In this document: one piece after another, positions 1-64,000 of the stretch | Position numbering within the stretch: position 1 is the first letter of the stretch | Layout: each line of letters begins with the position of its first letter | NCBI RefSeq assembly: GCF_001889025.1 | Contig: NZ_CP018154.1 | Location: forward strand, 124,001-188,000 | DNA: 64,000 nucleotides | Reading direction: 5' to 3' | DNA from: Sphingorhabdus lutea | GTDB taxonomy: Bacteria > Pseudomonadota > Alphaproteobacteria > Sphingomonadales > Sphingomonadaceae | The notes under the pieces: model-generated | The model's database searches: none | What the model was told of the DNA's origin: nothing | The model's input: only the letters and a program-made list of their open reading frames with translations | Position numbers and translations under genes: made by a program

Positions 1-320
1 GCATATAATCCATCGACAATGCGCATCATAATCTCATCAGTTTTGCCGCCAATCCACCCTGCTATGCCGCCCCAAATGACCCCGATAACCAATGCCACAA
101 TGGACGCGGCGGCGGCCACCATCAATGTAACAGCCGTGCCCGCGGCCAATCGCGCCAAACGGTCGCGGCCCAAATCATCACTGCCCAAAATATGGCCATG
201 TTCAAAAAACCCCGCGCGCACATTATCCCAATCTATGCTAGCATTATCCCATGGCGATAAAAGCGGGGTTAACAACGTAAATGCCAAAATGGCGGCAAGG
301 ATATAGGCGGAAATTTTCAT
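1..320 (-). CDS. ABC transporter permease, OppC/DppC type (partial, C-terminus cut off)
   Basis: This is the N-terminal part of a second inner-membrane permease of a peptide/nickel-type ABC importer. Translation begins MKISAYILAAILAFTLLTPL, a first membrane segment. It continues through GSDDLGRDRLARLAAGT, the LGTDxxGRDxxSR-like block typical of DppC/OppC proteins, and into a second hydrophobic segment, then leaves the window. The start codon overlaps the stop of the upstream permease as ATGA, so the two are translationally coupled. The solute-binding and ATPase genes would lie outside the window. The family is clear; the substrate is not. Confidence 0.88.
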   Translation of the reverse strand, partial: MKISAYILAAILAFTLLTPLLSPWDNASIDWDNVRAGFFEHGHILGSDDLGRDRLARLAAGTAVTLMVAAAASIVALVIGVIWGGIAGWIGGKTDEIMMRIVDGLY

Positions 321-1237
321 AATTGCCTGCTGCGTGGGTCAAGCCAGCCATAAATTAAATCAGCGCATAAATTGAACAAAATGATTAAACCGGCATATAA
401 TATCACCACCGCCAAAACCAAGGGGTAATCACGGTTTAACGCGCCCTGCACAAAATATCGGCCAAGCCCTGGCAATCCAAAAACCGTTTCAATAACCACC
501 GCGCCGGTCAATAATCCCGCAGCCGCCGGTCCCAAATAACTTGCCACCGGTACCAATGCAGGGCGCAGCGCATGGCGGGTTATAATCCGCCATTCATCAA
601 TACCACGCGCGCGCGCGGCGCGGATATGATCCTGTGGCAAAATGCTGGCCAATCCGGCCCTGCTTAATTTTGCAATCGCCCCCGAAATCGGCAATGCCAA
701 TGAAATGACAGGCAGGATAAGCCATAAATGTCCCTCCCCTTGGCCTGACACTGGAAACCAACCAAGCCACAGGCCGAATATCATCGCCAATAAAGGGCCG
801 GTAACAAAGCTGGGCAATGCGGTTAAAATAGTGGCCGCGCCCATCATGATTTTATCAGGCAATTTTCCCGCATATAATGCCGAGGCAATGCCCGAAAAAA
901 TACCCAGCGCACTAGACAGTAATAAAGCATAGCCGCCTAGCATTAACGATAGCGGCAGGCTTTGCCCGACAAGCTGCCCCACGGTAAAATCGCGATATAC
1001 CATTGATGGGCCAAAATCCCCCTGTGCAATATTTCCCAAATATAGGAAAAATTGCTGAATAATCGGCAAATCAAGCCCATAGGCCGCATTTAAGCTTTGC
1101 CTTAATTCATCCGAAATTGGCCGTTCCCCATCAAATGGACCACCCGGGGCAAGCCGCATCATCACGAAAGACAAAAATATAATTGCCAATAATGTGGGAA
1201 TGGCCGTTCCAAGCCGTTTAAGGATTAACCTGCCCAT
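317..1237 (-). CDS. ABC transporter permease, OppB/DppB type
   Basis: This 306-residue inner-membrane permease belongs to the binding-protein-dependent transport family for peptides, nickel or similar solutes. The N-terminus (MGRLILKRLGTAIPTLLAIIFLSFVMMRLAPGGPF) is the hallmark OppB/DppB start. A 'DHIRAARARGIDEWRIITRHALRPALVPV' stretch near residues 195-225 is the EAA-type loop that docks on the ATPase. The C-terminal half contains 'VIETVFGLPGLGRYFVQGALNRDYPLV', also typical. About six membrane segments are visible and the length is normal. It is the first gene of a minus-strand pair with the partial OppC-like gene. Substrate specificity cannot be read from permeases. Confidence 0.92.
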   Translation of the reverse strand: MGRLILKRLGTAIPTLLAIIFLSFVMMRLAPGGPFDGERPISDELRQSLNAAYGLDLPIIQQFFLYLGNIAQGDFGPSMVYRDFTVGQLVGQSLPLSLMLGGYALLLSSALGIFSGIASALYAGKLPDKIMMGAATILTALPSFVTGPLLAMIFGLWLGWFPVSGQGEGHLWLILPVISLALPISGAIAKLSRAGLASILPQDHIRAARARGIDEWRIITRHALRPALVPVASYLGPAAAGLLTGAVVIETVFGLPGLGRYFVQGALNRDYPLVLAVVILYAGLIILFNLCADLIYGWLDPRSRQL

Positions 1238-1311
1238 TTATATATCACCATAGTATGGATATGCCCATATTATGCGAAATATTCCATAATTATTTGACGG
1301 AGGCGATATGA

Positions 1312-1596
1312 TTAAAAATCAATCGCAATACCCTTATGCTCCCAATCGCCATAGCGTACGGGGTTTTTGCGCTCTGCATCTGGCTCATCGGGCATTGCCA
1401 CCTGTTGCGGCTGTGGCACGGGATCTGATTTACGAAGATCATAGGGCAAATCCAAATGCGCCGGACGCCGAAGCGCGCGTTTTGTGCCGCCTATTGTATC
1501 GGCAATTGTATTGTTAATTGTATCGTTAATATTCTGACCCAAAATATTGCCAGCAACATCGTCTTTATCATGATTATTTACATTGTCATTGGTCAT
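1312..1596 (-). CDS. DUF1674 / SDHAF4-like succinate dehydrogenase assembly factor
   Basis: A 94-residue protein whose only conserved part is its C-terminus, [19 protein letters not shown]. This fits the DUF1674/SDHAF4 signature (N-P-x-RYGDWE-x-KG-x-x-x-DF). Proteins of this family help mature the flavoprotein subunit of succinate dehydrogenase in mitochondria and alphaproteobacteria. The N-terminal half is Asn/Asp-rich and looks disordered. It stands alone between the ABC permeases and htpX. The family call rests on the short C-terminal motif; the role is taken from the family. Confidence 0.75.
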
Positions 1597-1739
1597 ATTC
1601 CATCACCTTTTCATTGGATTTTAAGCGATTATTGACAATATTACATATATTGAAAGACTGTCAGTCCATTCTTATATCGGCTATATCGTCGATATATCAA
1701 GCGATAGAGAGTGAATTTTTTTGTAAAGGGAAGCACAAA

Positions 1740-2705
1740 ATGAATATGATGAAAACAACCATGTTATTGGCTGCTTTAACCGCTTTATTCATGGCGCTTG
1801 GCTTTACCCTGGGCGGCAGCGGCGGCGCGATATTGGCGTTAATTGTCGCAGCGGGCATGAATTTATTCACATTTTGGAATGCCGATAAAATTGTATTGAA
1901 AATGCATAATGCGACCGAAGTCGATGCACAAAGCGGCGGCGATTATTATGCAATGGTCGCCAAATTGGCACGCAATGCCAACATGCCCACGCCCCGCGTT
2001 TATATTATCGACACGCCAAACCCCAATGCCTTTGCCACTGGACGCGACCCCGAACATGCCGCCGTTGCCGCGACGTCGGGATTGTTAAATATGCTTGATC
2101 ATCATGAAGTTGAAGGGGTGATGGCGCATGAGCTGGCCCATATTCGCAACCGCGATACTTTGATTATGACCATGGTCGCCACCATTGCAGGCGCCATTTC
2201 CATGCTGGCCAATTTTGGCATGTTTTTTCGCGATCGCAATGCCGGACTTGCCGGAATATTGGCAGTTTTCGTCGCTCCCTTTGCCGCGATGATTGTGCAA
2301 ATGGCAATCAGCCGCACCCGCGAATTTGGCGCGGATAAAACCGGCGCGGAGATAAGCGGCAACCCGCTTGCCCTTGCCTCTGCCTTGGCAAAAATTGCCG
2401 GACCCGCCGCGCATATCCCCAATGAAGCAAGCGAGCGCAACCCCGCCGCTGCGCAGCTTTACATTGTGCCAACTGGGTTAAAATCCATGTTCTCCACCCA
2501 TCCCGCGACCGAGGATAGAATCGCCGCATTACAGCAATTGGCCGATGAAATGGGCCAAAATGGTGGCGATTCTTCTGCTGGTGGTTCAAATGACGGCGGT
2601 TTTTCTGCTGGCGGTTTTTCTGCTGGCGGTGATTTAACCGGTAAAGTAAATCATGATTTAAGCGGCCCACCACGACGCAGCGCATTAAACCCCTTTGCCG
2701 ATTGA
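1740..2705 (+). CDS. htpX: Protease HtpX homologue
   Basis: A membrane-bound zinc metalloprotease (M48) that degrades misfolded membrane proteins. I start it at ATG 1740 ([17 protein letters not shown]) because an AAGGGAAG ribosome site precedes it; the frame stays open for 42 codons upstream, but that part is not protein-like. Two N-terminal membrane segments are followed by the HEXXH zinc site (HELAH, residues 130-134), a second hydrophobic hairpin, and SRTREFGAD, which supplies the third zinc ligand. The C-terminus carries Ser/Gly-rich repeats (SAGG units) encoded by a short tandem DNA repeat near 2590-2630. Length (321 aa) is slightly above the usual ~290 because of this tail. Confidence 0.92.
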
Positions 2706-2834
2706 CATGGGTTTTTCGCAAATTTACGCATTTTTGCATAAAAAATATTATATTTGATAAAATTGCCCCATGCTTGGCAAATACAGGCTGCAATAGCAGT
2801 TCCAATTCACGTCAACATGGTTTAAGCGGCCAGC

Positions 2835-4169
2835 ATGGAAAAACAAATTTCAGGATTGGCCGCGCGAACCGCCGCTTTACAAATGTTGGATGCGGTGCTG
2901 CGGCGCGGGGAACATCTGGATCAGGCGCGCCATGCCTATATTAAAAAATTAAACCCCAGTGATGCGGCAATGGCAATGGTCATCGCCAATGAAACATTAC
3001 GTTATTTAATTGATATTGATGCCTTAATCGACAGTCAAACCCGAAATATCCTGTCCGAAGATGCCAAGGTGCGGATGGTGCTGCGCATGTCATTGGCGCA
3101 ATTATTTATCATGGAAACACCGCCCCATGCGGTGATTTCTACCTCGCTTGCCCTGTTACAGGGCGGGCCGCGTAAATTGGCGCATGGGGTTATTGGGTCA
3201 TTATTAAGGGCCGAGGCGCAATTACCCGATACGCCGACCATGCCCCCCTTTGCCGCGTTAAAATGGTTAAAGGATTGGGGTCCGCAAATGGTGGAGGACA
3301 GCCGCATTTTATTTGCCACCGCGCCCAGTGTGGATCTTTGTTTAAAAGATGCGGGCCATTTGGAAAAAATGTCCGAAACATTGGCCCAAGATTTGATCGA
3401 AGGCGTCAAACCCATATCTTTAATGGCGGGTCATATTCGCATGCCGCGCGGGCAAGCGGTCGATGCCCTGCCCGGATTTGATGAGGGTGAATGGTGGGTG
3501 CAGGATATTGCCGCACAAATTCCCGCCCGCATCTTAAATGATCTGATGGCTCAAAAAGGTAAAGACGCGCAAAGCGGCGATGTGCTTGACCTTTGTGCTG
3601 CGCCGGGGGGCAAAACAATGCAGCTTTGCGCCGCAAAACACCGCGTCACCGCGCTTGATGTATCGGAACGCCGCGCGCGCCGATTACAACAAAATTTGGA
3701 CCGCACGGCAATGGATGCCAATATCGTCATCCATAATTTGTTGAAATGGAAAGGCGCGCAAAGCTATGATGCCATATTGCTTGACGCGCCATGCACGGCC
3801 AGCGGCACTTTCCGCCGACATCCTGATATTATTCAAAAAATTGACGATCGCGACATTGCCAAATTGGCCGCATTACAATCGGAAATGTTCGCCCATATTG
3901 CCAAATGGGTCAGGCCGGGTGGATTTATTATCTTTGCCACATGTTCACTTGAACGCGAAGAGGGTGAGGATCAATTACAGAAATTCCTTTCTGAACATGG
4001 CGATTTCACCGCCGTCCTGCCTGATATGTCGGCCTATCCTATTGCCCCTATAAATGGTGAATTTATTCCCGAAAAAGGGGTCAGGGTCCTGCCCAATAAT
4101 GCGATGGAACATGGCGGTATGGATGGTTTTTATGTCGCCGCCGTTCAAAAAAATGCAAATATGAAATAA
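2835..4169 (+). CDS. rsmB: 16S rRNA (cytosine-967-C5)-methyltransferase RsmB-like
   Basis: A two-domain RNA m5C methyltransferase of 444 residues. The N-terminal ~140 residues are a NusB-like RNA-binding domain (RTAALQMLDAVLRRGEHLDQA). The C-terminal Rossmann domain has the SAM motif DLCAAPGGKT near residue 252, motif IV DAPCTASGTFRRHPD near 317 with its release cysteine, and motif VI ATCSLEREEGE with the catalytic Cys near 370. In sphingomonads this gene commonly precedes rpe and purH, as it does here. The family is certain; position C967 is by homology to E. coli RsmB. Confidence 0.92.
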   Translation: MEKQISGLAARTAALQMLDAVLRRGEHLDQARHAYIKKLNPSDAAMAMVIANETLRYLIDIDALIDSQTRNILSEDAKVRMVLRMSLAQLFIMETPPHAVISTSLALLQGGPRKLAHGVIGSLLRAEAQLPDTPTMPPFAALKWLKDWGPQMVEDSRILFATAPSVDLCLKDAGHLEKMSETLAQDLIEGVKPISLMAGHIRMPRGQAVDALPGFDEGEWWVQDIAAQIPARILNDLMAQKGKDAQSGDVLDLCAAPGGKTMQLCAAKHRVTALDVSERRARRLQQNLDRTAMDANIVIHNLLKWKGAQSYDAILLDAPCTASGTFRRHPDIIQKIDDRDIAKLAALQSEMFAHIAKWVRPGGFIIFATCSLEREEGEDQLQKFLSEHGDFTAVLPDMSAYPIAPINGEFIPEKGVRVLPNNAMEHGGMDGFYVAAVQKNANMK

Positions 4170-4282
4170 TTGACAGAAATAAATCGGCAGATTTGATAAT
4201 ATTATATATATTATAGAAATAAACATCGTGAATCCGGCCCCTGCATCTTGCCAAAAATCATGGGTCTAGTCTATGAGGCGGC

Positions 4283-4945
4283 ATGACCAATAATATCAAA
4301 ATTGCTCCGTCCATCCTTTCCGCCGATTTTGCCCAATTGGGGGCAGAAATTGCGCGTATTGATGCGGCGGGCTGTGACTGGATCCATATTGATGTGATGG
4401 ATGGCCATTTTGTGCCCAATATCACCATCGGGCCACAGGTGGTAAAGGCCCTGCGCCCACATAGTGAAAAGCCATTTGACGTTCATTTAATGATTTCACC
4501 CGTTGATCAATATATTGACGCATTTGCCGATGCCGGCGCCGATATTATTTCCTTTCACCCAGAGGCAGGGCCTCATATGCACCGCACGGTGCAAAGCATT
4601 AAAGCACGCGGTGTGGGCGCAGGAATTGTGCTAAACCCTGCCACATCGTTAAGCTGTCTTGACCATATAATGGGTGATATTGACCTAATTTTGGTGATGA
4701 GTGTGAACCCCGGTTTTGGTGGGCAAAAATTCATCCATAGCCAGCTTGAAAAAATATCTGCCATTCGCAAAATGATTGATGCATCAGGCCGTGATATCCG
4801 CTTGGAAGTGGATGGCGGTATTGACCGTGCCACTGCGCCGCTTGCCATATCGGCGGGCGCCGATGTGTTGGTTGCTGGCACCGCCACTTTTACCGGCGGC
4901 CCAGATAAATATGCCGAAAATATCGCCGCCCTGCGCGGACAATGA
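4283..4945 (+). CDS. rpe: Ribulose-phosphate 3-epimerase
   Basis: Interconverts ribulose 5-phosphate and xylulose 5-phosphate in the pentose phosphate pathway. The 220-residue TIM barrel begins with IAPSILSADFAQLG. It has the metal/catalytic block HIDVMDGHFVPNITIGP, then HLMI, VNPGFGGQKF (the mobile active-site loop), LEVDGGID with the catalytic Asp, and the phosphate-binding end ADVLVAGTATF. Length matches the family. GAGG lies just upstream of the ATG. The stop overlaps the start of the heparinase-like gene as ATGA, so the two form an operon. Confidence 0.96.
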   Translation: MTNNIKIAPSILSADFAQLGAEIARIDAAGCDWIHIDVMDGHFVPNITIGPQVVKALRPHSEKPFDVHLMISPVDQYIDAFADAGADIISFHPEAGPHMHRTVQSIKARGVGAGIVLNPATSLSCLDHIMGDIDLILVMSVNPGFGGQKFIHSQLEKISAIRKMIDASGRDIRLEVDGGIDRATAPLAISAGADVLVAGTATFTGGPDKYAENIAALRGQ

Positions 4946-6720
4946 ATAATAGAGCGGATGCCCCCAACATGCGCGATGACAATCAATCTGGCCATATTGT
5001 TGAAAATAAAATGGACAATATTGATTCCAGCCATGCATTAATAGTGCAGGATGCAGAAGGCGGATTTCAATCCATATTCCATAAAATTCGCCATGCATAT
5101 TATCGCACAATATGGCGCACGCCATTGCACCGCGCGCGATTATCGGGAAAGGCGCCGTTAAAATTATTGGCCGCACCCATTGATCCTTTTTCGGGTGATG
5201 AAGTGCGCGGATCGGCGCTGCGCGCAGGTAAAATGCAATTTCGCGGCATGGATTTGGACATGCGCGATGCCAATCTTTCCGCGCCCGTCATTCCGCCTGA
5301 TTTTACCGATTATTTGCACCGAATGGATTGGCTGCGTGATTTATCCGCCTGTGCCAATCGGGGGCAAATTATCGCTATTGCGGAGAAATATTGTGCTGCT
5401 TGGCTTGAAGAAAATGGCGGTAATGTAAAAAATGAAGCATGGCGCGGGGATAATATCGTCTGGCGCTTTATCAATATGGCGCATCATGCGCCCTTAATCC
5501 TATCCAGCAGGAATAGCGATTATCGCCGCGATATTTTGAACCATTTTGCCGATATGGCCGATGAAATGGACAAAATTGCGCCCATGATTAAACATGATTA
5601 TGTGCGCGTGGTAATTTGGTGCGGTGTGCTCGCCGCCGGTTTATTATTGCCCGATGGCAAGGAACGTTTAACCATTGGTCAGGATGCATTAAAAAAGGCA
5701 TTGGACAAGGCAATTTATAATGATGGCGGCTTGGCATCACGTTCCCCTGCACAGTTAATTGAGTGCTGCAAATTATTAATTTTAACAGCAAATATTTATA
5801 CCGCGCGCGGCATGATGCGCCCGCAATTTTTGGACCAGCATATTGCCAAAATCATCCCGGCGATTTTATGTCTAAGGCATAGTGATGGCGGTCTGGGCGC
5901 ATGGCAGGGTTCGGGCCATGGTACGACCAATTTGGTGGAACAAATATTATCCGCCTCCCCCGTTACAGCGCGGCCGCAACGCCAATCCAAAACTTGGGGA
6001 TATCAACGCATATCTGCCGGCAAATCGGTTTTAATTATCGATGCTGGCCCACCACCGCTTGCCAAAAATGCTTGGGTCAGCTGTGCCTCCACCTTGGCCA
6101 TTGAATTTTCATTTGCCGCCCAACGCATCTTTATCAATTGCGGTGGCGGCGCCTTGGCCAGCCACGCGCTGCCCGCTGATTTAGCGCGCGGCCTGCGCAC
6201 CACGGCAGCGCATAGCACATTATGCGTTGAAAATGTGAACAGCACCGCCATTTTACCCGAAGGAAAATTGGGCAAGGGGGTAAATATTGTCGATTTGGAA
6301 CGGCGAGATGAGGACCAGCTAACCCGCCTAACCGCCAGCCATGATGGATATGTGCGCAATTTCGGTTTCATCCATCAACGCAGCATCACCCTGAGGTCAG
6401 ATGGATTGGAAATGCGCGGCAGTGATATTTTATTGCCCGCCGAAAAGGCAAAGCCAAAGGCCGAAACCCAATATGAAATCCGATTTCACCTTGGCCCGAA
6501 TATTGATTTATATAGCGGGGAAGAAAAGGGTTCAATTTTGTTGCGGCTGCGCGATGGCAGCAGCTGGTTATTTCAGGCATCGCAATGCGAGGTTAATGTA
6601 GAAGACAGCCTGTGGGTCAATGAAGAAGGCGAGCCAGCAGAGACACAGCAAATAATTTTAACGCATAAAAGCGAACAGGGCGGATCATCCACCAATTGGT
6701 CGCTTCAATTTATTGGATAA
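4942..6720 (+). CDS. Heparinase II/III family protein
   Basis: A 592-residue protein of the heparinase II/III (alginate-lyase-like) family. The N-terminal ~350 residues look like the alpha/alpha toroid domain, with [29 protein letters not shown] and later [16 protein letters not shown]. The C-terminal part is a beta-rich Hepar_II_III domain ([31 protein letters not shown]). No signal peptide is visible, so a cytoplasmic place is suggested. Neighbouring rpe and purH are housekeeping genes, and this order recurs in sphingomonads, which argues against a simple polysaccharide-utilisation role. Family call is good; substrate unknown. It overlaps rpe by 4 bp. Confidence 0.82.
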
Positions 6721-6730
6721 GGGGTACATC

Positions 6731-8320
6731 ATGGACAATCGCGTCATAAAACGGGCATTATTATCGGTATCGGACAAAAATGGTCTTGTCGAATTGGGTC
6801 AAGCATTGGCCCAGCGCGATGTGATGTTAATTTCCACCGGCGGCACGGCAAAGGCGCTGCGCGATGCGGGGTTGACGGTGTCGGATATTTCCGATGTCAC
6901 CGGATTTCCCGAAATGATGGATGGGCGCGTCAAAACCCTGCATCCCAAGGTGCATGGCGGCTTGCTTGCCGTGCGTGATAATGAAGAACATGTCGCGGCC
7001 ATGAAAGCGCATGAGATTGAGGCGATTGATCTGGTCATTGTGAACCTATATCCCTTTGCCCAAACCGTGGCCAAGGGCGCGGACCGCGATGAAATTATCG
7101 AAAATATTGACATTGGCGGCCCATCAATGGTGCGAAGCGCGGCCAAAAATCATGACGCCGTCACCATCATTACCGACCCATCCGATTATGAAAGCTTAAT
7201 CGCCGAATTGGCGGCGCATGATGGCGCGACTAGCCTATCATTTCGCCGGAAAATGGCGGCCAAGGCATATGCCGCCACAGCCGCATATGACAGCATGATT
7301 GCAAGCTGGTTCGCCTTTGCCGATCAGGGACAATTATTCCCCGAAACCCTTACCTTTGGAGGCACATTGGCCAGCACGCTGCGTTATGGCGAAAATCCGC
7401 ATCAACAGGCGGCATTATATTTACCCACGGGCATGGCCGCACGCGGGATTAGCGCAGCTGAGCAGGTGCAGGGCAAGGAATTATCCTATAATAATTATAA
7501 TGATGCCGATGCCGCATTGGAATTGGTCAGCGAATTTCGCGACGGCCCGCCCACCGTGGTCATTGTGAAACATGCCAATCCCTGCGGTGTGGCCAGCGCG
7601 GATAATTTAATTGATGCCTATCATGCCGCACTGCAATGCGACAGCGTGTCGGCATTTGGCGGAATAGTTGCGGTCAACCGCCCATTGGATGGCCCAACAG
7701 CAGAGGCAATAACCGAAATTTTCACCGAAGTCGTCGCTGCCCCCGCCGCCGATGATGCGGCGCGCGCCGTTTTTGCCAAAAAGAAAAATTTGCGTCTGCT
7801 TATCACCGGTGAATTGCCTGATCCCGCCCGCCCCGGCTTAATGGTAAAAAATATTACCGGCGGTTATTTATTGCAAAGCCGCGATAATGGTCATGTGGCC
7901 GATGATGAATTGAAAATCGTGACCAAACGTGCACCAACCGCGCAAGAATTGGCCGATTGCCGTTTTGCATGGACGGTGGCAAAACATGTTAAATCAAATG
8001 CCATTGTATATGCCAAAGATGGGATGACAGCTGGCATTGGCGCGGGGCAAATGAACCGCCGCGATAGCGCACGCATTGCCGCGGCAAAGGCGTTGGAGGC
8101 CGCAGAAACCTATGGCTGGGATGCATCACGCACCATTGGCAGCGCGGTAGCATCTGATGCATTTTTCCCCTTTGCCGATGGATTATTGGCCGCAGTGGAG
8201 GCAGGGGCAACCGCCGTCATTCAACCGGGCGGTTCGATGCGCGATCAAGAGGTTATTGATGCCGCTGATGAAGCCGGCCTTGCCATGGTCTTTACCGCAA
8301 TGCGCCATTTCAGGCATTAA
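6731..8320 (+). CDS. purH: Bifunctional AICAR transformylase / IMP cyclohydrolase
   Basis: Catalyses the last two steps of de novo IMP synthesis. The start at ATG 6731 ([23 protein letters not shown]) follows a good AAGGGG site; an in-frame upstream ATG at 6713 would overlap the preceding gene. The N-terminal MGS-like cyclohydrolase domain ([46 protein letters not shown]) is followed by the AICAR transformylase domain ([70 protein letters not shown]). The 529-aa length is normal. A hairpin terminator follows. Confidence 0.97.
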
Positions 8321-8351
8321 ATTTTACCATATTATAAAATTATGGGTAAAA

Positions 8352-8380
8352 AAAAGGGGCAGTAAATTGCCCCTTTTCTT
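8352..8380. terminator. Bidirectional intrinsic terminator between purH and the DEAD-box helicase
   Basis: A perfect 10-bp stem (AAAAGGGGCA / TGCCCCTTTT) with a six-base loop sits between the convergent purH and helicase genes. The A-tract on one side and T-tract on the other let it work in both directions. Confidence 0.85.
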
Positions 8381-8398
8381 ATATCTATGCCGCCAATA

Positions 8399-10348
8399 TT
8401 AACGGGCGCGTTTCACATAATTGTTAAATTTGCCAGCCTGCGGTTTATCCGAACGGGGTTTATCCGAACGGGGACGATCATTGCGATCGCCGCGAGGCCT
8501 ATCTGAACGTGGCCTATCTTCGCGCGGTCTATCTGAACGGGGACGATCAGGACGGTCACCACGTGGACGATCACCGCGAGGTCTATCTTCACGTGGTCTA
8601 TCCGAACGAGGCCTATCTGAACGAGGACGATCTGAACGGGGACGGTCGCCAAATGGGCGGTCGCCGCGTGGCCTATCTTCACGTGGTCTATCCGAACGAG
8701 CGCGGTCGCCAAATGGGCGATCACCGCGAGGCTTATCTTCACGTGGTCTATCCGAACGAGCGCGGTCGCCAAATGGGCGATCACCGCGAGGCTTATCTTC
8801 ACGTGGTCTATCCGAACGAGGGCGATCTGAACGCGGCCTATCTGAACGGGGACGATCACCAAATGAACGATCGCCGCGTGGCGCGTCTAATTTTGGACGA
8901 CGATCACCTCCGCCTTCACCTTGCATCCGTTCGGGACGCCAATCACCATGGCCGCTGTCATTACGACCAACGCCATCGGCGCGGTGGTGGCTTTTGCCTC
9001 TAAATTCTTCTCTTGCGCCGCGTTCTGGACGGTCACCGCGGCCGCGCTCTGGACGATCGCCACGTGCACGGTCGGGACGGCCTCTACCGCCACCGGAACG
9101 TTCGCCGCGTGCGCCGCCCCGTCCTTCACCACGACCTTCGCCGCCGCCGCGCAGGCTGCGCCCGCCACGTTGTTCCTTCACCGCAATAGGTGCGGGTGAA
9201 TTTTCAACGATATTGCGGAAATTTTCGGGCAATTCAACAATTGTTGCCTTTACCTTGGTCAATCGTTCAATGTCGCGTAAATAGGCCCGCTCATCCTTTG
9301 CACAGAAACTAACCGCCACGCCATCGGCACCGGCGCGCGCTGTGCGCCCAATACGGTGCACATATTGTTCAGCAACATTGGGCAATTCAAAATTGAAAAC
9401 ATGGCTTACGCCCGGGACATCAATACCGCGTGCGGCAATATCGGTTGCGACCAATATTTTAATCTCGCCACTGCGGAAATCTTGCATCGCGGCAGTACGT
9501 TGCCCCTGGCTTTTATTACCATGAATGGCAGCAGAGCGAATTTTCGCACCCGCCAAATGGCGCACAATACGGTCCGCGCCATGTTTTGTGCGCGCAAAAA
9601 CCAATGCACGTTCAACATTTTCATTTTGCAAACGGTGAATTAACAGCGCATTTTTTTCATGCTGGTTCACAAAGGTCACATATTGATCAACACGCTCGGC
9701 CGTGGTGGATTCGGGGGTTACCGCAACACGGACAGGATTGTTTAAGAAACGACGGCCCAATTCCTCAATCGCCTTTGGCATGGTGGCAGAGAAGAACAGG
9801 CTTTGACGCTGTTTCGGCAACATTTTATCAATTTGTTTTAATGAATGGATAAAGCCCATATCCATCATTTGGTCGGCTTCGTCTAAAACGAAAATTTCCA
9901 CGCCGTTTAAATGGAACGCGCCTTGATCAATCAAATCAATCAAGCGGCCCGGTGTCGCGACAAGAACATCAACACCGCGCGCCAATTTCTTTTTCTGGCT
10001 GTAAATGGGCATGCCGCCAAAAACGCATTGGACATTAAATTTTAAGTTGCGGCCATATTTGCGGACATTTTCCGCAATTTGGGCGGCAAGTTCGCGAGTC
10101 GGCGATAGGATAAGCATCCGGCATCCCTTTTCAGGAACAGGCACGACATTATTCGCCAAATGGTGCAATGAGGGCAAAGTAAATGCCGCGGTTTTACCAG
10201 TACCGGTTTGGGCGATACCGCAAAGGTCGCGCCCCTCCAATAATGCTGGAATTGCTTGGCGTTGAATGGGTGTAGGCTCGCTATAATCAGAAGCAGCCAA
10301 AGCCTTAAGGATGGGCTCGGCGAGCCCAAGTTCAGAAAAATAAGTCAT
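8399..10348 (-). CDS. DEAD-box RNA helicase (RhlE-like) with long Arg-rich repeat tail
   Basis: An ATP-dependent RNA helicase, probably acting in RNA folding, ribosome assembly or decay. The core (first ~390 residues) has the Q motif (EPTPIQRQAIP), motif I AQTGTGKT, PTRELA, DEAD, SAT, ARTKHGADRIV and HRIGRTARAG. The remaining ~260 residues are low-complexity: RGG-type repeats, then (S/E)DRPRG(D)RP units of 5-20 residues, strongly basic and presumably RNA-binding. I chose the start at MTYFSELGLAEPIL (10348), where family similarity begins; an in-frame ATG at 10405 would add 19 residues, and neither has a strong Shine-Dalgarno site. The tail contains perfect 60-bp DNA repeats (see separate entry). 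Confidence 0.93.
   Translation of the reverse strand: MTYFSELGLAEPILKALAASDYSEPTPIQRQAIPALLEGRDLCGIAQTGTGKTAAFTLPSLHHLANNVVPVPEKGCRMLILSPTRELAAQIAENVRKYGRNLKFNVQCVFGGMPIYSQKKKLARGVDVLVATPGRLIDLIDQGAFHLNGVEIFVLDEADQMMDMGFIHSLKQIDKMLPKQRQSLFFSATMPKAIEELGRRFLNNPVRVAVTPESTTAERVDQYVTFVNQHEKNALLIHRLQNENVERALVFARTKHGADRIVRHLAGAKIRSAAIHGNKSQGQRTAAMQDFRSGEIKILVATDIAARGIDVPGVSHVFNFELPNVAEQYVHRIGRTARAGADGVAVSFCAKDERAYLRDIERLTKVKATIVELPENFRNIVENSPAPIAVKEQRGGRSLRGGGEGRGEGRGGARGERSGGGRGRPDRARGDRPERGRGDRPERGAREEFRGKSHHRADGVGRNDSGHGDWRPERMQGEGGGDRRPKLDAPRGDRSFGDRPRSDRPRSDRPRSDRPREDKPRGDRPFGDRARSDRPREDKPRGDRPFGDRARSDRPREDRPRGDRPFGDRPRSDRPRSDRPRSDRPREDRPRGDRPRGDRPDRPRSDRPREDRPRSDRPRGDRNDRPRSDKPRSDKPQAGKFNNYVKRAR
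8421..9180 (-). repeat. Low-complexity tandem repeat region encoding the helicase RG/RS tail
   Basis: The 3' part of the helicase gene is a nested repeat. A short unit of about 15 bp (encoding RSDRP or similar) recurs throughout. Within it, 8701-8760 and 8761-8820 are two identical 60-bp units, and 8641-8700 is a third copy with few changes. Each 60-bp unit encodes a 20-residue block containing DKPRGDRPFGDRARSDRPRE. Identity at DNA level points to recent slippage or unequal recombination, so the tail length probably differs between strains. Long antisense open frames here are by-products of the repeat. Confidence 0.9.
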
Positions 10349-10573
10349 GTATATTGTGCTTTCGCGTTCGGGGAATGTGCCGACAATATCTGAGACTTTT
10401 TTCATGTCACGGTTCGGCTCGTTGCCCGCCCTATGGCGAATTTAAATTCATTTGGCAAGGGCCGCGTGCAAAATAGTCGATTTATTTTTTTAAAACCCCA
10501 TATGTAAAATATTCCGCCACTTGTCCGTTTAATCGATTCAAGACGCTTTATTTACTTGCTTTCATGGGCGTCA

Positions 10574-10597
10574 ACCCTCTGTTTACTAATAGAGGGT
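10574..10597. other. Hairpin in the helicase-Hpt intergenic region
   Basis: A perfect 7-bp inverted repeat (ACCCTCT / AGAGGGT) with a ten-base loop lies about 50 bp before the Hpt gene, in the ~300-bp divergent spacer after the helicase start. It could be an operator or a leader hairpin. No U-tract follows, so it is not a classic terminator. Nothing else is recognisable in this spacer. Confidence 0.4.
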
Positions 10598-10645
10598 AAG
10601 ATAGGAAAAATCGCGTCTAAACACGCATGAACAATAGGTGTAAAA

Positions 10646-11071
10646 ATGGACTTGAGCAACGGCGAAATTATTGATTGGAAAGTATTTTCTGAGACTAGGT
10701 CAATGCTTGGCGATAATTTCGCACGCATTTTGGGTTATTTTCGTGAAGATGGTATTAAATCGGTTGCGGCCATTGAAAGTGCGCTGCGTGAGAATAGTTC
10801 AGCAAAATTAGTCATCCCTGCACATACTTTAAAATCTGAAGCATGGCAATTTGGCGCGGTGAAGCTAGGACTTTTGGCGGAAAATATCGAAATGACAGCG
10901 CGCCATTTTGTGGAAATTCAACAAACACCAGAGGAATTATTGTCCGATGTGGTGAAATTGCGTGAATTATTTGAAACCAGCTTGGCCGCCTTTGATGCTG
11001 AGGCAAACCCCCTTGTTTCACGACAACAAAACAGCCCGCGCACCGCGATTTTTGGCCTGTCATCGCATTAA
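10646..11071 (+). CDS. Stand-alone Hpt (histidine phosphotransfer) domain protein
   Basis: A 141-residue cytoplasmic phosphorelay intermediate. The core motif AHTLKSEAWQFGA (His60) fits the Hpt signature AHxLKGxAxxxGA, with His60 as the predicted phospho-acceptor. The usual Gly after Lys is Ser here. The region before it (MLGDNFARILGYFREDGIKSVAAIESAL) matches the first helices of Hpt domains. The last ~30 residues look disordered. No histidine kinase or response regulator is adjacent, so its partners are elsewhere. Domain call is strong; pathway unknown. Confidence 0.85.
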   Translation: MDLSNGEIIDWKVFSETRSMLGDNFARILGYFREDGIKSVAAIESALRENSSAKLVIPAHTLKSEAWQFGAVKLGLLAENIEMTARHFVEIQQTPEELLSDVVKLRELFETSLAAFDAEANPLVSRQQNSPRTAIFGLSSH

Positions 11072-11156
11072 ATAAATTAACCCGTCATCTTTTTTACGGA
11101 TGACAGGCTAATCAATTTTATTATTGCCCATTGATATTTGGCAATGTGATTTTGGT

Positions 11157-11651
11157 TCAATCGCTGCTCGCGGGTGCGGAATTAAGCTGAATATAATTTT
11201 CAATTCCCATACGCTCAATTAAGTCAAATTGCTTTTCCAGCATATCCAAATGTTCTTCTTCGCTTTCCAAAATGCTGGCGAATAAATCGCGCGTCACATA
11301 ATCACGCGCCTTTTCACAATATTCAACTGCATCGCGCAATAAGGGGATGGCCACATTTTCAAGGGCCAGATCACAGCGCAAAATTTCCTCAACATTTTCA
11401 CCAATGTTCAACCGGCCCAAAAGTTGGAAATTGGGCAGTCCGTTTAAAAATAAAATACGTTCGGCCAATTGATCCGCATGCTTCATCTCATCAATTGATT
11501 CGTGGCGTTCCAATTCCGCCAATTTTGAAATGCCCCAATTATCCAGCATCCGATAATGCAACCAATATTGGTTCACTGCGGTCAATTCATTTTTTAATGC
11601 TTCGTTCAAAAATTCGATTATTTTTGGATCTTTGACCCTTGCGTCACCCAT
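11157..11651 (-). CDS. bfr: Bacterioferritin
   Basis: A 24-mer haem-containing iron-storage ferritin subunit. The 164-residue four-helix sequence shows the ferroxidase ligands in context (NELTAVNQYWLHYRML, LERHESIDEMKHADQLAERI, LESEEEHLDMLEKQ). The Met in SIDEMKHAD is at the usual haem-ligand position. The start MGDARVKDPKIIEFLNEAL is preceded by AAGGAAG. The bacterioferritin-associated ferredoxin gene lies just upstream on the same strand, the usual partner for iron release. Confidence 0.95.
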   Translation of the reverse strand: MGDARVKDPKIIEFLNEALKNELTAVNQYWLHYRMLDNWGISKLAELERHESIDEMKHADQLAERILFLNGLPNFQLLGRLNIGENVEEILRCDLALENVAIPLLRDAVEYCEKARDYVTRDLFASILESEEEHLDMLEKQFDLIERMGIENYIQLNSAPASSD

Positions 11652-11791
11652 GATAATTATCTTCCTTAATTTTATTTTGGCTTGGCAGCCATATTTTATT
11701 CACAGATAATATATAGGGTGAATAACATCATTTGAAAAGCCCTGAAGGCCAAGAAAATTAAGGATTTCTGACGTTTATAATAACGCTATTG

Positions 11792-11962
11792 CTAAACGAT
11801 TGCAGCTTGATTGCTGATAATATCTTTTGCAAATGAGAGGCATTGTCCACATTTTGGTTTACGGCCCAAACGGGCATATACGCTGCACGGCTTTTCACAG
11901 GGCGAACGCACGGCATCACGCAGTTCTTTTTCCCGGATAGCATTGCAAACACATATTACCAT
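11792..11962 (-). CDS. bfd: Bacterioferritin-associated ferredoxin
   Basis: A 56-residue [2Fe-2S] protein that delivers electrons to bacterioferritin to mobilise stored iron. Starting at ATG 11962 (MVICVCNAIREKELRDAV), the cluster ligands are Cys4, Cys6, Cys38 and Cys41 (CxC ... CGQC), the spacing known for Pseudomonas Bfd. An in-frame upstream start (11995) would add 11 residues and break that numbering. The bfr gene follows 140 bp downstream on the same strand. A candidate iron-regulator site lies upstream. Confidence 0.92.
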   Translation of the reverse strand: MVICVCNAIREKELRDAVRSPCEKPCSVYARLGRKPKCGQCLSFAKDIISNQAAIV

Positions 11963-12005
11963 GATGTCGAATCCATTATTGCGACTTAATATCATTAACG
12001 ATTAC

Positions 12006-12020
12006 TGCGAATGGATTGCA
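12006..12020 (-). promoter_or_regulatory. Candidate Fur-type operator upstream of bfd
   Basis: The 15-base element TGCGAATGGATTGCA has TGCnA / TnGCA arms like alphaproteobacterial Fur boxes. It lies 43 bp upstream of the bfd start, where a promoter operator would sit. The match is by eye, and it would fit an iron-storage operon. Confidence 0.35.
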
Positions 12021-12035
12021 ATAGCAAGTGTAAAT

Positions 12036-13274
12036 TTATTTTTTCATTGGTTGAAATGCGCCGCGCGATAATGAACGCCATAACCATTCAAGCGGCCCAT
12101 AATGAAATGATAAGAGCCAGGGTTTCGACCAAAGCAGCATGACTGCCCAGCCCCCCAGCACAAAAAAATACAACATGGCGCGCGGCACCTCCCCAAAAAG
12201 CGCGCCGCCATAGCCATAAAAAATGCTGGTCATCAATATGCTGGTGCCGATATAATTTGAAAATGTCATGCGCCCCGCCGCAGCCACCCGCTCCATAAAT
12301 GCGCCATGTGCATATTGGTGGATGAACAACATTAAACATGCAGCATAGCCAAATGTCATCATCATCTTCATCGGCGCAAACCAAATGACATAGGCATTTA
12401 ACGCCAGAATCACCTCAAACCCGCTTTGCCATATTATCATGGCAAGGATGGCGGATAGGATGCCCCCAGCCCCAATTCCCCAATATACATATTTGCGCAA
12501 TTTCTCAATTGACCAGCCGCCGGTAAAAAATCCGCTTTTCATCAATGCCATGCCAAATAGCATGAGGGGCAGGGTTTCAGTAAATAGATATAATAACGAA
12601 TTTAACGGCCCAAATGTTTCATCCGTCATTTTGTGCTGTACTATTTCGCTATAGCTTCCCTGATATAATGTCACCTCTTCGATATTATATTCTTCGTCAA
12701 ATTCGCGCTGCAATTGGGCATATTCCGAAACTTCGGCCTTGCTTGCTCTTGGGGCTTCGGCGGCGATTTTAACAAAAAATATACTCCCCATTATAATGGC
12801 AAGCAACATATTGGATGTCACAAATATGCCCGCGCCAATTTTGAACAGCGACTTTACGCTTTGATGGCGAAACATCCATGCGACACAGCCACCAATTGCA
12901 TATAAAAATAATATATCGCCCCACCAGATGAAAAAATAATGCAATAAGCCAAAAATTAAGAGCCAAAACATACGGGCGAAATGCACTTTTTTTGCATTTT
13001 CCCCCTTTGCTTCGGCGCGCTCGATAATCAACATCATGCTCACCCCGAATAATAGGGAGAAAAGCCCGCGCATTTTACCATCAACGAAAATGGTAGATAA
13101 AGCCCATGCCCATAAATCAGCCGCATTTGCCGTGCCCCATGCCTTTGGATTAACAATGGCATTTTCCGGCAGAGCAAATGCCAATATGTTCATGACCAAT
13201 ATGCCCATTACCGCAAATCCGCGCATCGCATCCATGCTGATATGGCGTTTCATGCCTTCTTGCTTAACATGCAT
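12036..13274 (-). CDS. DUF418 family membrane protein (YeiB-like)
   Basis: A 412-residue polytopic inner-membrane protein. The N-terminus RHISMDAMRGFAVMGILVMNILAF is the heparan-alpha-glucosaminide acetyltransferase/DUF418 signature (R-x-x-x-x-D-x-x-RG-x-A-x-x-G-I). The C-terminal half, with GRMTFSNYIGTSILMTSIFYGYGGALFG and the final WSKPWLLSFHYGPLEWLWRSLSRG, is the DUF418 domain itself. About ten membrane segments are visible. The function of the family is unknown; some members may transfer acyl groups across the membrane. A later in-frame ATG (13253) is possible but lacks a better ribosome site. Confidence 0.88.
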   Translation of the reverse strand: MHVKQEGMKRHISMDAMRGFAVMGILVMNILAFALPENAIVNPKAWGTANAADLWAWALSTIFVDGKMRGLFSLLFGVSMMLIIERAEAKGENAKKVHFARMFWLLIFGLLHYFFIWWGDILFLYAIGGCVAWMFRHQSVKSLFKIGAGIFVTSNMLLAIIMGSIFFVKIAAEAPRASKAEVSEYAQLQREFDEEYNIEEVTLYQGSYSEIVQHKMTDETFGPLNSLLYLFTETLPLMLFGMALMKSGFFTGGWSIEKLRKYVYWGIGAGGILSAILAMIIWQSGFEVILALNAYVIWFAPMKMMMTFGYAACLMLFIHQYAHGAFMERVAAAGRMTFSNYIGTSILMTSIFYGYGGALFGEVPRAMLYFFVLGGWAVMLLWSKPWLLSFHYGPLEWLWRSLSRGAFQPMKK

Positions 13275-13311
13275 GGCGAGCGCCTTTCATAAAATTGGCA
13301 TTATTACATTA

Positions 13312-13986
13312 TTATAACCAAGAGGATATGTCAGCCAACGGCTTTTTATGGGTTGCATGAACGGGAATGGTCGCATCCTTTGCCGGTTTGCCGACCACCA
13401 AAAGCATCACCGCCTTTTCATGATCGGGCCGATCGCATAATTTGTTCAAAAATCCCATGGGATTTGGTGTGTGGGTTAATGTGGCAAGTCCCGCCTGATG
13501 CAATGCGTGGATTAACATTCCCGTGGCAATTCCCACGCTTTCGGTGACATAATAATTTTGTTTCATGTCACCGGCATTCATACCGCCCTTACGCTGGCCA
13601 AAAATGGCGATTAAAAAAGGCGCGGTTTCCAAATATGGTTTGTCCGCATCAGTCCCCAATGGAGCAAGCGCGTCCAACCATTGCTGACTTGCCTTGGTTT
13701 CGTAAAATGTGCGCTCTTCATGCTCGGCCGCCTCGCGAAGCTCTTTCTTCTTTTCCGGTGAGGAAATAACCGCAAAATGCCATGGCTGATGATTTGCCCC
13801 ATTGGGCGCAGTGCCCGCCGCCAATAAAGCATATTCAATCACCTCTATGGGGACTGCCTCATCAGAAAAATGGCGGCAAGTCCGCCTAGTTTTCAGATTT
13901 ACATATGCCTGTTTGGCAAGGGAGATGCGCTGCTGATCACTATATTCGGGCAGGGCGCAATATGGAATATGGTCATGTTCTTTCAT
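13312..13986 (-). CDS. Nitroreductase family protein
   Basis: An FMN-dependent NAD(P)H oxidoreductase of 224 residues. The FMN-binding start RRTCRHFSDEAVPIEVIEYALLAAGTAPNGANHQPWHFAVI is characteristic (R-x-S/T-x-R-x-F and PSGANxQPW). A 'VTESVGIATGMLIHALHQAGLATLTHTP' block and 'LLVVGKPA' complete the fold. It stands alone between the DUF418 gene and the divergent coq4. The physiological substrate cannot be inferred. Confidence 0.9.
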   Translation of the reverse strand: MKEHDHIPYCALPEYSDQQRISLAKQAYVNLKTRRTCRHFSDEAVPIEVIEYALLAAGTAPNGANHQPWHFAVISSPEKKKELREAAEHEERTFYETKASQQWLDALAPLGTDADKPYLETAPFLIAIFGQRKGGMNAGDMKQNYYVTESVGIATGMLIHALHQAGLATLTHTPNPMGFLNKLCDRPDHEKAVMLLVVGKPAKDATIPVHATHKKPLADISSWL

Positions 13987-14116
13987 ATATTAAGCGTTAA
14001 GCCGATAAAAAATATCTTTCAATCAGCATTTTTACTTGATTATTAACATTGTTGTAAGTAATTATATTTATATAGTATCAGACTCAATAAACTTAACCGC
14101 CCAAAAGGTTTATAAA

Positions 14117-14893
14117 ATGGACAATAAAATCATCATCGACCCCCGCCGCAGCCACAGCAATTTTCGGCCCATAAAGGCGCTGCGTCATTTTCGTAATTTA
14201 ATCGCGGATAAGGAAGATACCGAACAAGTTTTCCATATTATAGACAGCCTGCGCGGGAAAAAATTCATTGGTGAGGCGGAAAAATTCGCCCGCAGTGACT
14301 ATGGGATTAAAATCTTAAACGACGAAAATAATTTGGTTGAATATTTGGATGATCATGCCACATTGCGCAAAACCCCAATGGGCAGCGTGGCCCATGCATA
14401 TTGTGATTTCATGGAAAGCGAGGGGTTAAGCGCCGCTGGATTGGTCGCAGAATATGATAAATTTAGCGGCTCTATCCCCCAATATAATGACCAAATACAG
14501 GCATATGGCGACCGTTTGCGTGACACGCATGATTTATTTCATGTGTTAACGGGCTATGGCCGCGACCCACTTGGTGAGCAATGTGTGTTGGCATTCTCAT
14601 ATAGCCAGAATAAAAATTTGGGCGTCTATTTCATCGCCTATGCCGGTGGGTGGGAGGTTAAAAAACGCATTCCAAAGGGCATTCCCGTTTTCTCTGCAAT
14701 TCGGCAAGCACAGAAAAATGGCGCGGCGGCAAAACGCATCGTTGAGCAAAGCATTATATCATTATTGTCCGAACAATTGCCCGATGCGCGCAAAAGATTA
14801 AATATCGGCGCGGCGGATCAATATCATCATGCAATTTCCCTTTGCAAGGATGGCGGTATTAACCCGCATGATTTATTGGCGCTGCCCGTTTAA
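14117..14893 (+). CDS. Coq4-like ubiquinone biosynthesis protein
   Basis: A 258-residue member of the Coq4 family, which organises the later steps of ubiquinone synthesis. The zinc motif HDLFHVLTGYGRDPLGE (HDxxH-x11-E) is visible near residues 137-153. The start at ATG 14117 (MDNKIIIDPRRSHSNFRP) has AAAAGG upstream; the frame stays open 27 codons further but that part is AT-rich and not conserved-looking. It is monocistronic. In bacteria the exact Coq4 role is inferred from yeast. Confidence 0.85.
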   Translation: MDNKIIIDPRRSHSNFRPIKALRHFRNLIADKEDTEQVFHIIDSLRGKKFIGEAEKFARSDYGIKILNDENNLVEYLDDHATLRKTPMGSVAHAYCDFMESEGLSAAGLVAEYDKFSGSIPQYNDQIQAYGDRLRDTHDLFHVLTGYGRDPLGEQCVLAFSYSQNKNLGVYFIAYAGGWEVKKRIPKGIPVFSAIRQAQKNGAAAKRIVEQSIISLLSEQLPDARKRLNIGAADQYHHAISLCKDGGINPHDLLALPV

Positions 14894-14918
14894 TGCCGGC
14901 AAAGCCTTTATAATTTAA

Positions 14919-15389
14919 TTATATAGGGGCGCTGGGGTCACGAACCACAATCAATCCATTGCTAATCATGGATAATACAGGCCGATTATCCTGATTATAC
15001 ACGATAACGCGGCTTTTAAAAATGCCCATATCGGGCCGAGATTGCGATCTGCGTTTTTCCAAAATCTCGCTTTCCACGCGCAAACTGTCCCCAGGAAAAA
15101 CGGGCATTAACCAGCGCAATTCATCTATACCAGGTGACCCCAGCCCTGCCTGACGCGTTTCGGCCATATTGGCGACCAACATGTTCATCGTCATGGCGCA
15201 TGTGTGCCAGCCGCTGGCCGATAAACGGCCAAAATGGGTTTTCGCCGCCGCTTCATCATCCAGATGAAATGCCTGCGGATCAAATTTTTGGGCAAAATCG
15301 ACCACATCTTCACGCGTGACATCATAATGGCCAAATTTCTGTGTTGATCCAACCTCTATATCTTCAAAATAAATAAATGCTTCAGCCAT
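14919..15389 (-). CDS. MaoC family dehydratase
   Basis: A 156-residue hotdog-fold (R)-specific enoyl-CoA hydratase-like protein. It opens with FEDIEVGSTQKFGHYDVTREDVVDFAQKFDPQAFHLDDEAAAKTHFGRLSASGWHT. The Asp/His catalytic pair of the hydratase motif (D-x-x-x-x-H) is present in FDPQAFH, followed by the conserved SGWH. The remainder, LRWLMPVFPGDSLRVESEILEKRRS, is typical. Substrate chain length is unknown. It runs in the same direction as the phosphodiesterase gene upstream, 12 bp apart, so co-transcription is likely. Confidence 0.9.
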   Translation of the reverse strand: MAEAFIYFEDIEVGSTQKFGHYDVTREDVVDFAQKFDPQAFHLDDEAAAKTHFGRLSASGWHTCAMTMNMLVANMAETRQAGLGSPGIDELRWLMPVFPGDSLRVESEILEKRRSQSRPDMGIFKSRVIVYNQDNRPVLSMISNGLIVVRDPSAPI

Positions 15390-15401
15390 TATCTGCCCCC
15401 A

Positions 15402-16712
15402 TTATTTCACTATTTTCTTGGCAATTTCATCATCGCCATCGCTAGGCAATGGAGTAATACCAGCCAATGCGGCGATAAGCCCATAAATTTCGACATTATC
15501 AAAACGTTCCAATGGCTTTTCCTGCCGTTTTATACCTACGCCCGCCGCAATGAAAAGCGCGTCCATCTCTGCCACATCATTATCATATCCATGTGCCCCG
15601 CCCTTTACCGGATAGGGCGAAGGGCCGGACAAAATCGTCCATCCCGCATCGGCAAGACAGATAATCGCCGCCACCCGCGCGTTGCTGCCATAATGGAGAC
15701 GTTCGGGAAGATTTTCTTTGCGCACGCATTGCATATGTTCATGCGGTCTTTGTCCACCCGCCTTAATCAGCGCATCATAAACCAAATTATCCGTGCCTGC
15801 TTCGGGTTCAATGGCGGCATAGGGTCCGGTTTCCACCGCAATATATTGTTCCTTGGGCAAAATATCATTTAATTGAATGACGCGTTCATCGCTGGTCGCC
15901 ATCATCCCATGATCCGCCACAATGACCAAATTCGCCTGTATATTCATGGATTGCAACATCATCACCAAATTGCCTATTTCTCCGTCCACTTTGGCAATTT
16001 CATAATTTACTTCATCGCTATCCGGACCAAATCTATGCCCCGCTGTGTCCACCGTATCAAAATATAATGTCACCAATTTGGGCCGAATGGCGGCGGGTCG
16101 CCGCATCCAATCCACCACGGTACGAACCCGCTGTGCATTATCAATATTTTGGTCGAAACGCAGCCAATCGGTCGGCCGGATTTTGCCATATTCTATCTCG
16201 CTGCCCGGCCAAAACATAGTGGCGGTGCGTATGCCCTGTTTTTCTGCCGTCACCCAAATTGGCTCGGCCTGTCCCCACCAAAATGGGTCAAGAGCCTGCC
16301 GTGCATCGCCAAGGGAGAATTTAACAGACGGCCGCGCCGGATCAATCATGCTATTGCCCACAATGCCATGATGATCGGGCCGTTTTCCCGTTACCAAAGT
16401 ATAATGATTGGGAAATGTTTTGGTGGGAAAGGAAGGCCGCATCCGCGCGGTTGCCCCCGCATCGACCAAATTATTCAACACTGGAGTAATAGAACGGTCC
16501 AAATAATCGGGCCGAAAACCATCAATGGAAATTAAAATGGTGACGGAGCGGTTTTCGGAACTTTGCGTATCAACATCCGATAAACCCTGTGCCTGCGCCT
16601 GTGCCTGCGCGATGTTGGATAGGGAAAATGGGGCGGTGAAAAATGTGGCAAAAACCGATAAAGCAATAAGATATTTTTTCATATCCACATTGATAAATGG
16701 CCGATTAAACAT
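15402..16712 (-). CDS. Secreted alkaline phosphatase-superfamily phosphodiesterase (ENPP-like)
   Basis: An exported nucleotide pyrophosphatase/phosphodiesterase-type hydrolase of about 436 residues. A signal peptide ends near AQA. The metal-binding block ISIDGFRPDYLDR is followed by FPTKTFPNHYTLVTGKRPDHHGIVGN, with the nucleophilic Thr. Later come DTVDTAGHRFGPDS, IVADHGM and KGGAHGYDN, the remaining zinc ligands. I start at ATG 16712, which has AAAGGG five bases upstream; the ATG at 16682 (MKKYLIALS) would give a more typical signal peptide but has a weaker ribosome site. Physiological substrate unknown. Confidence 0.9.
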   Translation of the reverse strand: MFNRPFINVDMKKYLIALSVFATFFTAPFSLSNIAQAQAQAQGLSDVDTQSSENRSVTILISIDGFRPDYLDRSITPVLNNLVDAGATARMRPSFPTKTFPNHYTLVTGKRPDHHGIVGNSMIDPARPSVKFSLGDARQALDPFWWGQAEPIWVTAEKQGIRTATMFWPGSEIEYGKIRPTDWLRFDQNIDNAQRVRTVVDWMRRPAAIRPKLVTLYFDTVDTAGHRFGPDSDEVNYEIAKVDGEIGNLVMMLQSMNIQANLVIVADHGMMATSDERVIQLNDILPKEQYIAVETGPYAAIEPEAGTDNLVYDALIKAGGQRPHEHMQCVRKENLPERLHYGSNARVAAIICLADAGWTILSGPSPYPVKGGAHGYDNDVAEMDALFIAAGVGIKRQEKPLERFDNVEIYGLIAALAGITPLPSDGDDEIAKKIVK

Positions 16713-16748
16713 TGTCACCCTTTATATGCACCGTCCCCAAAATTCCTG

Positions 16749-18041
16749 TTATTTACCCAAATCTAAACGGATAAATAAATTATAGCCCATGGGGTTATTG
16801 CCATAAAATGCATCCAATATTTTTGGTTTAATAAAGGCAGAGAGCGAACCACCTAGCGCAAGGTCAAGACGGCCCGTTATCGGCAATCGATAGGCATAGC
16901 CTGCCTGAAATTTGCTAATCCGGAAATTTTCATCATGATATGGGTCATGATGATCGGGAAACAATTCCCCATTACGGACATTTTCTAAACGGCCAAAAAT
17001 GCTGTGCCGTTCATTTACATCCCAATTTACCTCGCCCAACCATGCGGTGTAATTTTCTTCGCCAATAATATCCTTATTGCTGAACGCCGCCATTGCCGAC
17101 AGTCCATTTTCATTGGCATAATTTATTGACGCGGTGGTGCGTTGTTCATCATCCTCGGGATGTGCGGCCTCAGCCGATTTTAACCGGCCTGTGCTTATCT
17201 GCATCGCCCAATTTGACGTGGGGTTAAATGTTGCCCGCACGCTCCATGAATCCAATTTTGGCGTTTCAATGCCCCATCTTTCCTCATCGGGTTCTCTCCC
17301 CCGAAATGCCGATGCCTCCAATTGCAATTTTTGCGTCGCTATGCCCGTTGTTATAACGCCATAGGTGATATGCGTGCTGTCAAACCAATGATGGGTAATG
17401 GGCGCTTCGGGATTATATTTTGATGACCCACGGTGCATAAATACCGATGGGCCAAGGGCGGGCTCACCCACCGGTCCACCATAAAGAAATAATGCCGCAT
17501 TATCCGTTATATTCACATCCACCCGCGCCGATAATTCCATGAAAAAATCATGCGGATGCTGTCTATCCACCAATGGTTCGCCGCCCGCTGTTTCTCCCGT
17601 GGCAAATAAATTGGGATATCCGCGATTGGACATTAATGGTTCAAGGCTGTTCATGCTGCGAAATTGCACCTTGCCCCAATTGATTTCTTTATTTGCCATC
17701 AACATTAACATGGATTGGACATATGCTTTATCATCACCGCGTGGCCCAGTTTGATTGGTGTAAACGCCATTAATAAATCCATGCGCCATGACCTTCCATT
17801 TTTTTGTTCCATATTCTTCATCGGCATGATGTTGGCTATGCCCACCCCCCTCGGCGCTGGGCAATCGGGCCGTTCCAGAACCATTGGTGGGCATTTCATT
17901 ACCCTGATTTTCGTCTTCAGCCATTTGGCCGTGGTTCATTTTGCTGTGATCCATTTGACTATGATCTTGCGCCTCAGCCTGCGCAAAAAATAGCCAAGTG
18001 GCGAGCGTGAATGCGCCCGCAAATAAATATTTAACTTGCAT
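16749..18041 (-). CDS. Exported, Met/His-rich, probably metal-linked outer-membrane protein
   Basis: A 430-residue protein with a signal peptide (cleaved after AEA). It then has a short Met/His/Asp stretch, DHSQMDHSKMNHGQM, like the copper-binding segments of CopA/CopB/PcoA-type proteins. The rest is rich in alternating hydrophobic strands and ends in an aromatic/hydrophobic segment (YNLFIRLDLGK), which suggests a beta-barrel in the outer membrane. It follows a small exported Cys/His protein on the same strand, 45 bp away. Similar proteins occur in copper/heavy-metal loci of sphingomonads, but no copper oxidase or efflux gene is nearby here. Metal link is inference. Confidence 0.65.
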   Translation of the reverse strand: MQVKYLFAGAFTLATWLFFAQAEAQDHSQMDHSKMNHGQMAEDENQGNEMPTNGSGTARLPSAEGGGHSQHHADEEYGTKKWKVMAHGFINGVYTNQTGPRGDDKAYVQSMLMLMANKEINWGKVQFRSMNSLEPLMSNRGYPNLFATGETAGGEPLVDRQHPHDFFMELSARVDVNITDNAALFLYGGPVGEPALGPSVFMHRGSSKYNPEAPITHHWFDSTHITYGVITTGIATQKLQLEASAFRGREPDEERWGIETPKLDSWSVRATFNPTSNWAMQISTGRLKSAEAAHPEDDEQRTTASINYANENGLSAMAAFSNKDIIGEENYTAWLGEVNWDVNERHSIFGRLENVRNGELFPDHHDPYHDENFRISKFQAGYAYRLPITGRLDLALGGSLSAFIKPKILDAFYGNNPMGYNLFIRLDLGK

Positions 18042-18086
18042 GTAAAATTCCTGTTTTAAAAAATATAAATATGTAATTTTTTTGTT

Positions 18087-18434
18087 TCAGGATTTTGGCG
18101 GTGGGGTGTCGGGCATTGGATGACTGCCATATAAAATTTTTACCCCATATGTATATGGAGTTGATTGAGCTGAATTATTTATAATGGACGCAGCAAAAAT
18201 ATATTGCCCGCCAATACAGCCAATGCATTGGTGCATGATATGAAATTCATCGCCATTTTTGTCATTCATTGGATGCTGGTCGGGCTTTGCCGCCATTTCA
18301 TGACAATTTTCGGCCATGCTTGATGCGCCATATATTTCCATCACATCATTTATCTCATGGCCCATATTTGGCATGGCCGCCGCAGGCAGCGCCAAAAAAA
18401 CCAAAAATAATATGATGAAAATATGCCTTAACAT
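18087..18434 (-). CDS. Small exported Cys/His-rich protein, possibly metal-related
   Basis: A 115-residue protein with a clear signal peptide (MLRHIFIILFLVFLALPAAA). The mature part carries Met, His and Cys residues in a pattern (NCHEMAAKPDQHPMND, HIMHQCIGCIGG) reminiscent of small DUF2946-like proteins found in copper operons. It is the first gene of a likely two-gene unit with the Met/His-rich barrel protein. I start at ATG 18434; a TTG further upstream adds six residues. I do not recognise a defined family with certainty. Confidence 0.6.
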   Translation of the reverse strand: MLRHIFIILFLVFLALPAAAMPNMGHEINDVMEIYGASSMAENCHEMAAKPDQHPMNDKNGDEFHIMHQCIGCIGGQYIFAASIINNSAQSTPYTYGVKILYGSHPMPDTPPPKS

Positions 18435-18567
18435 GGCCAAGGCATAAACCAATTACCGCACCTCATCAAGCAGCCCATTTGTGCAACATGCTTGCATATA
18501 AATATTTTTGCCATATGCTATTGTAATTATTAAAACATAATGGAAATATATTGCAAGGAGTATGGAC

Positions 18568-18861
18568 GTGAAATTATCTTTCATCGCACTGACGGCGGGA
18601 ACATTATTTACATTGACCGCATGTGGGTCTTTTAAAGAATCCTTTAACAGCGAATTTGACAAAAAATTTGTCGAAGAATGCGTCGGCGGTGCCACACAAA
18701 AGGGCGCACCTCAAGAAATAGCCAGCAAGGCATGCAACTGCACATTGGATAAGTTAAAAGAAGGCAAGGCAGAGGACGAAATGTTATTGCCATCCGAAGA
18801 AGAAGCCATGACCGCCATGAAAAGCTGCGCCGGTGAAATGGGCTTAGTCGCTGGTCAATAA
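18568..18861 (+). CDS. Small periplasmic lipoprotein
   Basis: A 97-residue protein whose lipobox LTAC (in TLFTLTACGS) predicts a lipoprotein. The mature part has four more cysteines (EECVGG, KACNCTL, KSCAGE), possibly two disulfides, and is acidic. I choose GTG 18568 as start (MKLSFIALTAG) because AAGGAG lies seven bases upstream; ATG 18562 would be only one base from it. A terminator follows directly. Function unknown. Confidence 0.75.
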   Translation: MKLSFIALTAGTLFTLTACGSFKESFNSEFDKKFVEECVGGATQKGAPQEIASKACNCTLDKLKEGKAEDEMLLPSEEEAMTAMKSCAGEMGLVAGQ

Positions 18862-18871
18862 AATATAATGA

Positions 18872-18906
18872 AAGGGGCCGGATTTTAATGTCCGACCCCT
18901 TATTTT
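18872..18906. terminator. Intrinsic terminator shared by the lipoprotein gene and ychF
   Basis: A stem formed by AAGGGGCCGGA and TCCGACCCCTT (one mismatch) with a TTTTAATG loop is followed by TATTTTT. On the other strand a shorter T run follows. It lies between convergent genes. Confidence 0.75.
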
Positions 18907-18938
18907 TATCAATGTTAAAATGCCAGATTCTGGGTAAT

Positions 18939-20039
18939 TTATACGTTGAATTTGAAATGCAGGACGTCTCCATCCTTTACCACATATTCCTTGCCCTCTT
19001 GACGTAATTTGCCTGCATCGCGCGCGCCGCTTTCCCCATTGCATGCAATATAATCATCATAGGCAATGGTTTCGGCGCGAATAAATCCGCGTTCAAAATC
19101 GCTGTGAATTTCACCTGCTGCCTGCGGGCCTTTGCTACCCACCTCCACCGTCCATGCGCGGGCTTCTTTTGGGCCGACGGTGAAAAATGTGATAAGATGC
19201 AATAAATCATATCCCGACCGGATAACACGGCTTAACCCCGTTTCGGTCAGGCCAAGATCGGATAGAAATTCCATTCTTTCCTCCAACTCCATACCGACCA
19301 AATCCGCCTCAATCGCGGCGGAAACCACCACGCTATTCGCGCCGTCTGCCTTTGCCTTTTCGGCGACCTTTGCGCTATATTCATTGCCCGTTGCCGCATC
19401 CTCTTCGCCCACATTGCATACATATAATACGGGCTTACTGGTCAATAATTGGGCTTGGGCAAAAATACGCGCCTCCTCATCATCGCCCGGCACGGTCAGA
19501 CGCGCGGGCTTACCCTCGCGTAATAATTCCAATGTTTGACCCAACACGCTGGCCGCTGCTTTTGCTTCTTTATCGCCCTGTTGCCCTTTTTTAATAAAGG
19601 CTGGAACACGTTTTTCCAGGCTTTCTAAATCGGAAAGCAATAATTCGGTTTCCACTGTCTCCGCGTCCGCAACGGGGTCAACATGATTATCGACATGTTG
19701 AATATCGTCATTTTCAAAACAACGCAGCACATGGACAATCGCGTCCACTTCACGAATATTGCCCAAAAATTGGTTGCCCAACCCCTCACCCTTTGACGCG
19801 CCGCGCACCAATCCGGCAATATCCACAAAGGCAAGCTGGGTAGGGATGATTTTTGCACTGCCCGCAATTGCTGCCAATTTGTTCAAACGATCATCCGGCA
19901 CGGACACATTGCCAACATTTGGTTCGATGGTGCAAAATGGATAATTTGCCGCCTGTGCGCTTTGCGTATCGGTCAACGCATTAAAAAGCGTGGACTTGCC
20001 CACATTTGGTAAGCCCACAATACCACATTTAAAACCCAT
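18939..20039 (-). CDS. ychF: Ribosome-binding ATPase/GTPase YchF
   Basis: A universally conserved Obg-family nucleotide hydrolase of 366 residues that binds ribosomes and takes part in translation and stress control. The P-loop is GLPNVGKSTLFNALT. G2/G3 follow (PFCTIEPNVG, FVDIAGLVRGASKGEGLGNQFL). The G4 position is NVGEED-like rather than NKxD, as expected for YchF. The C-terminal TGS domain (AWTVEVGSKGPQAAGEIHSDFERGFIRAE ... GDVLHFKFNV) is complete. Length is standard. Confidence 0.97.
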   Translation of the reverse strand: MGFKCGIVGLPNVGKSTLFNALTDTQSAQAANYPFCTIEPNVGNVSVPDDRLNKLAAIAGSAKIIPTQLAFVDIAGLVRGASKGEGLGNQFLGNIREVDAIVHVLRCFENDDIQHVDNHVDPVADAETVETELLLSDLESLEKRVPAFIKKGQQGDKEAKAAASVLGQTLELLREGKPARLTVPGDDEEARIFAQAQLLTSKPVLYVCNVGEEDAATGNEYSAKVAEKAKADGANSVVVSAAIEADLVGMELEERMEFLSDLGLTETGLSRVIRSGYDLLHLITFFTVGPKEARAWTVEVGSKGPQAAGEIHSDFERGFIRAETIAYDDYIACNGESGARDAGKLRQEGKEYVVKDGDVLHFKFNV

Positions 20040-20049
20040 AAAATTATTC

Positions 20050-20895
20050 CTATTCGGTCAAAGCATCCTTTGACGCATTATCTTGATTTATTAAAATTGC
20101 CATAGCGACACAAAAGCCAATGGGAAAGCTGAATCCATAGCCGATAAGCGGAAAAGGATATGCCCCAAAAATAGGCATCAGAGCAATGATAGCAAAATAT
20201 ATCGCCAATGGCGCAGCATTTTTACGATTTTCTTGGGCAATAAAATATAGGGGGCACATCGCCGTCACCGCCAATGAAATCCATCCCATCACCGCCAATA
20301 TGGGCAAAATATCCCATGTGCGAAATAAAATTTCCTCTACCTCCAACACTGGTTTTAACGGGTCATGACGCATCCATGCTGCAATAATAAATAATATGAT
20401 CGCCAATATTATAAATTTGGATTGGCCGCGCCAATGGGTGAAACGAAGGGCCAATATTGCCGCGCCAAATGCACTTGCCTGTGATGCGTCGGGTTGCACC
20501 ACCAAAATCGCCATAATGGCCAGCGCGGTCCATATCTGTAATAATTGATATTTTAACGGCAAAACCCATAATGCCAATAAAATGGGCAGCATTAACGCCG
20601 CGACATTCCAGTGCAGCATGCCGGTGTCAATCCAACGATGCACCCCATCCACCCCCGGGCTGGGCAGTGACAGGACCAGCAATAAAATCACCGCCATTTG
20701 CACCATTTTACGGACTTTATTCGTTAATTTAATCCGCAGGAAAAATAAACCAATTAAAGCGCCCGCCGCAATACCCAAAAAATGCGCGGCCTCCCGCATC
20801 GGATTTATACCCAAAATATGCATGGATATTGCGCCCATCATCACCGCAAAGGCGGCGCACATTACGGCATATAAATATTTGCGAGATGGTGTCAT
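20050..20895 (-). CDS. Small polytopic membrane protein with SEDS (FtsW/RodA)-like motifs
   Basis: A 281-residue protein with about eight to nine membrane segments. Three short stretches recall FtsW/RodA proteins: GVHRWIDTG (family: GxxRWIxxG), VQPDASQASAFG (family: QPDxGTA), and GAYPFPLIGYGFSFPIG (family: GxxLPFISYGGSS). They come in the right order, but the protein is ~100 residues shorter than FtsW/RodA and the QPSE element is not seen. It sits 10 bp upstream of ychF on the same strand. Either a divergent SEDS relative or a coincidental resemblance; function unknown. ATG 20895 is preferred over an adjacent TTG. Confidence 0.6.
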   Translation of the reverse strand: MTPSRKYLYAVMCAAFAVMMGAISMHILGINPMREAAHFLGIAAGALIGLFFLRIKLTNKVRKMVQMAVILLLVLSLPSPGVDGVHRWIDTGMLHWNVAALMLPILLALWVLPLKYQLLQIWTALAIMAILVVQPDASQASAFGAAILALRFTHWRGQSKFIILAIILFIIAAWMRHDPLKPVLEVEEILFRTWDILPILAVMGWISLAVTAMCPLYFIAQENRKNAAPLAIYFAIIALMPIFGAYPFPLIGYGFSFPIGFCVAMAILINQDNASKDALTE

Positions 20896-21002
20896 CAATT
20901 TTGTTTCTATATGAATTTCTTAATTATAGCATTTATTTATTGATATATCCTATCCTATATTCCGCATTATTTTACATTATAAAAAGCCATTTTTCAAAAA
21001 AA

Positions 21003-21572
21003 TCAATCCTGCATCCGCATGGCAATGTCGTTCATAAAACGCACATCATCCCCCTTGGCCAGCCATTCGGCCTCCGCCCCCAATGCGCCCAATAAATCGG
21101 CAAGTCCGTCCATTTCCGCCTTGGCATAATTACCCAAAACATATCCCGACACACGTTTTTTGTCGCCCGGATGGCCAATGCCAATGCGAACACGGCGGAA
21201 ATCCGGCCCAATATGCGCGATGGTGGAACGAATACCATTATGCCCCGCCGCACCGCCGCCCATACGCACCTTTACCTTAAATGTGGCAAGGTCCAGCTCA
21301 TCATAAAAAATTGTCACATCGGCGGGGGTTAATTTATAAAAATCCATGGCGGCACGAACGCTTCGCCCGCTTTCATTCATGAAAGTGGCGGGTTTTAACA
21401 ATAGGATTTTTTCATTCCCAATGCGTCCTTCCTGTGCCCAACCAAGGAATTTTTTTGATGGCGCGGGAAAATTATAAAATTCGGCGATAATATCAGCCAC
21501 CATGAAACCGACATTGTGGCGGTTCATCGCATAGGAAGGCCCCGGATTGCCCAGCCCGACCCAAATTTGCAT
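21003..21572 (-). CDS. pth: Peptidyl-tRNA hydrolase
   Basis: Cleaves peptidyl-tRNA released by stalled ribosomes so that tRNA is recycled. The 189-residue sequence has GLGNPGPSYAMNRHNVGFMVAD with catalytic His20, KPATFMNESGRSV with the substrate-binding Asn, FYDELDL with the catalytic Asp, and GGGAAGHNGIRSTIAHIG. Length is normal. It lies downstream of rplY on the same strand, a very common pairing. Confidence 0.96.
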   Translation of the reverse strand: MQIWVGLGNPGPSYAMNRHNVGFMVADIIAEFYNFPAPSKKFLGWAQEGRIGNEKILLLKPATFMNESGRSVRAAMDFYKLTPADVTIFYDELDLATFKVKVRMGGGAAGHNGIRSTIAHIGPDFRRVRIGIGHPGDKKRVSGYVLGNYAKAEMDGLADLLGALGAEAEWLAKGDDVRFMNDIAMRMQD

Positions 21573-21608
21573 GATATACCCCCAAAAAACAATATTTACA
21601 TATGATAA

Positions 21609-21657
21609 GGGCCGATCTTACCGCCAATCAATAATTGATCAACTGGTAAGTCGGCCC
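21609..21657. other. Long stem-loop between rplY and pth
   Basis: A 13-bp stem with one bulged base (GGGCCGATCTTACC / GGTAAGTCGGCCC) encloses a 22-base loop that itself holds the small palindrome TCAATAATTGA. It lies in the rplY-pth spacer. On the transcribed (minus) strand no U-run follows it, so a plain terminator is unlikely; an attenuator or RNA-processing site is possible. Confidence 0.6.
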
Positions 21658-21678
21658 AAAAAATTTAATCGGTAAAGA

Positions 21679-22329
21679 TTAATCTTCGGCTTTATCGCCT
21701 TCGGCTGCTGGCGCAGCTTCAACTACTTCAGCTTCGCCTTCATCTTCGCCTTCTGATTTCAATGCAGATGGTGCAACGATTGTGGCAACGGTAAAGTCGC
21801 GATCGGTAATCGCATTTTGCGTACCCTTAGGCAATTTAACTTCGCTGATATGGATGCTGTCACCAATATCAAAACCGGTAAGATCCAATTCGATAAATTC
21901 TGGAATTTTGGTTGCGTCGCAAATCAACTCAACCTCATGACGAACAATGTTCAACACGCCGCCACGTTTCAAACCTGGTGCTTCTTCTTCATTGATGAAG
22001 TGCACAGGAATTTCAACATTAACTGTCGCGCCTTTTGCAAGGCGGAAAAAGTCAACATGCAAGGGGCGATCAGTGACCGGATGAAAAGCAACATCCTTTG
22101 GCAATGTAATTTCGGTTTTACCATTAACCGTTAATTCAACGGTACTGTTGGTAAATTGGCCGGTCATCAATAATTTGACCAAGGCTTTTTCTTCGACATG
22201 GATTGCCACGGCTTCTTTTTTATCGCCATAAATAACGGCAGGAACACGGCCTTCGTTACGCAATGCACGGGAGGCTCCCTTGCCAGCCCGCTCGCGTAGT
22301 TCAGCCGACAAAGTCAGTTGATCGCTCAT
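21679..22329 (-). CDS. rplY: 50S ribosomal protein L25/general stress protein Ctc
   Basis: A 216-residue, two-domain (CTC-type) L25 protein that binds 5S rRNA. The start at ATG 22329 ([35 protein letters not shown]) matches the family N-terminus; the open frame continues 30 codons upstream without similarity. The N-terminal 5S-binding beta domain is followed by the TL5/CTC C-terminal domain ([47 protein letters not shown]) and an acidic Glu/Ala tail. It precedes pth. Confidence 0.95.
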
Positions 22330-22472
22330 AATAATTCTCCAAATAAGTTTATGTTGCCTTTTCGCCTCCAGGGATGACCAAAAATGGCAAGCTGCGGCCA
22401 ATAGCTGCATTACACCCAAAAAACAAGGATTTTATATATTAAGAAATTGCGGTGTCGGCGATGGCCAATAAA

Positions 22473-23408
22473 TTATTGCACCCGTTCCACCTTATATCCC
22501 TTATCGGCCAATAATTGAACCACGCCTTTATCCCCCGCCAAATGTGCCGCGCCCACGCCAACAAAGATTTTTTGATTATTCTGCAACTGCTTATCCAAAA
22601 TATTGACCCAGTTGCGGTTGCGTCCGTCCAGCAATTTTTCACGAATTTCGGGGACGGACAGCATGTCGTCGCCTTTTTCTGACAACAGGCCGCTCACATC
22701 GCCCTTTAACCATGCGGTCATTAATTTTTCAAACCCCTCGCGCGATTTTCCCGTTCCGGAAAGCACGCTATTCAACATTTCGCGTTGTTTTTCCTCATTC
22801 AGCGAATCGAAAAAGCCAAATTGTTCCTCCAATTTTTCCAATCCCATTATGGGTTTTTGCTGCGATGTGAATTGCGCGATTAAAATATGGTCCACGCCCT
22901 GATCCTGTTTCAAACCCAATTTCGCACTGGATGCCGAGGCAATGGTTAATGCTGCGGTCCAGCTTTTCATATTATCCAAAACAAAGGCTGGGACGGGCAC
23001 ATCCTTCATCGCCATATCAAATTTTGGTTTTAATTTTGGGTCAATGCGTTTTTCAATCGGGGGCAGGCCCTTTTTAATCCCCATTTCGGTAAATATTTTG
23101 GCGACTTTATCGGTATCTTCCAACCCGACAACCTCCACATATAATATGTCGCTATCCTCCATTGCCTGTTCAATTGATGCGCTGCGCCAATTTATCCCAT
23201 CGGGTAATAAATGGACCGTGCCAAACAAATAAGCATGCCCGGCTTTATCATCATCCTTATGACTTATTTTCCATAAAGCAGGCGTGCCGCTTCGGTTGCC
23301 CGCGACCATTTCTTCTTTTGGCACAGCATAAGAAGACCATGCATAATATGCGACTGCGAATATGGCGATAATCATAGATAATATGATAAGGATGCGTTTT
23401 TTATTCAT
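22473..23408 (-). CDS. TraB/GumN family protein (paralogue 2)
   Basis: A 311-residue protein with an N-terminal membrane anchor or uncleaved signal (RILIILSMIIAIFAVAYYAW). The family pattern is present: LWKISHKDDDKAGHAYLFGTVHLLPDGINWRS (GTxH motif), SDILYVEVV, and the C-terminal GAAHLAGDKGVVQLLADKGYKVERV (GxxHLxGxxG). TraB/GumN proteins are possible metalloproteases of Tiki type, but the bacterial role is unproven. It is the second of two tandem paralogues with a terminator between them, so it needs its own promoter. Confidence 0.88.
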   Translation of the reverse strand: MNKKRILIILSMIIAIFAVAYYAWSSYAVPKEEMVAGNRSGTPALWKISHKDDDKAGHAYLFGTVHLLPDGINWRSASIEQAMEDSDILYVEVVGLEDTDKVAKIFTEMGIKKGLPPIEKRIDPKLKPKFDMAMKDVPVPAFVLDNMKSWTAALTIASASSAKLGLKQDQGVDHILIAQFTSQQKPIMGLEKLEEQFGFFDSLNEEKQREMLNSVLSGTGKSREGFEKLMTAWLKGDVSGLLSEKGDDMLSVPEIREKLLDGRNRNWVNILDKQLQNNQKIFVGVGAAHLAGDKGVVQLLADKGYKVERVQ

Positions 23409-23454
23409 AAAATGGATATGGTCATTTTCTATAATTAGTTAAGGGGCAAAAAAA

Positions 23455-23485
23455 TGGAGCCCACCATCATATATGGCGGGCCCCA
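23455..23485 (-). terminator. Intrinsic terminator after the first TraB/GumN gene
   Basis: On the minus strand an 11-bp stem (TGGGGCCCGCC / GGTGGGCTCCA) pairs fully if two G-U pairs are allowed, with a nine-base loop, and is followed by seven T. The pairing is better on the minus strand than on the plus strand, which fits termination of the gene at 23514-24509. Confidence 0.85.
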
Positions 23486-23513
23486 TTTAATATAAAAGAG
23501 ATTTGTTTAAAAT

Positions 23514-24509
23514 TTAGTTTGTGACCAATTTTGATTGATGGCCATATTCAGCCAAATGATTTTGCACGCTTTCATCACCAACCAAATGCCCCGCGCCAAC
23601 AGCCACAAAAACCGTGCCGGGGCGGTCCATCCGCGCATCCAGCCATGCCGCCCAATTGATGTTTCTTTCCTTAAACACACGCTCGAAAAATATTTTATAT
23701 TCGGCGGATTCCATTGGCAATACCAATGTTTCATTTAATTTTTTCTGATCACCAGATGCCCAACCATCGACCATTTTATTTAATTCAGGAACCACCTTGT
23801 CGCGGTCCTTCAACCCTTCTACCAAAAATTGAATATGCTTTTCTTCATCCCCAGAACTTATAATGCTCAACTGATAACCCATGGTTTCCAAACCCAATAT
23901 GGGCTTGCCATCCCTTTCGGCTTGTTTGGTGATTATTTTATCCGCGCCGCTATTGGGGTCAAATCCACCTTTTGTCATTAACATCACCTGTGTTTGCACA
24001 CCCGCGGCCCATGGCCGAATGGGGTCCAACGCATTTTCCGGCAGGCCAATATCCGCCATCGCCTCAGTATAAATCTTACGCTGCTGCGGCGTCATTTTAT
24101 CACGCAGGCTCTTGCCGCTGCTATCAATCATCAATTTGGTGGATTGCGCAATCATCTCTTCTTGTGATGGTTCAATCATTTCAATGACCAGCTCGTCCGA
24201 TTTATCATATGCCGTGCGGATTTCATCATTAAACCAATCCAATTCAGGTTTCAGTAAATGGATTGTGCCAAATAAATATATGGTCGTATCTTCATCCTTT
24301 ACTACCCACAGGGCGGGGTCGGCATCAATCTTTTTCACCTCTGGCAATAATGCCTCTGTATCGCCCATTGCTTTTATCGCATCGGCGGATTTTTGCGCAG
24401 ATATATTCACATCTGCATCTTGCGTATCTTGGGCAAATGCGATGGGCGCATATAGCAAAGCGGATAATGCCGCGCCGCCCATGAACAATGTTTTTTTCAT
24501 GATATTCAT
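23514..24509 (-). CDS. TraB/GumN family protein (paralogue 1)
   Basis: A 331-residue exported protein with a cleavable signal peptide (MKKTLFMGGAALSALLYAPIAFA). The mature part has PALWVVKDEDTTIYLFGTIHLLKPELDWF (GTxH motif), DELVIEMIEP, KPILGLETMGYQLSII, and the C-terminal VAVGAGHLVGDESVQNHLAEYG. Its resemblance to the neighbouring gene downstream (same motifs, order and length) indicates tandem duplication followed by divergence. GAGG lies seven bases before ATG 24509. Molecular function unproven for the family. Confidence 0.9.
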   Translation of the reverse strand: MNIMKKTLFMGGAALSALLYAPIAFAQDTQDADVNISAQKSADAIKAMGDTEALLPEVKKIDADPALWVVKDEDTTIYLFGTIHLLKPELDWFNDEIRTAYDKSDELVIEMIEPSQEEMIAQSTKLMIDSSGKSLRDKMTPQQRKIYTEAMADIGLPENALDPIRPWAAGVQTQVMLMTKGGFDPNSGADKIITKQAERDGKPILGLETMGYQLSIISSGDEEKHIQFLVEGLKDRDKVVPELNKMVDGWASGDQKKLNETLVLPMESAEYKIFFERVFKERNINWAAWLDARMDRPGTVFVAVGAGHLVGDESVQNHLAEYGHQSKLVTN

Positions 24510-24556
24510 ATTTAATCCTCTATTCCTAAATTCTTTATGGCCTGATTATTATTTGA

Positions 24557-24985
24557 TTATAAATATTTTTTCCACATCCAAGTGATGACCCAAATAAAGT
24601 TAAACGCCATAAAAATGACAAACCCATTGGGTTCACCCATCATGCCCCCGCGCCATAAAATCCACCATGTCGGCGCACCGATAATATAGGCATAGGCTGC
24701 ATAATATGCCCCATCACGATAGGCATGGGCTTCTTGCTCATCCACTGCATTTTTGTGCCAGTAAAACGCAATAATCGGCATGATTACCGCCCAAAATATC
24801 GCCAGTGCAATGGCAATTGGCGCGGCGATGGCGGCGCTGCTGAATATCGAAAAACTGCCCATATCTTCATCTGGGCGTAACAACACCAAAACCACACCAA
24901 TAATCGCGCCAAATATGCCGCAAATAATCAAAATATTGCGGTTAAGTTTTTCTTTATTGGTCAATATATTTTTCCCCTTGCTCAT
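24557..24985 (-). CDS. Four-segment membrane protein paired with the XRE regulator
   Basis: A 142-residue inner-membrane protein with about four membrane segments (NRNILIICGIFGAIIGVVLVLL, IAAPIAIALAIFWAVIMPIIAFYW, YYAAYAYIIGAPTWWILW, FVIFMAFNFIWVITWMW). The central segment is followed by HKNAVDEQEAHAYRDGAYYA. Its start overlaps the stop of the XRE gene as ATGA. Small XRE regulators coupled to such membrane proteins are common in sphingomonads. Function unknown. Confidence 0.8.
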   Translation of the reverse strand: MSKGKNILTNKEKLNRNILIICGIFGAIIGVVLVLLRPDEDMGSFSIFSSAAIAAPIAIALAIFWAVIMPIIAFYWHKNAVDEQEAHAYRDGAYYAAYAYIIGAPTWWILWRGGMMGEPNGFVIFMAFNFIWVITWMWKKYL

Positions 24986-25200
24986 GCGCCTTCCCCCATA
25001 AATTCATCGTCAAAAATTTCTTCGATTTTCATGTCAAATAATCGCGCAATTTTAAACGCCAATGGTAAGGAGGGATCATATTTGCCCGTTTCAATCGCAT
25101 TTACCGCCTGCCGCGACACATCCAAATGCTGACCAAGCTCTGCCTGGCTCCAATCATTCATCGCGCGAAGGACCTTTAATTTATTTTTCATAAAATCCAT
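24982..25200 (-). CDS. XRE-family transcriptional regulator
   Basis: A 72-residue protein made almost wholly of one Cro/C1-type helix-turn-helix domain: LKVLRAMNDWSQAELGQHLDVSRQAVNAIETGKYDPSLPLAFKIARLFDMKIEEIF. I start at ATG 25200 (MDFMKNKLK) with AAGG eight bases upstream; 25215 and 25191 are alternatives. It is co-translated with the membrane protein downstream and probably controls its own promoter, which shows a strong -35/-10 and an inverted repeat. Confidence 0.9.
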   Translation of the reverse strand: MDFMKNKLKVLRAMNDWSQAELGQHLDVSRQAVNAIETGKYDPSLPLAFKIARLFDMKIEEIFDDEFMGEGA

Positions 25201-25247
25201 CTCACTCGCCTTCATTAAAAGCTGGCACCATGTCAGCTTTCCCTTAC

Positions 25248-25276
25248 TTTATGTCGCGCTTAATTGATAATGTCAA
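25248..25276 (-). promoter_or_regulatory. Sigma-70-type promoter of the XRE operon
   Basis: On the minus strand, TTGACA (25271-25276) is separated by 17 bases from CATAAA (25248-25253). The -35 is a perfect match. Transcription would start near 25241, about 40 bases before the XRE start codon. Confidence 0.65.
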
Positions 25277-25303
25277 GCATGCATTACATAAAAATATGCA
25301 TGC
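25277..25303. promoter_or_regulatory. Inverted repeat abutting the XRE-operon -35 box
   Basis: GCATGCAT and ATGCATGC face each other with eleven AT-rich bases between them. The repeat directly touches the -35 hexamer, so it is a candidate operator for the XRE protein or another regulator. Confidence 0.45.
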
Positions 25304-25478
25304 CTTACATTTTGGCAGTTTTGCATGACTTTACTTCACATCAAAATGGCAAATGGAGGATAAAAGGTCACAGTTTGGCAAAAATATTTGCCAAATCGCC
25401 CTTCTATCTGGTTCATCTGGGTTGACCTTCCCCCCGCCATGCGCCAATGCAGTCAAAAAAATATTGCATGTGCGAAGG

Positions 25479-26423
25479 ATGCGGGAATTGACCGAAAAAA
25501 ATCCTCTTAATTTTCAGGATATGATCCTGACTCTTCACCGTTTCTGGGCGGATCAAGGATGTGTCATCCTGCAACCCCATGATATGGAAATGGGGGCGGG
25601 CACGTTTCACCCCGCCACAACTTTACGTGCGCTTGGCCCGGATCAATGGAACGCCGCATTTGTTCAACCATGCCGCCGCCCAACCGATGGCCGTTACGGT
25701 GAAAATCCCAATCGCCTGCAACATTATTATCAATATCAGGTTATCTTAAAACCCTCCCCCCCCAATATTCAGGAGCTTTATTTACAAAGCCTTGCCGCCA
25801 TTGGTATTGACCCGATGCTGCATGATATCCGATTTGTGGAGGATGATTGGGAAAGCCCAACCCTTGGCGCATGGGGGCTTGGCTGGGAAATATGGTGTGA
25901 CGGGATGGAGGTCACACAATTTACATATTTCCAACAAATGGGCGGTTTTGATTGTAAGCCCGTGGCGGGTGAATTGACCTATGGTCTTGAACGGCTTGCC
26001 ATGTATATTCAAGGGGTGGACAGCGTCTATGACCTTGATTTTAACGGCCTGCCCAAGGGACAGGGCGGCATGACCTATGGCGATGTATTTCATGAAAATG
26101 AGGTTCAACAAAGCACATGGAATTTTGAGGTCGCCGACACCGACCGCTTATTTGACGCATTTAAAAAGGCCACGGCGGAATGCGAATTATGTTTGGAGAA
26201 AAAATTACCCATTCCGGCATATGAACAAGCAATTAAGGCCAGCCATATTTTCAACCTGTTGCAAGCGCGCGGCGTGATCAGCGTGCAGGAACGGGCCAGC
26301 TATATGGGCCGTGTGCGCGACCTGGCCAAGGGGTCATGCGTGGCATGGATGGAGAAAAATGGCTGGAGCGAAGCCGCCGAAACATCCAATGCAGGCGCTG
26401 GCAATGCAGGAGAAGGCGCATGA
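25479..26423 (+). CDS. glyQ: Glycine-tRNA ligase alpha subunit
   Basis: The catalytic (class II) subunit of tetrameric glycyl-tRNA synthetase. Family landmarks are complete: [112 protein letters not shown] and [22 protein letters not shown]. The start is uncertain: ATG 25479 has no well-placed ribosome site, and TTG 25488 (GAAGG nine bases upstream) or ATG 25521 are alternatives. The stop overlaps the glyS start as ATGA. Confidence 0.95.
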
Positions 26424-28528
26424 CAAATTTCTTATTTGAAATTCGATGTGAAGAAATCCCCGCGCGGATGCAGGCAGGGGCAAGGGCCGAATTAAAGAAA
26501 TTATTTGACGCGCAAATGGCCAATGCCGGATTAAAAGCGGAAAATATAACCATATATTCCACCCCGCGCCGTCTTGCCTTAATCGCGCGCGGCCTGCCCC
26601 GTGAAACCGCCGCGATAAGCGAGGAAGCAAAAGGCCCGCCACAGGGTGCACCCGATGCAGCTTTGGATGGTTTCTGCCGCAAAAATGGCGTGGAACGCGG
26701 TGATTTGGAATTGCGCGATGTCAAAGGGCGCATGACATATTTTGCTATAATCAATAAGGCTGGCCGTCCATGCAAAGATGTTTTGGCAGAGGCTATTCCC
26801 GCGATTATAAAAGGTTTCAGCTGGCCCAAATCCATGCGGTGGGGCGCAGATAGCCTGTCCACGCAAAGCCTGCGTTGGGTGCGGCCATTGTCCGGCATTA
26901 TCGCTTTATTTGGTGATGATATTGTCGAATGTCATGTGGACGGCATAGCATCTGGCCGCACAACAATGGGCCATCGTTTCCATTCATCGGGTGAAATTAT
27001 CATCGATAATGCGGATGATTATGCGGCAAAATTGCGCAATGCCCATGTCATTATTGACCATGAAGAACGGCAAAATATCATCCGCGATGGCGCGAAACAG
27101 GCCGCAAATGATGCGGGGCTGTCGTTGATAGAGGATGAAGGATTGGTCATTGAAAATGCGGGCCTGACCGAATGGCCTGTGCCTTTACTTGGCCGTTTTG
27201 ATGATAGCTTCCTTGACGTTCCGGCGGAGGTTATTCAATTAACCGCGCGGGTGAACCAAAAATATTTTGTGGTAAATGATGCGGCGGGCAATTTGACCAA
27301 CGCCTTTATCTGCACCGCAAATATTGCCGCGCATGATGGCGGCAAAGCAATAGTGGCGGGCAATGAAAAGGTGCTTGCCGCGCGGCTTTCCGATGCGAAA
27401 TTTTTCTGGGAATTGGACCAAAAAACAACGCTTGCCGACCATGGTAAAAAATTACAGCGTATTACCTTCCATGAAAAATTGGGCACAGTCGCCGATAAGG
27501 TGGAACGTGTGGCGCGGCTGGCCCGTTGGTTATGCGAAGCAAAAATTATTAACGCCGATCCCGATATGGCCGAACAGGCCGCAAAATTATGTAAGGCCGA
27601 TTTGGTCACCGAAATGGTGGGCGAATTTCCCGAATTACAGGGGTTAATGGGCGGATATTATGCCGAAAAAGAAGGATTGCCGATTGAAATAAGCAATGCC
27701 ATTCGCGACCATTATAAACCCGTGGGGCAAAATGATGATGTGCCCACCGCGCCCGTGACCGTGGCTGTTTCATTGGCCGATAAGCTGGATACACTTTGTT
27801 CGTTTTTCGATATAGAGGAATTCCCAACAGGCTCTAAAGATCCTTTTGCGCTCCGTAGAGCCGCCATTGCCTTGGTTTTATTGATAAGAAAAAATGATAT
27901 TACACTTCATTTTGGTTCAACAATCTCATTAGGTTGGCTGGGTCATACGGCCAATATAGAGTTGATTCCTAGTGAAATTGATCGGCGAAAAGTTATAACA
28001 ACTGTGCCACATTTTATTTTTGACCGCCTTGAAGTTATGATGCGAGACGAAGGACTCCCTCCCGATTTCATCGCTGCTTCTCGCAACATTAACTCCACAC
28101 CAGATGGTAGGATAGACATAGTGTTAAAACGGGCCAGCGCCCTGCAGGCATTTGTTGAAACCTATAATGGGTCCAATTTATTGGCCGGATATAAACGCGC
28201 GGCCAATATTTTGAAACAGGCGGTCGACGCCCCCGCATCAACTACCGCCATCTCCGCGCAGGCAGAAATAAATGCCAAAGAGCAAGAAAAAGCCTTGCTG
28301 TCCGCTTTGGCCTCCGCCGAACCATTGGCCGCAGCGGCAATTGAAGAAGAACGCTTTGCCGATGCGATGAGCGCACTTTCAACCCTTCGCGGCCCTATAG
28401 ATGCATTTTTTGATGCCGTTATGGTAAATGATGAGGATGAAAATATACGAAATTTCCGCTTATCGCTATTGCTGCGTTTCCGCGATGCTGTGCATCAAGT
28501 GGCCGATTTTTCCAAGGTGGAGGGGTAG
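26420..28528 (+). CDS. glyS: Glycine-tRNA ligase beta subunit
   Basis: The tRNA-binding subunit of glycyl-tRNA synthetase, 702 residues. It opens with [21 protein letters not shown], continues through [82 protein letters not shown] and [14 protein letters not shown], and ends in an anticodon-binding-like domain. The gene overlaps glyQ by 4 bp. Roughly bases 27810-28125 differ in codon use from the rest of the gene (separate entry), but the frame is intact and the conserved blocks remain. Confidence 0.95.
27810..28125 (+). other. Segment of glyS with atypical codon use (possible recombinant patch)
   Basis: Within glyS, this stretch abandons the local habit of GCC/GCG, GGC, TTG and CGC codons. 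It uses GCT, CCT, CTT, CGA, AGA, GTT and ATA instead, while both flanks return to the local style. The protein stays in frame from [12 protein letters not shown] to [11 protein letters not shown]. It reads as an allelic patch acquired by homologous recombination from a related genome. Borders are by eye and may be off by tens of bases. Confidence 0.5.
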
Positions 28529-28599
28529 CCCCGTCGCCAAAAATACATTATCTCCTCCCCGGGGAAACGAGTAATATTAAATAAAGGAATGACATAGGC

Positions 28600-31284
28600 A
28601 TGACCCAATATATGTATCGTTTTGGTGGCGGCGTGGCCGATGGTGGCGACGCGGCAAAAGGAAATAAAAACCTGCTTGGGGGCAAAGGTGCAAATTTGGC
28701 CGAAATGGCGTCAATTGGCCTGCCCGTGCCCCCTGGATTTACCCTTTCCACCGAATTATGCGCACGATATTATGAAGAAGGGGAAAGCTATCCGCCGTCG
28801 GTTAATGATGAAGTTGCCGCCGGTATTGCCCATATTGAAAAAGTAACGGGCAAAAATTTTGGCGATGCCAACAAAGTCGGCAATGGTCCATTATTGGTTT
28901 CGGTGCGTTCGGGTGCGCGGGTATCCATGCCCGGCATGATGGACACTGTTCTTAACCTTGGCCTGAATGATGAAACGGTGGAGGCATTGGCCGCAACATC
29001 GGGCGATGCGCGCTTCGCATGGGACAGTTATCGCCGTTTCATCCAAATGTATTGCGATGTTGTTCTTGGCCTTGACCATGGATTATTTGAAGAAGCATTG
29101 GAAATTGCCAAAGAAGATTCCGGTTATTTTAACGACACCGATATGCAGGTGGATGATTGGAAAAAACTGGTCAGCATTTTCAAAAAAATCGTCGAAGAAG
29201 AATGGGGCAAACCGTTTCCACAAGATGTAAATGAACAATTATGGGGCGCAATCACCGCCGTATTTGGCAGCTGGGAATGTGAACGGGCGCGGGTATATCG
29301 CCGCTTAAACGATATTTCGGCAAGCTGGGGCACGGCGGTCAATGTTCAGGCAATGGTATTTGGCAATATGGGCGACACATCGGCAACCGGTGTGGCCTTT
29401 ACCCGCGATCCATCATCGGGCGAACATGCATATTATGGCGAATATTTAATCAATGCACAGGGCGAAGATGTGGTGGCGGGCATTCGCACGCCGCAATATT
29501 TAACCAAAGTTGCGCGTGAAGCCGCGGGCGCAAAGCCGCTTTCCATGGAAGAGGCCATGCCCGAAATATATGCGGAGCTGGCCAAGGTTTTCGACCTGTT
29601 AGAGGCGCATTACCGCGATATGCAGGATATTGAATTTACCGTTGAACGCGGCAAATTATGGATGTTGCAAACCCGTTCGGGCAAACGAACCGCAAAGGCG
29701 GCATTGCGCATTGCCATTGACATGGTGGGCGAAAAATTAATCACCGAGGATGAAGCTATTTTGCGCATTGACCCCATGGCGCTGGACCAATTATTGCACC
29801 CTACCCTTGACCCCAAGGCAAAGCGTATTGTGCTGACCAAGGGATTACCCGCATCGCCAGGTGCGGCATCGGGTTATATTGCATTTGATGCCGATTCGGC
29901 GGAACGGCGCAAGGAAATGGGCGAAAGCATTATTTTGGTGCGCACCGAAACATCGCCAGAGGATATTCACGGCATGCATGCTGCAAAGGGTATTTTGACC
30001 GCACGTGGCGGCATGACCAGCCACGCCGCCGTTGTGGCGCGCGGCATGGGCCGCCCCTGTGTTTCCGGTGCGGGTGCTTTGTTAATTGATGCAAAGGCCG
30101 GGACGCTGCGCATTGGTGATAAAATTTATCATGATGGTGACATGATTACCATTGACGGTACAACGGGCGAAGTGATGGAGGGCGAAGTCCCCACCATTCA
30201 ACCCGAATTGGTCGGTGATTTTGGTATATTGATGGAATGGGCGGATAAGGGACGGCGCATGGCCGTGCGCACCAATGCCGAAACCCCGCATGATGCCCAA
30301 ACCGCGCGCGATTTTGGCGCGCAGGGCATTGGGCTTTGCCGCACCGAGCATATGTTTTTCGAGGCAAGCCGGATTACCGCCGTTCGCCAGATGATTTTGG
30401 CCAATGATGAGGCGGGCCGCCGCGCCGCATTGGATAAATTATTGCCCGAACAGCGCAGTGATTTTACCGAAATTTTCCGCGTGATGACCGGTTTGCCCGT
30501 TACCATACGCTTGCTTGATCCGCCATTGCATGAATTTTTGCCCCATGCGGAAAATGAATTTGCCGATGTGGCCAGCGCCGCCGGAGTGGGTATTGATGTG
30601 TTGAAACAACGCGCCAATGAATTGCACGAATTTAACCCCATGCTTGGCCATCGTGGTTGTCGTTTGGGTGTTACCTTTCCCGAAATTTATGAAATGCAGG
30701 CACGGGCAATTTTTGAAGCCGCGCTTGACGTTGCTGCAGAAAAGGGCGCTGCCCCCATACCAGAGGTGATGATTCCCCTTGTCGGGACAAAGGGCGAATT
30801 GACCATGATGAAGGCGTTGGTCAATCAAATCGCCGAAAAGGTTTTTGAAGAACGTGGTAACCGCATTGAATATCTTGTCGGCACGATGATTGAGCTGCCC
30901 CGTGCGGCATTGATGGCCGATGAAATTGCAGAGGAAGGGGCGTTCTTCTCCTTTGGCACAAATGACCTTACCCAAACCACATTGGGCGTCAGCCGCGATG
31001 ATGCAGCCCGATTCTTAACCCATTATGTGGACAAGGGCATTTATGCCCGCGACCCATTTGTCAGCTTGGATATAGAGGGCGTGGGCCAGTTAATCGAAAT
31101 TGCGGTTAATAAAGGCCGCGCGACTCGCCCCGATATTAAATTGGGCATTTGCGGTGAACATGGCGGCGATCCTGCCTCTATCGCTTTTTGTGAACAGGTT
31201 GGTTTGGATTATGTATCTGCATCCCCCTATCGCGTGCCAATTGCCCGATTGGCAGCCGCACAGGCCGCGCTACGTAAGGGGTGA
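28600..31284 (+). CDS. ppdK: Pyruvate, phosphate dikinase
   Basis: Interconverts pyruvate, ATP and Pi with PEP, AMP and PPi. The 894-residue protein has the ATP-grasp domain (LLGGKGANLAEMASIGLPVPPGFTLSTE, SVRSGARVSMPGMMDTVLNLG, SATGVAFTRDPSSGE), the phosphohistidine domain with GGMTSHAAVVARGMGRPCVSG (catalytic His in TSHAA), and the C-terminal PEP/pyruvate barrel (GLCRTEHMF, MLGHRGCRLGVTFPEIYEMQ, GTMIELPRAALMADEIA, FFSFGTNDLTQTTLG, LGICGEHGGDP with the catalytic Cys). Length is standard. It is separate from glyS by ~70 bp. Confidence 0.97.
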   Translation: MTQYMYRFGGGVADGGDAAKGNKNLLGGKGANLAEMASIGLPVPPGFTLSTELCARYYEEGESYPPSVNDEVAAGIAHIEKVTGKNFGDANKVGNGPLLVSVRSGARVSMPGMMDTVLNLGLNDETVEALAATSGDARFAWDSYRRFIQMYCDVVLGLDHGLFEEALEIAKEDSGYFNDTDMQVDDWKKLVSIFKKIVEEEWGKPFPQDVNEQLWGAITAVFGSWECERARVYRRLNDISASWGTAVNVQAMVFGNMGDTSATGVAFTRDPSSGEHAYYGEYLINAQGEDVVAGIRTPQYLTKVAREAAGAKPLSMEEAMPEIYAELAKVFDLLEAHYRDMQDIEFTVERGKLWMLQTRSGKRTAKAALRIAIDMVGEKLITEDEAILRIDPMALDQLLHPTLDPKAKRIVLTKGLPASPGAASGYIAFDADSAERRKEMGESIILVRTETSPEDIHGMHAAKGILTARGGMTSHAAVVARGMGRPCVSGAGALLIDAKAGTLRIGDKIYHDGDMITIDGTTGEVMEGEVPTIQPELVGDFGILMEWADKGRRMAVRTNAETPHDAQTARDFGAQGIGLCRTEHMFFEASRITAVRQMILANDEAGRRAALDKLLPEQRSDFTEIFRVMTGLPVTIRLLDPPLHEFLPHAENEFADVASAAGVGIDVLKQRANELHEFNPMLGHRGCRLGVTFPEIYEMQARAIFEAALDVAAEKGAAPIPEVMIPLVGTKGELTMMKALVNQIAEKVFEERGNRIEYLVGTMIELPRAALMADEIAEEGAFFSFGTNDLTQTTLGVSRDDAARFLTHYVDKGIYARDPFVSLDIEGVGQLIEIAVNKGRATRPDIKLGICGEHGGDPASIAFCEQVGLDYVSASPYRVPIARLAAAQAALRKG

Positions 31285-31437
31285 ATCATGTCATTAAACC
31301 GGATATTTGGCCCGCATAAAAACGGGTCAAATGTCCAAAAAAATGGATTAGGATAAAATAAATTACAAAAAATGGGCCTTTTATAAAGAAAAAGACTTGC
31401 CAGCAGCGTCCACAGAACGTAAAGGCCCATTTCCAGT

Positions 31438-31514
31438 GCACCCGTAGCTCAGCTGGATAGAGCACCAGACTACGAATCTGGGGGCCGGGCGTTCGAATCG
31501 CTCCGGGTGCACCA
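31438..31514 (+). tRNA. tRNA-Arg (anticodon ACG)
   Basis: A full cloverleaf can be drawn. The acceptor stem is GCACCCG/CGGGTGC (31438-31444 with 31504-31510) with discriminator A and an encoded CCA. The D stem is GCTC/GAGC, and the anticodon stem is CCAGA/TCTGG around loop CTACGAA (anticodon ACG at 31472-31474). The T arm has loop TTCGAAT with one G-U pair in its stem. It reads CGU, CGC and CGA codons if A34 is converted to inosine. The remaining spacer between ppdK and queC (31285-31660) shows nothing else recognisable. Confidence 0.97.
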
Positions 31515-31660
31515 ACTTTTCCTTTTCCATTATTTTTGTTCCATATATATTTATGTGAACCCATAACTGGCCCATATTTGGCCCATAATTGGATAAACGC
31601 GCATCATATTTATATAAGATATATTTATTAAATTTTTGGCGCAGGAAGAACGGTGTTAAA

Positions 31661-32380
31661 TTGGCAGATATCATCAAAGAAAAAGCAGTAATCCTCCTTT
31701 CCGGCGGGCTAGATTCCATGGTGGTCGCGGGCCTTGCCAAACAGGCGGGGTATGACATTCTTGCCCTGACCATTGATTATAATCAACGCCACCGTATTGA
31801 ATTGGAAGCTGCAAAAAAAATTGCAGCGCATTTGGGCGCAATAGAACATATTATCCTGCCCTTGGACCTTACCAAATTTGGCGGCAGCGCGTTAACCGCG
31901 GATATTGACGTCCCCAAACAGGGTATTGATTCGGGCGATATTCCCATCACCTATGTTCCCGCGCGAAACACGATATTTTTATCGCTCTGCCTTGGCTTGG
32001 CAGAGGCGCGGGGCGCACGTGATTTATGGATTGGGGTAAATGCACTGGATTATTCCGGCTATCCCGATTGCCGTCCAGAATTTATCGCCAGTTTTGAAAC
32101 CATGGCAAATTTGGCCACCAAGGCCGGCGTAGAGGGCAAGGATAAACAAGGTCAAGGATTTACCATTCACACGCCCTTATTACATATGAGCAAGGCCGAT
32201 ATAGCAGGAGAGGCAGCGCGGTTACAGCTTGATACAGGGATGAGCTGGTCATGTTATGACCCAGTTGAAATTTCCAGTGGCAATTTTGCCGCATGCGGCA
32301 CATGTGATAGCTGCCGTTTACGGCAAAAAGGATTTGCCGAGGCGGGCCTGTCCGATAATATAAAATATGCCGCAGAATAA
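31661..32380 (+). CDS. queC: 7-cyano-7-deazaguanine synthase
   Basis: Converts 7-carboxy-7-deazaguanine to preQ0 for queuosine synthesis. The ATP pyrophosphatase loop SGGLDSMVVAGLAKQAGYDILALTIDYNQRHRIELEAA lies at the N-terminus. VPARNTIFLSLCLGLAEARGARDLWIGVNALDYSGYPDCRPEF follows, and the C-terminal zinc site is CGTCDSCRLRQKGF. I start at TTG 31661 (239 aa): it gives the normal family length, and AGGAAG lies upstream; the frame extends to 31589 but that part is not family-like. queE follows 3 bp later. Confidence 0.94.
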   Translation: MADIIKEKAVILLSGGLDSMVVAGLAKQAGYDILALTIDYNQRHRIELEAAKKIAAHLGAIEHIILPLDLTKFGGSALTADIDVPKQGIDSGDIPITYVPARNTIFLSLCLGLAEARGARDLWIGVNALDYSGYPDCRPEFIASFETMANLATKAGVEGKDKQGQGFTIHTPLLHMSKADIAGEAARLQLDTGMSWSCYDPVEISSGNFAACGTCDSCRLRQKGFAEAGLSDNIKYAAE

Positions 32381-32383
32381 GGC

Positions 32384-33034
32384 ATGATGATGAGCTATGC
32401 CGTCAAAGAAATATTCCTTACCCTTCAGGGGGAGGGCGCACATGCAGGACGGCGGGCGGTTTTTCTGCGCTTTGCCGGATGCAATTTATGGAGCGGTTTG
32501 GAAAAAGACCGCGCCAGTGCCATTTGCCAATTTTGCGACACCGACTTTATCGGCATGGATGGCGAAAATGGTGGGCGATATCATGCCGATGCATTGGCCG
32601 ATAAGGTCGCGGCCCTTTGGGGTGAAAATCCGGCGCACCGATATGTTGTTTTAACGGGCGGTGAGCCGATGCTGCAAATTGATGATGCATTGACCCATGC
32701 TTTGCATGAACGCGGCTTTACCATTACCATGGAAAGTAACGGCACTATCGCGGCGCATCCCGCCATTGATTGGGTATGTATCAGCCCAAAATATGGCAGC
32801 GATGTGGTCCAACAAAGCGGCAATGAATTAAAATTGGTCTGGCCACAAATTGGCACCAATTGGCAAGGCATGGAAAATTGGGCATTTGACCATTTTTTAA
32901 TCCAACCAATGGATGATGCTGCCGGAAATAAAGATAAGGTTGCGGCAAATTTGGCCGCCGCGATAGAATTTGTTCAGCAACATCCCAAATGGCGGTTATC
33001 TATGCAAACGCATAAATTTTTGGGCCTGCAATAA
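32384..33034 (+). CDS. queE: 7-carboxy-7-deazaguanine synthase
   Basis: A radical SAM enzyme that contracts the ring of 6-carboxytetrahydropterin, one step before QueC. Its cluster motif is the unusual Cx14CxxC form (GCNLWSGLEKDRASAICQFCDTDF), as in the Burkholderia-type QueE, instead of Cx3CxxC. Other landmarks are EIFLTLQGEGAHAGRRAVFLRFAG, YVVLTGGEPMLQID and ITMESNGT. At 216 residues it is a normal length. queC and queE form an operon; queD and queF are not in the window. Confidence 0.94.
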   Translation: MMMSYAVKEIFLTLQGEGAHAGRRAVFLRFAGCNLWSGLEKDRASAICQFCDTDFIGMDGENGGRYHADALADKVAALWGENPAHRYVVLTGGEPMLQIDDALTHALHERGFTITMESNGTIAAHPAIDWVCISPKYGSDVVQQSGNELKLVWPQIGTNWQGMENWAFDHFLIQPMDDAAGNKDKVAANLAAAIEFVQQHPKWRLSMQTHKFLGLQ

Positions 33035-33120
33035 GGGGCGAGCGCCGCTCTATATATATGATAATTGACTCTATCTATTTAATTTGCCACCCTTTGAATT
33101 AGGAGAAAAGAGGGGCAAAG

Positions 33121-33492
33121 ATGATGGCGCATAATGAAACAGCACATGGTGAAGCGGCCAATATGCATATTGGTGAAAAGAAAAGCTATACCAAGAAAAT
33201 AAGCGACCATGTGGCCTATGGCTTGGTCATTTATACATTGATGCTTATCTTTTTGGTTACCAAAACGCTGAAAAGCGACGGCATGTCCATTTTCCCTTAT
33301 TTTATGTTGGTGGTTCTGGTGGGCTTGGTCATCCCATTATTCCATAGCTTTGACAGCAAATGGCGGAAAATTGAAAATAATGCCGAATTTAGCCATGATA
33401 AAAACAGCATTTTTCGGCAGGACTGCATGAAAATATGGGCATTATCAATTGGCCTGCCCATTATATGGATGTTGTTATTTTCCGCGCTTTAA
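33121..33492 (+). CDS. Small membrane protein of unknown function
   Basis: A 123-residue protein with three hydrophobic segments (HVAYGLVIYTLMLIFLVTKTL, SIFPYFMLVVLVGLVIPLF, MKIWALSIGLPIIWMLLFSAL) and a polar, His-containing N-terminus. GAGGGG precedes the ATG at a good distance, so translation is likely. I do not recognise the family. It lies between queE and pmbA and could be transcribed with either. Confidence 0.7.
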   Translation: MMAHNETAHGEAANMHIGEKKSYTKKISDHVAYGLVIYTLMLIFLVTKTLKSDGMSIFPYFMLVVLVGLVIPLFHSFDSKWRKIENNAEFSHDKNSIFRQDCMKIWALSIGLPIIWMLLFSAL

Positions 33493-33593
33493 CCACAATA
33501 ATGGCACATATTAAACAAGGATATTTGCCAAATTATTTATTCAAAGTAGCGCGGCCAATTGACGCTTTGGACACAGCGTTCTAAGCGGTTATA

Positions 33594-34940
33594 ATGTTAA
33601 CAGCAAAAGAAGCGCAGGACCGCGCCGATAATTTGGTCCAACAAGCAATAAAAGCAGGCGCAGATGCCGCCGATGCGGTTTATTATTGCGATGCCAGCAC
33701 ATCGGTATCAATGCGATTGGGTAAGTTGGAGGATGTGTCGCGTTCCGAGGGGCAGGATATTGGCCTGCGCGTTTTTGTGGGCAAAAGATCGGCCACCACA
33801 TCATCTTCATCTATGGATAGCGACAGCATGGCCAATATGGTCGCGCGCTGCATTGCCATGGCCAAGGAAGCGCCAGAGGATAAATATGCCGGATTGGCGG
33901 CAAAGGAGCTGTTATTAAAAGACGCGCCCATTGATGTTGAAAGCGATGATGGGGCAAATCCTGAACCCGCTATGCTGCGTGAAATGGCACTATTGGCCGA
34001 AGAAGCCGCACGTTCGGTATCCGGCGTAGAAAACAGCGAAGGCGCAGGAGCAAGCGCAGGGCGGTCCATATTCGCCCTTGCCACCAGCAATGGATTTATT
34101 GGCAGCCGCGTGGCCAGCGGATATAATCTATCGGCCAGTGTCATTGCCGGAACAGGCGATAATATGGAGCGTGATTATGCATGGCGATCCGCGCGTCATT
34201 TGTCCGATTTGGAGGATGCCGAAACATTGGGCCGCCGCGCGGGTGAACGTGCAGTGGCAAAGCTGAACCCCAAAAATTTCAAGGGCGGGGCAATGCCCGT
34301 ATTTTTCGACCCGCGAGTTGGCGGCTCTTTAATCGGTCATTTAATCGGCGCGATGAGCGGCGCATCCATTGCCCGCAAAACCAGTTTCCTGTTAGAGTTT
34401 TTGGGTGAGGAAATTTTCGCGCCACAAATCAACATTATCGAACAACCACATTTGAAACGTGGGCTTTCCTCGCGTGCATTTGATAGTGAAGGGCTGCCTA
34501 CAAAATCGGCAAAGTTAATCGATAATGGCCGTTTAACCGGATGGTTGATGAATGTGTCCGATGCGGCGCAGCTGAACCTTGCCCCCACAGGCCATGCCAG
34601 CAGGGGGGTCAGCGGATCGCCCGGCACATCAGTATCCAATGTGACATTAAATAGCAGCAGTACCAGTGTGGCCGATTTAATGGCCGATGTTAAAATGGGT
34701 GTTTTAATCACCGAATTGGTTGGGCAAGGCGTTAATCCAGTAACAGGTGATTATAGCCGTGGGGCAAATGGTTTTTTAATTGAAAATGGCGTTATTTCCC
34801 ACCCGATTAGCGAATTTACCATAGCAGGCAATTTAAAAGATATGTTCCGCCAAATGATGGTCGCGGATGATCTGGAGATGATAAGATCGTTAAATGTTCC
34901 AACGATTAGGGTGGACGGCATGACCGTTGCCACCGGTTAA
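33594..34940 (+). CDS. pmbA: TldE/PmbA family metalloprotease subunit
   Basis: The partner subunit of the TldD/TldE protease, which processes peptides such as microcins and degrades antitoxins in E. coli. The 448 residues show the N-terminal domain (EDVSRSEGQDIGLRVFVGKRSATTSSSSMD), then VFFDPRVGGSLIGHLIGAMSGASIARKTSFL, SSRAFDSEGLPTKSAKLIDNGRL and the C-terminal GVLITELVGQGVNPVTGDYSRGANGFLIENG. TldE subunits lack the HExxxH zinc motif, and none is seen here. No tldD lies in the window. Confidence 0.93.
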   Translation: MLTAKEAQDRADNLVQQAIKAGADAADAVYYCDASTSVSMRLGKLEDVSRSEGQDIGLRVFVGKRSATTSSSSMDSDSMANMVARCIAMAKEAPEDKYAGLAAKELLLKDAPIDVESDDGANPEPAMLREMALLAEEAARSVSGVENSEGAGASAGRSIFALATSNGFIGSRVASGYNLSASVIAGTGDNMERDYAWRSARHLSDLEDAETLGRRAGERAVAKLNPKNFKGGAMPVFFDPRVGGSLIGHLIGAMSGASIARKTSFLLEFLGEEIFAPQINIIEQPHLKRGLSSRAFDSEGLPTKSAKLIDNGRLTGWLMNVSDAAQLNLAPTGHASRGVSGSPGTSVSNVTLNSSSTSVADLMADVKMGVLITELVGQGVNPVTGDYSRGANGFLIENGVISHPISEFTIAGNLKDMFRQMMVADDLEMIRSLNVPTIRVDGMTVATG

Positions 34941-34950
34941 CCGCGCGGAT

Positions 34951-35739
34951 ATGCCGCCGATTATCGACATTGATTTAATGGTGCATGCGGTGCGCGGTGC
35001 AGGTGATATTGCCATGCAAAATTGGCGTCAAGATGCGCCGCCAAATGCCAAAATTTGGGAAAAATCCAAAGGGCATCCAGTATGCGATGTTGATATTGCA
35101 GTTGATGAGGCATTAAAAAAATCACTTGGCGCTTTATTACCCGATGCGGGATGGTTATCCGAAGAAACCGCCGATAATTTGGGCCGTGTCACACAAAAAA
35201 CCCTGTGGATTGTTGATCCCATTGATGGCACGCGCGATTATATTCGTGGGCGCAGGGGCTGGTGCGTTTCAGCGGCCCTTATCCATGATGGCACGGTTAT
35301 GATGGGTATATTATATGCGCCTGCCATGGGCGACATATGGATGGCACGGCGCGGCCATGGTGCATGGCGCAATGGTCGGCGATTATATGGCAGCAACAGG
35401 CAAGAATTTGTCGGTGCGCGCGTTCCGGCACATGAATTGCCCAAAATTGATCAGGATTTAACCCTAGTCCCCCAACCAAATAGCATCGCGCTGCGCATGG
35501 CGATGGTCGCTGATGATGAGGCAGACCTTGTCGCCACGCTGCGTTGGGGCAATGAATGGGATATTGCCGCCGCCCATTTAATCGCGGCAGAGGCAGGGTG
35601 CAAAGTCACCACCGCCTTGGGGGATGAGATTATTTATAATAAACCCGATCCCCTTGATTTTGGGTTAATCACCTCTGCGCGTGATATTCATCAATCCGCG
35701 ATACAAAGGTTAAATGAACGGGCAAAGGCATTATTATAA
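34951..35739 (+). CDS. Inositol monophosphatase family phosphatase (CysQ-like)
   Basis: A Mg-dependent sugar-phosphate or PAP phosphatase of 262 residues. The metal sites are all present: WLSEETADN (first Glu), WIVDPIDGTRDYIRG (DPxDGT motif), and the C-terminal GNEWDIAAAHLIAAEAG (W-D-x-A). Members of this subgroup are often called 3'(2'),5'-bisphosphate nucleotidase CysQ or histidinol-phosphatase-like; the motifs do not separate these. ATG 34951 is chosen over a TTG at 34927 that would overlap pmbA by 14 bp. Confidence 0.88.
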   Translation: MPPIIDIDLMVHAVRGAGDIAMQNWRQDAPPNAKIWEKSKGHPVCDVDIAVDEALKKSLGALLPDAGWLSEETADNLGRVTQKTLWIVDPIDGTRDYIRGRRGWCVSAALIHDGTVMMGILYAPAMGDIWMARRGHGAWRNGRRLYGSNRQEFVGARVPAHELPKIDQDLTLVPQPNSIALRMAMVADDEADLVATLRWGNEWDIAAAHLIAAEAGCKVTTALGDEIIYNKPDPLDFGLITSARDIHQSAIQRLNERAKALL

Positions 35740-35742
35740 TAT

Positions 35743-36684
35743 TTAAGGCCGCGTCCACAGCCCCTTGCGGTCCTGCATTGGTGGATTATTATGCCCCGCC
35801 GAAAAATTTGATGCCGAATAACAAGATTTAATTAACCAGCGCAATTTTTCAAATTTGGTGGTGGAGATGCGATGATCCCATGCATGGTCACCTGCGCTGC
35901 GCACTTTGCGCGCAATGTCGCCATATATGCCCGCCGCGGCCAATACTGCCCAACGCGCACGAAAGGGTAGTTTTTGCGCCCCAATACGCGCCGATTGTTC
36001 ATATTGTTCCGACATGTCGCATAATTTTCTGGCCAATATGGAAAGCCGAGGGCGATAATGCGGTTTCATATGCTGGCCCGGTTCAATATCCATTTCCACC
36101 AACCATATAATGGGCAAATAACAACGCCCTGCCGCGTCATCTTCCTCTATATCGCGCGCAATATTGGCCAATTGAAACGCCATTCCCAAATCACATGCGC
36201 GGTCCAATGTCGCCCTGTCATTGGGTGAAACACCCATGACCACGGCCATCATCACGCCAACCGCGCCCGCCACATGATAACAATATTGCAGCATATCATC
36301 TTCTTCGCGGGGGCGCCATTCGGCGGCATCAAGGGCAAATCCGTCAATCACTGCATCGGCCATTTGCGCGGTGATGCCGGTTTCCGACGCGACCAATGCC
36401 AAGGCATCAAATGACGGATCGCCAGTGGGTTGTCCGGCAAATGCCTGTGTAGTTAGGGCGCGAATATATTCCAATCGCGTCTGCGCATCGGTGATTTTGG
36501 CCATATCGCCGCCATGGTCCTGCCCATCGGCAAGATCATCACATTTGCGGCACCATGCATATAATAACCACACATGTTCGCGTGTTTTTTGGTCAAATAA
36601 TCTGCTGGCCATGGCAAAGCTCTTGCTGCCTTTGGCAATGCTATTTTGTGCATGACGGATTAAGGAATCGCGATTATAAATCAT
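35743..36684 (-). CDS. crtB: Phytoene synthase
   Basis: Condenses two geranylgeranyl diphosphates to phytoene, the first committed step of carotenoid synthesis. The 313-residue sequence has KGSKSFAMASRLFD, the first Asp-rich motif RKCDDLADGQD, and the second ANIARDIEEDDAAGRCYLP. It is the last gene of crtY-crtI-LOG-crtB and overlaps the LOG gene by 11 bp. No GGPP synthase (crtE) lies in the window. Confidence 0.95.
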   Translation of the reverse strand: MIYNRDSLIRHAQNSIAKGSKSFAMASRLFDQKTREHVWLLYAWCRKCDDLADGQDHGGDMAKITDAQTRLEYIRALTTQAFAGQPTGDPSFDALALVASETGITAQMADAVIDGFALDAAEWRPREEDDMLQYCYHVAGAVGVMMAVVMGVSPNDRATLDRACDLGMAFQLANIARDIEEDDAAGRCYLPIIWLVEMDIEPGQHMKPHYRPRLSILARKLCDMSEQYEQSARIGAQKLPFRARWAVLAAAGIYGDIARKVRSAGDHAWDHRISTTKFEKLRWLIKSCYSASNFSAGHNNPPMQDRKGLWTRP

Positions 36685-37255
36685 CGGCCTTCATCTGAAA
36701 AATATTTTTATGCGGTACATAATCCTGCATTTTCTGTAATAAATCGTCCAATTGACCCGACGAAATAATAATATCCTTATGCGCCGGACGGACAAAGCCC
36801 ACTTCGGCCATATGCGTATAGAATTTCAATAATTCATCATAATATCCCGCAATATTTAACAAACCAACAGGCTTGCTATGATATCCAAGTTGCGACCAGC
36901 TTACCGCTTCCCACAATTCATCCATCGTGCCGACCCCGCCGGGCAGGTTGATAAAACCGTCGGATAAATCGGTAAATGCCTTTTTACGTTCATGCATGCC
37001 CGGCACAATATGCAATTCGGTGCAGCCGCGATGCGCGACCTCGCTATTCACCAATGCCTCTGGTATCACGCCAATAACATTGCCGCCTGCTGCCAACGCG
37101 CTGTCAGCCACCGCCCCCATCAACCCCAAACGGCCACCACCATAAACCACGGTAATACCGCGCTGTGCCAATAATGTGCCGACCTGACGCGCTGCATTTA
37201 TGTAAACCTCATCACGCGGCGTGGCCGAACCGCAATATACTGCAATGGCTTTCAT
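36674..37255 (-). CDS. LOG family protein (nucleotide 5'-monophosphate phosphoribohydrolase-like)
   Basis: A 193-residue Rossmann protein of the LOG (Lonely Guy) family, which removes ribose 5-phosphate from cytokinin-type or other nucleoside monophosphates. It begins with VYCGSATPRDEVY. YGGGRLGLMGAVADSAL follows, then the active-site motif PGGVGTMDELWEAVSWSQLG (PGGxGTxxE). It is embedded inside the carotenoid operon, overlapping crtB by 11 bp and touching crtI through a TAATG junction. Why a LOG enzyme is coupled to carotenoid genes is not known. Confidence 0.92.
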   Translation of the reverse strand: MKAIAVYCGSATPRDEVYINAARQVGTLLAQRGITVVYGGGRLGLMGAVADSALAAGGNVIGVIPEALVNSEVAHRGCTELHIVPGMHERKKAFTDLSDGFINLPGGVGTMDELWEAVSWSQLGYHSKPVGLLNIAGYYDELLKFYTHMAEVGFVRPAHKDIIISSGQLDDLLQKMQDYVPHKNIFQMKADDL

Positions 37256-38733
37256 TATTTTAAATCCTCTATCATCAATTGCGCCGTTGCCTTTGCGCTG
37301 CCCACAACGCCGGGAATACCCGCGCCGGGATGTGTTCCTGCGCCCACAAAATAATAATTTTCGACCTGATCATCGCGGTTATGCACCCGAAACCACGCGC
37401 TTTGCGTTAAAATCGGCTCTAGGCTGAATGCGCTGCCCAAATGAGCGTTTAAATCTTCGCTAAAATCCTGTGGGCTATAATGAAATTTGGTGACAATACG
37501 TTCGTGAATGTCCGGGATTAAGCGTTTGCCAAGCTCATCAAAAATTCGTTTTTCCAAAATCGGGCCGATTTCATCCCAATTGACAGGCAATGCCCCCTGA
37601 TGCGCGACAGGGACAAGCGCGTAAAATGTTGAACATCCATCCGGCGCCATTGACGGATCGGTCACCGTGGGGTGGTGCAAATAAATTGAGAAATCCTTAG
37701 GTAAGACGCCATTATCATAAATATCGTCCAATAAGCCCTTATATCTTGGGCCGAATAAAATACTATGATGCGGAATGCCCGGCCATGTGCCCTTTAACCC
37801 AAAATGCAGCACGAAAAGAGAGGGGGAGTAACGTTTCTTTTCCAGCGCCTTTGCTGCTTTTTGCCCGCGTTTCTCATGCCCCAATAAATCGCGATAGCTG
37901 TGCATAACATCGGCATTGCTGGCAACGGCATCGACATTTGTTCGATATCCGCTTTGTGTCAAAACCGCGCTGGCCCGTCCGTCAACCATTTCGATTTTTT
38001 TGACCGGATCGCCCAATCTTAACGTCCCGCCAATGCGTTCAAAATGGGTAACCATTGCGGAGATTAGTTTATTGGTGCCGCCCTTGGCAAACCACACGCC
38101 GCCATCTTTTTCCAATTTGTGGATTAACGCGTAAATTGCGCTGGTTTTCATGGGGTTGCCGCCCACTAATAATGTGTGAAAAGATAATGCCTCACGCAAT
38201 TTTTCATTTTTCACAAAACTGGACACAATTGAATAGACGCTGCGCCATGCCTGATATTTCATCAATGCTGGGGCGGCCTTTATCATGGTTGAAAAATTCA
38301 AAAATGCCTTTGTGCCAAGTTTGACATATCCCTCATCATGCACCCCTTTGCTATATTTTAAAAATTGCCGATATCCCGCAACATCGTCGGGGTTTAATTT
38401 TGCAATTTCGCGTTCCAAATCTGTATCATCATTTGAATAGTCAAATTTGGTGCCATCGGGCCAACTTAATCGATAAAATGGAAAAACCGGCTCCAATGTG
38501 ACATCTTTTGCCATGTCATGGCCGGTCAAATCCCATAATTGGGTCAAACAATTTGGGTCAGTAATAACGGTTGGCCCACCATCAAAGATAAAACCATCTT
38601 TTTCCCAAAAATATGCACGGCCACCCGGCTTATCCCGTCCTTCGATAATTTCTGTTTGTATTCCAGCAGATTGCAAACGTATCGCCAGCGCCAAGCCGCC
38701 AAATCCGGCCCCAATAATCGCAACTTTTTTCAT
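37255..38733 (-). CDS. crtI: Phytoene desaturase
   Basis: A FAD-dependent desaturase that converts phytoene to lycopene. The 492 residues show the dinucleotide-binding start IIGAGFGGLALAIRLQSAGIQTEIIEGRDKPGGRAYFWEKDGFIFDGGPTVITDP. The C-terminal bacterial-type CrtI signature is FVGAGTHPGAGIPGVVGSAKATAQLM. It lies 3 bp after crtY and is joined to the LOG gene by a TAATG overlap. Confidence 0.96.
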   Translation of the reverse strand: MKKVAIIGAGFGGLALAIRLQSAGIQTEIIEGRDKPGGRAYFWEKDGFIFDGGPTVITDPNCLTQLWDLTGHDMAKDVTLEPVFPFYRLSWPDGTKFDYSNDDTDLEREIAKLNPDDVAGYRQFLKYSKGVHDEGYVKLGTKAFLNFSTMIKAAPALMKYQAWRSVYSIVSSFVKNEKLREALSFHTLLVGGNPMKTSAIYALIHKLEKDGGVWFAKGGTNKLISAMVTHFERIGGTLRLGDPVKKIEMVDGRASAVLTQSGYRTNVDAVASNADVMHSYRDLLGHEKRGQKAAKALEKKRYSPSLFVLHFGLKGTWPGIPHHSILFGPRYKGLLDDIYDNGVLPKDFSIYLHHPTVTDPSMAPDGCSTFYALVPVAHQGALPVNWDEIGPILEKRIFDELGKRLIPDIHERIVTKFHYSPQDFSEDLNAHLGSAFSLEPILTQSAWFRVHNRDDQVENYYFVGAGTHPGAGIPGVVGSAKATAQLMIEDLK

Positions 38734-38736
38734 TAA

Positions 38737-39942
38737 TCACCTGTATTTTGCTGCCCCCAGCGCCTTAACTGCTTTTGTTATGGGGACAGGAGGCCTTCCA
38801 GACAAGAGGCGAATTTTATCTTTTATCGATGACGTACCATTATAAAATCGTCCAATGAGCTGTGGAGACAAAGTATAAAAGCGTTCCAGCACCCTATATC
38901 GTTCCGCCGGTTCGGCGGCGCGGAACAGCATTTTGTTGAGCATATGATAATATTTTTGCCCGCTCCAATGGCTTTGTGCACGATGATATAGCTGCATATG
39001 CAATTTATCCCCGTCCAGATCATCCTGCTGGGCTATAAATGCCGCTATACGCACCGCATCGGGCAGGGAATAGCTGGTCACCGCATGGAAAAACGCCCCG
39101 CGCGCGCCAATTTTGGCAATGCGGCTGCCGCCACTATTCCAATATTTTTCCAAATCCCCGCCCATAATAACGGGCAAAACCCCTGCTTCTTCACGGATAA
39201 TTGCGTCAATATTCCACCCTTTTTGCGCGGCATAGCGGGCAATATTCCCGCGCCATCTTTCCACCTGCATTTCCGGTTCATCATGATAATAGGTATCTTC
39301 GATAAATAATTTATCCATGCCAAATGGCAAAACATACACAAAACGATATCCATCGCTTTGGTCCACACTGGCATCCATGATGATGGGATGTTTCAACCCA
39401 TGTGGATCGGATAATTGCAGCATTTGGCCGCAAAATTTCTGCCACCCGCAATCAAAAAATCGGGTATCTGCGCCGCCGCGCGCGTCAATGACACAGGATG
39501 CATTTATCCTCTGCCCCCCTTTTAACACCACCAAACGCGGGCTTAACGCCTTAACATTGGCGGACAAAATCATATTGTCCGCAGGCAATATTTCGCGTAA
39601 ATATTCATCCAAACGGTCCGACGTTATGGAATAATATTTATTGTCTAAATGCCGATTAAATTTCGGAAAATCGACATTATATCCCGCCCAGCCATAGGTG
39701 ATAAGCGGCGCGATAAGCCAGCTATGCTGTGGGTCAATATCGCTGCTGAAAAAACTCCATAAATGATTGCCGCCAAAATGGTCATTTTGTTCTATCAACA
39801 TCACCTTTAACTCGGGCCGCATTTTGGCCAAAGCAATGGCGGCCAGTCCACCGGCAAGACCGCCACCCACAATGGCGACATCGCATTTCAAATTGGCAGG
39901 CGGCGTGGAGATATTTTTTTCAGGAGAAGGCGCTTGAGACAT
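38737..39942 (-). CDS. crtY: Lycopene beta-cyclase
   Basis: Cyclises lycopene to beta-carotene. The 401-residue CrtY-type flavoprotein has DVAIVGGGLAGGLAAIALAKMRPELKVMLIEQNDHFGGNHLWSFF, then VIDARGG and FIEDTYYHDEPE. The C-terminal region includes RVLERFYTLSPQLIGRFYNGTSSIKDKIRLLSGRPPVPITKAVKAL. The start codon is preceded by an excellent GGGAGG site. It is the first gene of the minus-strand carotenoid operon, whose promoter must lie in 39943-40077. Confidence 0.96.
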   Translation of the reverse strand: MSQAPSPEKNISTPPANLKCDVAIVGGGLAGGLAAIALAKMRPELKVMLIEQNDHFGGNHLWSFFSSDIDPQHSWLIAPLITYGWAGYNVDFPKFNRHLDNKYYSITSDRLDEYLREILPADNMILSANVKALSPRLVVLKGGQRINASCVIDARGGADTRFFDCGWQKFCGQMLQLSDPHGLKHPIIMDASVDQSDGYRFVYVLPFGMDKLFIEDTYYHDEPEMQVERWRGNIARYAAQKGWNIDAIIREEAGVLPVIMGGDLEKYWNSGGSRIAKIGARGAFFHAVTSYSLPDAVRIAAFIAQQDDLDGDKLHMQLYHRAQSHWSGQKYYHMLNKMLFRAAEPAERYRVLERFYTLSPQLIGRFYNGTSSIKDKIRLLSGRPPVPITKAVKALGAAKYR

Positions 39943-40077
39943 AAAACCTCCCTAGCCCAAGGCGCATAAATGTAAAATGGTAAAACATCATCAAAAATAC
40001 CGATTATGTCATTTATATGAAATTTTAATGTGAATTTATGGGTAAACTTTGCGCCATAATATGTTTATTATCATCAA

Positions 40078-40812
40078 ATGAATTTTTCCATTCTTGCCTC
40101 GGCCATTATCATGACCATCATCATCGCGCTGCGTTATTTGGTAAGCAGTGGTTTTTTTGCATGGCTGACACAACAAAAATTTCCTGCACTTTATCAAAAA
40201 TTGGGGCGGCAAATGCGCCGTGAAATTTACTGGTCCCTATTATCGGCGGGCATTTATGGCGTGCCGGCGGGCATTGTTGCATGGGGGTGGCAAAATTTGG
40301 GTTGGACATTTATTTATCAGGATATTTCCGATTATCCGCTGTGGTATTTGCCGATATCTTTATTTTTATATTTATTTGCGCATGACACATATTTTTATTG
40401 GACGCACCGCGCCATGCATATCCCCAAATTATTCAAAATTGCCCATGCGGTTCACCATGAAAGCCGCCCGCCAACGGCATGGGCCGCCATGAGCTTTCAC
40501 CCCATAGAGGCATTTAGCGGCGCATTATTCCTGCCTTTCATGGTTTTTATATTGCCCGTTCATATATCCGTTTTAGGAATAATTTTAACCATTATGACAT
40601 TTATGGGTATTGCCAATCATATGGGGTGGGAAATATTCCCCAAATGGATTGTTCATGGCAGGTTGGGTAAATGCATGATAACAGCAACCCATCATCAAAA
40701 ACATCATGATATATATCGGGGAAATTATGGGCTTTATTTCAGGTTTTGGGACAAAATATGCGGCACAGATGTCGGCCTTGGCACTTTGCGCCATGGCGGT
40801 GACGCCGCTTAA
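40078..40812 (+). CDS. Sterol desaturase/fatty-acid hydroxylase superfamily protein
   Basis: A 244-residue membrane di-iron oxygenase. The three His boxes are HDTYFYWTHR, HAVHHESRPPTAW and THHQKHH, with further His in SFHPIEAF. Four or so membrane segments surround them. It is divergent from the carotenoid operon. By place it may hydroxylate or otherwise modify a carotenoid ring, but it is longer than and unlike the usual CrtZ (~170 aa), and lipid or sterol-like substrates are equally possible. The DUF2141 gene overlaps its end. Confidence 0.87.
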   Translation: MNFSILASAIIMTIIIALRYLVSSGFFAWLTQQKFPALYQKLGRQMRREIYWSLLSAGIYGVPAGIVAWGWQNLGWTFIYQDISDYPLWYLPISLFLYLFAHDTYFYWTHRAMHIPKLFKIAHAVHHESRPPTAWAAMSFHPIEAFSGALFLPFMVFILPVHISVLGIILTIMTFMGIANHMGWEIFPKWIVHGRLGKCMITATHHQKHHDIYRGNYGLYFRFWDKICGTDVGLGTLRHGGDAA

Positions 40813-41221
40813 CCCTATACCCACGGCCCGCGCTGCCACCTCCACCAAAAGCATCATAGAGATTAATTTTACCAATATTCGAAATATAAAGGGTAAAATC
40901 ATGCTCTGCCTTACCGCGCAGCCAAAGGCATTTCCCGATTGCAGCAAGGATAAGGAGGCAATAAGCCAAATTGTCACCGCCAATGGCATTGGAACGGTTA
41001 AATTGGTCGTGCCAAAGGGCGGCACATATGCCATTTCGGTCATTCATGATGAAAATAGCAATGGCAAAATGGACATGGCGATTATGATCCCCAAGGAAGG
41101 ATTTGGCTTTTCCCGCAATCCTGCCATTGGTTTTGGCCCGCCAAAGTTCAAATCGGCAAGTTTTACCATTGGCGATGGTATGACCATCAAACAAAATATT
41201 AAAATGAAATATATGCTTTAA
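40727..41221 (+). CDS. DUF2141 family exported protein
   Basis: A 164-residue protein with a signal peptide ending near ARA. The domain after it (IEINFTNIRNIKGKIMLCLTAQPKAFPDCSKDK ... GTYAISVIHDENSNGKMDMAIMIPKEGFGFSRNPAIGFGPPKFKSASFTI) is DUF2141, including the D-x-N-x-N-G-K-x-D and PxEGxGFSxNP blocks. I start at ATG 40727, which has GGGGA five bases before it; this overlaps the preceding gene by 86 bp in another frame. DUF2141 proteins often accompany such hydroxylases in carotenoid loci of sphingomonads. Function unknown. Confidence 0.85.
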   Translation: MGFISGFGTKYAAQMSALALCAMAVTPLNPIPTARAATSTKSIIEINFTNIRNIKGKIMLCLTAQPKAFPDCSKDKEAISQIVTANGIGTVKLVVPKGGTYAISVIHDENSNGKMDMAIMIPKEGFGFSRNPAIGFGPPKFKSASFTIGDGMTIKQNIKMKYML

Positions 41222-41279
41222 GTAAGAAAATATGATATAGGGCTCTATATTCGGGGGGATATAGAATATTGGAGTAATC

Positions 41280-42227
41280 ATGCCTCTATACCAGATGCAA
41301 AAATATATCCCTGCCTTAATTGCCATTTCCTTCCTTGTGGCGCATTCCAATCCTGCAATCGCAGTAACAACGGAACATGACGAAACCACACAAGATAAGA
41401 GCGTAAGCACCCAAAAAACCAAAGCAAATAACCCGGAAAAATCCGGCCCGCCAGCCAGTTTTGGTGAAACGATATTTGATGATAATTGGGTCACTATCGG
41501 CGTGGGCGTGGGCAGCGGCGCTTCCTATGAAGGGTCGGATAATAGCCGCATTTTCCCTGCGCCCATTATTTTGGGCAAGATTTCAGGATATAGCTTTGGC
41601 GCGCGCGGCCCCGGTCTTTATGTCGATTTTGTAAAAAATAAGGATAAGAAACGCGTAAAGCCCATTTTGGGACCACAATTTCGTGTCCGCACCGACCGCA
41701 CGGGCAATTTGAAAGACCCGGTGGTGGAACAATTGGGTGAGCGAAAGGCCGCGATTGAAATTGGCGCGGTGACCGGTGTGGAAATAAACAAGGTGCTAAA
41801 CCCATTTGACAGCTTAACCCTTGGCGCGGATTTCCTGTTCGATATTAGCGGGCGGCATAATGGAATAATATCCACGCCCTATGCCGCATATTCAACGCCA
41901 TTATCCCGTGCGGCATTTGCACGGTTTAGCATTTCGGCGGATATTGTGGATGATGATTATGCCCAATATTATTATAATGTTGATGCACAGCAAAGCAGCG
42001 CCAGCGGCCTTCCCATTTTTAATGCAAAGGGCGGGGCAAAGAGCGTGGGCGCAAATTTATTGGGTGGATATGATTTATCCGGCAATGCTTTGGATGGCGG
42101 TTTTTCGCTCTTTGGCCTTGTCAGCTATAGCCGCCTCAAAAATTCCGCCGCGCAAACCCCCGCCACATCCATTCGCGGCACGGCCAATCAATGGTTTTTA
42201 GCAGGCGGGGTCAGTTATAGTTTTTAA
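41280..42227 (+). CDS. MipA/OmpV family outer-membrane protein
   Basis: A 315-residue beta-barrel with signal peptide (cleaved near AIA) and an Asp/Lys-rich linker. The barrel opens with NWVTIGVGVGSGASYEGSDNSRIFPAPIILGKISGYSFGARGPGLYVDF, typical of MipA/OmpV (the YxGSD block). It ends in WFLAGGVSYSF with the C-terminal Phe used for barrel assembly. MipA proteins can scaffold murein enzymes; others are induced by antibiotics or metals. GGAG is well placed before the ATG. Likely its own transcript. Confidence 0.9.
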   Translation: MPLYQMQKYIPALIAISFLVAHSNPAIAVTTEHDETTQDKSVSTQKTKANNPEKSGPPASFGETIFDDNWVTIGVGVGSGASYEGSDNSRIFPAPIILGKISGYSFGARGPGLYVDFVKNKDKKRVKPILGPQFRVRTDRTGNLKDPVVEQLGERKAAIEIGAVTGVEINKVLNPFDSLTLGADFLFDISGRHNGIISTPYAAYSTPLSRAAFARFSISADIVDDDYAQYYYNVDAQQSSASGLPIFNAKGGAKSVGANLLGGYDLSGNALDGGFSLFGLVSYSRLKNSAAQTPATSIRGTANQWFLAGGVSYSF

Positions 42228-42322
42228 TATTATCACCAAAATATATCGGTGAAAATTATATCTTTATTAAAGCAAATTATCTATACTCTTCATTGACTTA
42301 ATTTTTTAAATGGAGAGTGGAT

Positions 42323-42892
42323 TTGCGCTGGTCACATAAAAAAGGATGGATTGCCGCTCTGGCCATCGCCGCCATCACCCTTATCATATTATTATTGATG
42401 AACCGTCCGCTTATTTGCGCCTGTGGCACGGTGAAATTATGGCATGGCGTGGTGCAATCATCCCAAAATAGCCAACATATCGCCGATTGGTATATGTTCA
42501 GCCATATCATCCACGGCTTTCTTTTTTACGCATTGGCGTGGATGATTTTTCGCCGCCACCCCAATTTACAAAAATGGGCCCTGCCCTTGGCCGTGTTGAT
42601 TGAAAGCGGGTGGGAGATTTTGGAAAACACGCCATTGATTATCGATCGATATAGGGAGGTCACCATCAGCTGGGGCTATGCCGGGGATAGCATCATTAAC
42701 AGCATGTCCGACATTGGATGGATGACATTGGGCTTTATCCTTGCTGCGCGATTTCCGGTTAAATATATCATCGCCACCGCGATCATTTTTGAACTATTCA
42801 CCCTTTATATGATCCGCGATAATTTAACGCTCAACATCTTAATGCTTATCGCACCGGTGGAAAGCATTGCGGCATGGCAAGCTGGCGGATGA
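42323..42892 (+). CDS. DUF2585 (UPF0314) membrane protein
   Basis: A membrane protein of about 189 residues, common in alphaproteobacteria and without known function. The family signature ICACGTVKLWHGVVQSSQNSQHIADWYMFSHIIHGFLFYAL is clear (CxCG, SQH, DWYxxSHxxHG), and LIESGWEILENTPLIIDRYREVTISWGYAGDSIINSMSDI follows. The start is probably TTG 42323, seven bases after GGAG; GTG 42317 is an alternative two codons upstream. Confidence 0.88.
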   Translation: MRWSHKKGWIAALAIAAITLIILLLMNRPLICACGTVKLWHGVVQSSQNSQHIADWYMFSHIIHGFLFYALAWMIFRRHPNLQKWALPLAVLIESGWEILENTPLIIDRYREVTISWGYAGDSIINSMSDIGWMTLGFILAARFPVKYIIATAIIFELFTLYMIRDNLTLNILMLIAPVESIAAWQAGG

Positions 42893-42937
42893 ATATACCC
42901 AAGGCGGGTTAAGCAATAATTATTGATGAAAATCTGC

Positions 42938-42966
42938 TTGCCGCTACGCGCGCACTGCACTACATT
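42938..42966 (+). promoter_or_regulatory. Candidate promoter of the riboswitch-thiC transcript
   Basis: TTGCCG (42938-42943) and TACATT (42961-42966) are 17 bases apart, each with four of six consensus bases. The implied transcription start, near 42973, falls exactly at the 5' edge of the TPP riboswitch. Confidence 0.45.
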
Positions 42967-42969
42967 GCC

Positions 42970-45047
<2,078 letters not shown>

Positions 45048-45091
45048 GATGATTAAGAACGCGAGCTTGATTAAATAATGGATGGGGGCAG

Positions 45092-45727
45092 TTGAAAAAT
45101 TTATTTGACGATGAAAATATTTTTCGGCCAATTTTAATGCCCGATGCGGATATTTCTATCTTAAATAGTTTTAAATTGCCCCCACCCTATTCCCAATTAT
45201 CCCATGATGAGATTTTGGGCATTTTGTCCGACCCCGCCCAAATATCATGGCGGCAAGAAGATATTAAAATTTTCGGCAAAATATATGCACAGCCCCGTCT
45301 TATCGCCTATTATGGTGATGAACAGGCGCAATATCATTATTCGTCAATCATCCTAAAACCCCTGCCATGGACGGATTTTTTACGCGCGTTAAAAAGGCAG
45401 GTTGAACAGGTAACGGGCGAGCATTTTAACGCCGTTTTTCTAAACCTATATCGTGATCAAAATGACAGCATGGGCATGCACAGCGATGATGAGGCCGAAT
45501 TGGGCCAAAATCCGGCTATCGCCTCGCTTAGCTATGGGGCAAGCCGCACCCTTATCATGAAACATAGACATGAAAAATCACGGACAAATATCAAAATCCC
45601 CCTGCATTCGGGCAATTTATTATTGATGAAGGGCACAACCCAGCATTTTTGGAAACATGGCATTAATAAAGAAAAAACAGCCCATGGCCCACGGGTTAAT
45701 TTAACATTTAGACGGGTTTTTGGGTGA
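45092..45727 (+). CDS. AlkB-like 2OG-Fe(II) dioxygenase
   Basis: An alpha-ketoglutarate-dependent dealkylase of 211 residues, probably repairing alkylated DNA or RNA bases. LIAYYGD, LNLYRDQNDSMGMHSDDEAELG (iron ligands His and Asp in HSDDE), IASLSYGASRTLIMKH and HFWKHGINKEKTAHGPRVNLTFR (second His and the 2OG-binding Arg) follow the AlkB/ALKBH2-type order. The start is TTG 45092 with GGGGG four bases upstream; no in-frame ATG fits. It is the last host-style gene before the AT-rich abiE insert. Confidence 0.9.
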   Translation: MKNLFDDENIFRPILMPDADISILNSFKLPPPYSQLSHDEILGILSDPAQISWRQEDIKIFGKIYAQPRLIAYYGDEQAQYHYSSIILKPLPWTDFLRALKRQVEQVTGEHFNAVFLNLYRDQNDSMGMHSDDEAELGQNPAIASLSYGASRTLIMKHRHEKSRTNIKIPLHSGNLLLMKGTTQHFWKHGINKEKTAHGPRVNLTFRRVFG

Positions 45728-45817
45728 TGATCTATAGAGATAAGATTAGCACTTAGTTCGTAAGCCTGCTTCTTCTCATTAATGAATAAGTAGAAGATTA
45801 AATTTCATATGAATATT

Positions 45818-45864
45818 GGAGATTGTATACTAAAAGTCCTTAGGACTTTTAGTATACAATCTCC
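45818..45864. promoter_or_regulatory. 47-bp perfect palindrome upstream of abiEi (site 1)
   Basis: Two 23-base arms (45818-45840 and 45842-45864) are exact reverse complements around one base. The centre reads AAGTCCTTAGGACTT and the outer arm contains GTATAC. It shares the core GTCCT-N-AGGAC with the second palindrome 50 bp downstream. In studied AbiE systems the antitoxin AbiEi binds paired inverted repeats in its own promoter; these are the obvious candidates. The rest of 45728-45963 holds no gene. Confidence 0.85.
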
Positions 45865-45904
45865 TTGCAAATGTCAAGCGTATTTAATGGTTATAATGTA
45901 GTTC

Positions 45905-45931
45905 TTGACTTTGTATGGCAGTCCATATAAT
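45905..45931 (+). promoter_or_regulatory. Candidate abiE promoter
   Basis: TTGACT (45905-45910) and a perfect TATAAT (45926-45931) are 15 bases apart, slightly short of the optimum. The -10 lies inside the second palindrome, so a bound repressor would cover it. Another TATAAT at 45892-45897 has no good -35. Confidence 0.5.
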
Positions 45932-45965
45932 TACGTCCTAAGGACGTAATTATATGGACTGCCAT
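45915..45965. promoter_or_regulatory. 51-bp perfect palindrome reaching into the abiEi start codon (site 2)
   Basis: Two 25-base arms (45915-45939 and 45941-45965) are exact reverse complements around one base. The centre is ACGTCCTAAGGACGT and the arms include CATATAATTA. The right arm ends on the first two bases of the abiEi ATG (45964-45966). It covers the candidate -10 box. Same core as site 1, so one protein dimer could bind both. Confidence 0.88.
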
Positions 45966-46854
45966 GGACAATAGCACAAAGCCTTTCTTTGAAAGAAAAA
46001 AAGCCACCAAATTAAGTGAGGTGGTGGCGAAAGAACTTTCGCGGTTAAACTTAGCATTAATTGAAGATTATACGCTATGGAAAATTATATCTGATATATA
46101 CGAAAAACGTTCTATAACTTATTTAAGGGGTAGCACACCAAAACTATCTACCCTTCAACGCATAAAGGACATACTCAAATCAGAACAAATCATTACCAGG
46201 GATCACGATTATAACAAAATGTGGCGGGTGAACCAAGTTTCTGATGTTCAAGCCGATGAAATAGTTTGCCTAGTCGATGAAAGCACTTGCATATCACATC
46301 TTAGTGCCATGCAAATATTCAACCTGACAGATAGAAGACCTCGTTCATTATACATCACGGTAGGCCCAAACGATCATTGGTCACGCGTGACCAATGCAAA
46401 TTTGAATGCCGATGACAAGGACGGCCCTAAGCGCTATAGAAGGCATCATCGTAAAATTGTGAGAGATAGAAATTTAGAAATATTTCATACAAAACGATAC
46501 CCAAACACTACACGGTTAAAATCTTCACATGTGCGTGTGACAGACATTGGGGAGACCTTCCTTAACATGTTAGAGCAGCCAGAAAGATGTGGTGGTATGG
46601 CACATGTGATAGATGTTTTTACTAAACACGCTCCGATATACCTTAGTGCAATAGTGGATAGGATAGAAAAGGCTGATAAGAAACTAACTAAAGTAAGGGC
46701 TGGATATATATTAACCGAACTATTAGGTCTAAAAAACCTTACAGTTGAAAATTGGATGCAATTTGCGCAGAGGGGAGGCAGTCAAAGACTAGATCCTACT
46801 GGGCCATATAAACCTGTTTTCTCTGAACAATGGATGATCTCTTTAAATGTCTGA
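45964..46854 (+). CDS. AbiEi-type antitoxin / transcriptional repressor (type IV TA)
   Basis: A 296-residue protein of the AbiEi family. The N-terminal ~90 residues (IISDIYEKRSITYLRGSTPKLSTLQRIKDILKSEQIITRDHDYNKMWRV) look like a winged helix. The middle has the AbiEi pattern VDESTCISHLSAMQIFNLTDRRPRSLYITV, and the C-terminal domain contains RVTDIGETFLNMLEQPERCGG. In known systems AbiEi counters the AbiEii nucleotidyltransferase and represses the operon. The ATG is overlapped by the second palindrome and has no clear Shine-Dalgarno site. Codons (ATA, AGA, TTA, CTA) differ from the host genes on both sides, indicating transfer. It overlaps the toxin gene by 8 bp. Confidence 0.85.
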   Translation: MDNSTKPFFERKKATKLSEVVAKELSRLNLALIEDYTLWKIISDIYEKRSITYLRGSTPKLSTLQRIKDILKSEQIITRDHDYNKMWRVNQVSDVQADEIVCLVDESTCISHLSAMQIFNLTDRRPRSLYITVGPNDHWSRVTNANLNADDKDGPKRYRRHHRKIVRDRNLEIFHTKRYPNTTRLKSSHVRVTDIGETFLNMLEQPERCGGMAHVIDVFTKHAPIYLSAIVDRIEKADKKLTKVRAGYILTELLGLKNLTVENWMQFAQRGGSQRLDPTGPYKPVFSEQWMISLNV

Positions 46855-47734
46855 CCCAGAGAAGCTAAAAGCAGTTCGACCTGCAAATTTCCAAGCTTGG
46901 GAAGATGCTGTTGTCCATGACAGGAAAACCCAACAAGAACGTATTGCGACAGAGCTATTACTAGCAGCTATTGGTTTAACAGAAAGCTTTAAAGACAAAA
47001 TATTATTAAAAGGTGGCATATTGGTTGGCGCCGTATATCAAAGCGGAAGAAATACCGCAGACATTGACTTCTCTACAACCGCAGAGCCGCATAAAAATTT
47101 TTTAGCAGTTCTTGAAAAAGAATTAGCCGATTCCTTACCTCTAGCCGCAGCAAAAATAGGTGCTCCCAATCTTATTCTGAAAATTCAGACAGTTAAATAT
47201 CGTCCGAAAGATACTGTATTTGAAGCCGCTATAGCGCCCGCAGTAGAAATTAAATTTGCCTTTGCAAATAGAGGAGAGGAAAGCGAGAAAAAATTAATTT
47301 CAGGAAAATCTAATAATATTATATATGCTGATATAAGCTTTAACGAAGAAATTCTCTGTATTGAAGAAATTGCTATAGGAGATAGCGGACTCAGCTTTTT
47401 TGCATATTCAAAACACGATCTTGTTGCTGAAAAATTAAGAGCTATTTTACAACAAAAGTTGAGAAAAAGAAACCGAAGACAAGACGTATATGACCTATGG
47501 TTTATAACTCAAAATCATGATTTCACGGATTATGACAAACAAAAAATCAAAATAGCACTCATAAAAAAATGTCAAAGCAGAAATATTGAACCAACAAATG
47601 CCTCATTAGAAGACCCAGAAATAATCGAACGGTCTAGAGAAGATTGGTTAACCTTAAAAAATGAGGTCGAATTTTTGCCTGAATTCGACGATGCATTTTC
47701 GGCAGTAAAACAATTCTACTCACAACTATGGTAA
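46847..47734 (+). CDS. AbiEii/AbiGii-type nucleotidyltransferase toxin
   Basis: A 295-residue protein of the DUF1814/AbiEii family. The nucleotidyltransferase signature KGGILVGAVYQSGRNTADIDFS has the GG-x(n)-D-x-D catalytic arrangement. A later FFAYSKHDLVAEKLRAILQQKLRKRNRRQDVYDLWFI (K-x-x-A-x-x-R ... R-x-D-x-Y-D-L) is the other family block. The toxin uses NTP to modify cell targets and causes growth arrest; in lactococci and streptococci it gives phage abortive infection. It overlaps the antitoxin gene by 8 bp, and its AT-rich codon use matches that gene. The insert ends within ~10 bp of its stop. Confidence 0.88.
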   Translation: MSDPEKLKAVRPANFQAWEDAVVHDRKTQQERIATELLLAAIGLTESFKDKILLKGGILVGAVYQSGRNTADIDFSTTAEPHKNFLAVLEKELADSLPLAAAKIGAPNLILKIQTVKYRPKDTVFEAAIAPAVEIKFAFANRGEESEKKLISGKSNNIIYADISFNEEILCIEEIAIGDSGLSFFAYSKHDLVAEKLRAILQQKLRKRNRRQDVYDLWFITQNHDFTDYDKQKIKIALIKKCQSRNIEPTNASLEDPEIIERSREDWLTLKNEVEFLPEFDDAFSAVKQFYSQLW

Positions 47735-47745
47735 CTAGAGCCCCC

Positions 47746-48951
47746 CTACCGAAAGCCAACTTCGAACCAGCGGGCGTTTTCGCCGGTGCGGAGCAGGCGG
47801 TAAGTGAAAATGGGTAATGGGTTACCCGCCGCGTCATAGGCATTTAATTTCGCGGCATCTCCATCCGCTGGGCCGCTTGCCTGTTCCATCGGCTTTAGGG
47901 CATTTAGGTTAATTCCCACGCTCCATATATTCGTGACCGATTTGTCCAATCCATTGGCACGGAAATTGGCAATGCTTTCGCCATCCACGGGAAAATGCAG
48001 CCATGCCATATTATTGGGGTTATTTTCTTGGCCCTTATCTTGTTCCGCTGCCATTTCTTCCATGTTATATTTCGACATGCCGCCATAATTGGTGACGGCA
48101 TCGGGCGTGCCATCGTCATGGCGGTGATCATGTTTTAACTGCACGCCTTTATGGGTGCGGGTAAAAACCCATGTGCGTGATTTGTCCCATTTTCCGGGCG
48201 ATGTTTCGACATGAAATGGCACGCGCACCTCTTCATCGGTGCATTTTTCCACATGCATTGTCATTTTCTTGCCCACAAAGTCCGCGTCCGCCGCCTCATC
48301 ACTTAATAATTTGCCAGATAATTTTTGCCCGCATAATTTTTGCAAATTTTGCCAAAACACTGTTTGATCGCTGATATCCATTTTTGCATGGCTTGTTTGG
48401 CGCACCAATGACCAGTCATAGCCCATTTGCCGAACGCGATTTTCAATAATTTTGCGCATGGCGGCGGGCGGATTTGCCTGTCGCGTTAACATCCATAAAT
48501 AACGCCCCGATGGTTCGCCCACAATGGACCAGCTATAATCATCTGCACGGTCCAGCACCCAATAATCACCGTAAAATGGACCAAAAAAGCTGACCTTTAA
48601 TTTTGCGCCCTTAATATGTTCATTGCCGTCATCAACCAATTTTGCCTTGCCCTTGGCCGTGCTGGTCTTACCATCCTTTATACAGCGGTTCACCACGTCA
48701 ATTTTGCCATCATCGCGCATGCTATAATCCGCGGTGACGCCGTCACATCCCTTTTGAAAGGGCGCTTCATATCGCGCCATTTCATACCATTTACCCAAAT
48801 ATAGGTCCAGCTGCACCGATTTTGCAGGTTGGGGCACATTGGCATTGCCCACCGGCCCCGCGCGGCCCACACATGCGGTTAAAGACAAAGCCGCCATGGC
48901 AGCAATATATATGGCCAATGGCCGGCGAGAAAAAATATTTTTCATCATCAT
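47746..48951 (-). CDS. Lipocalin (Blc-like) lipoprotein fused to a second conserved domain
   Basis: A 401-residue outer-membrane-type lipoprotein; the lipobox is LTAC in AAMAALSLTACVG. The first ~170 mature residues are a bacterial lipocalin: LDLYLGKWYEMARYEAPFQKGCDGVTADYSM (GxW motif) and DRADDYSWSIVGEPSGRYLWMLTR. The remaining ~210 residues (DQTVFWQNLQKLCGQKLSGKLLSDEAADADFVGKKMTMHVEKCTDEEVRVPFHVE ... HDHRHDDGTPDAVTNYGG) resemble a separate conserved hypothetical protein I recall from sphingomonads. The start is one of three consecutive ATGs (48945-48951). A TTGTCCGGACAA site lies 50 bp upstream, shared with the divergent gene. Confidence 0.82.
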   Translation of the reverse strand: MMMKNIFSRRPLAIYIAAMAALSLTACVGRAGPVGNANVPQPAKSVQLDLYLGKWYEMARYEAPFQKGCDGVTADYSMRDDGKIDVVNRCIKDGKTSTAKGKAKLVDDGNEHIKGAKLKVSFFGPFYGDYWVLDRADDYSWSIVGEPSGRYLWMLTRQANPPAAMRKIIENRVRQMGYDWSLVRQTSHAKMDISDQTVFWQNLQKLCGQKLSGKLLSDEAADADFVGKKMTMHVEKCTDEEVRVPFHVETSPGKWDKSRTWVFTRTHKGVQLKHDHRHDDGTPDAVTNYGGMSKYNMEEMAAEQDKGQENNPNNMAWLHFPVDGESIANFRANGLDKSVTNIWSVGINLNALKPMEQASGPADGDAAKLNAYDAAGNPLPIFTYRLLRTGENARWFEVGFR

Positions 48952-49001
48952 GACTATCTTATAGGGTTTTAGCCTTGCCAAAACAAATTATTTAACGCAA
49001 T

Positions 49002-49013
49002 TTGTCCGGACAA
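49002..49013. promoter_or_regulatory. TTGTCCGGACAA operator, copy 1
   Basis: A perfect 12-bp palindrome preceded by AAT, 20 bp before the ATG at 49034 and 50 bp before the divergent lipocalin gene. The same palindrome recurs at 53899-53920 and 55198-55213. The spacing of TTGTC and GACAA halves is like sites of GntR/FadR-type regulators. Confidence 0.7.
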
Positions 49014-49033
49014 CTATTTTTAAGGATGTAAAA

Positions 49034-49786
49034 ATGATGATGCATCGTCCCACCCCCCTATTATTTTATGTATATATGGCGGCGTTAATATCCTGTGCGC
49101 CAATAAATGCCGCGCCCAATATCACCCAAGAACATGCGGCAAACGGCACGGACAGCGGCAAAACATTAACGCAGCAGCCGCGCATTTATTCCAATATGGA
49201 AGAAGTATATTTTGACGCAGAAGCAAAGAAAAATCCCGCGCCATGGTTATCCATTCGCGCCGCTATTTCGCCAACAAATGAAAAATTTGAATTTATTGAC
49301 GCCTTTGGAAATATAATCGCACCCCCCGAAAATGTCGATATTTTGGGCGTAAATGATGATGAAATCACCTTGCAAATTGGTGGTGAAGAAAATGGCGAGG
49401 CAGGCCGAACCACCACCTTAATTCGTGCAAATCCGGTTTCATGCTGGTCGGCGGTAAAGAAAGCAACCCCTGTTTCGGAAGATGCGCAGGCCAGCATATC
49501 ATCAAATGATGATTGGATTTTTGCTGCCAATCTAAAATTACATGATCAGGGCGGCCGAACGAAATTGGGCGGCGGGGACAGCGGCGCACCGGAAACCATA
49601 TTGCGCGTTCGGCGCGTCATGTGGCCCGTAGGGAGCAGCAATAAGCCCAGCCTAGTGCTATATGTTTTTACATCGGACAATCCGCAATCCGCGGTCAGCT
49701 ATAGCTGGGCCGATATTGATGCAAAACGTATCGGTATCAACCTGCGGTGGATGCAGGCAAGTTGCACGGTCGAACCCGCCGAATAA
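49034..49786 (+). CDS. Exported protein of unknown function
   Basis: A 250-residue protein with a signal peptide (FYVYMAALISCAPINA; a Cys in this segment might form a weak lipobox). The mature part is beta-rich with no motif I recognise (WLSIRAAISPTNEKFEFIDAFGN, CWSAVKKAT, ILRVRRVMWPVG, LRWMQASCTVEPAE). Two conserved-looking Cys could form a disulfide. AAGGA is well placed before the ATG. It is the first gene of a two-gene unit with the flavin oxidase and lies just downstream of the first TTGTCCGGACAA site. Confidence 0.7.
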   Translation: MMMHRPTPLLFYVYMAALISCAPINAAPNITQEHAANGTDSGKTLTQQPRIYSNMEEVYFDAEAKKNPAPWLSIRAAISPTNEKFEFIDAFGNIIAPPENVDILGVNDDEITLQIGGEENGEAGRTTTLIRANPVSCWSAVKKATPVSEDAQASISSNDDWIFAANLKLHDQGGRTKLGGGDSGAPETILRVRRVMWPVGSSNKPSLVLYVFTSDNPQSAVSYSWADIDAKRIGINLRWMQASCTVEPAE

Positions 49787-49798
49787 TAGGAGTCGTTA

Positions 49799-51214
49799 AT
49801 GCAATATTTAACGCGCCGGGCCATGCTTGCCGCCTCTGCTTTGGGGATTGCATCCTGCGCCTCTGCGCCGAAGAATATGGCCATTCAGTCATATAACGGA
49901 TCGCAAAATATGCATGAAGTGGTCATTATTGGTGCAGGATTGGCGGGATTAAACGCGGCTAGAATTTTGGAGGCTCAGGGATATTCTCCATTGATAATAG
50001 AGGCCAGTGGACGCATTGGTGGTCGTGCATATACGCTTGACGATGTGGCCGGTGCGCCCGATGCGGGGGGGATTCAAATCGGCCCATCATATACTCGGTT
50101 TCGTGCTATTGCGCGGTCCTTAAATGTCGATTTATATGACAGCCCCTATACTGCTTCATCATCATTGTTCGATATAAATGGCAAGGTGATGACACAGGAG
50201 CAATGGCGGACATCAACCGTAAATTTGCTGTCCGAAACAGAAAAACATATAGCGCCAAATGGGTTATTTAGTCATTATACACGCAAGTTAGCGACCCTGC
50301 CCCATATCACATCATGGATGGAGGAAGATGCCCAGACATTAGACATTTCCTTGCGCGATTTTCTTTCCTCATATGGCGCATCACATCAGGCAATGCAGTT
50401 AATAGAGGCGAATTTAAACGGCAGTAATGTGGATCAATTATCCATGCTGCATATCGCGCGTAGCATGACATTATTTGCACATTCAAAGGGCGCGGTATCA
50501 CAGGTAAAGGGCGGAACGCAGCGTATGACCGATGCGATGGCTGCGGCCCTGCGGTCGGATATACAAATCAACACCCCCATTGCTGCATTGCATCAGGATA
50601 AGGATGGCACGGATATATATCTGGAAAATGGCAAAAAAATACGCGCAAAATTTGTTATTTGCACCATCCCATTTTCGGTGATGCGCGACATTGCCCATAA
50701 TTTGGATTTGGAGAGGCAAAGGATTATCGCTTCCCTGCCCTATACAAGGGCGAGTTTTATATATTTACGGGCCAAGACGCCATTTTGGCAAGAAGATGGC
50801 CTGCCAAGTGACATATGGAGTAATGCCCCCCTATTGGGCCGTGTTTTCGTGCTTGATAACATACCGCCCATGTTAAAAATCTGGTTAAATGGGCAAAGCG
50901 CAGATATTTTTGACAAGATGGATGAAGAAACGGCAGGAAAAATGGTGATGGGCGAAATTGAGCGCGTGCGCCCTTCTGCAAAAGGGCAATTATCCATTGT
51001 CAAAATTTACAGCTGGCAGAAGAATAAATATGCGCGCGGCATTTATCATCATATTGGCACTGGTCAGGGCCGCGCTTTGGCGCAAATGGTCCAAAATCAA
51101 ACGGGCCGCATCATATTGGCGGGCGAACATATGGCGCGGCAAAGTAGCGGTTTAGAAGGCGCATTGGAAAGCGGCGAAAGCGCGGCCATGCACGTCTTAA
51201 ACGCCCTATCCTAA
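49799..51214 (+). CDS. Exported FAD-dependent amine oxidase family protein
   Basis: A 471-residue flavin monoamine-oxidase-type enzyme. The N-terminus LTRRAMLAASALGIASCASA has a twin-arginine pair and a lipobox-like SC, so a Tat-exported lipoprotein is likely. The FAD motif is VVIIGAGLAGLNAARILEAQGYSPLIIEASGRIGGRAYTLDD. FVICTIPFSVMRDIA and the C-terminal RIILAGEHMARQSSGLEGALESGESAAMHVL are also typical. The flavin is presumably inserted before export. Substrate unknown; it follows the exported unknown protein by 12 bp and belongs to the putative regulon of the TTGTCCGGACAA sites. Confidence 0.88.
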   Translation: MQYLTRRAMLAASALGIASCASAPKNMAIQSYNGSQNMHEVVIIGAGLAGLNAARILEAQGYSPLIIEASGRIGGRAYTLDDVAGAPDAGGIQIGPSYTRFRAIARSLNVDLYDSPYTASSSLFDINGKVMTQEQWRTSTVNLLSETEKHIAPNGLFSHYTRKLATLPHITSWMEEDAQTLDISLRDFLSSYGASHQAMQLIEANLNGSNVDQLSMLHIARSMTLFAHSKGAVSQVKGGTQRMTDAMAAALRSDIQINTPIAALHQDKDGTDIYLENGKKIRAKFVICTIPFSVMRDIAHNLDLERQRIIASLPYTRASFIYLRAKTPFWQEDGLPSDIWSNAPLLGRVFVLDNIPPMLKIWLNGQSADIFDKMDEETAGKMVMGEIERVRPSAKGQLSIVKIYSWQKNKYARGIYHHIGTGQGRALAQMVQNQTGRIILAGEHMARQSSGLEGALESGESAAMHVLNALS

Positions 51215-51303
51215 TATATTATGATAGCATTATTTGATTAGAAATGGGGCATATATGTCCATAATAAACTTCCCATAAATATAACGGTCAATTGCATAAC
51301 CAT

Positions 51304-51337
51304 AAAAAAAGCCCCTATTCGCATAGGGGCTTTTTTT
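51304..51337. terminator. Strong bidirectional terminator between the amine oxidase and the TonB receptor
   Basis: A perfect 15-bp stem (arms 51304-51318 and 51323-51337) with loop TCGC. Its outer part is seven A and seven T and its inner part GCCCCTAT/ATAGGGGC, so either strand gives a hairpin plus U-run. It separates convergent genes. Confidence 0.93.
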
Positions 51338-51358
51338 CATAATATAGGAGAGACTATA

Positions 51359-53839
51359 TTAAAATTTGAACTTAACCTCTGCGCCAAATGTCCGCCCCTT
51401 GCGCAGCGCGCCGAAAAATGCGCGGGGGAAACTGCGGTCAAGAGAAGTTTGAAAACCAATTGTTGATGGATTTGCAGGTTGTCCATTGCCAACACCAATG
51501 CCGTGGCGCAAATCAAACCAGCGCGTTGCCAGAGGAATTGAGTCCTCATCGGTCAAATTACGGCCAAAGACTGCAAATTCCCAATTTTCTCCGCCAACAC
51601 CCAAACGTGCATTGGCCAAGAAAGTATCGCCCGTTTCGGCCAAATTATGCACTTGAACAAATTTTGATGATTCATAACTGCCGTTCAAATTGGCAAAAAA
51701 TTCAAGCCTATCGGAAATATCAGTGCGATAATCCAATGCGGCATTTGCCTGCCATGGTGAACCAAGCGGAAGGCGGTTACCCTTAATCGAACAAAGCGGC
51801 AGTTCTGACGGTAGAGGGTTTAACGCATTTGAAATCAGGAAACCTCCCGAATTTAACACATATTGAAAATCATCGCAGCCGCTGGTGAATTTTGCCGATG
51901 TATAGGCAACACCCAAATTTAGCGTCAATGGATCAGCCAATTTGGCGGTTAACTCCGCCTCAAAACCCTTAACCGTGGCATCGCCCTGATTAGTGGCGAT
52001 AGAGGTTAAAGTACCGCTGCCCACGGGTAAAGCGGTGGTTAATTGCACGCCCTTTACCTTATTATAATATGCCGAAAGGTTAATTTGCAATCTGCGGTCA
52101 AGCAATGATTGTTTGATACCAATTTCACCGCCGCGCAACGTTTCGGGTTCATAATCTGAACGCCCGATGGATATGCCCGCCGAACCATTTGTGCCGCCAG
52201 GCTTATTACCCTCGGTATAAATGGCATAAATCAGACTATCATCACTTGGTTTCCAATCAATGGTCACACGCGGGACGAAATCCTTGGTTGTTGCACCGCG
52301 AAATAATGTTGAGCCCGATGTGGTAAATTCTCGGCGGCTTTTGCTTTCCACCATATAACGACCCTCTACACCCACTGTAATATCTGGGCCAAGGTCAAAT
52401 TCCACCTGTCCAAAAACGGAACTGTTGCGAATTGTTTCCTCATCAGTTCCCGCCGAACCATAGGGGATACCATCTATGCCAGATGTGAATGTAATATCAC
52501 GGTCACGGATTTGAAAATCATATAAATATGCACCAATGCTACCGCGCACAGCCTTGTCCTGCGGCGTTGATAATTTCAACTCCGCACTGACATCTTCGGC
52601 CCTGCTAACATGAGTGTTGGCAAATGCTGGCAGCGCACTTGTCGCGGTTGGAACAGGGTCAAATAATGTGTTAAAATAAACAAAGGCATCGCTATGGTCG
52701 CTATCAGTGCCGGTGCGTGACAATTCATTGCGATAGGCGAAAATTGCGCCCATGCTCCACCCGCTATCGCCTAAATCAGCCTCAACACCCGAACTGACAA
52801 ACCAACGCTTTTTATAATATCCATCAACCGGTGTGCCGTCACGCGTTTCGGTAACCAATGGCCCAAATGCGCTGTTGCGCACCAGTACCGGCACAGGATC
52901 ATTATTTAACGCCACTGTTCCAGGCTTAATAACCCCGCAGAAATATTGATTTGTGTTTGTCGATGTGGCTGTTTTAGGCCAATAGGGAAAGAATGATGAC
53001 CCAACACGATAATTGGCGCTTCTAAATCCGGGTTTGCAATTATTTTGATCCGCCCCTTGCATAAATAAGGCAGGTGTGCCGTCATCTTGGATTTCATATG
53101 AAACACGCGTGCGCCAGCGCACATTATCACCGGGGGTTACATAAAATGTAGCCGCAACATTTGTGCTTTCTTCTTGCCCAACCTTTTTCCCGGTTAAGCT
53201 GTTGCGATGTTGCCCGCCATATTCATAATAACGCCCTTCCAAACGCACCGCAGCCACATCCTGGATAAGGGGGACAGAAATACTGCCCGATATATTTTTT
53301 TCGCCATATTCGGCGGCGCGAACCGATAATTGCCCAGTAAAATCATTGCCCGGCGTTTTGGTGACAAAATTTATTGCGCCCGAATAGGTGTTACGGCCAT
53401 ATAGCGCGGATTGAGAACCCTTCACAATTTCAACCCGTTCTAGGGATGAAAAATCAAGCGATTGAATATCACCGCGATACAATGCACCATCGATAAATAC
53501 CGACACGCCCGATTCAACGCCAAATTGTACGCCGGTAAGAACATTACCCAAACCGCGAATAACCGGACGATCTGTATCCCGTCCAAATGCTTGGCTAAAA
53601 CTTAAACCAGGGGTTTGGTTACCAATATCGGCAATATCGTTTAAACCGCGATCCTCCAATGTCTCGCTATCAAATGCAGTCACCGCCACTGGCGCTTTAT
53701 TGATTGATTCGGTTGTCTTGCGTGCAGTTACCACAATTTCTTTAATGCCGCCATTCTCCGTCGGAGCGGCTTCCTGCGCCAATAATGGCGAAGTAAGACA
53801 TGATGCAGAACATAAGGATGCAATAATAATTTTTCTCAT
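51359..53839 (-). CDS. TonB-dependent outer-membrane receptor
   Basis: An 826-residue receptor that takes up a large or scarce substrate through the outer membrane using TonB energy. The signal peptide MRKIIIASLCSASCLTSPLLA precedes the plug domain (IKEIVVTARKTTESINKAPVAVTAFDSETLEDRGLNDIADIGNQTPGLSF, ... VIRGLG ... VSVFIDGALYRGDIQSLDFSSLERVEIVKGSQSALYGRNTYSGAINFVTKTPG). The barrel ends in FGAEVKFKF with terminal Phe. AGGGGAAG lies just before ATG 53839. The catabolic genes nearby and the shared palindrome suggest the substrate is the one degraded by the cluster, not iron; that is inference. Confidence 0.94.
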   Translation of the reverse strand: MRKIIIASLCSASCLTSPLLAQEAAPTENGGIKEIVVTARKTTESINKAPVAVTAFDSETLEDRGLNDIADIGNQTPGLSFSQAFGRDTDRPVIRGLGNVLTGVQFGVESGVSVFIDGALYRGDIQSLDFSSLERVEIVKGSQSALYGRNTYSGAINFVTKTPGNDFTGQLSVRAAEYGEKNISGSISVPLIQDVAAVRLEGRYYEYGGQHRNSLTGKKVGQEESTNVAATFYVTPGDNVRWRTRVSYEIQDDGTPALFMQGADQNNCKPGFRSANYRVGSSFFPYWPKTATSTNTNQYFCGVIKPGTVALNNDPVPVLVRNSAFGPLVTETRDGTPVDGYYKKRWFVSSGVEADLGDSGWSMGAIFAYRNELSRTGTDSDHSDAFVYFNTLFDPVPTATSALPAFANTHVSRAEDVSAELKLSTPQDKAVRGSIGAYLYDFQIRDRDITFTSGIDGIPYGSAGTDEETIRNSSVFGQVEFDLGPDITVGVEGRYMVESKSRREFTTSGSTLFRGATTKDFVPRVTIDWKPSDDSLIYAIYTEGNKPGGTNGSAGISIGRSDYEPETLRGGEIGIKQSLLDRRLQINLSAYYNKVKGVQLTTALPVGSGTLTSIATNQGDATVKGFEAELTAKLADPLTLNLGVAYTSAKFTSGCDDFQYVLNSGGFLISNALNPLPSELPLCSIKGNRLPLGSPWQANAALDYRTDISDRLEFFANLNGSYESSKFVQVHNLAETGDTFLANARLGVGGENWEFAVFGRNLTDEDSIPLATRWFDLRHGIGVGNGQPANPSTIGFQTSLDRSFPRAFFGALRKGRTFGAEVKFKF

Positions 53840-53898
53840 TTTCTTCCCCTCTTGGAAACATTTCTTGCTTCTTTGTTTATTAGACATGACGTTTTTAC

Positions 53899-53920
53899 AA
53901 AATTTGTCCAGACAAATTTT
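53899..53920. promoter_or_regulatory. TTGTCCAGACAA operator, copy 2 (divergent promoter)
   Basis: A 22-bp palindrome with ten-base arms (AAAATTTGTC / GACAAATTTT) around CA. It lies 60 bp before the TonB-receptor start and 70 bp before the divergent VOC gene. A candidate -10 TATTAT follows 16 bases after the AGACAA half on the plus strand, so the site would overlap that -35 region. Confidence 0.72.
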
Positions 53921-53989
53921 ATTTTTCTGCCTATTATGGGCGGTAATGTTGCATGTTTGCACCAGTTTATTTGCGATAGGATATTGAAA

Positions 53990-55093
53990 ATGAATAATAT
54001 TTACTCAAATTGTTTTCGAGTCATTTTTTTATCACTCATCTTTATTTTTGGTCCGCAAATGGCCAATGCTTCGCCAAACATGATAAATGAACCCATGGAA
54101 TCGGCTGTATTAAATGACAGTAATCAGCCCCAATGCACGCATATAAAATCGGGGTTTCAGGAAATTATCCTGACCACGCGCAACCCGCAAATATGGATTA
54201 AATTCCTAACCACACAGGCAGGTTGGGAATTAAAAAGCACTGCAAAAATGGGTGATGAATTAAATCTATGGGAATTGCCAAATTCAGCCAAGGGAACGGC
54301 ATATTTATTGTCAAATAAGGGCGAAGATAAAGGCTATATCAGGCTGGTCCATTTGGATAAAGTTCGCCAAGAACAGATAAGAAGCGATGATCGTCCATGG
54401 GATATTGGCGGCATATTTGACATGAACATGCGCGTCAAAAATCTTTACGCCTTACGCGAGAAAATGATTGCCGATGGCTGGATTGGGGAAAGCCCCCCGA
54501 TACAATATGTTTTTGGTCCTTTTGAAGTGATAGAGTGGATTGCGCGCGGCCCAGATGGCGTGCGTATCGCAATGATAGAACGCATCAAGCCCAATTTGGA
54601 AGGATGGCCAAATTTGGTGAAAATGAGCCGCGTTTTCAATTCAACCAGCATCGTCAAAGACATGGACAAAAGCCGTCAATTTTATGAAAATATCCTATGC
54701 ATGAAACCATATTTATTAAGCAATAAGCCAAGCGATAGCGAAGGGCCAAATGTCCTTGGTCTGCCGCATAATATGGCCACAAAAATATCACGAAATGTTG
54801 CCATTTTACATCCGCAAGGCACAAATGATGGATCGATAGAATTATTACAATTTGAAGGCGCAGAGGGCAGTGATTTTAGCAAGCAGGCAAAGCCATATAA
54901 TTTTGGCCTATCCGCCTATCGCTTTGCGGTGGATGATATTGCGGTGTCGCATAATTTTTTAATGCAAAATTATATGGTTACTTCACAGATTATCAATATA
55001 AATATAGCGCCCTATGGAAGGGTTCGGATTTTTGGTTTTTTTACACCAGATGGCATTTGGATTGAGTTGTTTGAAATTATGGCCCAGCAATAA
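53990..55093 (+). CDS. Exported two-domain VOC (glyoxalase-fold) protein
   Basis: A 367-residue protein with signal peptide (FLSLIFIFGPQMANA) and two vicinal-oxygen-chelate halves. The first starts at IKSGFQEIILTTRNPQIWIKFLTTQAGWELKS, the second at LVKMSRVFNSTSIVKDMDKSRQFYENILCMKPYLLSN. VOC proteins include extradiol dioxygenases, isomerases and hydrolases; export is uncommon for them. The start at ATG 53990 has AGGA upstream, and the frame is open much further upstream without protein-like content. It is divergent from the TonB receptor, with an operator between. Confidence 0.85.
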   Translation: MNNIYSNCFRVIFLSLIFIFGPQMANASPNMINEPMESAVLNDSNQPQCTHIKSGFQEIILTTRNPQIWIKFLTTQAGWELKSTAKMGDELNLWELPNSAKGTAYLLSNKGEDKGYIRLVHLDKVRQEQIRSDDRPWDIGGIFDMNMRVKNLYALREKMIADGWIGESPPIQYVFGPFEVIEWIARGPDGVRIAMIERIKPNLEGWPNLVKMSRVFNSTSIVKDMDKSRQFYENILCMKPYLLSNKPSDSEGPNVLGLPHNMATKISRNVAILHPQGTNDGSIELLQFEGAEGSDFSKQAKPYNFGLSAYRFAVDDIAVSHNFLMQNYMVTSQIININIAPYGRVRIFGFFTPDGIWIELFEIMAQQ

Positions 55094-55197
55094 TTGCCCA
55101 AATATATATTCAAATATATGAAGGCTATATCAAAAATTGCATCCATATTTTTTGCTATACTATATTTAACATTTGCATATTGCGAAACCTACGCTAA

Positions 55198-55213
55198 TTT
55201 GTCCGGACAAATA
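55198..55213. promoter_or_regulatory. TTGTCCGGACAA operator, copy 3
   Basis: A perfect 16-bp palindrome, ATTTGTCCGGACAAAT, 20 bp before the ATG at 55233, the first gene of the plus-strand catabolic operon. A TTGCAT (55174-55179) and TAATTT (55196-55201) pair 16 bases apart could be the promoter, in which case the site covers the -10. Confidence 0.75.
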
Positions 55214-55232
55214 ATTTTACGAAAGCATTACC

Positions 55233-55547
55233 ATGCCTGCCTATATGATTGTCACCGCCAAAATTTCTGATCGCGACGCCTTTATCAACGGATATGGCAT
55301 GGCCGCTGGCGCATTGGTTGAAAAAATGGGCGGCAAATATGTTTTGCGCGGCCCCGGTGCCATATTATTGGAAGGCGAAAATAGCGGCCAATATGATGGG
55401 GCATCAATGGTCATTTCCGAATGGCCCGACAAGGCAGCAGCGCAAAAATTTTGGGATAGCGCCGAATATCAAGAAATAAAAAAACTGCGCGATGGCATTG
55501 CCGATTGCCAAGTATTGTTAATTGAAGGGACGAAAATAAATGGCTGA
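55233..55547 (+). CDS. DUF1330 family protein
   Basis: A 104-residue ferredoxin-like (dimeric alpha/beta barrel) protein: MPAYMIVTAKISDRDAFINGYGMAAGALVEKMGGKYVLRGPG ... MVISEWPDKAAAQKFWDSAEYQEIKKLRD. These blocks define DUF1330. Small proteins of this fold include monooxygenases, isomerases and cyclases, but DUF1330 itself has no assigned reaction. It is the first gene of a seven-gene operon running to 60386 and overlaps the next gene by 8 bp. Confidence 0.9.
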   Translation: MPAYMIVTAKISDRDAFINGYGMAAGALVEKMGGKYVLRGPGAILLEGENSGQYDGASMVISEWPDKAAAQKFWDSAEYQEIKKLRDGIADCQVLLIEGTKING

Positions 55548-56013
55548 TATCATCAAAAGAACCACCCTGATGGTGCGCGATGGCGACAAGGCCAAAAATT
55601 GGTATGAGCAAGTTTTCGGCATGACGGCGTGGATGGACACGCCCTTCACCCTATCCGGCAATCAATTGGCGGCAGGGAAAAAGGGGGATGAAACACGCCT
55701 TATCATCCTAAAATGCGAAGATGATTTAATCGGCATGATTGGTTTATTGGAATGGTTAAACCCAAAACAAGACGCCCCCAAACAATTGCCCACAAGAATA
55801 GAATTTGGCACGCCCATTTTTGTGGTGGCCAGCAATGATGCAAAGGGCGCAGTGGAGCGCGCCCGCGCCCTTGGTTCGCACATCCATTGTGAGCCGCATG
55901 AGTGGCAAGTGACCGGCGCAGATGGCAAGAAAAAGGATATGATTGGATGTTCTTTCTGGGATTTGGATGGTTATTTTTTTGAGGTAAACCAAATCGTCAA
56001 GGTGCATGATTGA
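55540..56013 (+). CDS. VOC family protein
   Basis: A single-domain glyoxalase/extradiol-type protein of 157 residues. It begins IKRTTLMVRDGDKAKNWYEQVFGMTAWMDTPF and ends DMIGCSFWDLDGYFFEVNQIVKV, the usual last metal-ligand strand with Glu. Cytoplasmic. It overlaps both neighbours (8 bp with DUF1330, TGATG with the reductase), so it is translated as part of the operon. Reaction unknown. Confidence 0.88.
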   Translation: MADIIKRTTLMVRDGDKAKNWYEQVFGMTAWMDTPFTLSGNQLAAGKKGDETRLIILKCEDDLIGMIGLLEWLNPKQDAPKQLPTRIEFGTPIFVVASNDAKGAVERARALGSHIHCEPHEWQVTGADGKKKDMIGCSFWDLDGYFFEVNQIVKVHD

Positions 56014-57164
56014 TGCACGCCGCCCCCGCATCCTTGCAAAACTCTGATGCGCAAAACTCTGATGCGCAAAATTTTGATGCCCAGAATTTTGATCTATTGT
56101 CGCGGGGCAAGAAAATTTGTGATGACGCAAATTATCAATGGCGCATTGCCCGCTACCCCATTGGCAATGTTCAGCCAGAGGATTTTCACTGGCATGTGGA
56201 GGAAATTCCCGAACCTAAAAATGGGGAAGTTTTATTAAAAACCCATTATCTTGGCCTTGCCCCCGTCATGCGTTTTTACATGATGGGCCAAAATCCATCG
56301 GGAGAGACTGCCCTTAAAATTGGGAATGTCATCCACGGGCGCGGGGTCGCACAAATTGTAAAATCGCGCCATCCCGATTGGAAAGAAGGCATGATGGTGC
56401 AGGGGCAAATGGGGTGGCAAACATATAAGGTTTCGGCAATGACGCCGCAGGAAAAATTCTTTGTCATGCCAAATTATGGGCCGAATAATAAACTGCCCGC
56501 CGCATTGGGCGCAGGGGTTTTGGGCATGACCGGCCTGTCCGCCCATGCCGGATTATTCGCCACAGGCAGCCCAAAAAAGGGCGACAAAATGCTGCTTTCG
56601 GGCGCGGCGGGCGGCGTGGGATCAATGGTCAGCCAATTGGCCGCCAATGTTGTGGGATGTGATGTAGTTGGCATGGCGGGCGGCACTGAAAAATGTGATT
56701 TCATTAAAAAACATGGATGCCGCGCGGCCATAGATTATAAAAATGAAGATATTGCTGCTGCGATTGACGCACATTTGCCCAGCGGGATTGACCTATATTT
56801 TGATAATGTAGGCGGCGAAACGTTACAGGCCGCGTTGGAAAGGTTGCGTATGCATTCCCGAATTGTCCTATGTGGATCGATTAGCGAATATACACGCCGC
56901 GACCCATTTTCCCTATCCAACTATACCCGCCTGCGCCGCACGGACAGCATGATGAAGGGGTTTTTCGTTTATAATCACCTGCATAATTGGGAACAGGTGA
57001 TGGATGATTTGGCGGGATGGATAATCGACGGAAAATTAAAAGCAGTGCAGGATTTTGTTCATGGTTTTGAACATATGCCCCGCGCCTTGGCCAATTTATA
57101 TTATGGCAATAATATGGGCGTGCAATGTTGCAATGTACGCGGCGAGCCAGAAATTTGGAATTAA
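56013..57164 (+). CDS. MDR-family NADP-dependent oxidoreductase (CurA/PTGR-like)
   Basis: A 383-residue zinc-free medium-chain reductase, probably reducing an enone double bond. It has the family start WRIARYPIGNVQPEDFHWHVEEIPEPKNGEVLLKTHYLGLAPVMRFYM, the cofactor motif LLSGAAGGVGSMVSQLAANVVGCDVVGMAGG, and CRAAIDYKNEDIAAAI ... DLYFDNVGGETLQAAL. The first ~30 residues carry a repeat (NSDAQ, NSDAQ, NFDAQ, NFD) encoded by a 15-bp tandem repeat, absent from normal family members. It begins at a TGATG overlap with the VOC gene. Confidence 0.92.
   Translation: MHAAPASLQNSDAQNSDAQNFDAQNFDLLSRGKKICDDANYQWRIARYPIGNVQPEDFHWHVEEIPEPKNGEVLLKTHYLGLAPVMRFYMMGQNPSGETALKIGNVIHGRGVAQIVKSRHPDWKEGMMVQGQMGWQTYKVSAMTPQEKFFVMPNYGPNNKLPAALGAGVLGMTGLSAHAGLFATGSPKKGDKMLLSGAAGGVGSMVSQLAANVVGCDVVGMAGGTEKCDFIKKHGCRAAIDYKNEDIAAAIDAHLPSGIDLYFDNVGGETLQAALERLRMHSRIVLCGSISEYTRRDPFSLSNYTRLRRTDSMMKGFFVYNHLHNWEQVMDDLAGWIIDGKLKAVQDFVHGFEHMPRALANLYYGNNMGVQCCNVRGEPEIWN
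56037..56092 (+). repeat. 15-bp minisatellite in the N-terminus of the MDR reductase gene
   Basis: About 3.7 copies of a 15-bp unit (CAAAACTCTGATGCG, then two variants with ATTTTGAT). The first two copies (56037-56051, 56052-56066) are identical. The unit length is a multiple of three, so copy-number change only alters the length of the N-terminal tail. Confidence 0.88.
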
Positions 57165-57177
57165 AGGAAAATTTATC

Positions 57178-57630
57178 ATGAGTGAGAAACAACAAACACG
57201 CTTTCAACGGGCAAATTTCGTAGTCGCAGACATGGAAAAAGCACTTAGTTTTTATGTCGGCGTTTTGGGTTTTGAGGTCACCTATACAAAGGGGCATAAT
57301 CCAGACAGCTATTCCATTCCGGTTTTTGAAATTCCAGACGGGGCGGAACTTGGCTTTGTTATATTGTCCCTGCCCGGACAGCCGCGCGTGATGGCGCTGT
57401 CCTCCATTGGGAAAATCCCCCTTGCCCCCGTGCCGCACCCCCGCCGCAGCGCCATAGTGCTGGACGTGGCCGATCCGGATAAGGTTATGGCGGACAGCCG
57501 CGCCCTTGGCCTGCATGTATATGAGGAAGGGCGGTTGGAAACCCATGATGGCCGCATTGGCCGCGAAATTGGCATTGTTGATTTTGATGATAATTTGGTG
57601 GTGATTTATTTAATCGCAGAGGCCGAATGA
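57178..57630 (+). CDS. VOC family protein
   Basis: A 150-residue single-domain glyoxalase-fold protein. It starts FQRANFVVADMEKALSFYVGVLGFEVTYTKGHNPDSYSIPVFEIPDG and ends GREIGIVDFDDNLVVIYLI. AAAGGAAA precedes ATG 57178; the open frame upstream overlaps the reductase gene and is not coding. It overlaps the MFS gene by 4 bp (ATGA). Reaction unknown. Confidence 0.87.
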   Translation: MSEKQQTRFQRANFVVADMEKALSFYVGVLGFEVTYTKGHNPDSYSIPVFEIPDGAELGFVILSLPGQPRVMALSSIGKIPLAPVPHPRRSAIVLDVADPDKVMADSRALGLHVYEEGRLETHDGRIGREIGIVDFDDNLVVIYLIAEAE

Positions 57631-58973
57631 CCAACATGTCCGAACATCAAAATAAACATATTACCGCCCCCTATCCCAGCGCGGGCGCAGGATGGTTTTT
57701 GGTTTTCATGTTAACCGGCGCCTATATTTTCAGCTTTGTCGATAGATATATTTTGGGTTTGTTAATCGAACCGATAAAGGCCGAATTTCAATTGTCCGAC
57801 CGCAATGTCGGTTGGTTGTTAAGCGCATTTACCATCATATATGGCTTTGTCGGCATATTTATGGGGTGGTTAATTGACAGGGGACGGCGCACATGGATTG
57901 TCGCCATTGGCATTGCATTTTGGTCCGCCGCCACGGTGGCAACGGGTATGGCGAAAAATTTCGCCGCCCTATTCACCGCCCGCATGGGCGTGGGCGTGGG
58001 CGAGGCAACGTTAAGCCCCGCCACTTTTTCCATGATAGGGGATAGTTTCCCACCCGAAAAACGCGGCAAACCCATCGCATTTTACTCCTCCGCTTTGCCC
58101 ATTGGTGCGGGGCTTGCATCCTTATTAAGCGGCGCGATTATCGCATGGACAGCCAATAGCGGCCATCAATCCCTGCCTTTATTGGGGGAGCTTTCACCAT
58201 GGCGTTTTACCATGGTCTTGGTCGGCCTGCCGGGGATTATATTCGCGTTATTTTTCCTGTTCATCAAAGAACCTATGCGCCGTCCCGCCGCCGTTTCATC
58301 CAATATTATCGGCGGCAGCAGCTTTACCGATGCGATTAAATATATTTGGCAGAATAAGGCATTATATACAGGATTTATCATGATAATCGGCACGATGACT
58401 GCCATCGCCTATAGTCAGGGATTTTTGGCCGCCACCTTTGATCGCACATGGGGATGGTCGGCGCAAAAATATGCCTATATTAACGGCCTATCCCTGTTAA
58501 TCATTGGCCCGTTAAATATGATGATAGTCGGCAGCATTTCCGATTGGTGGACGAAAAAGGGCGTAAAGGATGCCTCGCTTCGTTTATTATATATTGGTTT
58601 TTTCATCATGGTGCCCAGCGCGGCTATCCCTCTATTCATGCCAAATGGTGAAATCGCCTTTGCCATATTATGTATCAACACCGTGGGCATTGGCATTGTA
58701 TCGGCCATTGGGGTCACGTCTTTATTGGTGATTACCCCATCGCAAATTCGCGGCCAAATTGTCGCCATTTATTACCTTATCATCAGCTGGTATGGATCAT
58801 TAGGGCCAATTGTCGTCGGCGAATTGTCCAGCAGTATTTTTGGCGAAGAAAATATCCGTTTTGCCATGGCAACTGTGCCAATAATTTTTGGCATCATCCC
58901 CTTCATCCTTATGCCATTAACCCGCCGATTATATATTTTACAAATGGATAAGTTGGGCGTGATGGGCGAATAA
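57627..58973 (+). CDS. MFS transporter
   Basis: A 448-residue inner-membrane carrier with about twelve segments. Signature features are the first-segment block FVDRYILGLLIEPIKAEFQLSDRNVGWLLSAFTIIYGFVGIFMGWLIDRGRRTW (loop motif G-x-x-x-D-R-x-x-R) and ARMGVGVGEATLSPATFSMIGDSFPPEKRGKPIAFYSSALPIGAGLASLLSGAI. This pattern is typical of the spinster/anion-cation symporter-type carriers found next to TonB receptors and catabolic genes in sphingomonads. It presumably imports the cluster's substrate or an intermediate. Confidence 0.92.
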   Translation: MTNMSEHQNKHITAPYPSAGAGWFLVFMLTGAYIFSFVDRYILGLLIEPIKAEFQLSDRNVGWLLSAFTIIYGFVGIFMGWLIDRGRRTWIVAIGIAFWSAATVATGMAKNFAALFTARMGVGVGEATLSPATFSMIGDSFPPEKRGKPIAFYSSALPIGAGLASLLSGAIIAWTANSGHQSLPLLGELSPWRFTMVLVGLPGIIFALFFLFIKEPMRRPAAVSSNIIGGSSFTDAIKYIWQNKALYTGFIMIIGTMTAIAYSQGFLAATFDRTWGWSAQKYAYINGLSLLIIGPLNMMIVGSISDWWTKKGVKDASLRLLYIGFFIMVPSAAIPLFMPNGEIAFAILCINTVGIGIVSAIGVTSLLVITPSQIRGQIVAIYYLIISWYGSLGPIVVGELSSSIFGEENIRFAMATVPIIFGIIPFILMPLTRRLYILQMDKLGVMGE

Positions 58974-58977
58974 AATA

Positions 58978-59784
58978 ATGACCCATAATCCCCCCATCAT
59001 TAAAGGATATAGCGATAGCAGCTTTGGCCAAATTCATTGGCGTATGGCCGGAGAAAATCGCGAAGAAGTGGATATTTTCTGCCTTCACCCTGCGCCCTAT
59101 AGCGGCCTTGCCTATACCAATATCATGCCGCATTTGGCCAAAAACAGGCGGGTATTTGCGCCCGATTATCCCGGCCATGGAGGATCAGCCCCCTTTCGTC
59201 ATGATGCCAGCATCAATGATTATGCACGCGCCATGGCCGAAATATTGGAAGAACTTACCAATGGGCGAAAAACGCATCTTGTCGGTTTCCATACCGGATG
59301 TTTGGTGGCGGCGGAATTATCCATCATCGCGCCGCAATTTGTGGACGGAATCACCATAATCGATGTGCCTGCATTTGATGCAGAGACAAGGGCAAAGCTG
59401 CTGCCCAAATCGGGCGGGGAATATGTTATAACGCCGGAACTTTCCTGCCTTGAACCGGCATGGTTATTGGGCATGACCAAAAGAATTGAAAGCCAAGGGG
59501 TAGAGCGCAGTTTTGAAATGTTCACCGAACAATTGCGCCATGGGCGCGGGCGCAATGCAGCATTTCATGCGGGCTTTAGCTATGATGTGGAGGGGCAATT
59601 TGCCAAAATATCATGCCCCGTTCATATCATCGCCAGCCAATCGGCATTATTAGATGCGACAAGACGCGCCGCCACCTTAATCCCCCATGCGGCATATGTT
59701 GAACGCACCGATATAAAACGCGCGGTGTTGGATGAAGCCGCCGAAAAAGTCGCGGCGCAAATATTAAGGCAAGTCAAAAAATGA
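58978..59784 (+). CDS. Alpha/beta-hydrolase fold protein with non-canonical nucleophile motif
   Basis: A 268-residue alpha/beta-hydrolase. IFCLHPAPYSGLAYTNIMPHLAKNRRVFAPDYPGHGGSAP is the oxyanion region and strand pattern of the fold. The nucleophile elbow, normally G-x-S-x-G, reads GFHTG (residues 103-107), so His105 replaces Ser/Cys/Asp. A family with H-T-G at this place seems to exist in environmental proteobacteria, so this may be a real variant chemistry rather than a defect. It overlaps the CMD-like gene by 4 bp. Confidence 0.83.
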   Translation: MTHNPPIIKGYSDSSFGQIHWRMAGENREEVDIFCLHPAPYSGLAYTNIMPHLAKNRRVFAPDYPGHGGSAPFRHDASINDYARAMAEILEELTNGRKTHLVGFHTGCLVAAELSIIAPQFVDGITIIDVPAFDAETRAKLLPKSGGEYVITPELSCLEPAWLLGMTKRIESQGVERSFEMFTEQLRHGRGRNAAFHAGFSYDVEGQFAKISCPVHIIASQSALLDATRRAATLIPHAAYVERTDIKRAVLDEAAEKVAAQILRQVKK

Positions 59785-60386
59785 GAATTAAACCGTTAAG
59801 CATGGACGAGTTAACACCGGAATTAAGGGAAACGCTTTCCTTTGCGCAGGAAGTTATGGGATTTTCCGCCAATGATGTTTTGACCATGGCGAAATGGCCC
59901 GCTTTATTGTCCGCGATGCAACAGCTTGTCGCCACCATATATGCAAAGGGTGAATTGGATGATCTGTTAAAACGAATGATCGGCATGATAGTAAGCGCAG
60001 CCGCAGGGTGCCGTTATTGCCAGGCGCATACCGCCCATGGCGCGGCCAAAATATTGCCAAATATATCACCCAATGATGCGGAAAAATTACAGTCCGTCTG
60101 GGAATATTCGACCAGCCATTTATTTAATAATGCCGAGCGAGCAGCATTGGACCTTGCTCTGGCGGCAGGGCAATCACCAAATGCGGCAAGTGACAATCAT
60201 TTCATCAATTTACGTAAATATTTTAGCGAACAGCAAATTATGGAAATTATGGGCGTCATCGGCCTATTTGGATTTTTAAACCGGTGGAATGACAGCATCG
60301 CCACCACTTTGGAGCAAGCGCCTTTGGATTATGCCACATCGCATATAGACGCTGCCCATTGGACGGTGGGAAAGCATGAAGGTTAA
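59781..60386 (+). CDS. Carboxymuconolactone decarboxylase-like (AhpD-fold) protein
   Basis: A 201-residue CMD/AhpD-fold protein. The key motif CRYCQAHTAHGA (Cys77 and Cys80, plus His) is the CxxC-x3-H site of the peroxidase/AhpD branch, which argues for a redox role more than for true gamma-carboxymuconolactone decarboxylation. The C-terminal part EIMGVIGLFGFLNRWNDSIATTLE is also standard. It ends the plus-strand operon; its stop overlaps the stop of the convergent VOC gene (TTAA). Confidence 0.88.
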   Translation: MRIKPLSMDELTPELRETLSFAQEVMGFSANDVLTMAKWPALLSAMQQLVATIYAKGELDDLLKRMIGMIVSAAAGCRYCQAHTAHGAAKILPNISPNDAEKLQSVWEYSTSHLFNNAERAALDLALAAGQSPNAASDNHFINLRKYFSEQQIMEIMGVIGLFGFLNRWNDSIATTLEQAPLDYATSHIDAAHWTVGKHEG

Positions 60387-61282
60387 ATCTCTATCAATTC
60401 CAAAATTTCACCTGCTGGGCCGATGACCGAGGCGCTTTTACGGCCCAAATAAGGGGCTTCATCCCTTATCTTTGGTAGGGAAATCCAAGATAAATTTAAC
60501 GAATCCAATTCATCCACGGCCAAGCTTACCACCGCATTGCCGGGTGGCAACATGCCGCTATGCCTTGGGCGAATGTCCGCCATTTCGGGATAATCATCCA
60601 CCTCCAATATCGGCAATCGGTCCTTTTGCACCATGGTCAATTGGGTAATGCTATCGCTGGGCAGGTTAAAAGCATTGTTAATCATGCTATATTCCAATGT
60701 ATAAGTGCCGCCATCATTAAATCCGAAATGCTGTTCATACCATGATACCGCTTTACCCCTATACTGCGCGGCCAATATGCAAATAAAGGCATGGTCCACC
60801 AATGAACGGGCCATGGGTAAATCGGTGCTGGGCGTGTTTTCGCGCACTTCGTTCAAATATAACATTTCGCGCCCACGGCCCAAAATTTGCATGGGAATGA
60901 AGTAGGGCAGCCCCGCCAATTCCTTGGGCGGGCCAACAATTTCAAAGCCGCTGCCTTGCAATCTATCTGGCCAGCCAAAAACATCCTGCACGCTTAATTC
61001 AAATGCGGCCCAGCCATAGCTTGTCGTGGGCGCAAAATGTGGCACATCCTCTTGTTCGACCACACGCATGAAAAATTGCGCCCCGCTTTTGGGTTGAAAA
61101 ATCGCTATGGGCCGGCCCGCGCTGTTCGGGCAATTCCAACTTTGCGCCAATTCATCGCTTAATATGCCCTCATACACCAAATTCATGCCCAAAATATCGC
61201 GATAATCATCTATCGCCAATTGCAAATTGGGCGTGGTGGAAAGCCCGCCCAAAATTGACCCATGTTGCAGATGATGGGTCAT
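60383..61282 (-). CDS. Two-domain VOC family protein
   Basis: A 299-residue cytoplasmic VOC protein with two halves: GGLSTTPNLQLAIDDYRDILGMNLVYEGILSDELAQSW and LVDHAFICILAAQYRGKAVSWYEQHFGFNDGGTYTLEYSMINNAFNLP. It ends SASVIGPAGEILELIEI with the metal-ligand Glu. The tandem arrangement is like extradiol dioxygenases and some isomerases. It is the last gene of the minus-strand catabolic operon and overlaps the crotonase gene by 4 bp. Confidence 0.85.
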   Translation of the reverse strand: MTHHLQHGSILGGLSTTPNLQLAIDDYRDILGMNLVYEGILSDELAQSWNCPNSAGRPIAIFQPKSGAQFFMRVVEQEDVPHFAPTTSYGWAAFELSVQDVFGWPDRLQGSGFEIVGPPKELAGLPYFIPMQILGRGREMLYLNEVRENTPSTDLPMARSLVDHAFICILAAQYRGKAVSWYEQHFGFNDGGTYTLEYSMINNAFNLPSDSITQLTMVQKDRLPILEVDDYPEMADIRPRHSGMLPPGNAVVSLAVDELDSLNLSWISLPKIRDEAPYLGRKSASVIGPAGEILELIEI

Positions 61283-62046
61283 GTGAAATCTGGCTTTCTT
61301 TTGTTCAAAAATGCGTCCACACCCTCGGCAAAATCTGGCCCATCAAAAGCGGCGTTGAATAAGGCGCTGGTTTGTGCATCATCATCCGCCTGACCATCCA
61401 AAATGCGCCGGATCATTTTCTTGCTTTCGCGCTGGCTATGCGCCGAAGTCGCGCAAATTTGCTGGGCCAATTCATCCGCATCGACATAGGGGTTTTGCGA
61501 TAAAATGGTGATAAGGCCGATACGCGCTGCCTCTGCCGCGTCCAATAAAGCGCCGCTATATAATATCCGCTTTGCCTGACTTGGCCCGACCAAATCGGTC
61601 AATAATTTTGTGTCATGCAGCGAATAGACAAGCCCCAATTTAGACGGCGTAATGCCATAACGCGCATCATGCCCTGACACGCGCATGTCGCACGCAATGG
61701 CAATGCCGCAGCCTCCGCCAACACAATCGCCATCAATAACCGCAATTGTCGGTTTTGCCGCGCGGGCCAGTTCATATTGCACCTTGGCAATGGATGCCTG
61801 ATTTTTTGCCCGCCAAATGGGGTCGGGCGCACCGGATGCAAATTCGCCAATATCCGCGCCCGCGCAAAATGCGGCATTTTGCTTGCTGGCATGGACCATT
61901 AAAACACGGATATTGTCATCATCCATTGCATCGGCCAATAATATAGGGAATAAATCCCACATTATCTGGTTAAATGCATTGCGTTTGTCGGGACGGTCAA
62001 TCATCAAATGGGCAATTTTTCCCTTTTTCTCCAACCTTAACGTCAT
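61279..62046 (-). CDS. Enoyl-CoA hydratase/isomerase (crotonase) family protein
   Basis: A 255-residue crotonase. The CoA/oxyanion features are HLMIDRPDKRNAFNQIMWDLFP, AFCAGADIGEFASG and AVIDGDCVGGGCGIAIACDMRVSGHDARYGITPSKLGLVYSLHDTKLL. AAGGA is ten bases before ATG 62046; the frame is open further upstream without family similarity. A crotonase implies that some intermediate of the pathway is a CoA thioester. It overlaps the VOC gene by 4 bp. Confidence 0.9.
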   Translation of the reverse strand: MTLRLEKKGKIAHLMIDRPDKRNAFNQIMWDLFPILLADAMDDDNIRVLMVHASKQNAAFCAGADIGEFASGAPDPIWRAKNQASIAKVQYELARAAKPTIAVIDGDCVGGGCGIAIACDMRVSGHDARYGITPSKLGLVYSLHDTKLLTDLVGPSQAKRILYSGALLDAAEAARIGLITILSQNPYVDADELAQQICATSAHSQRESKKMIRRILDGQADDDAQTSALFNAAFDGPDFAEGVDAFLNKRKPDFT

Positions 62047-62059
62047 ATTTGATAATTCC

Positions 62060-62938
62060 TTATGCGGGGTCAATTTCGCGCAAATGCTGTCCAATGGCGC
62101 GGCGCGTGGTCACCCATATATCATCATGCTTTCTGACATGTTTGAAAAATTCCTCCAATGCCCAAATGCGTCCCGCACGGCCAATGATGCGTAAATGCAG
62201 TCCCAATGACATCATTTTGGGATTACCCTCCACCCCTTCGCGGTAAATTTGGTCAAAATTCCTTATGGCATAGGCCAACCATTGATCGGGTGTCATGGCC
62301 GGATCGGTCCACATTTTCATATCATTATTGTCCAATTGATAGGGCACAATGACCATGGGTTTTTCTGGTACAGTCGCCTTATCCCAAAAGGGTATATCAC
62401 CGGAATAATTATCCATATGATATTCAAACCCCTCCTCTATCAATAATCGGCGTGTATTATCGGTATGGAAATATCGCGAAAGCCAGCCATAGGGCCGCGT
62501 TCCGGTGGTTTTTTCAATGGATGTTACCGCCATTTGAATAAATTCACGTTCCTTTGCCTCATCCATTTTAAATTGATGTATCCAGCGATAGCCATGGCTG
62601 ACCGGTTCATGCCCCAATTTGGCGATAGCCTCCCCAATTTCGGGATGATTTTCAAGGCTTAACGCCGCGACGGTCCAACTGGCCATCATTTCATATTGCT
62701 GTAATAATTTCACAATGCGCGGCGCACCCGCCTTTATACCATATAAATAATTGCTTTCATTGCCATAATTGCGAATGGGTGATTTAATGTGAATGCCAAG
62801 TTCATCCACCGGTTCCATGCCGCGATCGCCGCGTGCGATGGTCATTTCACTGCCTTCTTCGACATTGACCACAATGGACAGTGCCATTTTTGCGCCACCT
62901 GGCCAATCAATCCGTTCTTCAGGTAAAATATGGGTCAT
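62060..62938 (-). CDS. Polysaccharide deacetylase family protein (PuuE-like)
   Basis: A 292-residue NodB-fold metal hydrolase. NVEEGSEMTIARGDRG near the N-terminus and the region PIRNYGNESNYLYGIKAGAPRIVKLLQQYEMMASWTVAALSLENHPEIGEAIAKLGHEPVSHGYRWIHQF resemble the allantoinase PuuE/cyclic-imide-hydrolase branch rather than sugar deacetylases. WLSRYFHTDNTRRLL and the late LHLRIIGR block fit this too. That branch opens amide or imide rings, so a nitrogen-containing ring or amide substrate is conceivable. Joined to the SDR gene by a TAATG overlap. Confidence 0.85.
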   Translation of the reverse strand: MTHILPEERIDWPGGAKMALSIVVNVEEGSEMTIARGDRGMEPVDELGIHIKSPIRNYGNESNYLYGIKAGAPRIVKLLQQYEMMASWTVAALSLENHPEIGEAIAKLGHEPVSHGYRWIHQFKMDEAKEREFIQMAVTSIEKTTGTRPYGWLSRYFHTDNTRRLLIEEGFEYHMDNYSGDIPFWDKATVPEKPMVIVPYQLDNNDMKMWTDPAMTPDQWLAYAIRNFDQIYREGVEGNPKMMSLGLHLRIIGRAGRIWALEEFFKHVRKHDDIWVTTRRAIGQHLREIDPA

Positions 62939-63747
62939 TAATGCATTTCCTCCCCGCCAGAGACATTTAACGCCTCTCCGGTAATATAATGGGCCTCTTC
63001 ACTGGCAAGCCAAGCACAGGCGGATGCCGTGTCGCTGGGCAGGCCGGGGCGGCCCATGGGGTTTTTGGCGGCCATATTGGCGACATAAGCCTCCACCGAT
63101 TCAAAACCCAATAATTTGCTGAAATATAAATTTTGTTCTGCGCCCAATGCGGTGGTGACATGATTGGGACAAATGGCATTCACGGTAATGCCATGCATGC
63201 CAAGCTCCACCGCGCTGGCCCGCGTCAACCCTATCATCCCATGTTTGGAGGAGACATAGGCAGGCAGATGCGGAAATCCTGTTTTTGCCGCTTGGCTGGC
63301 AATATTGATAATCCGCCCGCCACCTTTTCCGGTTTCTTCTTGCCGCTTTACCATCGCCCTTGCCGCTGCCTGTGTGCAATAAAATGCGCCGTTCAAATTA
63401 ACCGAAATTACCTTGGCAAAGTCGGCGGAAACAACATCCAATAATGGTTTCATCATAAAACCAATGCCCGCATTATTGACCAAAATGTCCACCGCGCCAA
63501 ATGCATCCACGGTTTGTAAGACCAAGGCGTCACATTGCGCCGCATCCGACACATCACATGCAATGGCGGCCACCTTTGCGCCGCGCCCGCGTAATCCATC
63601 GGCCACTAGCTGTGCCTCATCATCAATCACAATGTCGGAAACAACACAATTTGCCCCTTCATCGGCAAAGCGCTCTAATATCCCTTGGCCAAGTCCCTTT
63701 TGCTTGCCAGATCCTGTGACGATAATGGTTTTTCCGGAAAATCGCAT
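62938..63747 (-). CDS. Short-chain dehydrogenase/reductase
   Basis: A 269-residue SDR that oxidises or reduces a hydroxyl/keto group with NAD(P). The cofactor region is IIVTGSGKQKGLGQGILERFADEGANCVVSDI, followed by NNAG (DILVNNAGIGF), IINIASQAAKTGFPHLPAYVSSKHGM (catalytic Ser, Tyr and Lys in YVSSK) and the C-terminal SEEAHYITGEALNVSGGEEM. Asp in VVSDI suggests NAD preference. It is coupled by TAATG junctions to both neighbours. Confidence 0.93.
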   Translation of the reverse strand: MRFSGKTIIVTGSGKQKGLGQGILERFADEGANCVVSDIVIDDEAQLVADGLRGRGAKVAAIACDVSDAAQCDALVLQTVDAFGAVDILVNNAGIGFMMKPLLDVVSADFAKVISVNLNGAFYCTQAAARAMVKRQEETGKGGGRIINIASQAAKTGFPHLPAYVSSKHGMIGLTRASAVELGMHGITVNAICPNHVTTALGAEQNLYFSKLLGFESVEAYVANMAAKNPMGRPGLPSDTASACAWLASEEAHYITGEALNVSGGEEMH

Positions 63748-64000
63748 TATATATCCTTGGTCAAAATGAAAATGGGATTGTCGGCAAATGCCTGAAACGG
63801 GGCGACCTTTGCCTGAAATTCGGGATTTGATACATCGCCGACAAATTCATCCATGCCATTTATGTCTATCACCTCAATATAATCATAGGGGGATTTGGCA
63901 TCCGAACCAAAAATTCCCGTGGCGCGGTGCACAGTAAATTCATGAACCGATGGCAAAGCATTGGCGGTGGGAATATCATCTGCGCGGGCCCATGCCTCAT
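63747..64000 (-). CDS. REDY-like (HapK-type) protein, partial (N-terminus beyond the window)
   Basis: The C-terminal ~84 residues of a small protein; the frame stays open to the window edge, so the start lies outside. The visible sequence (EAWARADDIPTANALPSVHEFTVHRATGIFG, SPYDYIEVIDINGMDEF, FADNPIFILTKDI) resembles the REDY-like/EthD-type ferredoxin-fold family named after HapK of prodigiosin-like pathways. The family reaction is not established. It is upstream of the SDR gene in the minus-strand operon, joined by TAATG. Confidence 0.7.
   Translation of the reverse strand, partial: EAWARADDIPTANALPSVHEFTVHRATGIFGSDAKSPYDYIEVIDINGMDEFVGDVSNPEFQAKVAPFQAFADNPIFILTKDI

Follow-up and report, generated by a model that had tools for sequence, protein, structure and literature searches.

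Perfect paired palindromes ahead of abiE genes: arms symmetric beyond their shared sequence and probably regenerated by strand switching

In the AbiE systems that have been studied, the inverted repeats have arms of about 23 bp, each regarded as a single AbiEi site (PMC3985639, PMC7319586). The type IV system of S. agalactiae, a two-gene operon with a DUF1814 toxin and a winged-helix AbiEi (PMC3985639, PMC7319586), is described with 23-bp repeats separated by 3 bp, which match perfectly over the outer 11 bp and otherwise contain 4 mismatches, and similar repeats ahead of other abiE loci are mentioned there for a supplementary figure (PMC3985639). For Rv2827c-Rv2826c of M. tuberculosis the description gives four 23-bp repeats in two pairs, with gaps of 13 bp within and 4 bp between the pairs (PMC7319586), and the S. 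suis AbiEi is reported to bind two promoter repeats plus a similar sequence in oriT (PMC11062541). Outside the AbiE field, template switching between inverted repeats has been described in yeast genes, with homogenisation of the arms and inversion of the spacer (PMC8604942), and inverted-repeat arms that change in concert are reported from hairworm mitochondria (PMC6649704). A paper describing the palindromes presented here was not found by title or abstract, in a search that had bioRxiv and most subscription journals outside its range.

The window, the whole 64-kb stretch of Sphingorhabdus lutea DNA that was analysed (64,000 nucleotides), carries an AbiE operon of the same two-gene type, preceded by two palindromes:

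45818..45864, no strand: distal palindrome, perfect inverted repeat 23+1+23 (47 bp), centre T at 45841
45915..45965, no strand: proximal palindrome, perfect inverted repeat 25+1+25 (51 bp), centre A at 45940
45964..46854, plus strand: abiEi, 296 aa, winged-helix antitoxin/regulator (PADLOC AbiEi PDLC02237, E 5e-98)
46847..47734, plus strand: abiEii, 295 aa, nucleotidyltransferase-like toxin (PF08843 AbiEii, 78.6 bits against a cut-off of 22.5 bits; PADLOC AbiEii PDLC02306, E 1.9e-95)

The first-pass annotation had read two exact palindromes of 47 and 51 bp with GTCCT-N-AGGAC at the axis of both, the second reaching the abiEi start codon, and this was borne out: the last base of the proximal palindrome is the second base of the ATG at 45964-45966. 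The distance between the centres, given there as 90 bp, measures 99 bp (45841 to 45940). Among perfect palindromes with at most 5 nt at the centre, only these two in the 64-kb window have arms longer than 15, and the core GTCCTNAGGAC occurs at two sites in the entire genome of 2,533,041 bases, both of them the window palindromes. Folded as single-stranded DNA, the distal palindrome gives a hairpin of -21.3 kcal/mol (z -11.7) and the proximal one of -26.4 kcal/mol (z -13.7), and Rfam returned no family at gathering score (best 31.8 bits against 139).

The paired promoter repeats of about 23 bp resemble those of S. agalactiae, for which about one AbiEi per repeat is described (PMC3985639, PMC7319586), and by this analogy the arm length in the window fits one AbiEi per arm. 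Unlike the S. agalactiae repeats, those of the window are free of mismatches and centred on 1 nt, with an inner core in common, outer arms free in sequence and two palindromes per promoter. The arrangement in two pairs is like that of Rv2827c-Rv2826c, whose repeats are known from description (PMC7319586), and the window AbiEi also matches the Rv2827c structure 1zel in fold; the gaps differ, being 1 nt within and 50 bp between the palindromes in the window. Of the suggestion that these are unusually long and perfect operators, the perfection stands as unusual, whereas a length of 47-51 bp is what a pair of sites normally takes up.

The earlier assignment of the two genes, with their 8-bp overlap, also agrees with the PF08843 and PADLOC matches and with fold comparison. 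The AbiEi structure model (mean pLDDT 91.9) matched the S. agalactiae AbiEi (6y8q, E 3.4e-6) and Rv2827c (1zel, E 9e-6), and the only PDB matches at E <=0.001 were four chains from these two entries. Searches of Pfam and NCBIfam with the window AbiEi returned nothing up to E 1, and an NCBIfam match for the window AbiEii was not found. That codon use is unlike that of the neighbours is a fair statement on GC3, which is 0.34 and 0.25 in the two abiE genes versus 0.425 in the alkB-like gene, 0.52 in the lipocalin gene and 0.54 in thiC. Because GC3 lies below that of these three neighbours and none of the 44 same-genus genomes searched has a match to the window AbiEi, the module was probably acquired. 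In a look for an empty insertion site, 33 of the 45 genomes of the genus, the own one among them, had lipocalin matches; neither the alkB-like gene nor thiC appeared within the flanks covered at the 30 loci taken, own included, where the flank of the own locus also stops before reaching these genes. A phage origin was rejected, with 0 AbiEi relatives in 50,697 phage records and 31 pattern stretches in viral contigs, 0 of them confirmed.

A search for relatives with 50 aligned AbiEi sequences led to 80 loci in named genomes, the best 80 of 114 confirmed, and the titles of these 80 name Alpha- and Gammaproteobacteria, Rhodothermales, Acidobacteria, Coraliomargarita, Nitrospinota and others. Together with the window and one further locus they form a first set of 82, of which 77 have at least one perfect odd-centred palindrome upstream with arms of at least 12 bases and 55 have two (132 palindromes in total). 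The exceptions are two loci truncated by a contig edge (L011 and L070), one with 10-base arms only (L023) and one with none (L067); L005, also outside the 77, has two core palindromes with 21-base arms. Relatives on plasmids were found in 149 records, including Xanthomonas (42), Klebsiella (32) and Escherichia (18), and all 12 plasmid loci L090-L101 have at least one palindrome of this kind. In the working set of 112 loci, which leaves out L005, contains several plasmids that are near-identical on purpose and includes two loci found via the palindrome pattern itself (L087 and L088), a core palindrome (TCCTNAGGA, arm of at least 9) stands ahead of abiEi in 109, as two copies in 81 and one in 28. 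The remaining three are L011 and L070, with no upstream DNA at the contig edge, and L067, which is not at an edge. All 190 palindromes of this set have TCCT-N-AGGA at the centre, with G/C as the next pair outward in 180 and A/T in 10. Their perfect arms measure 18-27 bases in 184/190 and 22-23 bases in 106/190, and the arm lengths of the two palindromes of one locus correlate (rho 0.71; 81 loci, not independent). Of 101 stretches with an AbiEi match, a number that counts the window's own stretch several times, 97 also have an AbiEii match on the same strand. At the plasmid locus L101, AbiEi is accompanied by one palindrome while no AbiEii match lies in its stretch, so the palindromes accompany AbiEi first of all.

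Across the loci and the window (907,753 bases), core-centred palindromes with arms of at least 14 number 191 versus 7 others, two of which (at L021 and L057) also sit at abiEi promoters. Other palindromes with a 1-nt centre, counted over 750,183 bases, number 714, 216, 68, 20, 15 and 3 for arms of 5 to 10, with one at 16 and one at 17 beyond that; this geometric fall-off is as chance gives, and a general extension of palindromes in these genomes was rejected on that account. The pattern TATGTCCTNAGGACATA had matches in 2 of 385 class genomes, both adjoining abiEi, and ACGTCCTNAGGACGT in 4 of 398 phylum genomes: those in the own genome, G643 and G549 adjoin abiEi with arms of at least 20, and the match in G567 has arms of 9 bases in a 3-kb stretch that shows no AbiE match. 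The long-armed core palindromes of both scans (window, G233, G403, G643 and G549) thus lie solely beside abiEi, and the palindromes do travel with the abiE genes in related genomes, a point that the first-pass annotation had put forward for checking. Among AbiEi_1 and AbiEi_4 relatives the upstream repeats are imperfect or spaced at best. An upstream inverted repeat scoring at least 15, with arms of 19-26, was present in 5/30 AbiEi_4 control loci (L107-L136); unlike the window palindromes these five have spacers of 4-6 and at least one mismatch, L111, L113 and L114 having one common sequence, and 13/30 have nothing scoring at least 8. A shared recombinase or invertase was not found in the annotated plasmid neighbourhoods viewed (by eye, flanks of 300-2500 bases) or beside the window genes. 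A site-specific inverton was rejected for want of a shared invertase gene in those neighbourhoods, and the proposal that the palindromes mobilise the module found no support, there being no further arm above 15 in the window and no shared recombinase seen.

The promoter appears to be built into the proximal palindrome. The elements concerned, all read from motif and position, are:

45905..45910, plus strand: TTGACT, -35-like, of the putative abiE promoter; the TTGAC position is common among relatives
45926..45931, plus strand: TATAAT, candidate -10 in the left arm of the proximal palindrome, at 15-nt spacing
45928-45933, plus strand: TAATTA, alternative -10-like, at 17-nt spacing
45872..45877, minus strand: TTGACA, -35-like, of a possible leftward promoter
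45851..45856, minus strand: TATACT, candidate -10 in the right arm of the distal palindrome

Since TTGAC lies 31-37 bases ahead of the proximal centre (62 occurrences among 77 loci), the -10 box would fall in the left arm and transcription of abiE would start near the centre at 45940. The likely -10 box that the first-pass annotation placed in the second palindrome would be this TATAAT; a consensus promoter scan requiring spacings of 16-18 nt did not return the abiE promoter. At the distal palindromes a leftward TTGAC at 31-38 occurred 19 times among 55 and is not general. Some other distal palindromes, viewed by eye, have a rightward TTGAC instead.

Symmetry in the arms extends well beyond shared sequence. 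The information content of the left arm drops from 2 bits at the core to at most 0.3 bits at positions 11-22 (132 palindromes of the first set), and positions 15-22 are nonetheless 82-99% symmetric over the 190 palindromes (188/190 at position 16, 182/190 at 19, 174/190 at 20 and 156/190 at 22), followed by 85/190 at 23 and 61/190 at 24. The edge is sharp in the Rhodobacterales-type loci, a group assembled by hand that takes in a few Sphingomonas and Phenylobacterium loci: 44 of its 48 palindromes are symmetric at position 22 versus 3 at 23. By eye, the flanks of these loci are conserved while the arms vary. On enterobacterial plasmids symmetry was seen in 19/19 at position 18, 16/19 at 20 and 11/19 at 21, on Xanthomonas plasmids in 18/22 at 20, 8/22 at 21 and again 18/22 at 22, and in the other 96 palindromes in 82 at 22, 66 at 23 and 37 at 24. 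When proximal and distal arms of the same locus were compared against shuffled loci (55 loci), identity was 0.455 versus 0.311 at positions 11-14 (0/2000 shuffles), 0.273 versus 0.269 at 15-18 and 0.282 versus 0.273 at 19-22; bases common to the two palindromes of a locus exceed the shuffled level at position 6 and at about 10-14, and not at 15-22. Since it is there that the proximal and distal palindromes of a locus are alike, AbiEi probably reads the inner ~14 positions, and positions 15-22 would be symmetric DNA that is unread as sequence.

The two arms also change together. In 635 palindrome comparisons between loci with at least 62% protein identity, which are not independent, positions 6-22 differ in both arms in 4966 cases and in one arm in 79. 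A second set comprised 23 non-overlapping sister pairs (39 palindromes, positions 9-20), picked by smallest fourfold divergence; it contains 47 two-arm versus 6 one-arm changes, four of the six from a single 1-bp insertion in L143. The expectation from fourfold sites is 43.7 two-arm changes (ratio 1.08), the sister pairs sharing clades and so not being fully independent. The pair L037/L049 may contain an arm indel, and its exclusion leaves 33 two-arm changes against about 36 expected; a frameshift in L092, annotated in two pieces, inflates the divergence of that locus. Exceptions to mirrored change are the 1-bp insertion of L143, which has no counterpart in the opposite arm, and differences confined to a single arm at positions 20-22 in Xanthomonas plasmids. 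Unbiased copying from arm to arm predicts the paired change observed, that is, one substitution per position pair at the single-site rate, whereas slow compensation via harmful intermediates should give fewer paired changes.

The centre base adds a further mark. Inverting a palindrome alters nothing but the centre base, which becomes its complement. In 25 comparisons with fourfold divergence below 0.1, the centre agreed in 18, was exchanged for its complement in 7 (A/T in every case) and showed no other kind of change, where the summed divergence gives 0.342 expected substitutions (Poisson 8e-8 for 7 seen). In 14 more divergent comparisons it was the same in 6, complementary in 2 and otherwise changed in 6; ordinary substitutions therefore happen too. 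The centre is A or T in 163/190 palindromes, a preference that could bias changes towards exchanges of A and T, though not their speed. A palindrome centre could come out inverted from assemblers whose words are shorter than about 45 bases; complete plasmids alone show a flip in 3 of 16 comparisons (P about 0.001), which makes assembly error a less likely source.

With moderate confidence, the palindromes are regarded here as autoregulatory operators of a distinct AbiE subfamily, with their outer symmetry regenerated by strand switching and their arm length under selection. Reading them as AbiEi operators, as the first-pass annotation did, is supported. By analogy with known AbiE systems, two AbiEi would bind each palindrome, one per arm and four in all, and the bound protein would shut the promoter whose -10 and start may lie in the proximal palindrome. 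AbiEi would read each arm from position 1 as far as about 14, beyond which the arm is symmetric up to about 22 and would not be read as sequence. During DNA synthesis, strand switching at the palindrome would copy one arm onto the other, passage through the axis would invert the 1-base centre, and a new one-arm mutation would be erased or copied, leaving the arms to drift together; the arm end at about 22 would most likely be kept by selection for the length that AbiEi covers. Strand switching, rather than sequence-specific binding, is the probable source of the symmetry because two-sided arm changes at nearly the silent rate and fast A/T flips of the centre are marks of template switching. 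The likeness to template-switched repeats lies in perfect arms that alter jointly, with spacer inversion in yeast (PMC8604942, PMC6649704); unlike the scattered repeats described in yeast and hairworms, these are a fixed promoter element of bounded length tied to one gene family. Among the points against it, strand switching as a process is not restricted to particular sites, and the remaining palindromes of this DNA show no homogenisation, so that a site-specific factor is missing; passive correction, moreover, should erode arms from outside, which sits badly with the sharp drop after position 22 in the Rhodobacterales-type loci. The data are compatible with a stalling of replication by AbiEi where it binds, with selection for coverage by AbiEi and with the action of a dedicated enzyme.

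An unlikely alternative is selection for a DNA hairpin or cruciform, in which one-arm mutations are harmful and then compensated and the cruciform serves as a promoter switch sensitive to supercoiling or to replication forks. Symmetry that is not tied to sequence, very stable hairpins, the sharp arm length in one group and the correlated arm lengths within loci are all in keeping with it, and the suspicion of a hairpin or cruciform role raised in the first-pass annotation is strengthened. However, two-arm changes run at the silent rate with scarcely any one-arm intermediates, where compensation should be much slower, and the fast complementary changes at the centre would go unexplained.

Rather less probable is a dedicated reaction that cuts, copies or flips the palindromes and has the 22-base edge as its ruler, carried out by AbiEi, by AbiEii, which has a nucleotidyltransferase fold, or by an enzyme recruited from the host. 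This would account for the sharp edge, for the fast centre changes and for long arms being restricted, within the sequences analysed, to AbiE loci, but no recombinase or polymerase gene is common to the neighbourhoods viewed by eye (flanks of 300-2500 bases), and the significant PDB matches of the AbiEi model are AbiEi-type regulators only. A bolder possibility, improbable as it stands, is that the palindromes are elements with arms of about 22 bases that are actively flipped and re-copied, driven by AbiEi-bound DNA or an AbiE protein, and that the cruciform or hairpin is a sensed signal (of fork stress, supercoiling or a phage junction-cutting enzyme) that would free the toxin.

That the palindromes are ordinary dimer operators, with sequence-specific binding over the whole arm accounting for the symmetry, is very doubtful. 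Known AbiE operators are described as paired 23-bp repeats (PMC3985639, PMC7319586), and inner positions are common within loci; positions 15-22, however, are unshared within a locus and vary freely between relatives, and this outer-arm freedom and the concerted change, neither of them foreseen in the first-pass annotation, are unexplained by sequence-specific operators. Hardly credible is an RNA stem under selection, as a hairpin transcript or small RNA, for although the strand folds to a long stem (DNA parameters) and G-T makes up 9 of the 36 arm mismatches, somewhat above the 6 expected if all were equal, mismatches of any kind amount to just 36 in 3800 pairs at positions 1-20 where RNA stems tolerate G-U freely, no Rfam family reached gathering score, and a start at the axis would leave the main transcript with one arm only.

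Perfect palindromes whose arms change in concert are unusual for a gene switch. Strand switching with selected arm length would make these palindromes a promoter element whose symmetry looks inherited via copying rather than through selection on sequence, and one tied to a single defence gene family across phyla, including on small E. coli plasmids. Flips of the centre and copying between arms would let template switching be measured in wild bacteria at one known site. A perfect palindrome, moreover, need not imply sequence-specific contacts along its full length, and if AbiEi sets the 22-base edge, the occupancy of DNA by a protein would be linked to a mutational process.

The gene beside the abiE pair of the window, a lipocalin gene at 47746-48981, encodes a product of 411 aa, and each same-genus match to this product spans either its N-terminal part (approximately residues 21-211) or its C-terminal part (approximately residues 157-360). 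Both parts are present as separate matches in 8 of the 33 same-genus genomes that gave matches, as listed below.

Same-genus genomes with two separate lipocalin matches: G001, G018, G021, G029, G031, G032, G043, G044

Since the two parts are matched separately within the genus, the lipocalin ORF of the window may be a fusion. The window also has a repeated short motif resembling GATTAAATGCGAA at 45001-45081, at the end of thiC and ahead of the alkB-like gene, and a perfect 15-base inverted repeat with a 4-nt loop at 51304-51337, flanked by converging genes, which is probably a terminator.

Among the compared abiE loci, variant perfect palindromes were found at the abiE promoters of L057 (proximal site) and L021 (distal site), one being even, with 20-base arms and without the TCCT core, and the other having a 3-nt centre and 22-base arms. 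The left arm of the distal palindrome of L143 is broken by a 1-bp insertion that has no mirror copy in the other arm and is absent from its sister locus, L142. A repeat of the CATATTGTCGG type, with a 6-nt spacer, is common to the AbiEi_4 relatives L111, L113, and L114, and is a candidate for a sequence-conserved operator of another AbiE group.

Tyrosine recombinase and WGR-domain genes lie upstream of abiEi in L092, L093, L094, L151, and L153, and an N-6 DNA methylase gene lies downstream of abiEii in L092, L093, and L152. Enterobacterial plasmids (L091, L095, L146, L147, L148, and L154) carry a PP2C-type or serine/threonine phosphatase gene 3' of abiEii, which could possibly be a third member of the operon in those plasmids.
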